Both the position numbers and the translations under genes were made by a program. Shown here piece after piece: positions 1 to 43,322 of a stretch of DNA of 43,322 nucleotides (its first letter is position 1; each line of letters opens with the position of its first letter). Source of the DNA: Thermoproteota archaeon (GTDB lineage: Archaea; Thermoproteota; Thermoprotei; Thermoproteales; Thermocladiaceae); NCBI GenBank assembly GCA_013154355.1, contig JAADCU010000038.1, forward strand, positions 1 to 43,322, in the 5' to 3' direction. The notes below the pieces were generated by a model. The model had not been told where the DNA came from, made no database searches, and worked only from the letters and a program-made list of their open reading frames with translations.

Positions 1-520
1 CTTCTAACGATAATGATAGAAAATCTTCAAGACTCATACCAAGCTTCTCACACTCAAGTATCTTCTCCCTCTTGACACCTCTAGCAAAATCCTTCTGCTT
101 GAACTTTCTGAGCAGAGTATCCAGCTTAACCTCACTCAGCCTCTTGTTAGGCATTACTAGCGCTGCAGCAACTATGAGACCTGACACTGCATCAGCAGCT
201 CTGAGAGCTATAGCAAGCTTAGAATCATCTTTAACACCTGTAAGCTCATTATGCGCCTGTATAGCCCTTATAGCATGCTCAGGTAGCTTACCTCTTAAAA
301 TCTCGGCAGCTGCTAGACCATGCTTCTCAGGCTGGCTCTGAGTTAGCTCATAATCTATGTCATGTAGTAGACCAACAAGCTTCCATAGTTCCCTATCCTC
401 ACCTAATCTCTCAGCAAGCTTCTCCATTATTGCAGCTACTGCCAGCATATGTTTGATCAGCTTATCATTCTTCACATGTCTTCTAACTAGGTCAAGAGCT
501 TCCTCGAAGGTCAACGACAC
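1..520 (-). CDS. HD/HDIG-domain metal-dependent phosphohydrolase (3' end truncated by window edge)
   Basis: Reverse translation from GTG at 520: VSLTFEEALDLVRRHVKNDKLIKHMLAVAAIMEKLAERLGEDRELWKLVGLLHDIDYELTQSQPEKHGLAAAEIL...; H..HM / HDID / H / D motifs. Runs off the window, so absent from the ORF track. Confidence 0.85.
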   Translation of the reverse strand, partial: MSLTFEEALDLVRRHVKNDKLIKHMLAVAAIMEKLAERLGEDRELWKLVGLLHDIDYELTQSQPEKHGLAAAEILRGKLPEHAIRAIQAHNELTGVKDDSKLAIALRAADAVSGLIVAAALVMPNKRLSEVKLDTLLRKFKQKDFARGVKREKILECEKLGMSLEDFLSLSLE

Positions 521-557
521 AGCGTAAAGTAAATATTTTACCTAATATTTACGTATT

Positions 558-604
558 CTGACCGGCAACAGGGGCGTTAGCCCCTGAATGAGCTGGTCGG
601 TCAG
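558..604 (+). ncRNA. GC-rich K-turn-like hairpin; candidate small RNA or 5' leader element
   Basis: GACCGGC-AA-CAGGGGC-GTTA-GCCCCTG-AATGA-GCTGGTC: two 7-bp helices (one G-U) with an asymmetric AA/AATGA internal loop, in an A+T-rich intergenic region; alternative outer helix CTGACC/GGTCAG. Confidence 0.45.
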
Positions 605-674
605 GTCCCCCTTGTCAATACTTACATAATTATGCAAACCTTTTTAATATTCAGACCACATATTTACGAGGGCT

Positions 675-2717
675 GTGCCCTCTATAAGACCAAAGAGGAG
701 TCTCAACGTTCTAGATATTACCGCAATAGTTCGAGAATTAAGGAACATTATTGTTGGGAGATTTATAGATAAGGTGTATAGAGAAGAGAACGGTCTAATA
801 CTGAGGATCAGAGGTGAAGTAGAGAAGTACTATCTCATATTCACCAAGCACAGAGCAGGATTAACAAAATACGTGGTGGAATCTGAAGATAAGAAGAGAG
901 ACCCTGTTCTAAAGAACCTAGTTGAGAGATGTAGAGTAGAGGACATATATATGCCGAGGATAGATAGAATAATACATCTGAAGCTAAGTAACAACATGGA
1001 ACTCATATTCGAGCTAATAGAGCCTATGAACATAGTTCTGAAAGATAGTGAAGGAAAGGTGAGATGGTGTCTACATAGGTACGAGGGTAAGGATAGAAAG
1101 ATACAGATAGGTCTCACCTATGTTCCGCCTCCAAGAAACTTTCTAGATCTCATGAACTGTAGTATTGAGGCATATCTATCAGAGGTGGAGAGAGGAGGTT
1201 CAGATAAGGTTAGAGCTATCTCTAGAGCACTTGGAGTACCTGTAGATCTTGTGAGAGAGGTCTGTAAGAGGCTTAACATTGCTGAAGATAGTATCACTAG
1301 GGAGGACTATGTTAAGATTCTTAATGGTGTGAGAGAGCTCTTCAGAGAGGTTACTGAGGGGAGACTTGAGCCTAGAATCTATGTTGATAAGAGTACTAAC
1401 ATGTTCGTAAATGTGACACCTATAAGATTTCTAATATATGAGGAACATTTTCAACCAATACCGTATAATAGCTTTAATGAGGCTGTAGACGAGTACTTTA
1501 GAAGACTGGAACTTCAGGAGCAGGAACGTTCTCAAGTATCTAGGCTCGAGGCTGAGCTGAAGAAGCTTGAGAAGAGCATAGTGGAAGCCGAGAGTCTAGT
1601 ATCTCATTATCTAGAGAAGTCTGAAGAGCTTAAGAGAAAGGCTAAGCTTGTCTTAGAGAACAAGCATATTGTTGAGGAGTTGTTACTAAGATTGAGGGAA
1701 CTTTGGCAAAAATGTAGGGAGAAGTTTCTAGAAGAAGCTAAGAGGATAGAGCTAGATGGTGTACGAGTCGTAAACTTCATACCACAGGAGAAGGCTATAA
1801 TACTAGATCTCTACGGTGAGACTGTTAAGATACCGATCACAGGAAGTCTAAGGGATGTTATAGAGGAGATGTTTGATAAAGCTAAAGAACTTAAGAGAAA
1901 GGCTGAGAGTGCTAGAAAAGCATTAGAGGAACTTTATAGGAAAAAGGAGAGTCTTGAGAAAGATATTGAGAAGATCTCTAGAGAATTTAAGGAAAGTATT
2001 GTAGAGATTGTCTATGGAGTTTTTGAATGGTTTGAAAAATTTAGATGGTTCATAACTACAGGAGACAAGCTAGTTATAGCTGGTAAAGATGCTTCACAGA
2101 ACGAGTCCATAGTTAGAAGATACTTACGTAAGAACGATCTCTTTCTTCATGCAGACATACCTGGAGGTGCTGTAGTAGTATTAAGAACTAGTGGATCAGA
2201 GATCACTGAAGAAGATGTTTATCAAGCTGCTAAGTATGCTGCTGCTCACTCAAGAGCGTGGACCATAGGTGCATCTTCGATAGACGTGTTCTGCGTATAT
2301 GGTGAGCAGGTTAGTAAGGAGGCTCCTGCTGGTGAGTATCTTGCTCGTGGAAGCTTCATGATATATGGTGAGAGAAAATGGATTCGTGGAGTACCTCTCG
2401 AGCTTGGAGTAGGCATAAGAGTTGACAGGATAGATAATAAGATCATTATTAGAATATTGTCAGCTCCTCCTGAAGCTATACGTAGATTAGCAGAGTATTA
2501 CGTCATTATAAAGCCAGGTAGAGTAGATAAGAATAAGTGTACAAGCATGATAAGAGAGAAGATGCTGAACTACGTGAGATCTAGATATGGCATAGCTCCT
2601 AGGCTGAGACCAGAAGACATAATAGTACATGTTCCAGGAGATTCAACGATAGTTGAGGAGGGTCACAGTGATAATGTATTATCCTGGGATCAGATTAAGA
2701 AGATTGCACAGAGCTGA
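675..2717 (+). CDS. rqcH: RqcH/NEMF (Tae2, NFACT-family) ribosome rescue factor
   Basis: 680 aa; NFACT-N start, central coiled coil, NFACT-R region (EKFRWFITTGDKLVIAGKDASQNESIVRRYLRKNDLFLHADIPGGAVVVLR). Confidence 0.93.
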   Translation: MPSIRPKRSLNVLDITAIVRELRNIIVGRFIDKVYREENGLILRIRGEVEKYYLIFTKHRAGLTKYVVESEDKKRDPVLKNLVERCRVEDIYMPRIDRIIHLKLSNNMELIFELIEPMNIVLKDSEGKVRWCLHRYEGKDRKIQIGLTYVPPPRNFLDLMNCSIEAYLSEVERGGSDKVRAISRALGVPVDLVREVCKRLNIAEDSITREDYVKILNGVRELFREVTEGRLEPRIYVDKSTNMFVNVTPIRFLIYEEHFQPIPYNSFNEAVDEYFRRLELQEQERSQVSRLEAELKKLEKSIVEAESLVSHYLEKSEELKRKAKLVLENKHIVEELLLRLRELWQKCREKFLEEAKRIELDGVRVVNFIPQEKAIILDLYGETVKIPITGSLRDVIEEMFDKAKELKRKAESARKALEELYRKKESLEKDIEKISREFKESIVEIVYGVFEWFEKFRWFITTGDKLVIAGKDASQNESIVRRYLRKNDLFLHADIPGGAVVVLRTSGSEITEEDVYQAAKYAAAHSRAWTIGASSIDVFCVYGEQVSKEAPAGEYLARGSFMIYGERKWIRGVPLELGVGIRVDRIDNKIIIRILSAPPEAIRRLAEYYVIIKPGRVDKNKCTSMIREKMLNYVRSRYGIAPRLRPEDIIVHVPGDSTIVEEGHSDNVLSWDQIKKIAQS

Positions 2718-3282
2718 CTTAAGCATATCATATCCAGGAGACTTAACGATAAGTGAGAATGATACTCTAGTACTTGATTCAATGCTTGGAAAGCTTGCAC
2801 AGTGGTTACGTATGGCTGGCATATATGTAGTTTTTTCACCATTCTTTAGAGACGAGGAGCTCATCGATGTCGAAGACATAGTTGTAACTAGAGATGAAGA
2901 ATTGTTCATGCGTAGATTATCATGCTCTAGAAGGTGCATACTTGTGAGATCGTCTAACATATTAAGACAGTTATCACTAATGTTAGATACTGCTGAGATT
3001 GATGAGAAATACTTTCCAGTTCCTAAGTACTGTACTACATGTGGTGGAGCTCTCAGAGAGATCGATGTTAGAGAAGTTCTTGATAAAGTTCCTGAAAACG
3101 TCTCTAAGAAATTTAAAACGGTATACATATGTGAGAAATGTGGAAAAGTTTATTGGAGAGGATCTCACCACTTGAGGATAGGGGAGAGGTTTAGGAGTGC
3201 CTTCAATCTCTGCAAGCATATCGATAGGATCATCATATGCATTAGAGGTAGGTCATGCATGTTGAGGATCCTGAATATTTAG
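2674..3282 (+). CDS. Mut7-C (PIN-like) RNase domain protein with zinc ribbon
   Basis: LVLDSMLGKLAQWLRMAGI...DDIVVTRDEEL-type motifs, then CTTCGG..CEKCGKVYWRGSHH zinc ribbon; start overlaps the rqcH 3' end (ORF opens at TTG 2653; ATG at 2674). Confidence 0.85.
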   Translation: MYYPGIRLRRLHRADLSISYPGDLTISENDTLVLDSMLGKLAQWLRMAGIYVVFSPFFRDEELIDVEDIVVTRDEELFMRRLSCSRRCILVRSSNILRQLSLMLDTAEIDEKYFPVPKYCTTCGGALREIDVREVLDKVPENVSKKFKTVYICEKCGKVYWRGSHHLRIGERFRSAFNLCKHIDRIIICIRGRSCMLRILNI

Positions 3283-3325
3283 TCTGGTAGTATCTTAGAG
3301 ACCTTGTTTTCTCTCGGCTTAAATA

Positions 3326-4096
3326 ATGTTTGAGCTATATAGACCTAGGGAGCACATGATAAATTTTAGACCATTCACGCTCTCAGAAGCAGTATGGATA
3401 ATACGATTCTGTAGACAATTGATCAATTATGCGTTATCTAGCAGAGATGAGTCAGAGGCTCTAAAGATACTACCTGAATCAGTAAGAGAGAAGCTCGAGA
3501 AGACGAATTATGGAGTCTTCGTGACTATAGAGAAGATAGTAAGCTCAAGCATGGATGGAGTATATAAGAGAGTTGTAAGAGGCTCTGTTGGAGCACTACC
3601 ATCAGATGAGTACACTACTCTAGAACTTCTCAAGCTTACAGCTCCAGGAGCTGCACTAAAGGATCCTAGAAGAACTCCATTACATAAGAACGAGCTAGGA
3701 AGCTGCGTAATTGAGGTAATGTTCGTTGACTTAGGACGGGAAGTCTCTACTGACGAGATCTATAGCATGTTCATACCTGGGTATCATATCATAGTTGTTG
3801 AAGTCGAGAACTGTAAGAAGGTGATAATGCCTCATGATGTGATTCTTGTTGCTGAGAGTCTTCTAGTAGAGCGAGATCATGGTCTAAGCATGGAGGAGCT
3901 AATAGATGCTCTGTTCTCGAGGTATGATGTGCCTAGGCGAGTCAATGCTCGACTATGTGCGACACAGATTTTTTATGAGGTCATGCCTGATGGAGAGGTA
4001 ATTGAACGTAAGCTATATCTTAACAAGGTGTTTCGAAAGATATCTGGAAGGCATCGTCAGATTCTCGCTCAAGCATCAGCGAGCATGCTGCTCTAA
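3326..4096 (+). CDS. AMMECR1-domain protein
   Basis: VVRGSVGALPSDEYTTLELLKLTAPGAALKDPRRTPLHKNELGSCVIEVMFVDLGREV resembles the AMMECR1 core (RGCIG..L...AFRDPRFPPL...). Confidence 0.7.
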   Translation: MFELYRPREHMINFRPFTLSEAVWIIRFCRQLINYALSSRDESEALKILPESVREKLEKTNYGVFVTIEKIVSSSMDGVYKRVVRGSVGALPSDEYTTLELLKLTAPGAALKDPRRTPLHKNELGSCVIEVMFVDLGREVSTDEIYSMFIPGYHIIVVEVENCKKVIMPHDVILVAESLLVERDHGLSMEELIDALFSRYDVPRRVNARLCATQIFYEVMPDGEVIERKLYLNKVFRKISGRHRQILAQASASMLL

Positions 4097-4146
4097 CAAG
4101 GTAAGTAAGAGGTAAAGTTATATATTCATGAGTAGGCGAGGTATTA

Positions 4147-4860
4147 ATGAGCGTACAGGTAAAGTTTTACACTATTCTTGGAAAATATGAGGACTATGAG
4201 TACAAGCTTAGAGAACTCATCCTACGTATTAGAGAGCAGGTCAAGGCTAGAGGAGGAGATCCTGAGAAGATAAATCTCACGATGATAAAGGTCAAGGAGG
4301 AGGCTCTAGACCTCATATATAAGTACGTGAGAGGTGAGGAGGAGCCTCCTGAATATCTTAGAAGTCTTGTAGAACATCTGAAGCTAGATAACATATCTAC
4401 ACTACCTGCCATAGTGATAAACGGTAGGAAGATATGTGAAGGAGAGTTGATAGATCTAGCATCGCTAGAGAAGATACTCATAGATGAGGTCAAGAGCAGT
4501 CTAGGAATAGATCTGAGAGAGACACCACAAGTAAAGAGAGAACAAGTACAGGCAGCACCACAGCCTCAGAGAGAAGTAGAGGCTAAACCATACGAGCTTG
4601 AAGAAGTTCAGAAGCCTCCTCCAGCCTCGGTAGAGAGGAGACCTGTAGAGACTGGTGTTCAACAACAATTACAGATAGTTAGACCTAGACAACATCGAGA
4701 GATACGTAAACCACCAGTACATATATCATCTCCAGGTCGTGGAATGCCTTCAAACTGTGGAGAATGTATCTACTATGGTTTTTCAACAAGATACTGTTTT
4801 CTACTAGGAAGAAAAGTCGAGGATATTAATAGGCCTCCATGTCACCGTGAAAACTTATAA
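4147..4860 (+). CDS. Thioredoxin-fold-like N-domain, P/Q-rich linker and C-terminal four-cysteine module, unknown function
   Basis: STLPAIVINGRKICEGELIDLASLEKIL resembles the cis-Pro half of thioredoxin folds; C-term CGECIYYGFSTRYCFLLGRKVEDINRPPC. Confidence 0.55.
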   Translation: MSVQVKFYTILGKYEDYEYKLRELILRIREQVKARGGDPEKINLTMIKVKEEALDLIYKYVRGEEEPPEYLRSLVEHLKLDNISTLPAIVINGRKICEGELIDLASLEKILIDEVKSSLGIDLRETPQVKREQVQAAPQPQREVEAKPYELEEVQKPPPASVERRPVETGVQQQLQIVRPRQHREIRKPPVHISSPGRGMPSNCGECIYYGFSTRYCFLLGRKVEDINRPPCHRENL

Positions 4861-4880
4861 GCTAACTCTAGTCTCGCCTT

Positions 4881-5192
4881 ATGATGGCTAAGATAGTAGG
4901 TCTAGTATACTCCTTCAGGAGAGGAGCTGACGCCTATCCTGACAACGTGATAGTGGTAGTTCCAGGAATAGAAGACAGTGCTGTACTTCATAGGTTTCTA
5001 GGATGTAGAGTAGTATGGAGAACAAAGACGGGAAAGGAGATAGTTGGAAGGGTAAGAAAAGTATGGAGTGATAGAGGTCATCTACTAGTCATATTTAGGA
5101 GACCTCTCCCAGGACAGGCACTAGGTACTCGATGCGAGATAGAGGTTCCTGACGAGAGGTTGAAGGATGTAACTCTCAGTCAGATAACATAG
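4881..5192 (+). CDS. rpl35ae: 50S ribosomal protein L35Ae
   Basis: GLVYSFRRGADAYPDNVIVVVPG...GCRVVWRTKTGKEIVGRVRKVWSDRGHLLVIFRRPLPGQALGTRCEI. Confidence 0.93.
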   Translation: MMAKIVGLVYSFRRGADAYPDNVIVVVPGIEDSAVLHRFLGCRVVWRTKTGKEIVGRVRKVWSDRGHLLVIFRRPLPGQALGTRCEIEVPDERLKDVTLSQIT

Positions 5193-5193
5193 T

Positions 5194-6591
5194 TTAGGAG
5201 AGGAATCCTCCAACCTGTACATTACTAACCTTAACATGAGGACCACCAGTTGATACATATACTAGCTGTCCTTTACCGCAGAGACCATACTCTATATCGA
5301 AGTCCTTGCCTACCATCTCCACGTTTGTTAGAATATCTAACACGTTTCCACTAATAGACATGTTTCTTACAGGACTACCTATCTCTCCATTAACTATCTC
5401 ATAAGCTTCTGCAATACCTACCTGAAAAGTACCATCAAGATTTGCTTCACCACCCCTCGGCTTGACGAGGTAGTATCCACGTTTTATATCTCTAATCAAT
5501 TCTTCGAATGTTGCATCTCTAGGTAACATTACTGTGTTTCTCATTCTTATCAGTGGAGGAACTCTAAAACTTTCAGCTCTAGCATTACCAGTAGGTTCTT
5601 GACCGATCATTGCTGCATATGTTCTATCTACCATGAGCTCTCTAAATACTCCATTCTCAACAAGTATCGCTGTCCTGGCTCTAACACCTTCATCATCATA
5701 TTTTATAGTTCCAAAACCATTCTCTATCTCACAGTCATCAACTATTGTGACTAGTTCTGAACCTATCTTAACGTTCTTCTTATCTTTTACAACACTACCA
5801 CTCATTGTTATATCAGCCTCAGCTAGGTGACCAAACACCTCATGCACAAATACTCCCACGACGTCTGGAGCCATCACTACGGTGAATCTTCCAGGCTCAG
5901 GAGATCTTCCTCTAAGCTGTCCTTCAAGCCTCTTTAACACGCTCTGAGCAATCTTCTCATGACTCCATCTACTCCATATCGTGTAACCATCTCTACTTCC
6001 TCTCGTATCATGTGCCATAGATTCCACACCATTCTCTCTTCCTGTGACTAGTGTCCTAAGATATGAGTAGTACATCTCTTGTATGATTTCTCTACCATCA
6101 CTACTGAGGTAGATTTTCATAAGTTTGAGATCTATGTACCTTATTGTGTATGATTTAACATATTCTTTACTCTTTACTAGACTTGCTAGATGATCGACAT
6201 CTCTAACCTTCATCTCCACGTCTACACTTTCAGGAGGAACCTTGACGGGAAACTTGACATGATCTTTCAGAGGATCTAGCTCAACTATCTTTAGATCACC
6301 TTTTCTAGATCTTGCTATCTTTATAGCATTTTCTATACATTTACCTATACTTGAGATATCTATGCTCTGAGTAGATGAGAAGCCCCATGCACCATCTACG
6401 AAAGCTCTAACAGCTACTCCCTCGTCTGAGCCTTCAACTACTCTTAAATCCTGAGAAGTTCTCGAGATCTCTACCGACCAGTAAGATTCTAATCTCACAT
6501 CAATGAAAGCATGCTCTCTCTGAGAGAACTCTTCAACTACCTTCCTTATCTTATCTATCTCCTGAATAATCCTATCTCCTCTCACGATCAA
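5194..6591 (-). CDS. tldD: TldD/PmbA-family metalloprotease-like protein (TldD)
   Basis: VFVHEVFGHLAEAD (HExxxH-type), GSPVRNMSISGNVLDIL...; start inferred at TTG 6591 (MIVRGDRII..) because the longer ORF (to 6666) overlaps the divergent gene. Confidence 0.9.
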   Translation of the reverse strand: MIVRGDRIIQEIDKIRKVVEEFSQREHAFIDVRLESYWSVEISRTSQDLRVVEGSDEGVAVRAFVDGAWGFSSTQSIDISSIGKCIENAIKIARSRKGDLKIVELDPLKDHVKFPVKVPPESVDVEMKVRDVDHLASLVKSKEYVKSYTIRYIDLKLMKIYLSSDGREIIQEMYYSYLRTLVTGRENGVESMAHDTRGSRDGYTIWSRWSHEKIAQSVLKRLEGQLRGRSPEPGRFTVVMAPDVVGVFVHEVFGHLAEADITMSGSVVKDKKNVKIGSELVTIVDDCEIENGFGTIKYDDEGVRARTAILVENGVFRELMVDRTYAAMIGQEPTGNARAESFRVPPLIRMRNTVMLPRDATFEELIRDIKRGYYLVKPRGGEANLDGTFQVGIAEAYEIVNGEIGSPVRNMSISGNVLDILTNVEMVGKDFDIEYGLCGKGQLVYVSTGGPHVKVSNVQVGGFLS

Positions 6592-6635
6592 TCGACAGAA
6601 ATTTAGATACATCAGTATTAAAAGTATTAGACAAC

Positions 6636-7151
6636 ATGCCTCCACTAAGATACGAGCAGATGACAATAAAAGAATTCTTAGAAAAATGTAAGCTTCCTAG
6701 AATACCAACAAGACCAAGAAAGTACTACTCCATAGAGAACATAGACAAGGACCTTATATGCAGCATAAAGTACATAGGAGTACTAACACCAATACTAGTA
6801 GACAGAGAATACTACATAATAGACGGAGTGAAGAGATACATAATAATTAGAACATTAACAGAGAAAGGAGAGAACATACCAGAGCCAGTACCAGTGCTTA
6901 TAAAAGAAGATGAAAGTTTTAAAGAGAAACCAGTCTCAGCACTTCACATAGCCTATATAATAAACAAGTTTAGATCAGAACCTAGAGACGAGGAGTTCAG
7001 CGACGAACTTATAACATATGTACAAGATATAGCATACAAGGTCTGGGAAATATATAACAAGGATTATGAAAAAGCAAGTAAGCATCTAGGCATGAGTGTT
7101 GAAACTTTAAGAAGATTAATAGAAGAATATTTAAAAACTTTAACAACTTGA
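6636..7151 (+). CDS. ParB/sulfiredoxin-like domain protein with C-terminal HTH
   Basis: RPRKYYSIENIDKDLICSIKYIGVLTPILVDREYYIIDGVKRYIII...VPVLIKED then KASKHLGMSVETLRRLIEEYL. Confidence 0.65.
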   Translation: MPPLRYEQMTIKEFLEKCKLPRIPTRPRKYYSIENIDKDLICSIKYIGVLTPILVDREYYIIDGVKRYIIIRTLTEKGENIPEPVPVLIKEDESFKEKPVSALHIAYIINKFRSEPRDEEFSDELITYVQDIAYKVWEIYNKDYEKASKHLGMSVETLRRLIEEYLKTLTT

Positions 7152-7706
7152 TAACATTCTAATAACATCTTCAGTACTCATTATTTTTACAGCATATACC
7201 TTACTCATATATTTTAGAAATAGCTCATGCTCAACTTTAGCATCATCTGAAACTATGGGTATAGCTGCAGTAGCATCAGATACTAAGACAACTTCAAACC
7301 TCTCATATACTGCATCAGCAACAGTATGAAGAACACAGATGTTAGTTGCAATACCTGTAACAATTATACATTTAACATCTAGATCACGGAGAAGCTGAGC
7401 AAGACCTGTACCTCTAAATCCACTATACCATCTTTTCTCCAGAACAAACTCTTTCTCAGAACGAGGTTCAAGCTCCGTAATTATTCTAGCCTCTGAACTA
7501 TCCTTCATCGCATGAGGACCCCATATCTTCCTAACCTCTACATCAGTTGGTAGATGACTATCGATCACATGTATGATAGGTATATTCTTCTTACGCGATT
7601 CCTCAACTATTTTGATTATGTTTGGAACTATCTGTCTAGCCATTGGACTACTTAACCTTCCATAGACAAATTCATATAACATATCTATGATGAGCACACT
7701 ATACAT
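7140..7706 (-). CDS. Isochorismatase-family hydrolase (nicotinamidase-like)
   Basis: VLIIDML...; ELEPRSEKEFVLEKRWYSGFRGTGLAQLLRDLDVKCIIVTGIATNICVLHTVADA (cis-peptide / Cys region). Confidence 0.9.
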   Translation of the reverse strand: MYSVLIIDMLYEFVYGRLSSPMARQIVPNIIKIVEESRKKNIPIIHVIDSHLPTDVEVRKIWGPHAMKDSSEARIITELEPRSEKEFVLEKRWYSGFRGTGLAQLLRDLDVKCIIVTGIATNICVLHTVADAVYERFEVVLVSDATAAIPIVSDDAKVEHELFLKYMSKVYAVKIMSTEDVIRMLSSC

Positions 7707-7751
7707 GATCGTCTAAAATAGATAAGATAGTCCATATATAAAGTAATATCG

Positions 7752-7800
7752 ATGATGAACCTACGACGTTCAGATCAGTGAAGACCGCGGTCAGCACTGA
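7752..7800 (+). ncRNA. Box C/D sRNA (2'-O-methylation guide)
   Basis: ATGATGA(C)-ACCTACGACGTT-CAGA(D', degenerate)-TCA-GTGAAGA(C')-CCGCGGTCAGCA-CTGA(D). 12-nt guides and 3-nt D'/C' linker; TATA-like AT tracts upstream. Confidence 0.78.
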
Positions 7801-8272
7801 TATCTGGATCACTTAATAGAGAGATATCGCACACGTATTCTACCATTACCTTATTAGGTTTTGATTCTGGATCATCGCTTGCCTCAACCTCGACCTGCTC
7901 AATATATCCTTTCTCTTCTAGGTATCTTAAGGCAAGATCTAGATCTCTTGAGTACGGTCCATATTTATATGGTTTAAAATCTGCTGGAATATTAAGACCA
8001 TGCTCATACTTAAGTAAGAACATTATTTTCTGAAGCCTAGTCCTACCACGAATAACACCACCAACAAGATCTAGAATACCAAGAACAATATCGGCAAGCT
8101 CATCAAGATCTTCATCTGCTACATCTGGACCTAATCTACGAAGAAAACTGATTTTACCTGTAGACACGTTCTTTCTATTTCCTGTCCTGAAACCTGATCT
8201 TAATAAAGACGATCCTAAATTAGACAATGGACTTATTAATCCGATAAAAAAGAAGGATCTCCGTACGCTCAC
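7775..8272 (-). CDS. DUF4065/Panacea or YwgA-like winged-helix protein
   Basis: GRTRLQKIMFLLKYEHGLNIPADFKPYKYGPYSRDLDLALRYLEEKGYIEQ. Confidence 0.55.
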   Translation of the reverse strand: MSVRRSFFFIGLISPLSNLGSSLLRSGFRTGNRKNVSTGKISFLRRLGPDVADEDLDELADIVLGILDLVGGVIRGRTRLQKIMFLLKYEHGLNIPADFKPYKYGPYSRDLDLALRYLEEKGYIEQVEVEASDDPESKPNKVMVEYVCDISLLSDPDISADRGLH

Positions 8273-8365
8273 GTTACTAGATTCTCTGTAGTCAGTACCT
8301 TATAAATTTTCGATTAGTTTTTCTCTCGCTCTGAGCAGCATAATGCTGTTGAAGCTGTAGGAGAA

Positions 8366-9337
8366 CTAGATTTTCCAGTCTACTTTTCTTACATGTACTC
8401 CATATTTTCTTGATAGGTAGTCTAGTGCTGATAATGCAGCTGTTGCTCCTTGTCCCGCTGCTATTACTGCCTGCTTATATGGTAGTGATGTTACGTCTCC
8501 TGCCGCGAATATTCCTTCCATACTTGTTCTACATTTTTCATCTATGACTATCTCGCCTCTCTCATTTATTTTCACTAGATGAGATATGTATGATGTATCT
8601 ATTCTATATCCTAGCTCTATGAATACTCCATCAATTTCTAGCTCTATTATTTCCCCATCTTTCTCTATTACTGCCTTACGTACTTTGAGATCTCCTTCAA
8701 TTTTTATTAGTTTAGCATTTTCTAATAATTCTATTTTCTCCTTATATTTTTCTAATATTTTTCCTATTGACTCGCTTCTTATTGTAGGTATCCAGTATAC
8801 TTTATTACATATTGATGCTAGTGCTGTAATACTCATCTCTAGGTGTGGTTCAGGTCCTGATATGTATAGGACTTTCTTACCTCTATATAGAGGTGCGTCA
8901 CATATTACGCAGTAGCTTACTCCTCGTCCGAGATACTTATCCTCTCCTTCAACTCCTAGCTTGATGGGTGATCTTCCTGATGCACATACTACTGCTCTAG
9001 CATAGTACGATCTGCCCTGACGTGTTTCAATCTTGAAAATCTCTCCTTCTCTACTCACCTTAGCGACCTCATCTATGACGAATCTGAATCCATACTTCAT
9101 GAGTTCTTTCAGAATCTTATCAATTATCTCCGACCCTTTGACAGGTCCTGTACCAGGATAATTCTCTATAAGTGGAATCCTCATCAACTGCCCACCTATC
9201 TCTCTACCAATCGCTATTATCGATACATTCTGTCTAAGAAGGTATAAACATGCTGTTAATCCTGCTATTCCTAAACCTATGACACATACATCATATATCT
9301 GACTCACTCTAATAGATTTATACGATCGCATTTTCAA
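8366..9337 (-). CDS. trxB: Thioredoxin reductase-like FAD/NAD(P) disulfide oxidoreductase
   Basis: GLGIAGLTACLYLLRQ (FAD), redox CVIC in SYCVICDAPLYRGK, GIFAAGDVTSLPYKQAVIAAGQGATAAL. Confidence 0.9.
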   Translation of the reverse strand: MKMRSYKSIRVSQIYDVCVIGLGIAGLTACLYLLRQNVSIIAIGREIGGQLMRIPLIENYPGTGPVKGSEIIDKILKELMKYGFRFVIDEVAKVSREGEIFKIETRQGRSYYARAVVCASGRSPIKLGVEGEDKYLGRGVSYCVICDAPLYRGKKVLYISGPEPHLEMSITALASICNKVYWIPTIRSESIGKILEKYKEKIELLENAKLIKIEGDLKVRKAVIEKDGEIIELEIDGVFIELGYRIDTSYISHLVKINERGEIVIDEKCRTSMEGIFAAGDVTSLPYKQAVIAAGQGATAALSALDYLSRKYGVHVRKVDWKI

Positions 9338-9345
9338 AGTTATCG

Positions 9346-10065
9346 ATGACTACAGTACTCATCTTGAGAACATTACTGAAACACAGCAAGATTATGGCAA
9401 TACCAGACAAACATAGGATAATAGAGATCAAAATATTGAAACCAGTAAAAATATTGAACATATCAGGAAGACATAGTACAGACATAGCAATATTTATGAG
9501 CAGTCTCGCAGTAAGATTTCTAGAGAACATTATAATACATGCAAGATACGTCATACCGATCGGAGAAGACACAGAACAGGAAATATTGAAGAACAGAAAC
9601 ATAGTCTATAGTAGACTTCTAAAACCAAGCCACTACTCAAGTATTGGAATAGTAAGACTACTAGAGAACATCGCAAGACTGAACTCAAGTATACGTAATG
9701 TACATGTGTACAGGTCTGCACATGGTAATGATATGATAGCCTCTAAATGTAGAGAACTTAATCTTAGCATACGAGAGTACAGGATATATAAGCTAGAACC
9801 TATCAATCACATGTTATCTCTTCTTCCAGGAATCCTAGAGAAAGTTGACATAGTGATAGCTATGTCAGGTCTAATCTTGGAGACAGTATATAGATACCTT
9901 ACAGATATAGGGAAAACATATCTACTAAAGAACAAGTACATAATTGTTCCAGGTCCTGAAGCAGCTAGTAAAGCTAGGAAACTAGGTATAGAGAATCTCT
10001 ATGTAGCAGAAAACTCAAAAATAAGCGATATCTTAAGAACAGTAGAAAGTATTGTGAGAACATGA
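9346..10065 (+). CDS. Probable uroporphyrinogen-III synthase (HemD-like)
   Basis: IFMSSLAVRFL, IVPGPEAASKARKLGIENLYVAENSKISDIL pattern; directly upstream of the siroheme decarboxylase gene. Confidence 0.6.
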   Translation: MTTVLILRTLLKHSKIMAIPDKHRIIEIKILKPVKILNISGRHSTDIAIFMSSLAVRFLENIIIHARYVIPIGEDTEQEILKNRNIVYSRLLKPSHYSSIGIVRLLENIARLNSSIRNVHVYRSAHGNDMIASKCRELNLSIREYRIYKLEPINHMLSLLPGILEKVDIVIAMSGLILETVYRYLTDIGKTYLLKNKYIIVPGPEAASKARKLGIENLYVAENSKISDILRTVESIVRT

Positions 10066-11024
10066 GAAGTCTAATAGAACTATTAATGGAACTTCAATAT
10101 AATTTTCCACTAACAGAAAGACCATTTCACGATATCGCTCTGAAACTTGACACAGATCCTGAAAAGATCATAGAGACTGTAAGATCATTAAGAGAGAAGG
10201 GAATAATTAGAAGAATAGGATCAGTATTAAATTATAGAAGTAGAAATCTAAAAGCAGCACTAGTAGCCTTAAGAGTTTCTGAAAAATATATAGATAATGT
10301 TATAGAACATATAAATAACCTAGGTGGAGTATCACATAACTTTCTAAGAGAACATGATCTTAACATATGGTTCGTAATTAAGAGGCAAAGCATGGAAGAT
10401 ATCGTTAAGATAATACGAGAAATATGTTCACAATATAGCATAAACGAGTATGCTATACTAGAATCAGTGAAAACTTATAGATTGGACGTAAGATTCGACC
10501 TATATAGAGGAATATCTAGAGCAAAGATTCTAAGACAAGAAGATCCTCCAAAACTTGAACAAGTATCAAAGATACCCATAGAAGCATTAAGAGAGCTTAT
10601 GAATATAGATATTGTTGAAAGACCATTTAGAAAAATATCTGAAAAATATTTAATAGATGAGAAAGTTTTAATAGATGAAATAAAAAAGTTAATAAATCTT
10701 CATGTTCTAAGAGACTTCTATGCAGTACTAGATCAATCTAATATTGGATTTAGGATAAACTCTATGATAATCATAAGATCATCATTAGATAATATTGAGA
10801 AAATACTGAAACTACAGGAACCAACACATATCGTATATAGGAGACTCGTAGATGGTACAAGAAGAGACCTTGAAGGAATATACTTAATGATTCATGCAGT
10901 ATGTAAAGAAGTTATACATGAATTCCTTAAGAAGAACTTATCAGAATATAACTATATTATTCTTCATAGCATTAAAAATCTTTTACCATCAATGCCTCAT
11001 GATATTGAGTATAGTACAAACTAG
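10062..11024 (+). CDS. Siroheme decarboxylase, AhbA/AhbB-type halves in one polypeptide
   Basis: N-half: NFPLTERPFHDIALKL...GIIRRIGSVLNYR...GGVSHNFLREHDLNIWFVI; C-half: VERPFRKIS...EPTHIVYRRLVDGTRRDLEGIYLMIHA. Two Lrp-like decarboxylase modules. Confidence 0.8.
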   Translation: MRSLIELLMELQYNFPLTERPFHDIALKLDTDPEKIIETVRSLREKGIIRRIGSVLNYRSRNLKAALVALRVSEKYIDNVIEHINNLGGVSHNFLREHDLNIWFVIKRQSMEDIVKIIREICSQYSINEYAILESVKTYRLDVRFDLYRGISRAKILRQEDPPKLEQVSKIPIEALRELMNIDIVERPFRKISEKYLIDEKVLIDEIKKLINLHVLRDFYAVLDQSNIGFRINSMIIIRSSLDNIEKILKLQEPTHIVYRRLVDGTRRDLEGIYLMIHAVCKEVIHEFLKKNLSEYNYIILHSIKNLLPSMPHDIEYSTN

Positions 11025-11053
11025 TTAGACAACATATAACATCTATATTGGAG

Positions 11054-11071
11054 ATCACTATAGGTAGTGAT
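11054..11071. terminator. Hairpin between convergent genes, possible bidirectional terminator
   Basis: ATCACTA-TAGG-TAGTGAT perfect 7-bp stem followed by GATCATCTTTT. Confidence 0.35.
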
Positions 11072-11080
11072 GATCATCTT

Positions 11081-12223
11081 TTAAGAGTCTACTTTTCTAA
11101 CGTCCTCAAACGTCTCTTTAAGAAATCTCTTCTTCCAATCCTCTACTATTACTCTTTCCGTCCTAACTAGTCTATATAGTGCCATTAGTGTACAGTCTTC
11201 GTCTATGTTGTCTCTAAGTCTTAATCTACATCCTCTACAGTATTCCCATAGTTTACATCCTCTACAGTACTCATATTCTTCATGTATTAAATCTGTGAGT
11301 GATCTTTCTCTTAAGTCTCCAAGTTTATTCTTATTATCAAATTGACAGGGATATACTGAGAGATCTGGATAAATTGATAATATGCTTTTTCCTGCATTAC
11401 ATCTAGATCTTTTTGAGAACCTTTCTATCTTCTCTTCAAGTTCTTTCTTACTTCTACTTGAGAGTAGCGAGATCACGATATAGTCTGAAGGTTCTGTTAC
11501 AGTGAGCACATCTATGTTCCTGTACTCTCTAAGTATCTTCAGTAGATGTATTAGAAATATGGTCTCTACCTCAGGCGGAGGTTTCAGTTTCTTATAAGTT
11601 TCTAATCCTCTTCCTGAAGGTACTAGATGATATATACATAATCTATGGACATCGTACTTTCTACATAACTTTAACATGTTCTCTATAGTATACATGCTTG
11701 TCCATGTTAATGTCATTCTTATACCAGTCTCAATACTATTATGAGTTAGTATTCTAATAGTCTCCACGATCTTGTAAAATGAGGATCCTATACGTATTTT
11801 TGAATCTTCTTGAGAAGGAATGTCCAGACTTACTCCAACATAATCTATATTGTAGTTTTTTAGAAGTTTTATATTTTCATTATTTATGAACATTCCATTA
11901 CTACTTATTACTATTCTTACTCTTCTTTTAGAGAGTTCTTGAAGAAGGTAATCGATGTGAGAATATAGGAGTGGTTCTCCTCCACTAATTATGACTAGTC
12001 TTGGACTGATTTTCTCAATCTCTCTCACTATTATGTTTATTCCTTCTTTATCTAGTTCTTTTCCTCCTATTGTTGAAGATGAGTAACAGTATATGCATTT
12101 TAGTGGGCATTTTTGAGATATGTTTAACACTATTATACCTCGTTTACCTTTTTCTCCTATTCTATGACTTATCTTGACTTCTCCAAATGCTATCTCTGTT
12201 AGAGGAATCACTTGAGGTCTCAC
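11081..12223 (-). CDS. Radical SAM/SPASM protein, AhbC-like (12,18-didecarboxysiroheme deacetylase candidate)
   Basis: NISQKCPLKCIYCYSSS (CxxxCxxC), SGGEPLLY, C-term CRGCKLWEYCRGCRLR; convergent with the siroheme decarboxylase gene. Confidence 0.7.
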   Translation of the reverse strand: MRPQVIPLTEIAFGEVKISHRIGEKGKRGIIVLNISQKCPLKCIYCYSSSTIGGKELDKEGINIIVREIEKISPRLVIISGGEPLLYSHIDYLLQELSKRRVRIVISSNGMFINNENIKLLKNYNIDYVGVSLDIPSQEDSKIRIGSSFYKIVETIRILTHNSIETGIRMTLTWTSMYTIENMLKLCRKYDVHRLCIYHLVPSGRGLETYKKLKPPPEVETIFLIHLLKILREYRNIDVLTVTEPSDYIVISLLSSRSKKELEEKIERFSKRSRCNAGKSILSIYPDLSVYPCQFDNKNKLGDLRERSLTDLIHEEYEYCRGCKLWEYCRGCRLRLRDNIDEDCTLMALYRLVRTERVIVEDWKKRFLKETFEDVRKVDS

Positions 12224-12260
12224 CTACATTAAACTTAATAAGTAATTTTGAGGTAACTAC

Positions 12261-12596
12261 ATGATGGCAACATCAGCAGCATCGGCACTTGAGAGTGTGT
12301 ATGAGTTAATGAAGAAGATTGATCAGTACGTTGATGAGGTCTACAAGGCTAGGAGCAGGGCAGAGGAGGAGATTAGGAAGAAGGTTGAGGCTGCTAAGCA
12401 GGAGATTCAGAAACAGTTAGAGTCCTACATAAATGAGCTATTGCAGAAGTATAGGCAAGAGTTGGAGAAGATGATTGAGGAAGACGTGTCTAAGTATAGG
12501 CAGGAGCTTGAGAAGAAACTTTCAGAGTTCACTTCAAAGGTTGAGAGTAGTTTTGAGAAGGTAGTTGAGGAGGTTCTAAAACTACTAGGATTCTAA
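12261..12596 (+). CDS. A/V-type ATP synthase subunit H-like peripheral stalk coiled coil
   Basis: SALESVYELMKKIDQYVDEVYKARSRAEEEIRKKVEAAKQEIQKQLE..., continuous coiled coil typical of AhaH; near atpD. Confidence 0.65.
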   Translation: MMATSAASALESVYELMKKIDQYVDEVYKARSRAEEEIRKKVEAAKQEIQKQLESYINELLQKYRQELEKMIEEDVSKYRQELEKKLSEFTSKVESSFEKVVEEVLKLLGF

Positions 12597-12616
12597 TACC
12601 TGCCAGTGTTTTTTCC

Positions 12617-12766
12617 TTACCTTATCTGCTCCTTTATTCGATTTACCATATCTAGAAGCTGCTTATGGTACTTATCTATCTCCTGCGTGATCTCGCTCAT
12701 GTATTTTCCAACTAGCTCCTTCATTTTATCCTCTATCTGCTCTCTTAGACCCTTCTGTGATGACAT
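12617..12766 (-). CDS. Unannotated 49-aa coiled-coil ORF immediately downstream of atpD; candidate crenarchaeal ATPase epsilon-type small subunit
   Basis: ATG at 12766: MSSQKGLREQIEDKMKELVGKYMSEITQEIDKYHKQLLDMVNRIKEQIR*. GGAGG Shine-Dalgarno in the last atpD codons (CTCGGAGGCTGA) 12 nt before the ATG. Confidence 0.7.
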   Translation of the reverse strand: MSSQKGLREQIEDKMKELVGKYMSEITQEIDKYHKQLLDMVNRIKEQIR

Positions 12767-12774
12767 GAGTGTTA

Positions 12775-13401
12775 TCAGCCTCCGAGAATTATCTGTATTA
12801 CCTTTCTTCTAACAAACTCTTCTCTCTCTTCCTCATCTAGTGCCAGTCTCAGATTCTTAATGGCCTCAGTCAGGCTTGGCAGGATTACGTAGTCTATAGC
12901 GTTTATCATTCTCTGATACTCCTTAGCTCTAGCTAGCAACGTGTAGAATATGTTCTCTAGATTAAGCAGTTCTAGAAGCTTATCAATAGTCTTGTATAGA
13001 AGATTCATAGATATATCAAATTCTGGAGGTATCGAAACTATGCTATAGTTTGGTGCTGATATACCAACAAACTTAGCGCTCTGAAACTTCACACCCTCAT
13101 ACTCCTTAACCTCGTACTCTACATGTACTGTTGGTGGAACCATCTCACCAAGCTTACCTATCTCATCTATTCCCGCCCTAGCTATGCCAAGCTTAAGCCA
13201 GTCAGATACCTGTTGAAGCTGTTCATAGACTAGTTTCCTAGTCTCTTCAAGCTTAGGAATGATTACTCTAATCTTCTGTATCGTAGCATTTCTAGCATCC
13301 TCAATAGTCTTCCTGACTCTTCTATAAAGTCTCTCGCTAGTCCTAAATCTCAGCAAAGTAAGTCTAGACTTTACATACGTCCTAACTACCATAATAGACA
13401 C
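12775..13401 (-). CDS. atpD: A/V-type ATP synthase subunit D
   Basis: 208 aa; VVRTYVKSRLTLLRFRTSERLYRRVRKTIED...; C-term RMINAIDYVILPSLTEAIKNLRLALDEEEREEFVRRKVIQ. Confidence 0.9.
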   Translation of the reverse strand: MSIMVVRTYVKSRLTLLRFRTSERLYRRVRKTIEDARNATIQKIRVIIPKLEETRKLVYEQLQQVSDWLKLGIARAGIDEIGKLGEMVPPTVHVEYEVKEYEGVKFQSAKFVGISAPNYSIVSIPPEFDISMNLLYKTIDKLLELLNLENIFYTLLARAKEYQRMINAIDYVILPSLTEAIKNLRLALDEEEREEFVRRKVIQIILGG

Positions 13402-13427
13402 CTATCCACCTTATATGAAAAGCTTTA

Positions 13428-14324
13428 CTATGCGAGAACGTGAAATATTAGTAGTGCTGTGAATATTACTGCGAGTAGTGGATAGGTGAGTTTGTAGCAG
13501 AGGAAGGTTAGTTTTTTGCTTCCTCTCCAGTCTTTGAGTCCTATCCTGACCATGAGGTAGATCTCTGATGCGAATACTATCAGGATTACTAGCGAGTATA
13601 GTGGTGATACTAGTCCTAGTAGTGGTGGTGTTAGAGCTAGTAGACATGTTGCGAGTAGTGCTGTAAATGTTGCTAGATAAGGTATCCATGGTTTTCTCCA
13701 GTATTTTACTGTTATCGTTGGTACTCCAGCTAGAGCGTAGTCTTCTGCCCAGTGCATTGCTACAGCCCATAGATGTGTTAGAACCCAGAAGTATCCCATG
13801 AATGCTATCACTAGTCCTGGAATTGTTATTGTTCCTGTTGCTACATACCATGCATGTAGTATGACTGCTACATATGCAAATGCTGCAACTAGTATGCTTG
13901 TCCAGGATCTTCTTTTAAGTAGTGCAGTGTAGAGGTATACATATGTTATCATTGCTAGAGCATAGAGTGCTGGCGTTAAATAGTCTCTTAGGAGTACTGT
14001 TACTAGTATAGTAGTTGTTATTGATACTATGCCAAGAATTTTACAGAACTTACTAGCTTCTTCGTAGGATAGTTCTTTTCTTGCGAGAACTCTCTTATTT
14101 CTCGTGCGTCGCATGACCTCATCTATATCGTAGTCGAGCAGATTGTTCATTGCGTTTCCCCATGAGATGCCTAGTATGATTACTATGCTCTCTAAGATGA
14201 ACTTTACAAGATTTATTGGTCCTGACAGTGCTACTAGGTAAGCTATTATCCAGGTATAGTACACGCTTGCTGTAACATGAGGCTTAGTGAGCAATATATA
14301 TGACCTCAACTTGCTCATCTTCAC
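13428..14324 (-). CDS. UbiA-family prenyltransferase, protoheme IX farnesyltransferase (CtaB)-like
   Basis: LTKPHVTASVYYTW; NAMNNLLDYDIDEVMRRTRNKRVLARKELSYEEA; AMHWAEDYALAGVPTI; multiple TM helices. Confidence 0.75.
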   Translation of the reverse strand: MKMSKLRSYILLTKPHVTASVYYTWIIAYLVALSGPINLVKFILESIVIILGISWGNAMNNLLDYDIDEVMRRTRNKRVLARKELSYEEASKFCKILGIVSITTTILVTVLLRDYLTPALYALAMITYVYLYTALLKRRSWTSILVAAFAYVAVILHAWYVATGTITIPGLVIAFMGYFWVLTHLWAVAMHWAEDYALAGVPTITVKYWRKPWIPYLATFTALLATCLLALTPPLLGLVSPLYSLVILIVFASEIYLMVRIGLKDWRGSKKLTFLCYKLTYPLLAVIFTALLIFHVLA

Positions 14325-14383
14325 AGGAAAGATACTTAGGCTACGTTTTTTAACTTGAGCCTCAGTAATCTTATTAGAAAGAG

Positions 14384-15214
14384 ATGAAGATAACTGTGAC
14401 AGAGTCGTGGAGGAGAGTGAGGAAAGTGCTCGATGATGCTGATCTCGTGCTTGAGGTAGCTGATGCTAGAGAGCCTATGGAGACGAGGAACGTGAGAATT
14501 GAAAAGCTTGCTCAGAAGCTTGGAAAACCAATAATACTAGTATTAAACAAGTGCGATCTAGTACCATTCGAGATTCTCGAGAAATGGAAGATCTTTCTAG
14601 AGAGAGAGCTACCTACAGTGTTTCTTAGTGCAAAGTATAGACTTGGTACAAGAAAGCTCATGATATATATAAAGAAGTATGCGCCGAGACTTCCTGTCAG
14701 AGTAGCAGTAGTAGGTTATCCAAACGTTGGTAAATCGACAGTCATAAACTACTTGAAGGGAAGACATGTAGCTCAGACAAGTCCAGTACCAGGTTGGACT
14801 CGTGGTGAGCAGATAGTTAAGGCTAAGTCCTGGCTGTACGTAGTCGATACGCCTGGAGTAGTACCTATAGAGGAGGTCAAGGATGAGGCCCTCCTGATAG
14901 TTAAGGGGGCCATAGATCCATCTAGGCTAAGAGACCCTGTGTACCCAGCAGTGAAGCTAATAGAGAGAATACTGAGATATAATCCATCAGCGTTTTTAGA
15001 AAGATATAATATCGATAGTAGGGATCCTATGAAGATAATTGAGGAGGTTGCTAGAAAAAGAGGACTACTACTCAAAGGTGGTAAACCAAACATAGAGGCT
15101 GCAGCACAGGCTGTGATAAGAGATTGGATAGAAGGAAAAATAACCTATTATAGGCTTCCTGAGGAGTACTATGCTCATGCTGAAGAGAGCGAGACCACTA
15201 GTGGAGTTTCCTGA
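14384..15214 (+). CDS. Circularly permuted GTPase, YlqF/RbgA (MMR1_HSR1)-like
   Basis: DADLVLEVADAREPMETRN, LVLNKCDLVP (G4), GYPNVGKSTVIN (G1), VVDTPGVVP (G3), in permuted order. Confidence 0.92.
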   Translation: MKITVTESWRRVRKVLDDADLVLEVADAREPMETRNVRIEKLAQKLGKPIILVLNKCDLVPFEILEKWKIFLERELPTVFLSAKYRLGTRKLMIYIKKYAPRLPVRVAVVGYPNVGKSTVINYLKGRHVAQTSPVPGWTRGEQIVKAKSWLYVVDTPGVVPIEEVKDEALLIVKGAIDPSRLRDPVYPAVKLIERILRYNPSAFLERYNIDSRDPMKIIEEVARKRGLLLKGGKPNIEAAAQAVIRDWIEGKITYYRLPEEYYAHAEESETTSGVS

Positions 15215-16085
15215 CATTAGTCCAGTAAGATACTACTCTAGGGTTGCAAGATACATGATAAAGACGTTAGAGGAGAGGAGACTAGCAGCAATAGTTCAGA
15301 AGAATGGTGATGTTAGACTTGTCAGATCTGTAAGATATAAGTCAGGTATAAGAAGACCAATAATAATCACAAAGGAGAGCCAGATACCAGCAATGGCTAA
15401 GAAAGGCGTAATAGACATAATGTTCTCAGTAACTAGACTAAGAGAAGAACTACCAGACGTCTACGTCGTAGATATAAAAGCAGATAAGCACGTATGGATC
15501 CATGAGAAGAACTGGTACATATTTGACCTAGTTGCACAGATAGTATGTAACTTTCTCAAGTTTCTAGAGATAGAGAACTATATCATATGTTTTGACGGTA
15601 TGAACGGTTACAAGATAATAGCACTCCTCAACATAGAGGAAGCTAAATCATATGTGAAAGATAGGCAACAGTTTATGAAGATACTTAGTAAAAGCATAGA
15701 GTTCCTTAAAGACGTTGCTGTGAGAGTAGCAAAACATTATAAACATATCTATGAAGGTCTTGACCTGTTCTCACATATGTTAATAAGTGGAAACACGACT
15801 CTCAAGATAGGTCTATGTAGAGCACCATTCTCACTACACTGGTCTACAAAACTAGCAGCACTACCATTACCAGTACCTGTAAGAGAGTTCTCAGTAATGC
15901 AGGCACTACCATCAAGAGTTATAGAGAAAGCAGAAAACTACGGCATGGTAATAGACCAGAAGTGGAGATATAACAAAGTTGGTACCTTCATAAGAGTCAT
16001 GGAGTCATGCATGAGAGGAGACTACGTCGAGTACATCTATAAGGCCAAGTCCTACATAATGAGTCACATATCTCTAGAATCATGA
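15171..16085 (+). CDS. Divergent archaeo-eukaryotic primase (LigD PolDom/PriS-like) protein
   Basis: VRYYSRVARYM...; SQIPAMAKKGVIDIMFSVTRLREELPDVYVVDIKADK; CFDGMNGYKIIALL; CRAPFSLHWSTKLAALPLPV. Overlaps the 3' end of the GTPase gene. Confidence 0.55.
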   Translation: MLMLKRARPLVEFPDISPVRYYSRVARYMIKTLEERRLAAIVQKNGDVRLVRSVRYKSGIRRPIIITKESQIPAMAKKGVIDIMFSVTRLREELPDVYVVDIKADKHVWIHEKNWYIFDLVAQIVCNFLKFLEIENYIICFDGMNGYKIIALLNIEEAKSYVKDRQQFMKILSKSIEFLKDVAVRVAKHYKHIYEGLDLFSHMLISGNTTLKIGLCRAPFSLHWSTKLAALPLPVPVREFSVMQALPSRVIEKAENYGMVIDQKWRYNKVGTFIRVMESCMRGDYVEYIYKAKSYIMSHISLES

Positions 16086-16642
16086 TAGGAATAGACGTAG
16101 AGAGAACACTCAATATAGCACTATGTGTAGCATTGTTAGTGCTTCTCCTCCTAGAGTTTGTCACAGGATCCTGCTACTACTATATTATATCGATCAACTG
16201 CATGTCTAGTACAAGAGTAAGTGTTCCAGTAATACTTACAGACGTTGGAATAGACTGTAGAAACTATAGTGTAAAGATATCACCAAAATCTAATATTCTT
16301 GTAAGCTCTCTAATGATTACGACCTGTATAACAGGACTTCTATGTGAGAGAAGAAGAGACTATTATTCTTCTTCAATATTTTCAACGTTCTCTAGAATAA
16401 TGAATTATGTAGCACTTATCTTACTACTACCATTACCATTATATCTAAATCTTGGAGTTGTATCTCTAGTAGTATTATTATCTAATCCTCTGTTATCAGC
16501 ATGCATATTTAGTATGAAGATACCTGCAGAGATATTATGTAAATATATTAGAGAGGAGGAGAGAATGACAGAGGTGTATATTAGCATTGATGAGCTCATG
16601 GACGATACGTTAACATTAGAGGAGTCCGAATATGAAGAATGA
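16082..16642 (+). CDS. Membrane protein of unknown function
   Basis: Several hydrophobic helices; start overlaps the preceding stop (ATGA). Confidence 0.6.
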   Translation: MIGIDVERTLNIALCVALLVLLLLEFVTGSCYYYIISINCMSSTRVSVPVILTDVGIDCRNYSVKISPKSNILVSSLMITTCITGLLCERRRDYYSSSIFSTFSRIMNYVALILLLPLPLYLNLGVVSLVVLLSNPLLSACIFSMKIPAEILCKYIREEERMTEVYISIDELMDDTLTLEESEYEE

Positions 16643-16686
16643 AGATTACATTTAAATAACAGCGTGAGCATTCACAATAGTAGGAC

Positions 16687-17547
16687 ATGTCTTCAGAAGA
16701 GTTTGTGAGAGGATTATCAAAGTTCTCTATGGCTGCACTTCTGAGATTTGTTGCAGCTATACTATGGCTAGTATCGACCTCTCTAATGTTATCAATATTT
16801 CCCTACTTACCGAAGATGTACGCTATCGTATATAAGCTTCAGGCTAAGAAGATATCACCATCGCAGTTACCTCCCTGGTTCGCTGAGGTGGCCATGAGAA
16901 GTCTAATATCTTCTATACTCATGATTATAGGATTAATTATCTTAGCAGTATCAGCATACGCATTCTTATGGCCTGCTTTCTCATCTTTGAGAAGAAGTAG
17001 TGAGAAGTTTAAGGTAAGTAACATGCTTGTAAAAGTAGGCTTGCTAGGATACACATTTACGCTAATAGGAAACACCATCGTAGGACAGTACGTCGGTATG
17101 CGAATAGCTAACATCATGAGAAGTCATATTAATCCACTCGCAAAGATGCTACTTATAAAGAAGATAGTTATATCATACCTACCAATATTTACTACTCTTG
17201 GCGGTCTCTTAACATTGTTCTCGGTACTTGTGATAGCTGGAATATGTATTGGTCTTGCATTGATAGCACGTATAACAGGTTCTAAGATACATTACATATC
17301 TATTATACTCCTAGTAGTAGGAGAGATAATATACATAGTTAGTGGTGCTGCAAACATAGCAGCATACGCATCACCTATGAGCTTAGGTATGCATCTTCCA
17401 ATAACAGGATTAGAAATCGGAATAGCATCATACATCCTCTTCCTGATAGCCTCAATACTGATATTCATGGGATGTAGAGCAGATATATCAAAAGTTAGAC
17501 AGTTAGAGGAATCGGGACAGCTGAGTCTAGGAGAATCAAAGTCTTAG
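16687..17547 (+). CDS. Multi-TM membrane protein, possibly DUF973-like
   Basis: 286 aa with five or more TM helices. Confidence 0.55.
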   Translation: MSSEEFVRGLSKFSMAALLRFVAAILWLVSTSLMLSIFPYLPKMYAIVYKLQAKKISPSQLPPWFAEVAMRSLISSILMIIGLIILAVSAYAFLWPAFSSLRRSSEKFKVSNMLVKVGLLGYTFTLIGNTIVGQYVGMRIANIMRSHINPLAKMLLIKKIVISYLPIFTTLGGLLTLFSVLVIAGICIGLALIARITGSKIHYISIILLVVGEIIYIVSGAANIAAYASPMSLGMHLPITGLEIGIASYILFLIASILIFMGCRADISKVRQLEESGQLSLGESKS

Positions 17548-17551
17548 AAGG

Positions 17552-19414
17552 TTAGCTTGGTAGTTCTATATCATTTCTCTTCAAGTTCTCTATAACATCA
17601 TCTAGCTCAAGTTTTCTCAGAGTCTCTATACGAGGTATACCATTCTCGTTCCATCCCCTATACTTGTAGTATAGTTGTAGCATCTTATCGTAAGTCTCTC
17701 TATCTATCCTTGCACCTCTCCTAGGTCCCTTGCTAAGTGGCTCGTTAAACCATCTTTCAGGTGGGTAATCATACTCTTTTCTCCAATGTCCAAACTCTCT
17801 GATCCAGTAACATCTTATTACGTTGTATACTCTTTCTGCAATAGTCATCAAGTAGTCTAATGTTATCTCAAGTCCTGTAGCTGCTCTGAGAGCCTTAACA
17901 TAATAGTCGAGGTCTAGTCCAAACTCTACCCACTGTAATCTACAGGTTCCTATACATTCAAATATTCCTCCACGTATGTTCTGCATCCATATTAGCTTCT
18001 GAACCTTCTCTTCTATACTCATGTTAGGATTCTTAAGCTCAATACTTATGAACCATGCATCTTTATGATGAGCACCTATTGGACTTGTAGCATATGCTAA
18101 AGCCATTCCTGGAGCAATGTGACAGTTATATGCTGATACTTCAACATTTTTACAATGCATTGCAAACTTCCTAGCTTCAGGATACTTCTCGATGATCTTT
18201 CCAACACCTTCAGCAAGTAGATCACCTATTCCTCTACGATATACGATCATCTCTATCATCCGTGTAGCGGCTTCAGCATCGCCAAATCTCAGCTCTATTC
18301 CTCCAGTATCTTCTCTAGTTATAAGCTTCTTCTCGTAGAGCTCCATTGCTAGGCCGATCACGTTTCCTAGAGAGATAGTATCAACGCCATACTCATCACT
18401 TAGCTTAACCATGTATGCTACGTGTAGTAGATCATCTATTCCAAGGTTAGCACCAAGCATGGCTACTTGCTCATAGTCAAGCTCTACAATATGTTTACCG
18501 AACCTACACAAGTTACCACATGGTGTTGGACAGGAGTAGCATCCACGTGTTCTATATTTTAGAAACTTCTCCATTACATCTCCAGATATCTTCTCAGCAT
18601 TATCAAAGACTCCTTCCTTAAAGTTCATTACTGGTAGACAACTATTCTCATTACTCCACAATATTGTTAGCATTGTTCCCTGCCCGATCCATGTATTGTA
18701 GAGCTGAGAACTTCTTAAACGATTTACAACATCTTTCAACATATCTATCAGAGAGTCTAGATCGTGAACTGGTATGTCTAGACTACCTCTCACAGCTATA
18801 GCTTTCAACTTCTTCGACCCGAGAACTGCGCCTACTCCTGGCCTACCTCCAGCTCTACCGTAGTCATGTATTATGTTAGCATACTTTACAAGGTTCTCAC
18901 CTGCGGGACCTATACATGCTACTGCACACTCACGTCCATGACGCTCCTTCAAGATGTTCTCACACTGGGTTGTTGTTGTTCCCCATAGATCATCTGCGTC
19001 AAGTATCTCGCATCTACCATCTTCAACATATATGTATACTGGTCTCTCAGACCTACCTTCAATAATTATAGCGTCAAATCCAGCATACTTAAGCATTGGT
19101 CCAAAATATCCTCCAAAGTTACCATCACAGTATCCATTAGACTCTGGAGACTTACATCCAACAACACATTTACCACTACCAGCAACAGGAAGACCTGTCA
19201 ATGGTCCTGTAGCAAATATGACCTTGTTATCAGGACCTAGAGGATCTATCCTAGGATAGGTCTCATCTAGCAGGATCTTAGCTATGAACCCTCTACCACC
19301 AAGAAATCTCCTTATCAGATCCTTACTAGTATCCTCTATCTTGTACTTTCTTCTTGATAGATCTACCCTAAGTATCTTTCCTGTATATCCTCCCTTCACA
19401 TCATGCTGAGACAT
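17552..19414 (-). CDS. aor: Aldehyde ferredoxin oxidoreductase (tungsten-dependent)
   Basis: GGYTGKILRVDLSRRKYKIED...FLGGRGFIAKILLDE; ATGPLTGLPVAGSGK; CYSCPTPCGN; YDYPPERWFNEPL. Confidence 0.95.
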   Translation of the reverse strand: MSQHDVKGGYTGKILRVDLSRRKYKIEDTSKDLIRRFLGGRGFIAKILLDETYPRIDPLGPDNKVIFATGPLTGLPVAGSGKCVVGCKSPESNGYCDGNFGGYFGPMLKYAGFDAIIIEGRSERPVYIYVEDGRCEILDADDLWGTTTTQCENILKERHGRECAVACIGPAGENLVKYANIIHDYGRAGGRPGVGAVLGSKKLKAIAVRGSLDIPVHDLDSLIDMLKDVVNRLRSSQLYNTWIGQGTMLTILWSNENSCLPVMNFKEGVFDNAEKISGDVMEKFLKYRTRGCYSCPTPCGNLCRFGKHIVELDYEQVAMLGANLGIDDLLHVAYMVKLSDEYGVDTISLGNVIGLAMELYEKKLITREDTGGIELRFGDAEAATRMIEMIVYRRGIGDLLAEGVGKIIEKYPEARKFAMHCKNVEVSAYNCHIAPGMALAYATSPIGAHHKDAWFISIELKNPNMSIEEKVQKLIWMQNIRGGIFECIGTCRLQWVEFGLDLDYYVKALRAATGLEITLDYLMTIAERVYNVIRCYWIREFGHWRKEYDYPPERWFNEPLSKGPRRGARIDRETYDKMLQLYYKYRGWNENGIPRIETLRKLELDDVIENLKRNDIELPS

Positions 19415-19808
19415 ACCTTATAGCACCTGTAGGACAGATCTTAACGCATTCCGGGTCTCCACCACATAGATCACATTTGACTGGAACCTTAAGATTCTCT
19501 ATCTTCCTGATAGCTCCATAGGGACAAGCCTTTGCGCAGTCTCCACATCCTGTACATCTCTCCTCTAGTATCTTAACTATTCCATCTTTTACAACTATGG
19601 CATCGTACTCACAGGCACGAGCACAGTATGGTGGATCACAGTGCCTACAGACTCTAGCATCTATCTGTACCTCATCCTTCAATACTGTGAGAACTATCCT
19701 TATCCCTGACTTAGCCATGTTGACGCTACGATAATGCTTATATGAGCATGCTAGCTCGCATAGATGACAACATACACACTTCTCAGTATCTACATCTATT
19801 CTTGGCAC
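19401..19808 (-). CDS. 4Fe-4S ferredoxin (AOR partner, HycB/DMSO-reductase B-like)
   Basis: CVCCHLCELAC, CRHCDPPYCARAC, CTGCGDCAKACPYGAI, CDLCGGDPECVKICPTGAI; start overlaps aor. Confidence 0.93.
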   Translation of the reverse strand: MPRIDVDTEKCVCCHLCELACSYKHYRSVNMAKSGIRIVLTVLKDEVQIDARVCRHCDPPYCARACEYDAIVVKDGIVKILEERCTGCGDCAKACPYGAIRKIENLKVPVKCDLCGGDPECVKICPTGAIRYVSA

Positions 19809-19847
19809 CGATAGACATATATAGCTTCAAGATTTTATAAGTTACTG

Positions 19848-19896
19848 TCAGCACGTGGAATCCTCGTCACGCCTCAGTGTGAATACGCCTCATCAC
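19848..19896 (-). ncRNA. Box C/D sRNA, predicted to target two neighbouring 23S rRNA domain I sites
   Basis: Minus strand: GTGATGA(C)-GGCGTATTCACA-CTGA(D')-GGC-GTGACGA(C')-GGATTCCACGTG-CTGA(D). Guide complements TGTGAATACGCC and CACGTGGAATCC resemble 23S ...ACACGTGG(A/T)ATCCTGT.TGAATA.G.... Confidence 0.93.
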
Positions 19897-19921
19897 GCTA
19901 GTGAGAGTACCATAGTTAGTC

Positions 19922-19929
19922 TTATATAC
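19922..19929. promoter_or_regulatory. Putative shared bidirectional TATA box (rpS6e on +, box C/D sRNA on -)
   Basis: TTATATAC lies about 26-30 nt before the S6e ATG (19959) on + and about 26 nt before the sRNA 5' end (~19900) on -. Confidence 0.55.
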
Positions 19930-19958
19930 CCTCCTAAAGCTAGATCACTCTGCTGAAC

Positions 19959-20420
19959 ATGCCAACCTTCAAGCTTGTGCTAGCAGATCCCCTATCAGGA
20001 AAGTCGAAGCAGCTAGAAGTGAAGGATCCTCACTCACAGAGGTTCATAGGACTGAGGATAGGTGACATAGTTGATGCTTCAATACTTAAAGGAGTTCTCG
20101 ACCTACCTTCAGGATTTAGAATAAAGATAACTGGAGGAAGCGGATACGAGGGAGCACCAATGGTACCATACGTGGAGGGGCCAGTCAAGAAGTACGTTCT
20201 AGCAAGCGGTCCTCCAGGATTTCATCCAAGAAAGAGAGGTGAGAGAAAGAGAAAACTTGTGAGAGGAAACACAATAAATGAGCAGATAGTTCAGATAAAT
20301 GCAGTACTCATATACCCACCAGGCTGGAAGGAAGGTCCAATAATACCTCTAGGAGATAAGGAGCTTAACAAGATAATGGAGAAGCTGAAGGGAGGTCAAG
20401 AACAATCTCAAGAACAGTAA
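19959..20420 (+). CDS. rps6e: 30S ribosomal protein S6e
   Basis: MPTFKLVLADPLSGKSKQLEV...GDIVDASILKGVLDLPSGFRIKITGGSGYEGAPM. Confidence 0.94.
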   Translation: MPTFKLVLADPLSGKSKQLEVKDPHSQRFIGLRIGDIVDASILKGVLDLPSGFRIKITGGSGYEGAPMVPYVEGPVKKYVLASGPPGFHPRKRGERKRKLVRGNTINEQIVQINAVLIYPPGWKEGPIIPLGDKELNKIMEKLKGGQEQSQEQ

Positions 20421-20464
20421 GTCCTAACGATAAGCTTATCTAAACCAAGCTCGAACGTATTAAC

Positions 20465-21715
20465 GTGGTATTTACATCAATTAAACCAGAACTATGCTAC
20501 AGATGTAAGACCTTTAAGCACCTCTGCGGTCTTCCCTACTGTCCTATCAAGGAGCGTCTTAAAGTGATTGTCAAGACATATACTAGAGTTGTCTCAAGCA
20601 GAGAGCTAGCATCCTCCTCACCACCCAGTGGAGTAGTAGGCGAACATGGTTATCCAAAGGTCAGAGTATATGTTGGCGTTGGAGCTGAGAGATCTATAGA
20701 CGTGAAGTTTCTAGAGGATCCTCCACGATGGTGGGAGAGATCTCTCACACTTGAAGATGTCATAAAGTTGAGATCAGAGATGATTAACATAATTAACGAG
20801 GGAAGATACCATGTTAAAGATGTAGATAAACTATATAGCAGAGAGATATCGCTTATCCAGGTCTCGGATAGGCCAGTAGACTGTGAAGTAAGGGTTGATA
20901 AAGTACTTGATAGAAACATAATGTTTGATCTGAAGCTGCTACCATTAAGCATGAGGGTAATAGGAAGTATAAGAGTATCAACTAATCCTCACATAGATCA
21001 TAGGATAGAAAAGATAATTCACGATCACGATCTGAAAGCTAGAGATGCAATAATAGAGCTCTATAGAAATGGGGTAGATATATATAGTATACAGAGAGCT
21101 CTCAGCTTTGGACTATTAGGAACAAGAAGATTTAGAAAGATTGTTCCAACAAGATGGGCAATAACAGCAGTAGATAGAACAGTAACTAGGTATCTCAGAG
21201 AGGAAGTCAAGAAGTTTAGCGAAGTACCAGAGTTCGAACTATACCAGATAGAGTATATGAATAATAGGTTCACAGTAATAGTACTTCCAGGAGACATTAA
21301 GATCAGATGGATAGAGTTCTGGTATCCTAGAGCAGGAATGGAACATAGAGATAATAGACCAGTACTCTCTCTCGAGATAGTAGAAGATCTAAAAGGAGAA
21401 GTTGACACGATGGATGGAGGATTTGAAGCTGCGAGAATGGGCATATTAGAATCACTCTATAAGAGGAGAAGAAAAGGTAAAATAATAATGATAAGAGAAA
21501 TCTTACCAAACTACTATGTTGGAGTTGGAAACTGGCATATTAGAGAAGACATGAGAAGAATATTTGAGCTGAGACCAATAATCAAGACATCAAGTCCTGA
21601 AGAACTTATACGTGAGCTATCACGTGTGTTCAATAATAGTAATATTCTCAACGTAGTGATCGATAGAGTAAGAAGAGAATTATCACAAAAAAGTATCCTA
21701 GAGCTACTATGGTGA
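20465..21715 (+). CDS. Nre-family DNA repair protein (NreA-like)
   Basis: N-term CYRCKTFKHLCGLPYCPI zinc-like motif; SSPPSGVVGEHGYPKVRVYVG; C-terminal QKSILELLW PIP-like tail. Confidence 0.85.
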   Translation: MVFTSIKPELCYRCKTFKHLCGLPYCPIKERLKVIVKTYTRVVSSRELASSSPPSGVVGEHGYPKVRVYVGVGAERSIDVKFLEDPPRWWERSLTLEDVIKLRSEMINIINEGRYHVKDVDKLYSREISLIQVSDRPVDCEVRVDKVLDRNIMFDLKLLPLSMRVIGSIRVSTNPHIDHRIEKIIHDHDLKARDAIIELYRNGVDIYSIQRALSFGLLGTRRFRKIVPTRWAITAVDRTVTRYLREEVKKFSEVPEFELYQIEYMNNRFTVIVLPGDIKIRWIEFWYPRAGMEHRDNRPVLSLEIVEDLKGEVDTMDGGFEAARMGILESLYKRRRKGKIIMIREILPNYYVGVGNWHIREDMRRIFELRPIIKTSSPEELIRELSRVFNNSNILNVVIDRVRRELSQKSILELLW

Positions 21716-22674
21716 AGATACTACATATAGGTAAAAGATCTAGCTCTCTTAGAGAAATAGTGAACATATGTGTGGAAGCTCTCAACAACAATAATATGAT
21801 AGCAATACCTACAGAGACAGTCTACGGTATAGTTGTTCCAGACAGGGGGGACCTCTTCGAGAAATTATGTAGAATAAAGGGTAGACAGGAAAGATTTACT
21901 ATACATGCCTCAGATATTTCTCAGATTGTTGAAAGATATGACCTAGAAGATTATTATATAGAAGTTCTAAAAAAGTTGTTTCCAGGACCTGTAACAGCTG
22001 TAGTAGAGACATTGAAGAGAGAAAAGATAGGTCTAAGAGTACCTGATCATGAGCTAGTGAGAGAGATCTTAAAAAATGTAGGTCCAGTCTTTATGCCAAG
22101 TGCTAATAGGAAAGATAGTCCAAGTCCTATCACTGGTAGAGATGTTCTTGAAGAGCTTTCAAATGATATTGATATGATAATAGATGAAGGATATACTAGA
22201 TATTGCATAGATTCTACAGTAATAGACTTAACAAAGAGACCTCCAGAAGTACTGAGATGTGGTGCTTTTTCCATAGAGAATCTAGAGAAGGTCTTAGATA
22301 TGGATGTTAAGGTTCCTGAGAATATCATACGTTTAGAACCTTTTCCCGTAAAGAAGTATTTGAAGAGTAAGAAGACTATAATATTAAGAAATCTTAAGGA
22401 TATTTCTAAGATTGAAGTTAAGAAGAGAGATACTATAGTGTTATCTACGATCGAGGATTATGAGGAATACTATAAGGTTCTTAATGATTTTTCGACAGTA
22501 TTACTATATGGTTCTAAGAAGGATTGTTTATCAATGTTTAGAGGGGTCTACGAATGCTTTAGAGAGATTGAGAAGTTTTCTCATAGTTGTGTTATAATAA
22601 TTCCTCCAGAGTTGACATATGATACTTTACCAGTTATAGAGAGGTTTCTTAGAGCTGCTGATCTTGTTCTCTAG
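21709..22674 (+). CDS. Sua5/YciO/YrdC threonylcarbamoyl-AMP synthase
   Basis: IAIPTETVYGIVVPD...FPGPVTAVVETLK..IGLRVPDH...MPSANRKDSPSPITGRDV...; C-terminal Sua5 extension. Confidence 0.92.
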   Translation: MVKILHIGKRSSSLREIVNICVEALNNNNMIAIPTETVYGIVVPDRGDLFEKLCRIKGRQERFTIHASDISQIVERYDLEDYYIEVLKKLFPGPVTAVVETLKREKIGLRVPDHELVREILKNVGPVFMPSANRKDSPSPITGRDVLEELSNDIDMIIDEGYTRYCIDSTVIDLTKRPPEVLRCGAFSIENLEKVLDMDVKVPENIIRLEPFPVKKYLKSKKTIILRNLKDISKIEVKKRDTIVLSTIEDYEEYYKVLNDFSTVLLYGSKKDCLSMFRGVYECFREIEKFSHSCVIIIPPELTYDTLPVIERFLRAADLVL

Positions 22675-23391
22675 TCATGTTCTTGGAGGTCCTTGAAGTA
22701 TCCTGTTTAGTTGTGCGAGAAAATCATTTACTATTATCTCAAGGACTTGCTTACTTTTTTCTCTATCTAGTTCTCTAGAGAGTCTTCCTATTACTCCTAT
22801 GTCTGATATCTCCTTTGTCCTATATAATCTTAGTGATCCTTCTCTAACTATGTCTACTATTCTTTCAAATCTTACTAAGTCCTCGCTTATGGACATTATT
22901 AGATATGTCTCTACTATTCCAGCATGTTCTACATATATGTCACCAACTATGTCACGTAGCTTCCTCTTCACTCTCTCGTTAAGTACATAGTAGTGATATG
23001 TCTTGACGCTGTTTCTATAGTTTAAAGTTCTTGTTACTAGATCTAGAATCTCGCAGTTTCCTCCATGACCATTAACTATTACTATTGCTTTTGGAGAACA
23101 TGTCTCTATTATTGACATTACTATGTCCTCTATGTATCTCATGAATGTTCTTGGTAGAACATATATGGTTCCTGGAAAATCTCTATGCTCCATAGAGCAG
23201 GAGTAGTATACTGGAGGTAATATAAGTACAGTATCTTTTAAAATACGTTCAGCAACAGTACACAGATACTGTGAGATTATCGTATCGCAAGTATATGGAA
23301 GATGAGGACCATGCTGCTCAACGCTACCGACAGGTAGAAGAACAAGCTTGTTAGGAACAAAGTCTAGAAGAGTTATTTCTTCCAATCTCAC
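22675..23391 (-). CDS. Creatininase-family amidohydrolase (ArfB/MftE-like)
   Basis: LLPVGSVEQHGPHLPYTCDTII...SMEHRDFPGTIYV...VNGHGGNCEIL...EHAGIVETYLIM. Confidence 0.92.
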   Translation of the reverse strand: MRLEEITLLDFVPNKLVLLPVGSVEQHGPHLPYTCDTIISQYLCTVAERILKDTVLILPPVYYSCSMEHRDFPGTIYVLPRTFMRYIEDIVMSIIETCSPKAIVIVNGHGGNCEILDLVTRTLNYRNSVKTYHYYVLNERVKRKLRDIVGDIYVEHAGIVETYLIMSISEDLVRFERIVDIVREGSLRLYRTKEISDIGVIGRLSRELDREKSKQVLEIIVNDFLAQLNRILQGPPRT

Positions 23392-23549
23392 GTTAAGGAT
23401 TAAGCTCTTCTCTAGGATTTAAGAGAACTACGCTGTGCAGCTTCCTTATCATTCATTTTCTCGTGCTGGGTTTAAGTATGTCTCTTGCTTGCCTACTCTA
23501 GAATGTTTTCCAAGAAGCATACTTTTAAAAGATATGCACATGCTATATC

Positions 23550-23978
23550 ATGATTAGGATAGCAATAGCAACGGACGACGGTAACATAGTATCGAACAAG
23601 ATGTTTACAGTAGCAAGAATGTTCAAGATCTACGACATGGACGAGGAGAAGGGAACTCTCACATATGTAGAGGATAGGCAGAACGCTATGGCAACATCTG
23701 AAAATGCTTCTCAGTTATCAGAAGAGGAGTACTGTAAGCTTCTTCATGAGAAGGTTCTCAATGATGTTAACGTGATAATAGGAACTGTATGCACAAGATT
23801 GACCTACTACTACTTCCTATCCAACAATGTTCAGGTACTATTTGTTGAGAAGGACACACCTGTAACACTTGTGGAAGAGTATCTAAGAAAGGTTGCTGAG
23901 GAGATAAGCAAGGAGTTGAAGGTTAGTGGAGCAGACGAGGCCGACATAGAGGAGCTTGAGGAAGAGGACGAGTACTAG
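23550..23978 (+). CDS. NifX/NifB-type dinitrogenase iron-molybdenum cofactor binding-like protein, acidic tail
   Basis: [31 protein letters not shown]...[27 protein letters not shown]. Confidence 0.65.
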
Positions 23979-24982
23979 CTCTCGTAGCCGTACTCTCTTC
24001 TCAGCTCTCTAGCAGCCTTCACAATATTTTTCAATTTCTCCAAAGCTATCTCTCTTGGAAGCCTCTTCAGACCACAGTCAGGGTCTAGATATATCTTCTC
24101 AGGACCTATTATGTCAAGCTTAAGTAATCTATAGACTGCGTCCTTTATCTCCTCCACTGTCTCAACTTTCAGTGAGTGTACATCGACGACGCCATAGCCA
24201 AGCTCCTTATTGTAACTATACTCCTTCAAGTATGGTAGTAGTCTGAAGTTACTGTTCTTGAACTCAAGATCGAACTGATCAACAGGGTAGTCCAGTATGT
24301 ATGGTAGTATTCTTTCTATTCTTCCAAAACATATGTGAACTATCTTCTTACAGTCAAGTCCTTTCAACATTATTTCTAGAGCCTCCTTGAGAAGTTCAGC
24401 CTCTTCTCTCACGGGTCTAGTAGATAAGGCTGGCTCATCAACCTGTACATATTTTGCTCCTCTTTTCACAGCTTCCTCAATCTCTCTACGTAGGGCTCTA
24501 GCTATGTCGAAGATAAGTTCCCTTCTATCTCTATAGTAGAGGTTGAAGCTCCAGTCAAGTATGGTGTATGGTCCAGTTATTATGAACTTTACAGGTCTAC
24601 CATCGCTGACAGATCTAGCATACTCCCAGTCTTCAATTATCATGGGACCTACATACTCTATCTTCGATACTACGATAGGTTTCCTGAAGTAGACGTTATC
24701 AAATATTCTTACCCAGTCACCTATCTCGTAGCCTCTCATTCTCTCTACGAAGAAGACTACCATGTCTTCTCTAGTCTGCTCACCGTCACTAATTATGTCT
24801 ACTCCAGCCGTAATATAGTCCTCAACTACCTTCCTTATGGCTGACCTACATATCTTACGAAACTCTTCCTCACTTATGAGACCTCTCTTCCTCTTCTCAA
24901 TAGCTTCCTGAGCTTCAGGAAACTTAGGATAGCTTCCTACTACGGTAGTTATGAACGCTTTAGGCAGAGTATAATTACTCAT
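23975..24982 (-). CDS. Cobalamin-independent methionine synthase-like (core MetE, catalytic)
   Basis: [15 protein letters not shown]...[13 protein letters not shown]...KKIVHICFG (HxC)...[20 protein letters not shown]. Confidence 0.88.
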
Positions 24983-25962
24983 CCTCTCACCTTAACGACC
25001 TCTTCAGAAATCCTTAAACCGTACCTTCCAAGGATCTGAGTCTTCTCTATAGCATATTTCAGAGGTATAAGCTCGAAACCGCACGACGTAGATATACCAT
25101 ATAGATCTCTACCCTCTACACACTCTATAGTTTTCTCGACCAGTTTCTTAACACTCTCATATTCTTCCACTTTTATGTCTCTTGCATCTATCACTCCTAT
25201 ACAGATCTTCGATGATTCTGGACGTACAGTTTTGAGTAGTGAGAGAGCTCTATCCGGATACTCTACGAGGCTAATTGTTAGGGCCTCAACTGGGAGCTCG
25301 ATTACTCTTTTGAAGACGTCCTCCCTAGGTACTCCATAGTATAGTGAAATTATTATCCTACTAAACCTCCTCTTCAACTCTTTGACACACTCCTCAAGAA
25401 TCGACACATGATATGGAGAGGCATCAGGATCTGTTAGAAAAGGCTCATCAAGCTGAAGTATATCAGGTATAGAGTCTCCAAGCTCACTATCAAGCACGTA
25501 TGCTCTAGATATAGAGATAGCTAGCTCTGATCTATCAAGCTCAGTCTTAGACATGAAAGAGAATGTTACAGGTCCTGGAACACTAATCTTAATAGGATAA
25601 TAATGTACAATCCTCTTTAAGATCCTTACACGTTGAGATATTACACATTTCTGAACGTCAGGTTCCTCTACAAATACTGGTATCCTATAGAAGAAGTTAT
25701 TATCGAAGAACCTCAGTAAACCGTCCGCATAGACTCCCCTCCAGGACTCCACGAATGGTCTAAAGATGTCATGATTCTCTATTGCTGGATCCTGTACATA
25801 TGATAGTCCTGCTCCAACCTGTACTCCACATATGTATGCTGTGTCCTCTAATATTGCTAGTCTAGCTTCTTCTATGCTTATTTTTCCCTCATCTAGATCT
25901 CTGATAGCTTTTCTAGTTTTAGCACTTCTAGGATATGCTCCAAGCACGAATATCTTCATCAT
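24979..25962 (-). CDS. MetE N-domain-like/core-MetE paralog lacking the HxC zinc motif
   Basis: [14 protein letters not shown]...[12 protein letters not shown]..., HxC replaced by [20 protein letters not shown] retained; overlaps the downstream MetE start (ATGA). Confidence 0.8.
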
Positions 25963-25999
25963 ATGATACTAGTCTCGACTAGTATTACAGTATTCTCCT

Positions 26000-27508
26000 C
26001 TAGTACTTCCATGATATCACCTCGTAGAGTGGCTCTCTTGATGGACCTTCCTCAACTATCTTGTAGTATATTGCTCTACAGTAGATACATCCAGGATCGT
26101 CTGCTAATGGATCACCGAAGTATGAGAATGCTCTTGCTCTGCATCCACCACATATGTCTCTGTATTTACATCTTGAACATACCGTTCCTGTAAATGTTCT
26201 CCTATCTCTAAACTTGTTCATGAGATCGTCATACTTCCATATCTCGTAGAAGCTTCTCTCACGAATGTTTCCTCTAGGTATTGGCATGAAGACGCATGGT
26301 GTCACAGTTCCGTCAGGTTCTACAGCGCAGTAAACTCTTCCTGCTCCACATCCACCTATGAACTCTATAGCAGCCTTATAGATACCTAGCTTCAGAGCTG
26401 GTACAAAGTGTGTTGGTGCTGCAAGTTCTCCCTCAGTCTCCTGTAGTATCACTCTACCATACTGTGGTGCTGTAGTAACGATCTCTATCTTTCTCCTCCT
26501 TGTCTCTCTTGCGAGAAGCTTAAGAAATTCCTCACGTTCTTCTGGTGTCAGATCTATCTTATAGTTATCTCTTCCTCTACCTACAGGAACAAAGTTGAAG
26601 AACACTATCCTCCTCACTCCCAGATCCTCTGCAAGGTTTATCATGTTCTCGACATCGTCAATGTTGAACTTAGTCACTGTTGTTGCTATCGCGGTGAAGA
26701 AGCCTTCCTTAACACAGTTCTGTATGCCTCTAACAGTCTTCTCCCATGCACCTGGTACTCCTCTAAACTTGTCATGTATCTCAGGTTTAGAATGATCTAG
26801 GCTAATCTCAACATATCTCATACCTGCCTTCTTCATCTTACGTACGAAGTCCATGTCTGCTAGAGCTATGCCGTTCGTAGCTACTGCTGCATACATTCCT
26901 CTTCTCGATATCTCTGCTACTATGTCTAGAAAGTGTGGGTGAATTGTTGGTTCACCACCACTCAGAGCTACTCCACATACGAACATCTTATCTAGCTCAT
27001 CCACAAGTTTAAGCTTCTCCTCATATGTTAGCTCTCTCACGTTAGCTCCAGCACGCTGATAGCAGTGTATACATCTTAGGTTGCACATGTTTGTAAAGTT
27101 CCAAACTATGAAGAATGGTGCTTCAAATGGTAGAGGAATCGTTAGTCCGTTCAGGGCAATGGTCTTAAATACCAGTATTACTCCTCTCCTTGTTGCTGGA
27201 TCAGCTAGAAGCTCCTTAGCAAACTTATCGTCCGTCCTTAAGAGAGCAAGAGCAAACTTTAACCATCCTGAGAAGACCTCGCTGACGAATCTAGCCATTG
27301 GTGGTAGGCCGCCTCTTATGACGCCGGCAAAGTATGCTAGACATATGTCTAATAGTGGTCTCTTCTCACCGTTGACCTCTACCTCCTTGAGTAGGGATTT
27401 TATTATTCTACGTGTTGCACGATTACCTAGAAATAGTCTGAAGAATGCTAGAACTCCTGATAAGCCATGTTTCTCTCCTTTCTCAATTTCTAAACTGCTC
27501 GCAGACAT
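26000..27508 (-). CDS. Radical SAM/SPASM protein with ~140-aa N-terminal extension
   Basis: NFTNMCNLRCIHCYQRAGA (CxxxCxxC), ALSGGEPTIHP, C-term CGAGRVYCAVEPDGTVTPC...CSRCKYRDICGGCRARAFSYFGDPLADDPGCIY. Confidence 0.9.
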   Translation of the reverse strand: MSASSLEIEKGEKHGLSGVLAFFRLFLGNRATRRIIKSLLKEVEVNGEKRPLLDICLAYFAGVIRGGLPPMARFVSEVFSGWLKFALALLRTDDKFAKELLADPATRRGVILVFKTIALNGLTIPLPFEAPFFIVWNFTNMCNLRCIHCYQRAGANVRELTYEEKLKLVDELDKMFVCGVALSGGEPTIHPHFLDIVAEISRRGMYAAVATNGIALADMDFVRKMKKAGMRYVEISLDHSKPEIHDKFRGVPGAWEKTVRGIQNCVKEGFFTAIATTVTKFNIDDVENMINLAEDLGVRRIVFFNFVPVGRGRDNYKIDLTPEEREEFLKLLARETRRRKIEIVTTAPQYGRVILQETEGELAAPTHFVPALKLGIYKAAIEFIGGCGAGRVYCAVEPDGTVTPCVFMPIPRGNIRERSFYEIWKYDDLMNKFRDRRTFTGTVCSRCKYRDICGGCRARAFSYFGDPLADDPGCIYCRAIYYKIVEEGPSREPLYEVISWKY

Positions 27509-27550
27509 GTATCATATATATGTCATCTAATACATAAACCTGTCAGTATG

Positions 27551-27600
27551 CAAACATCATTCTTGTAGGAATGATAGTTCACGACAAACATCATCCTGCT
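27551..27600. repeat. Pair of imperfect direct repeats CAAACATCATyCTkyT upstream of the radical SAM promoter
   Basis: 27551 CAAACATCATTCTTGT and 27585 CAAACATCATCCTGCT, start-to-start spacing 34 nt. Confidence 0.5.
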
Positions 27601-28333
27601 ATGGTAATATGTTACACAGAGGCTTTATCTTATGTTTCAACTTCTCCAGAAGCTGAGGCTCAGGAAGAACATCTCTAAGAACATCCTTAAAACATGAGAG
27701 CTTTCTTAAGACAAGGTTAAGATCCATGTACAGTCTAGCTATCTTATCAAAGTTTCCACTCCTCAGCTCATAGACTAGGAGAACAAGCTCTAGAAGAGCA
27801 TCAACAAGATCAGAATGTCCAGCCTCTACAAGCTTCTTCAGTAGATATATCACGTTTATACGTATGAGATTTCCCTCCTCTATACGAGCCTCAAGATAGG
27901 CATAGAGCTTGTAGGCGTTAGTAACCTGAACACAGCTAATACTTCTTGCATCATACTCATCTATCATATATCTTCCAGACCTATCTAGGTAGAGTGTTCC
28001 CTTCTTCACGGTCACGTACAGGTTCACTTTCAGTAGATCATCATCAAATATGGTGATCTTCTTCTCTGTAGAGTTTCCAAGAAACCTACGTATCGTCTTC
28101 CATATTCTTCGTACAACATTATACTTCATCTGACGATCAAGTGGAACTATGCTTGAGGAGAAGCATGGAACATCTATACAGTGTAGGCCAGACTCAGCAC
28201 AGTAGTAGGCTTCTCTCCTTGCTGTACAGAGTATGAACCTTATTATATCTTCCTCTCCTACATCTGCTCTCCTCAGTATGTCATCGCACTTACCGTTAAA
28301 CATTCCTCTTCTTCGTCCTAGTATTATTTTCAA
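27599..28333 (-). CDS. Conserved-looking hypothetical protein
   Basis: 244 aa full-length ORF; no recognisable motif. Confidence 0.55.
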   Translation of the reverse strand: MKIILGRRRGMFNGKCDDILRRADVGEEDIIRFILCTARREAYYCAESGLHCIDVPCFSSSIVPLDRQMKYNVVRRIWKTIRRFLGNSTEKKITIFDDDLLKVNLYVTVKKGTLYLDRSGRYMIDEYDARSISCVQVTNAYKLYAYLEARIEEGNLIRINVIYLLKKLVEAGHSDLVDALLELVLLVYELRSGNFDKIARLYMDLNLVLRKLSCFKDVLRDVLPEPQLLEKLKHKIKPLCNILP

Positions 28334-28373
28334 TAACTTTTAAAATTAAGGTACTACTGTAAGCTCGACATCT

Positions 28374-28925
28374 CTACACGTTGTCAAGGATCCTCGCCAT
28401 TATGTAAGCATCCTCACCATCATGATAATACTTCTTCACTATGTTTACTACCGTGAATCCAAGCTTCCGATAGAGGCTTATTGCTGGCTCATTAGATACT
28501 CTGACCTCTAGGTACACTTCTGATGCATTATAATGATGTTTAAGTGCTCTTAGCGCTCTCAGAAGCATGTTGTATCCGATCCCTATCCTCCGCACGTGAG
28601 GTAACACTCCTATCGATATTATGTGACCTTTTCTCACAGGTTTTCCTACCTTGAAGAACGACCATCCATACTCTACTCTACACATGACGTATCCTACGAC
28701 CTCTCCATCAACTTCAGCAACTATGAATGCCTTAGGATGAGTCAAGTAATGATCGACAAAGAAGAAGGGAGGATAGTTCTCTGGTAGCACCTTCCTATTT
28801 ATTCTCACGACAGCATCTAGGTCATCCATTCTGAACTCTCTGAGTTTGAAGACTCTTCCATCTTTTCCTCGTATCAGCTCTTCTCCATCTAGTGCTGTTG
28901 TTACTTCCTTAACTTCCTGAAGCAC
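28374..28925 (-). CDS. GNAT N-acetyltransferase (RimI/Ard1-like)
   Basis: VVGYVMCRVEYG...GHIISIGVLPHVRRIGIGYNMLLRALRAL...VYLEVRVSNEPAISLYRKLGF. Confidence 0.93.
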   Translation of the reverse strand: MLQEVKEVTTALDGEELIRGKDGRVFKLREFRMDDLDAVVRINRKVLPENYPPFFFVDHYLTHPKAFIVAEVDGEVVGYVMCRVEYGWSFFKVGKPVRKGHIISIGVLPHVRRIGIGYNMLLRALRALKHHYNASEVYLEVRVSNEPAISLYRKLGFTVVNIVKKYYHDGEDAYIMARILDNV

Positions 28926-28976
28926 GTCTGTTAGATACTATTATTATCAGATTAATAAGTTTAAGCCTGTACTTTA

Positions 28977-29474
28977 CTATCTCTCCTCAGCTATCCTACA
29001 TAGTAGGTACGTTATGAGGACGTAGAATAGTCCAAGTAATAGCAATGCTATGACGCTTGCTCTCCCTCTAATGAAGAAGTCTCTTAAGACGAGTCCTATA
29101 AGTCCTACGTGAGGTATGACTAAGTATACTACTCCACGTATTTGTGATGGCCTCACCATCCAGGGATCAGGTACAGGATTAGCATCTCCCTTCGTTCTTA
29201 TTAAAATCTTACCATCGTACCTATATATCTCATATATTCTATGCACGATCTCAAGTCTCTCCCCATATACTTGTGCTATATAGACTATAACTTGACCTAC
29301 ATGTAGATTATATGGATTTATCGGTTTAAGTAGAACTATATCTCCTATATCTAGTACTGGTACCATACTGTAGCTTCCTACTACTGCCCATGGTGTACCT
29401 ATACCAATTTTTGATGATACTAAATAATATATGAGTAAGCATATCACAATTATGAGCAGTGTCAACTCTATCAA
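28977..29474 (-). CDS. Archaeal signal peptidase I (S26B)
   Basis: VVGSYSMVPVLDIGDIVLLKP, EIVHRIYEIY, TKGDANPVPDPWMVRPSQIRGVV; N-terminal TM. Confidence 0.88.
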   Translation of the reverse strand: MIELTLLIIVICLLIYYLVSSKIGIGTPWAVVGSYSMVPVLDIGDIVLLKPINPYNLHVGQVIVYIAQVYGERLEIVHRIYEIYRYDGKILIRTKGDANPVPDPWMVRPSQIRGVVYLVIPHVGLIGLVLRDFFIRGRASVIALLLLGLFYVLITYLLCRIAEER

Positions 29475-29525
29475 GGTCTTTCTCTCTATCGTACCACCTA
29501 GACCTGATACTGAGGTAGACGTTTT

Positions 29526-29542
29526 CTCGATTACTCTTCGAG
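29526..29542. promoter_or_regulatory. Inverted repeat adjacent to the thermosome TATA box
   Basis: CTCGA-TTACTCT-TCGAG within TTTCTCGATTACTCTTCGAGGAGAAA, just upstream of GGTTTATATA. Confidence 0.4.
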
Positions 29543-29588
29543 GAGAAAGGTTTATATAGAAGTGGTCCTTAACTCTCCTACGAGAGCT

Positions 29589-31250
29589 ATGTCAACAGCA
29601 TACGTTACACAGATAGGAGGCGTACCAGTACTAGTCCTCAAGGAGGGAACACAGAGAGCATTCGGCAAGGAGGCTATGCGAATAAACATAATGGTGGCAA
29701 AGGCAATAGCTGAGGTACTCAAGTCCACTCTTGGACCAAAAGGAATGGACAAGATGCTCATAGACAGCCTAGGAGACATAACGATCACGAATGATGGTGC
29801 AACAGTGCTCGACGAGATGGACATACAGCACCCAATAGGAAAGCTCCTGGTAGAGGTAGCTAAGACGCAGGACGACGAGGTTGGTGATGGTACAACAACC
29901 GCAGTTATCCTAGCTGGAGCACTTCTAGAGGAGGCTGAGAAGCTTCTAGACAAGAACATTCACCCAACTATCATAATCTCAGGATATAAGAGAGCACTTG
30001 ACGCAGTGATAGAGCATCTGAGAAAGATTGCAATACCTGTGAAGAGAGATGACCTAGAGACTCTGAAGAAGATTGCTGCAACTGCAATGCATGGAAAGAT
30101 AAGTGAGGCAGTTAAGGACTACTTCGCAGAGCTAGCAGCAAAGGCAGTACTACAGGTTGCTGAGGAGAGAGAGCCAGGCAAGTGGGTTGCAGACATTGAC
30201 TGGATACAGATAGTTAAGAAGCATGGAGGAAGTCTATTCGATACACAGCTAGTATATGGAGTAGTAATAGACAAGGAGGTAGTACATGCTGCAATGCCTA
30301 AGAGAGTAGTAGATGCCAGAATCGCATTACTAGACTGTCCACTAGAGGTAGAGAAACCTGAGATTGATGCTGAGATAAGAATAACAAGTCCAGAACAGGT
30401 GAGAGCATTCATAGAGGAGGAGGAGAACATACTTAGACAGTACGTTGAGAAGCTTAAGAGCATAGGAGCAAACGTGGTATTCACGACAAAGGGCATCGAT
30501 GACATAGCACAGTACTACCTAGCTAAGGCTGGTATTCTTGCTGTGAGGAGAGTGAAGAGAAGCGACATGGAGAAGCTAGTTAGAGCAACAGGCGGTAGAC
30601 TAGTAACGAACCTCGATGATCTAAAGCCAGAGGACCTAGGATACGCTGGACTAGTAGAGGAGAGACGTGTAGGAGACGAGAAGATGGTATTCGTAGAGCA
30701 GTGTAAGAATCCGAAGGCTGTAAGCATAGTCATACGTGGAGGATTTGAGAGACTAGTAGATGAGGCAGAGAGAAACCTCATCGATGCATTAAGCGTAGTA
30801 GCAGACGTAATAGAGGATCCATTCATAGTACCTGGAGGAGGAGCAGTAGAGATGGAGGCTGCTAAAGTAGCAAGACAGTTAGCAACAAAGGTAGGAGGAA
30901 GAGAGCAGTATGCACTAGAAGCATTCGCAAACGCTATGGAGGTAATACCAAAGACACTAGCAGAGAATGCTGGACTTGACGCAGTAGATATACTGACAGA
31001 GCTAAGACATAAGCATGAGAGCGATCCAGAAGGATGGAAGTATGGTATTGACGCATTCTCAGGAAAGGTATCTGACATGATAGCTCTAAACGTGATAGAG
31101 CCACTAGTAGTAAAGGTACAGGCACTAAAGGCAGCCGTCGAGGCAGCATGTATGATACTGAGAATAGACGAGATAATTGCTGCAAGCAAGCTAGAAGAGA
31201 AGAAGGAGGAAAAAGAGAAGAAAGAAGAGGAGGAAGAAAAGAAGGAGTAA
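29589..31250 (+). CDS. ths: Thermosome (group II chaperonin) subunit
   Basis: [66 protein letters not shown]; start [15 protein letters not shown]. Confidence 0.97.
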
Positions 31251-31251
31251 C

Positions 31252-32073
31252 CTAGAACAAGAACATAATCAACATTAAGCATATCAGGCTGAGGAGGAAC
31301 GTTATAAAGCAGTTTCTCCTAATCCTTGTTAAAGTCCTTTCTATTCCCACGTTCTCGATCTTTTTACATATTCTAAAGCATAGATAGACATATATCACAA
31401 GTGTAGGTACTATACAGAGAGCTAGTGGTATCATATTAACTCTTCCAATAAGTTCTTTACTAAGAATAGAATATAATAATGGTGCAAGTATTCCTAAAGA
31501 CAACATACAGACCATTAATAAGGTAGAGAACCTATACACTAACCTTCTAAGTTCAGTAATAATAAATTTCCTTAAATTTTCTATAGTTCTCACATCTGAT
31601 ACATCTCTTCTAGATAGATCAAGACCTAGATCAATAACATGTGCTAGAACATCATTTTTATCCGATCCTGCTAATCTATTACATATAGAGTACTTGAATA
31701 GAATCTTCTCATCATCGTTTAGACTTTCATATATTTGGAAGAGCCTGTTCTTAAATTTCTCATATGATTTTACTATCTTTGGATTAAAGTTTAATAAAAT
31801 AATTAACATGTTCTCAACATCTCTATCTACGGTGAATATTAGCATTAATGTTAACAATGTTAGTAGAGGTATCGTCATGTATATTAACGAGGTGTTAAAT
31901 ACTTCTGAGAGAAGTATGATTATCAGTGGTGTGAGAACTAGAAGTCCTCCTATCACTGTGAGATCTCTCTCAAACGTTTCAACCCTCATAGCTATCTCGC
32001 TTCTTAGTATGTCCTGTTTTATTGTAGTCTCTGATCTAGTCATATTGACATTATGATTTAAATAGTGGGTCAA
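31252..32073 (-). CDS. Membrane protein of unknown function
   Basis: 273 aa with paired N-terminal and C-terminal TM segments and a soluble middle region. Confidence 0.55.
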   Translation of the reverse strand: MTHYLNHNVNMTRSETTIKQDILRSEIAMRVETFERDLTVIGGLLVLTPLIIILLSEVFNTSLIYMTIPLLTLLTLMLIFTVDRDVENMLIILLNFNPKIVKSYEKFKNRLFQIYESLNDDEKILFKYSICNRLAGSDKNDVLAHVIDLGLDLSRRDVSDVRTIENLRKFIITELRRLVYRFSTLLMVCMLSLGILAPLLYSILSKELIGRVNMIPLALCIVPTLVIYVYLCFRICKKIENVGIERTLTRIRRNCFITFLLSLICLMLIMFLF

Positions 32074-32123
32074 TATCGTGATCGTTTAAATATTTATAAA
32101 GGTTTTACCGCTGTTGAGCTATT

Positions 32124-32729
32124 ATGAAGGTTGGCGTAGTTAGATACGGTGTTGGTAACATAGGTAGCGTGATTAATGCATTAAGAAAGCTCAACATAGA
32201 TCATATAGTGATCACTAGAGAATCTGAGATAGGTGACTGTGATGTCGTGATACTTCCAGGAGTTGGTTCTTTTGATGCAGCTATAAGATATATAAGATCG
32301 ACGCTTCCCATCGTAGAGAAGTTGAAAGGTATCAAACCTGTCGTAGGCATATGCCTAGGCATGCAGATAATGTTTGAGAGAAGTGAGGAAGGAGCTCTCT
32401 CAGGACTATCCTGGTTCAAGGGAGAAGTAAGAAGACTACAAAGCAGAGTCGTACCTCACATGGGGTGGAACAGTGTTGACATAGTTAGAGAGACCATGCT
32501 TGACGTCAGGTCTGGTGACTACTTCTATTTTGCGCATAGCTACTGCATCTACTCTAATGATATCGATCCTAGTATACTCCTAGGTAAGACGGTTTTCGAA
32601 AGTTCTGAGTTTTCTAGTATAATATTTGATGAGAAAAACATGATTCTAGGAACTCAGTTTCATCCTGAAAGAAGTAGTAGAACTGGTCTCAGACTTCTAT
32701 CAAGCTTCTTCAAGCTATGTAGAAAATGA
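32124..32729 (+). CDS. hisH: Imidazole glycerol phosphate synthase subunit HisH
   Basis: VVRYGVGNIGSVINALRKL, ILPGVGSFDAA, GICLGMQIMFERSEEG, PHMGWNSV, GTQFHPERSS. Confidence 0.95.
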   Translation: MKVGVVRYGVGNIGSVINALRKLNIDHIVITRESEIGDCDVVILPGVGSFDAAIRYIRSTLPIVEKLKGIKPVVGICLGMQIMFERSEEGALSGLSWFKGEVRRLQSRVVPHMGWNSVDIVRETMLDVRSGDYFYFAHSYCIYSNDIDPSILLGKTVFESSEFSSIIFDEKNMILGTQFHPERSSRTGLRLLSSFFKLCRK

Positions 32730-32778
32730 TCAGCAAATTGGCCCATCCTCACCGCTCAGGGCGCGAAAACTTCATCAC
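32730..32778 (-). ncRNA. Box C/D sRNA, C box overlapping the hisE stop codon; predicted 16S and 23S rRNA targets
   Basis: Minus strand: GTGATGA(C)-AGTTTTCGCGCC-CTGA(D')-GCG-GTGAGGA(C')-TGGGCCAATTTG-CTGA(D). hisE ends AAG TGA within AAGTGATGA. Confidence 0.92.
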
Positions 32779-33077
32779 TTGGACGTTCTCTCTTGATGTC
32801 TCTTCTCTAGGAGTCTAACAACGTCTCTAATACTTAATCCCTTGTACCTTAGAAGTACTAGAAGATGGTATATTAAGTCAGCTGTCTCCTCGATAAGTCT
32901 CTCATTAGATTCTGATAAGGCTGCTATAGCAACCTCACCACTCTCTTCTATTACCTTCTTACATATCTTTCCTAGCCCAGCTGACACTAGTCTCCAGGTA
33001 TAGCTGCTCTCACTTCTTGAAGCTATCCTGTCATCGATTATTTTCTCAAGCTTTAGTAGAAACTCTATATCACTCAT
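32775..33077 (-). CDS. hisE: Phosphoribosyl-ATP pyrophosphatase
   Basis: SYTWRLVSAGLGKICKKVIEESGEVAIAALSESNERLIEETADLIYHLLVLL. Confidence 0.94.
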   Translation of the reverse strand: MSDIEFLLKLEKIIDDRIASRSESSYTWRLVSAGLGKICKKVIEESGEVAIAALSESNERLIEETADLIYHLLVLLRYKGLSIRDVVRLLEKRHQERTSK

Positions 33078-34296
33078 GTTCTCTACATCTTAGACTTTCC
33101 TTATGAAGCACCATATTTTCAATCTCTGCAAGCTTGATACCGTGCTTAAGAAGCTCCTTATCATAGCTCTCACATATCACTATCCTCTTCATGAAGTCTA
33201 TCGGAGTCATTGTACCTCTAGATCTAGCAAATCCTGAAGTTGGAAGAACATGACATGGACCTGCAACATAGTCCAGATATGCACAAGGAGCATTGAACGA
33301 TACTACACCCACGTTACGAACCTTCTCAACTATCTTGAGACCATCTCTACGTGATATTACCTCAAGATGTTCAGGTGCCACCTCATTAATTATCTCTACA
33401 GCTTCATCAATATTGTTAACCTTCACAGTATAGAGAGATCCAAGCATCTTTTCTCTACAATACTTCTCATATTCTCTTTCAAATATATCAAGTATGTTCT
33501 CTGAAGGTGATATTACAAGGCAGATACTATGAACACCATGCTCGAGCTCTGCCAACGCATCAAGAACAGTACACTCGAGTTCTCTAGATTCTACAGAATC
33601 ATCAATGTAGATTACGAGCTCTGTAGGTCCCTCGATACCATCTATATCGACTGTTTTCGATACCAGGTACTTAGCAGCCTGTATATATATGTTACCTGGC
33701 CCAAATATCTTATCAACCTTCTTCACTGTCTCCGTACCATATGCCATAGCTGCTATTCCTGCTACACCATTACCAACATAGATGTCTCTTATCTTCAGTA
33801 GTCTAGCTACGAGAGCCATCTCAGGACTTATGAGAGAGTTCTCTAATGGTGGTGTAAACATGATTATCTCTCTACATCCCGCTACTCTAGCAATTGTGCA
33901 TAGCATTATCATTGTGGAGATGTATCCCTTAGGAATGTATATTCCTACACGATCTATAGCAATATTCTTCACTTTAAATATGGTGCTTCCTAGTATAACT
34001 ATCTCGTTCTTCGGAATAAGCTTCTTATTGAACTCTCTCACTCTACTAATCACGGTCTCGATGCTCTCTCTGACGTCTGTACTTACCTTGCTAGCTAGCT
34101 CATTTATGAGATCGTTGCTTACTTTCACGTTCTCTATCTTTACGTTATCTATCTTCTCGGTGTACTCGATTATTGCCTTATCTCCTCTATCCTTTACGTC
34201 TCTAACAATGTTTTTTACTTTCTCTACAGCTTGCTCTATTTCAATTCCTCTTCTCACCTTATGTATCTCATCTAAGCTAATTCTCATCTCTTCCAC
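33070..34296 (-). CDS. hisD: Histidinol dehydrogenase
   Basis: VGIYIPKGYISTMIMLC, KIFGPGNIYIQAAKYLVS, IEGPTELVIYID, AELEHGVHSI, APEHLEV. Confidence 0.95.
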   Translation of the reverse strand: MEEMRISLDEIHKVRRGIEIEQAVEKVKNIVRDVKDRGDKAIIEYTEKIDNVKIENVKVSNDLINELASKVSTDVRESIETVISRVREFNKKLIPKNEIVILGSTIFKVKNIAIDRVGIYIPKGYISTMIMLCTIARVAGCREIIMFTPPLENSLISPEMALVARLLKIRDIYVGNGVAGIAAMAYGTETVKKVDKIFGPGNIYIQAAKYLVSKTVDIDGIEGPTELVIYIDDSVESRELECTVLDALAELEHGVHSICLVISPSENILDIFEREYEKYCREKMLGSLYTVKVNNIDEAVEIINEVAPEHLEVISRRDGLKIVEKVRNVGVVSFNAPCAYLDYVAGPCHVLPTSGFARSRGTMTPIDFMKRIVICESYDKELLKHGIKLAEIENMVLHKESLRCREHE

Positions 34297-34346
34297 TACT
34301 TGCTGTGCTCAATATTTAAAGGAGGATCCTCTTAACTCTCTGAGTA

Positions 34347-35225
34347 GTGTCTAAGACGTATCTGCTAGCTGTACCTAGCAAAGGAAGGCTAGTTGAACCA
34401 ACTATGTGGCTTCTTACTCAGGTTGGATTAAAGACGTCTTCTACTGATGATAGAGCGCTGATAGTACAGACTAGCTGGCCCTCCCTGAGCCTAGTTCGTC
34501 TTCGACCTGAGGACATACCAAGCATTGTTGAGACTGGAGCAGCAATAATGGGTATAACAGGTCTAGACTTCGTGCTCGAGGCTGAGGCAGATGTGGAGAT
34601 ACTTCTAGGTCTAGGATTCGGTAAAGGTAGGATAGTTCTAGCAGTACCTGAGAGATCTAGGATAGAAAGTCCTGAAGATCTTCCTGATAACGCTAAGATA
34701 GCTACAAAATATGTAAACATAACTAGAAGATTCTTCACTCAGCTTGGAAAGAAGGTGAGGATAGTCAAGGTCTCAGGAAGCGTCGAGGCAATGCCCATAC
34801 TTGGTGCAGCAGATGCAATAGTAGACGTCATGTCCACAGGAACAACACTCAGAGTACATGGTCTAAAACCAGTACATACCATACTTGAGTCTGAGGCAAA
34901 GCTAATAATGACTAGAGAGGACGTAGATCCTGATGCTAGATATGTAATAGACAAGTTTGTCACACTTGTTAAAGCTGTACTAGATTCACAAGGTAGAAAG
35001 CTCATAATGATGAACGTTCCAGGACATGCTCTAGATCAGGTCCTCAAGATCGTACCTACGATGGAGGGACCATCAGTAGCTAAAGTAATATCGAGAAGAG
35101 GAGTAGACATGTGGGAGGTAATAACCGTAGTAAGTGAGGACGAGATTCCTGACCTAGTAATGAAATTGAAGGAGCTTGGTGTCAAGGACATACTTGTGCT
35201 AAACATAGAGAAGGTGATACCATGA
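34347..35225 (+). CDS. hisG: ATP phosphoribosyltransferase
   Basis: VPSKGRLVEPTMWLL, VRLRPEDIPSIVETGAAIMGITGLDFVLE, GAADAIVDVMSTGTTLRVHGL. Confidence 0.95.
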   Translation: MSKTYLLAVPSKGRLVEPTMWLLTQVGLKTSSTDDRALIVQTSWPSLSLVRLRPEDIPSIVETGAAIMGITGLDFVLEAEADVEILLGLGFGKGRIVLAVPERSRIESPEDLPDNAKIATKYVNITRRFFTQLGKKVRIVKVSGSVEAMPILGAADAIVDVMSTGTTLRVHGLKPVHTILESEAKLIMTREDVDPDARYVIDKFVTLVKAVLDSQGRKLIMMNVPGHALDQVLKIVPTMEGPSVAKVISRRGVDMWEVITVVSEDEIPDLVMKLKELGVKDILVLNIEKVIP

Positions 35226-35596
35226 AAGATAAGTTAGTACTTCCTGAAGATAAGGCTAGAGAGATAGCAGAATCACTATGGTACAGACACATAGATAACA
35301 CTGTAATAGCAGTAGTACAGGACTATGAGACCAAGGATGTCCTAATGGTAGCATACATGAATAAGGAAGCAGTAATAAAAACGTTAACAACAGGACTAGC
35401 ACACTTCTGGTCAACAACAAGAAAGAAGTTATGGATGAAAGGTGAGACATCTGGAAACATACAGGAAGTACTAGAATTCAGGATCGACTGTGATAAAGAT
35501 GCTGTACTCCTCATAGTTAGACCTAGAGGACCAGCATGCCATCTAGGATATAGATCATGTTTTGATGCTTGGAGGATTGATCAGTCCTGCGTGTAG
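35222..35596 (+). CDS. hisI: Phosphoribosyl-AMP cyclohydrolase
   Basis: VLMVAYMNKEAVIKTLTTGLAHFWSTTRKKLWMKGETSGN...DCDKDAVLLIVRPRGPACHLGYRSCF. Confidence 0.96.
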   Translation: MKDKLVLPEDKAREIAESLWYRHIDNTVIAVVQDYETKDVLMVAYMNKEAVIKTLTTGLAHFWSTTRKKLWMKGETSGNIQEVLEFRIDCDKDAVLLIVRPRGPACHLGYRSCFDAWRIDQSCV

Positions 35597-35631
35597 GTCG
35601 ATCACCTATCACAAAGCCCAAGCCTCATCAC
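35581..35631 (-). ncRNA. Candidate box C/D sRNA (weak D'/C'), antisense to the hisI 3' end
   Basis: Minus strand: GTGATGA(C)-GGCTTGGGCTTT-GTGA(D'-like)-TAG-GTGATCG(C'-like)-ACCTACACGCAGGA-CTGA(D). Confidence 0.5.
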
Positions 35632-35751
35632 TCGTCGAGTATTATTAATCTCTCAGCCGTTCTCTAATATAGGTATCTCGTGCATGAACGTCAGAGATGT
35701 TGTACATAGCATGCCTAGCGTTCATTGTCAGGTCACCGTGTTGTACTATAT

Positions 35752-35770
35752 AGGTATTATTAAAATACCT
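35752..35770. promoter_or_regulatory. Perfect inverted repeat over the TATA box of the ClC gene
   Basis: AGGTATT-ATTAA-AATACCT, 22 nt before the GTG start; encloses TATTAAAATA. Confidence 0.45.
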
Positions 35771-35792
35771 TTCAGGTAGAGTAAGTGAGGAA

Positions 35793-37178
35793 GTGGGCAG
35801 TTTCCTTAAGACAATAGAAAGCTATCTGATACATGGTGTAACGAGAGCGTACATAGTAAGATGGTTCGTGATCTCGGCAGTGATGGGAGTCATAATAGGT
35901 TCTCTAGTCTGGATACTCGGCAAGGCTTCAAACATAATACTGAGAAGCATCGTGCTTCCCATCTTAGGATACTCGCCAAACAAGCCTCCACCACTTGTTT
36001 TCGCATTCTCATTTAACATATTCATGAAGATACTTCCACTACTCATAGTAGGCCACATATTGAGCTACATAATTGTGACGAAGATATGTGAAGAAGCTAG
36101 AGGTTCAGGATGTGATATAGCTTTCTACAATTATGCTAATAGGAGATACTTATTTAGGCTAAGAGTACCATTTATGAAGGTTCTAGCAACATTACCAACA
36201 CTGAGCCTCGGAGCTAGCGTAGGAAAGGAGGGTCCAGCAGTGCTCATAGGAGCAAGCTCAAGCTCTGTTGTAGAGAAGATATTTAGAATGGATCTGAGAG
36301 ACCTAAAAGTAGCGTATGTTGCTGGAGTAGCATCTGGAATATCTGCAGCACTCTCATCACCACTAGGAGGAACAGTCTTCGGAATAGAGTTTCTGAGAGT
36401 ATATGAGATAGAGTTCGAGATACTGGAGGTCCTCTATCCATCTCTAGTAGCATCAATAGTGAGCTATCTAACCACGGTGCTGCTCTCAGGTGGTGTCATA
36501 TCCCCAGTAATATCTCTAGCTGGAATAACACTTCACTTATCCATAGCTAATCCATGGGTCATATGCTCCTTCATATTTCTAGGAGTCATAGTTGGAGGAC
36601 TAACCAGAGTATATGCAGAGGTCTACCATCTCTTCAAGGCAACCTTCTTCAAACTAAAGTACAGTCCAGTACTTCCACCACTAATAGCTGCAGTAGCAGT
36701 AGCATTCATAGGAGCAACAACACCACTATCAATAACGACAGGATATGACTGGCTAAACAATCTAATACACTACTTCTCAACCTCGTTAAGAAATTTCAAT
36801 CCTACGACATATGCGATAATGGTGCTCTTCCTGGTGGTCGTGTTCAAGATAATTGCAACCTCTATAACAATAGCATCAGGAGCAAGCGGTGGAATGGTTG
36901 CACCAACATTAGTAACTGGAGGATATATCGGTCTACTAACGTTCCTACTCTTTAAACTACTTGCACCAGCAGTAGCAACAAGCAGCCTTCTCTCAGTACT
37001 TACAATAGCTGGAGCAGCAACACTACTAGGCTGTGTATATAGGATACCTGTAGCATCGATACTAATAGTATCGGGAATGACCGAGACCTGGCCATACACG
37101 CCACTCATAGCATTAAGCATGGCAATAGCATACATAGTTACAGGACACTGGACAATTCATCCAAAGTTTAAACATTAG
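35793..37178 (+). CDS. ClC-family chloride channel/antiporter
   Basis: LGASVGKEGPAVLIGAS; SAALSSPLGGTVFGIEFL; ATSITIASGASGGMVAPTLVTGGYIG. Confidence 0.94.
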   Translation: MGSFLKTIESYLIHGVTRAYIVRWFVISAVMGVIIGSLVWILGKASNIILRSIVLPILGYSPNKPPPLVFAFSFNIFMKILPLLIVGHILSYIIVTKICEEARGSGCDIAFYNYANRRYLFRLRVPFMKVLATLPTLSLGASVGKEGPAVLIGASSSSVVEKIFRMDLRDLKVAYVAGVASGISAALSSPLGGTVFGIEFLRVYEIEFEILEVLYPSLVASIVSYLTTVLLSGGVISPVISLAGITLHLSIANPWVICSFIFLGVIVGGLTRVYAEVYHLFKATFFKLKYSPVLPPLIAAVAVAFIGATTPLSITTGYDWLNNLIHYFSTSLRNFNPTTYAIMVLFLVVVFKIIATSITIASGASGGMVAPTLVTGGYIGLLTFLLFKLLAPAVATSSLLSVLTIAGAATLLGCVYRIPVASILIVSGMTETWPYTPLIALSMAIAYIVTGHWTIHPKFKH

Positions 37179-37183
37179 AAAAA

Positions 37184-37645
37184 ATGATCGATTTCAAAAT
37201 CTGGAAACTATTTGAAAATGATCCAAAAATGTTTGAAGTACCTGTAAAATGTAAGAGATGTGGAAGATGCTGCATAGGTACAGAGATGGAATTAATTCCT
37301 CATGATATAGAGAGAATAGTCAAGCTTGGATATAGGATCGAGGACTTCACAATAGTGAAGGGAGGAATAGTGAGACTAAGATGTGTAGATGATAGGTGCG
37401 TATTTCTAGACCCAGAGAAGAAACTATGTAGAATATATGAGCATAGACCGATAGGTTGTAGATTATATCCACTACAGTACAGTGATGGTGAGATATATGT
37501 TGATCCAGAATGTCCAGCAGCAGATACAGTACCAGCAGATGTCTTAGAGAGATTTCTACCCATAGTTGAAGCATTCGTTAGACTTAGCAAGATAACACGA
37601 GAATGGCTACTTCTGAGATATGGTAAGCTACCTGAAGAGAGGTGA
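37184..37645 (+). CDS. YkgJ-type Fe-S/zinc cluster (CxxxCxxCC-like) protein
   Basis: VKCKRCGRCCIGTEMELIPHDIERI...CVFLDPEKKLCRIYEHRPIGCRLYPL. Confidence 0.85.
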   Translation: MIDFKIWKLFENDPKMFEVPVKCKRCGRCCIGTEMELIPHDIERIVKLGYRIEDFTIVKGGIVRLRCVDDRCVFLDPEKKLCRIYEHRPIGCRLYPLQYSDGEIYVDPECPAADTVPADVLERFLPIVEAFVRLSKITREWLLLRYGKLPEER

Positions 37646-37684
37646 CTGAACCTAATATTTATATCTCTCAGAACTATACTAAGT

Positions 37685-38035
37685 ATGAGAAATAGAAGAA
37701 ATCTCGCACTGCTCACAATAGTGCTAATAGTAGTCTCACTAGCAGTTACATCTATAGCATATGCGCAGACTAGCGATGTAGCTACGAGCATAATAAAGAG
37801 TCTTCAAGACATATTTGAGAAGACTAGCAACACGATAGTGAACTCTATGAACGTTACTCTACAGATGATAGCGAGCGTTCTCATAAGAGTGTCAGAGGTC
37901 CTATCTATAGCTTTAACGATAGTTGGTCTCTTCCTATGGTTCTCCAGGATAAGTCCATACACGGGTAGAAGACTACTGATATCAGCAGTCCTTCTGTTCG
38001 TGTTCGCGTATGTGTTAAAGCATGTACATGTCTAA
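37685..38035 (+). CDS. Small secreted/membrane protein; candidate VirB2/CedA1-like pilin
   Basis: Signal peptide ...VTSIAYAQ, then two helices around a basic loop: MIASVLIRVSEVLSIALTIVGLFLWFSRISPYTGRRLLISAVLLFVFAYVL. Confidence 0.5.
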   Translation: MRNRRNLALLTIVLIVVSLAVTSIAYAQTSDVATSIIKSLQDIFEKTSNTIVNSMNVTLQMIASVLIRVSEVLSIALTIVGLFLWFSRISPYTGRRLLISAVLLFVFAYVLKHVHV

Positions 38036-38580
38036 GATACGTTAACTATCTCTATACTACCATCATCTTTTACGAGTATTGCCTTGTTCTCAAGCTTCTC
38101 AAAACCTCTACTCCTAAATAATCTATCGCTCTCAGATGTCACCATGGAGGACACGATGTAGAAGTGTTCTGATAGCTCGTCATTGAGCTCATTCTTAGAG
38201 CAGTAAGACATTGTGAAAGATGTGTATAGTTCTCCAAAATTCTTCTTAAGAAGTTCTACAAGCTTGTCAATGTCTATGAATCTTGTAGAGACCGCAACAA
38301 TACAGAGAGGTGCTAACACCTCTCTATTAGGTTCTATTCCCATAGCTCTAGCTTTTCTTTCACATTCTTCATCACCTTCAGGACAATATATTGATAAGTC
38401 TAGAGTCATTATGGAGTTCTTATTAGATTCCTCAACTATTCTCTGTTTCACATTATCGTCAAGAGCATTTACAACTATTTTATCTATCATTGATAGACCT
38501 ATGAGCTTATTGTTTAAAGTTATTGCAGTAAATATGACGTAGTCAGATTTTTTCAATTCCTCTATATCGATCGGTCTCAC
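38032..38580 (-). CDS. Hypothetical protein
   Basis: 182-aa ORF interleaved at its stop codon with the convergent gene; no recognised motif. Confidence 0.55.
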   Translation of the reverse strand: MRPIDIEELKKSDYVIFTAITLNNKLIGLSMIDKIVVNALDDNVKQRIVEESNKNSIMTLDLSIYCPEGDEECERKARAMGIEPNREVLAPLCIVAVSTRFIDIDKLVELLKKNFGELYTSFTMSYCSKNELNDELSEHFYIVSSMVTSESDRLFRSRGFEKLENKAILVKDDGSIEIVNVS

Positions 38581-38637
38581 GTATCTTCTATATGAAGTAC
38601 TTGTTTAAATATGTTTAACATGGTCTAGAGCTGAAAT

Positions 38638-39240
38638 ATGTTAGAGAGACTTCGAGCAAGGTTTGACCCAGTACTTAGGAGTATAGCAAAGTATTTATCA
38701 GTGAATCCAAATCTTCTCACTATACTATCAGTAATATTTGCTCTACCTTCTCCAGTATTACTATACATATATACCTCCAGGCTCAGCATAATGATAGCGA
38801 CAATCCTATTCATAGCATCGTCTCTAATGGACATAATTGATGGAGCAGTAGCTAGAGCTCACGGTAGAACTAGCAAGAAGGGTGCATTTCTAGACTCTAC
38901 CTGTGATAGATATGTTGATGCAATAATGATAATAACAGGCTTCATACTTTGTAAAGACTATCTAACAAGACTTTTTCTCATACTTACGTTAGTAGGATCA
39001 TACATAACAAGCTATGCTAGAGCTAGAGCTGAAAGTCTAGGGGCAGAGTTGAGAGGTATAGGCCTAGTCGAGAGGGGCGAAAGAGTTATTCTTTTGATAA
39101 TTTTCTTCATAATATGTTACATACTTTACGGTACAGAAATCTTCAAGACCTTTACTAGAATCTACGTGGGAGTTCTAGCATTGTTAACAAACATCACAGC
39201 AATACAGAGAGTAGTTAAAGTATGTAGAACATTACCCTAA
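38638..39240 (+). CDS. CDP-alcohol phosphatidyltransferase (archaetidylinositol-phosphate synthase-like)
   Basis: LMDIIDGAVARAHGRTSKKGAFLDSTCDRYVDA matches the family motif DxxDGxxARxxxxxxxxGxxxDxxxD. Confidence 0.92.
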   Translation: MLERLRARFDPVLRSIAKYLSVNPNLLTILSVIFALPSPVLLYIYTSRLSIMIATILFIASSLMDIIDGAVARAHGRTSKKGAFLDSTCDRYVDAIMIITGFILCKDYLTRLFLILTLVGSYITSYARARAESLGAELRGIGLVERGERVILLIIFFIICYILYGTEIFKTFTRIYVGVLALLTNITAIQRVVKVCRTLP

Positions 39241-39293
39241 GATAAGTAAACCTTAAGGTTTAAATAATATGAAAACCATGTTAAGCTAAAACA

Positions 39294-39731
39294 ATGGTCA
39301 GGGAAGAATGTGTCATAGTATACATAGAAGGTAACAAGATAACAAAGACGGAGAAGGTAAAGGGAGGACTAATACAGGTAGTAAAAGAATATGCAAAGAA
39401 GCTCATAGACCAGTGGGATGCAGAGACCTCAGACTTCATAATACTCAGAGACAACTATACTGTCACATTAAAGATTCCTCTAAAACCTGAGATAGCAGAC
39501 ATAGCTAAGAAGTATGGTGCTAAGAGAGTTGGAGATCATGCAGAGATCACAATACCAGTGTACGAGATATCGTCAAGTAATAGATGGATAGAGGGATCAT
39601 TTCAAGCAGACAACTTCATAGTAATATTCCCCTACCTAACAGACGAGGTAACAGACCAGATAGCTAATGCAGTAATAAGATCACTAGCAGAAGCTAGAGC
39701 AGAAGAGGAGCTCGGTGAAGAAGAGCTATAA
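39294..39731 (+). CDS. Hypothetical protein with acidic C-terminus, convergent with polB
   Basis: 145 aa; C-term LAEARAEEELGEEEL. Confidence 0.55.
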   Translation: MVREECVIVYIEGNKITKTEKVKGGLIQVVKEYAKKLIDQWDAETSDFIILRDNYTVTLKIPLKPEIADIAKKYGAKRVGDHAEITIPVYEISSSNRWIEGSFQADNFIVIFPYLTDEVTDQIANAVIRSLAEARAEEELGEEEL

Positions 39732-42368
39732 CTAGACAAGCGATAGCTTAGTTGCACCAAGTACCTCGTCAAAACTTATACCTAACGCATCGAGCACCTG
39801 TTCAAGGCTTGTTCTCAGATACTCAACATACTTATCGATATCGACCTCATCTATTCTCGCTAACTGTACAGGTTTGACCCCATCTTTTGTACGTGTCTTC
39901 ACGAAGTATATTATGTCTCCAGGACCAACATTGATACCGTACTGCTTTAACTGTAGTGCCGCTTTCACATGTTGAGGCTTATTCTTTGTATACTGCTCAA
40001 GAGGCTTGTTTAGGGACATTCTTACCATTAGTTTGTTAAGTGGTATCTCTCTCCTACGTAGCTTATCGTAATATTCTTTGACTTTTCTCCTGATCTCGTC
40101 TAGCTTAGTCTCTACTTCTGTTATCTTCTCCATGCTTGATATTATCTTTAGAACATCTGCGAATGCTTCTTTTACGAAGTCTGGCGTGTTTCTCTTCTTT
40201 CCTACCATTCCCTTTATGTCTAGTGAGCCGTCTGGTAGTATCCCTATGTAGTTCTTCTTTCTACCACTCATTGCTACGAGCCTATATGTCTTATCTATGT
40301 CTATATCTATTCCTAGAGTCTCCTCTACCCACTCTATGAGCTCCTTCAATTTTTCCTCATCGGGACTCCATATGAAGAGACTGTCAGTATCACCATACAG
40401 TGGTACTAGTCCAAGCTCTAGAGCCTTTATCAAGGTCATGCTCATTGCTAGTCTACCGAGAGCTGTTACCAGCTCTGCTACAGGAGGACAGTAGAGCTGG
40501 AAGGTCTCTGCACCGAAGACTCCGTATGAGGCGTTTATGAAAACTTTCAGAGCGCTCTGAACAACATCGTAGAACTGTTTCAGTATGGGATTATTAGTGG
40601 TCTTTGCTATCTTCTTGTAGACATATACTCTCATATCTCTCAGGATACCTATTATGGTAGAGGTCAAGCCTCTCCTATTATAGCATACCCAGTGTGGTAG
40701 ATCAGGATAGGGCCTATTATTCTTCTGAGTCTCGTCAGGACACTTCACAGTCTCGTATGATAGGTTCCACTTCTTTATTATAGATGGGTACAGACTTGCG
40801 AAGTCTACTACACACACGTTTGGGAAGATTCCTGGCACAGGATCTATAACTATGGCGCCAAGGTACTTCTTACCCTTTATTATTGCCTTGGTAGCTGCCT
40901 CGCCCTTAACATTTATGATATCTTCTTTCTCAGGTATAAGCCATCCTCTTCTTCTATGTTCATAATACATCATGTTCTTTATCCACGCTGATACTTGACT
41001 TCTAGTTATATCATCTATAGGAAGCTTCGATATTCTGCTTAGGAGTATTATCAGCTTCATCACTAGCTCATTATCGTACATTGTCAGGTACAGTGTTAGA
41101 AAGGCGTCTCTAAAGTTGTAGTTTACCAGCTCAGCATAATCCATCTCATTGATCGGCTTATCTCTAGGAATCTTCTTCATCTTTACTAGAGCTGACGCAA
41201 TAGTGTCTAACGTCTTCTCAGCTCCTCTATACTTTCCACCGAACGCGTAGGTCTCGATTGCCCTAATGTTGAAGAACTTGTATAGGTCAACGTGTACTCC
41301 AAGTGCTACAGTCATCTCATCTCTCTTAGATATTATAGGTATCTCATCCTTCCTGAATCCTAACTTTAGCGCTCTATTATAGATGTACTTGAGGTCAAAA
41401 TTATCACCGTTAAACGTGACTATAAGTGGGTACTGGCAGACTATCTTGAATAGTTCTCTAAGCATCTCGTACTCACTATCGAAGAACATTATCTCAACAT
41501 CGTCATCTCTCAGCTTCTCTACCTGTTCCCAAGTTAGGTCTAGTCCAGGTCTCTTAAGTACTAGTACTCTTCTAAGACCATCACTTCCCGCTAATGCTAT
41601 AGAGATGATCTCATAGTTAGCTTCTTCAGGTTTAGGAATCTTGTTCTCCTTAGGTGTGAACACTTCTATGTCTATTGCAAGTCTCTTTATGTGCGGAATA
41701 GGAGCTTGAAAGAGAGGTAACCACTTCTCAACCTCCTCAAGCATGTACTCATCATTACCATATAGCTTATGTACGAAGTCTCTGACCTCTTGAGGAATGT
41801 CTATGTCGACCTTTACGAGCTTTCCATTCTCTATTCTGTAGAACATTCCAGGAATGATATCTCTATCATATATGTAGCATAGGTGATACTTGATCTTTGA
41901 CTCCCACGTCTTAGGAAGAATATCTCTAATAGACTCTCTCGCACCTCCTATGCTCAATGGGTCTTTTGCACATACCTTAGTCATCACTACCTCCCTATCA
42001 TTCAGAGCATCATACTTTCTCACAAGCTCTAGATGACTGAAACCTCTATGCTGAATGACTCTAGGAAATCTTGTTACTATATCTACAGGATCGATATCGG
42101 TTAGCAGATATGGTCTATGACCTGTATTATCGTACCAGAAGTATATTCTATCGTTGACAGGGTCGTACAGTTTCACTAGAGCTCTACCAGCCTTACCATC
42201 ATAGGTGACGCTTAGCACGATTGCTGGAGGAGATATGCTCGGCGTCTCTCCTCTAATTTCGAAAGATATAGACTCCTCTTCAAACTCTTCACCTTCTCTT
42301 AACTGTACCTCTTCCTCCTCAAAATCTTCCTCAAATCTATACTCCTCCTCTCTAATCTTCTTAACCAT
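39732..42368 (-). CDS. polB: Family B DNA polymerase (PolB1-type)
   Basis: ExoI LAIDIEVF, ExoII TFNGDNFDLKYI, ExoIII YNFRDAFLT; pol motifs DFASLYPSII, KVFINASYGVFG, YGDTDSLFI; acidic N-terminal extension. Confidence 0.97.
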   Translation of the reverse strand: MVKKIREEEYRFEEDFEEEEVQLREGEEFEEESISFEIRGETPSISPPAIVLSVTYDGKAGRALVKLYDPVNDRIYFWYDNTGHRPYLLTDIDPVDIVTRFPRVIQHRGFSHLELVRKYDALNDREVVMTKVCAKDPLSIGGARESIRDILPKTWESKIKYHLCYIYDRDIIPGMFYRIENGKLVKVDIDIPQEVRDFVHKLYGNDEYMLEEVEKWLPLFQAPIPHIKRLAIDIEVFTPKENKIPKPEEANYEIISIALAGSDGLRRVLVLKRPGLDLTWEQVEKLRDDDVEIMFFDSEYEMLRELFKIVCQYPLIVTFNGDNFDLKYIYNRALKLGFRKDEIPIISKRDEMTVALGVHVDLYKFFNIRAIETYAFGGKYRGAEKTLDTIASALVKMKKIPRDKPINEMDYAELVNYNFRDAFLTLYLTMYDNELVMKLIILLSRISKLPIDDITRSQVSAWIKNMMYYEHRRRGWLIPEKEDIINVKGEAATKAIIKGKKYLGAIVIDPVPGIFPNVCVVDFASLYPSIIKKWNLSYETVKCPDETQKNNRPYPDLPHWVCYNRRGLTSTIIGILRDMRVYVYKKIAKTTNNPILKQFYDVVQSALKVFINASYGVFGAETFQLYCPPVAELVTALGRLAMSMTLIKALELGLVPLYGDTDSLFIWSPDEEKLKELIEWVEETLGIDIDIDKTYRLVAMSGRKKNYIGILPDGSLDIKGMVGKKRNTPDFVKEAFADVLKIISSMEKITEVETKLDEIRRKVKEYYDKLRRREIPLNKLMVRMSLNKPLEQYTKNKPQHVKAALQLKQYGINVGPGDIIYFVKTRTKDGVKPVQLARIDEVDIDKYVEYLRTSLEQVLDALGISFDEVLGATKLSLV

Positions 42369-42425
42369 CTCCTCGTTAAGAAATATTCTTAAAAGATATT
42401 AAAACCTAGTACGATCATTACCTTA

Positions 42426-42473
42426 GTGATGATGCTTGTGAGGTCTGACCAGTGAAGAGCTGGGCTGAGCTGA
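42426..42473 (+). ncRNA. Box C/D sRNA between polB and rpl2
   Basis: GTGATGA(C)-TGCTTGTGAGGT-CTGA(D')-CCA-GTGAAGA(C')-GCTGGGCTGAG-CTGA(D). TATA-like AGATATTAAA at 42394-42403, ~26 nt upstream of the 5' end. Confidence 0.92.
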
Positions 42474-42520
42474 CAATCTTTATAAAGACTCTATCTACGT
42501 CTCGATCTCGAGGTTCCTAG

Positions 42521-43285
42521 ATGGGTAAGAGGATACTAGTCCAGCGTAGAGGAAAAGCTGGACCAACATTCATAAGCCCAAGCTGGAGAAGACCTGGACC
42601 TGTCAAGTACGTTCCACCAGATGAGGTACAGATGAATGGTGTTATAAGAGGAGTAGTCAAGGAGCTACTTCACGTGCCTGGCCTAAACGCTCCCGTAGCT
42701 CACGTGATGTTAGAAGATGGTAGAGAGATGTACATGTATGCTGTAGAGGGAATGTATGTTGGACAGATGATAGAGATAGGAGCAGAAGCAAAGATAGCGA
42801 CAGGAAACGTGTTACCACTCTACAAGATACCTGAAGGAACAATGGTATGTAACGTAGAGAAGCAGCTGGGAGATGGTGGAAAATTTGCAAGATCAGGAGG
42901 CACATATGCAGTCGTCTTATCACATAAGCCAGAAGAGAGGAAGACGGTACTACAGTTACCAAGTGGAAAAACTATAGAGGTAGACTCTAGAGCTAGAGCA
43001 ACAATAGGCATCGTAGCAGGTGGAGGAAGAATAGAAAAGCCGTTCGTAAAAGCAGGAAAGAAGTATCATAGAGCAAAAGCAAAGTCCTGGAAGTACCCAA
43101 CAGTGAGAGGAAAAGCAATGAGCCCATATGCACACCCACATGGAGGAGGACATCACCCAACTGGAAGCCCACCAGTAGCAAAGAACGCACCACCAGGACA
43201 GAAGGTAGGACACATAGCTGCAAGATGTACTGGAAGAAGATGCCCACAGATCATACCATACGAACAGAGACGCAGAAGAAGATAA
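42521..43285 (+). CDS. rpl2: 50S ribosomal protein L2
   Basis: KRILVQRRGKAGPTFISPSWRRPGPVKY...AHPHGGGHHPTGSPPVAKNAPPGQKVGHIAARCTGRR. Confidence 0.96.
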   Translation: MGKRILVQRRGKAGPTFISPSWRRPGPVKYVPPDEVQMNGVIRGVVKELLHVPGLNAPVAHVMLEDGREMYMYAVEGMYVGQMIEIGAEAKIATGNVLPLYKIPEGTMVCNVEKQLGDGGKFARSGGTYAVVLSHKPEERKTVLQLPSGKTIEVDSRARATIGIVAGGGRIEKPFVKAGKKYHRAKAKSWKYPTVRGKAMSPYAHPHGGGHHPTGSPPVAKNAPPGQKVGHIAARCTGRRCPQIIPYEQRRRRR

Positions 43286-43322
43286 TCCTCTACATCACTT
43301 CATATTCTTTCTAAGCAAGAGC

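Follow-up and report, generated by a model that had tools for sequence, protein, structure and literature searches.

A conserved box C/D sRNA with the hisE stop codon inside its C box in a genus of Thermoproteales

The sRNA between hisE and hisH

We analysed a stretch of 43,322 nucleotides (the window) from contig JAADCU010000038.1 of an uncultured hot-spring archaeon of the Thermoproteota, in which a complete archaeal box C/D sRNA lies on the minus strand at 32778-32730, recognised by its boxes and guides, between two genes of histidine synthesis. On the same strand and upstream of it, hisE (32775..33077, minus strand) encodes a phosphoribosyl-ATP diphosphatase of 100 amino acids (TIGR03188, 98.4 bits, cut-off 42.7) and ends with AAG TGA. 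Its start is overlapped by the upstream gene hisD (33070..34296, minus strand; TIGR00069, 339.7 bits), with which it presumably shares a common transcript. The convergent gene hisH (32124..32729, plus strand; TIGR01855, 190.6 bits) ends with the stop codon TGA at 32727-32729.

Read on the minus strand from 32780 to 32730, the sequence is AAG TGA TGA AGTTTTCGCGCC CTGA GCG GTGAGGA TGGGCCAATTTG CTGA, with TCC before AAG and TCA after the last box. Box C (GTGATGA, 32772..32778, minus strand) is composed, in the hisE frame, of the third base of the last lysine codon (32780-32778) and of the tandem stops TGA TGA, and the hisE stop codon (32777-32775) occupies its bases 2-4. It is followed on the same strand by the 12-nt D' guide AGTTTTCGCGCC (32760..32771), box D' (CTGA, 32756..32759), the 3-nt linker GCG (32755-32753), box C' (GTGAGGA, 32746..32752), the 12-nt D guide TGGGCCAATTTG (32734..32745) and box D (CTGA, 32730..32733). 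Boxes D' and C' were defined by sequence and by comparison within the genus. Since no nucleotide separates box D from the stop codon of hisH on the opposite strand, the sRNA occupies the entire gap between hisE and hisH. The minus-strand sequence thereby confirms the proposal of the first-pass annotation that the hisE stop codon is located inside the C box of a same-strand sRNA; the layout given there was correct for D', the 3-nt linker, C', the 12-nt guide and D, but omitted the first 12-nt guide between C and D'.

Both the order and the spacing of the boxes are those of archaeal C/D sRNAs: C (RUGAUGA), D' (CUGA), C' (RUGANGA, here GTGAGGA) and D (CUGA), with 12 nt between C and D', 3 nt between D' and C' and 12 nt between C' and D. 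The window contains two copies of the full spaced motif, compared to an expectation of 0.00 (0 in 100 dinucleotide-preserving shuffles). An Rfam scan of the sRNA span returned no family at its gathering score. At a relaxed threshold, the two top families over the exact span and strand were both archaeal C/D families, sR1 (RF01152; 32.6 bits, E 5.9e-07) and snoPyro_CD (RF00095; 29.3 bits, E 1.4e-04), which are alike in box order and spacing but stay below their 45-bit gathering scores. The guides differ from those of sR1 and snoPyro_CD, and the sRNA is therefore not a member of either family.

Conservation and predicted rRNA targets

The sRNA is present between convergent hisE and hisH genes in all five genomes of the genus that were compared (G000 to G004). 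Box D abuts the hisH stop codon in G000, G001 and G003, and is separated from it by 11 nt in G002 and by 7 nt in G004. In two other genera of the same family (g2 and g4), hisE is followed by hisH on one strand, whereas both genes are convergent here; thus, the sRNA marks a site of operon rearrangement in this genus. This resembles Nanoarchaeum equitans, where C/D sRNAs border on genes that have been rearranged or split (PMC3491384) and likewise lie at junctions of altered gene order, with the difference that operon genes were rearranged here and no single gene was split.

The TGATGA of box C is invariant in the five genomes, and so is the D' guide core GTTTTCGCGCC. The D guide reads GGGCCAATTT in four of them and GGGCCATTGT in G004. 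While the DNA of the hisE region is only 77% (G003), 59% (G002) and 57.5% (G004) identical to the window, the sRNA keeps 48, 46 and 43 of its 51 positions in the same genomes (range 43-51 over all five), and its variation is mainly confined to the linker and the guide ends, except for two internal changes in the D guide of G004. A lack of guide conservation in relatives had been named beforehand as a reason to discard the sRNA. This objection fails because the guides are kept in the sister species, with an altered D guide in G004.

When 84,980 species were searched for the D' guide together with boxes D', C' and D, 13 matches were obtained; the only archaeal ones were G001-G004, and the other nine came from scattered bacteria, as expected by chance. 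The D' guide behind a C box was found five times in the rest of the order outside the genus, and none of these matches was followed by a C/D layout. Elsewhere, model R1 for the most part picked up other C/D sRNAs, whose guides are different.

Searches for 16S and 23S rRNA in the five genomes of the genus, including that of the window, retrieved none, and because of this both target assignments are based on the rRNAs of relatives. Over 12 nt, the D' guide is perfectly complementary to the 16S rRNA sequence GGCGCGAAAACT, which is present in six genomes of the same family and in one other genome of the order (seven in total); other members of the family and order carry GGCGCGAATACT, GGCGCGAAACCT or GGCTCGAATACT at this site. 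Against the 16S rRNA of one relative (G033), the perfect match corresponds to a duplex of -19.7 kcal/mol. The D guide can pair over 11 nt with the 23S rRNA sequence CAAATTGGCCC in genomes of the same family, with a duplex of -18.0 kcal/mol; the variant AGGGCCATTGTA of G004 fits this site poorly. Among permuted guides, 12 nt were reached by 0.08%, and 11 nt or more by 0.18%. With same-family rRNAs, both guides show complementarity next to D' or D. The base that is methylated under a C/D guide follows from the N+5 rule. With positions numbered according to E. coli rrsB and rrlB, the D' guide would most likely direct 2'-O-methylation of a C in 16S rRNA (predicted Cm, E. coli-equivalent 361), and the D guide most likely that of a U in 23S rRNA (predicted Um, E. 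coli-equivalent 1679).

Fused and detached copies of the sRNA

Judged from sequence comparison, the locus very probably encodes a canonical dual-guide sRNA of the archaeal box C/D type, with a length of about 50-55 nt. At its 5' side it overlaps hisE, and it would be released from the hisDE mRNA and guide rRNA methylation. In this proposal, TGATGA would provide both the tandem in-frame stop of hisE and the box C core. In this species, the sRNA most likely has no promoter of its own, and hisDE transcription would supply the precursor. Binding of L7Ae, Nop5 and fibrillarin to the C/D and C'/D' motifs would shield the body of the sRNA, and trimming of the ends would free it from the 3'-terminal part of the hisDE mRNA. 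Most archaeal C/D genes have no promoter, and the box motifs are sufficient for maturation (PMC7994747).

A comparison of the hisE 3' ends across the sister species, which had been suggested as a check, revealed that four out of five keep the stop codon fused to the C box. In G000, G001, G002 and G003, the hisE stop is the first TGA of box C, and the last codon is always a lysine codon (AAG or AAA) whose third base provides the R of RTGATGA. In contrast, hisE of G004 ends with TAG, 40 nt upstream of box C, and here (locus L050, G004:C104) a TATA-like sequence TTTATAAG is located 32-25 nt upstream of TGATGA, which is about the archaeal TATA distance expected for an RNA that starts just before box C. 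At the expected interval upstream of the sRNA, no box comparable to TTTATAAG was detected in the four fused copies, where the best TATA-like score was 5-6, compared to 8.5 in G004 (ad hoc consensus). In a HisE tree with 19 rows, the genus was weakly grouped (80/87), and G004 was placed on a long branch. In G002, hisE (L049, G002:C35) has a C-terminal extension with SIDK as its last residues; its stop codon is nevertheless located in box C, as though the frame had been extended up to that box.

These data provide a natural comparison, in which one sRNA is fused and has no visible promoter in four species, and is detached and preceded by a TATA-like box in a fifth. With one genome and one TATA-like box, the comparison weakly hints that expression may depend on the host gene when the sRNA is fused and be independent when it is detached. 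It fits a model in which archaeal C/D sRNAs can derive from host mRNAs or be transcribed from promoters of their own, and through its detached copy G004 can be compared with the other species with regard to the gain or loss of a promoter. Processing from the hisDE mRNA, as postulated in the first-pass annotation, is in this way indirectly supported and matches the prevailing archaeal model (PMC7994747). An own promoter inside hisE would instead allow independent transcription and reduce the common stop to mere compaction. About 20% of archaeal C/D genes do have an upstream TATA-like motif (PMC7994747), and G004 carries a good one, but the low scores of the four fused copies make such a promoter improbable for them; a weak or unusual promoter within hisE is conceivable.

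Regulation, frequency and known counterparts

The overlap itself could also be regulatory: L7Ae bound to the C/D K-turn would act against terminating ribosomes, or excision of the sRNA would shorten the hisDE mRNA, so that HisE and sRNA output would be traded off. A single transcript would serve either hisE translation up to the stop or binding of box C, as both uses of TGATGA at once are impossible on one molecule. The fusion is also kept in four species, and translational control by L7Ae via K-turns is documented, although in 5' UTRs (PMC5539422). Yet the fifth species retains the sRNA without the fusion, and the identical fusion is found at six other ORFs of this genome, so that it is not peculiar to histidine synthesis. 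In addition, reporter tests of 3' overlaps showed no effect or a slightly negative one, according to the account of Tripp et al. 2017 given in PMC7994747, and Thermoproteales lack the l7ae 5' UTR that is required for the documented L7Ae control (PMC5539422). A regulatory role of the overlap is thus very unlikely, and the earlier suggestion that L7Ae binding competes with HisE termination or affects mRNA stability finds no support.

A further possibility is that TGATGA is kept to couple histidine synthesis to ribosome modification. Since termination on hisE and sRNP assembly would be mutually exclusive on each transcript, the translation state of hisDE would then set the guide-RNA output, or the reverse. 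We consider this very unlikely. Gene ends are enriched for C/D look-alikes because TGA is part of the C and D boxes, but a chance string without a functional sRNA is hardly credible when the D' guide is invariant in five genomes in which hisE DNA has diverged to 57-59%, the sRNA is conserved even where it is unlinked from the hisE stop and the guides match rRNA.

In the genome of the window, a pattern search for boxes C, D' and C' yielded 40 matches, compared to two for a reversed control; merging these and adding loci resulted in 37 distinct C/D candidates, a few of which may be due to chance. In seven of the 37 (homology was checked for hisE only), an ORF of at least 80 amino acids has the first TGA of box C as its stop codon. 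Published frequencies are in agreement: 25% of the archaeal C/D genes include the stop codon of an upstream gene whose 3' end they overlap, and box C is its location in nearly half of these (PMC7994747, summarising Tripp et al. 2017). The novelty that the first-pass annotation had implied is consequently not given: a stop codon in box C is a common and described arrangement (PMC7994747). As these 3'-overlapping genes are presented in PMC7994747 (Tripp et al. 2017), the hisE-associated sRNA resembles them in its strand, in the stop codon of the same-strand upstream ORF lying in box C, in the absence of a visible promoter and in the presumed release from an mRNA 3' end. It differs by its guide pair and by hisE as host gene, neither of which appears in the part of that literature available to us, and by the comparison of five species. 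The sRNA is a real, conserved and previously unannotated RNA, whereas its kind and its arrangement are already known in archaea. With it, a little-studied genus of Thermoproteales gains a guide RNA that is clearly conserved, and the picture of how C/D sRNAs work stays unchanged.

Further C/D sRNAs were encountered during the analysis. A second full box C/D sRNA is located in an intergenic region of the window (19848-19896, minus strand; GTGATGA ... CTGA GGC GTGACGA ... CTGA) and precedes the start of the ORF at 19401-19808 by about 40 nt. A third candidate (42426-42474, plus strand; GTGATGA ... CTGA CCA GTGAAGA ... CTGA) lies between a divergent ORF of 878 amino acids and the ORF at 42521, with the TATA-like sequence CTTAAAAG upstream. 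A different C/D sRNA, with guides near AGTTCTCGAGT and GGCTCGCATAT, is conserved in the genus (L025, L026 and L027 in G003, G001 and G000, respectively), and in the G000 copy an ORF of 261 amino acids ends at or near the D box.
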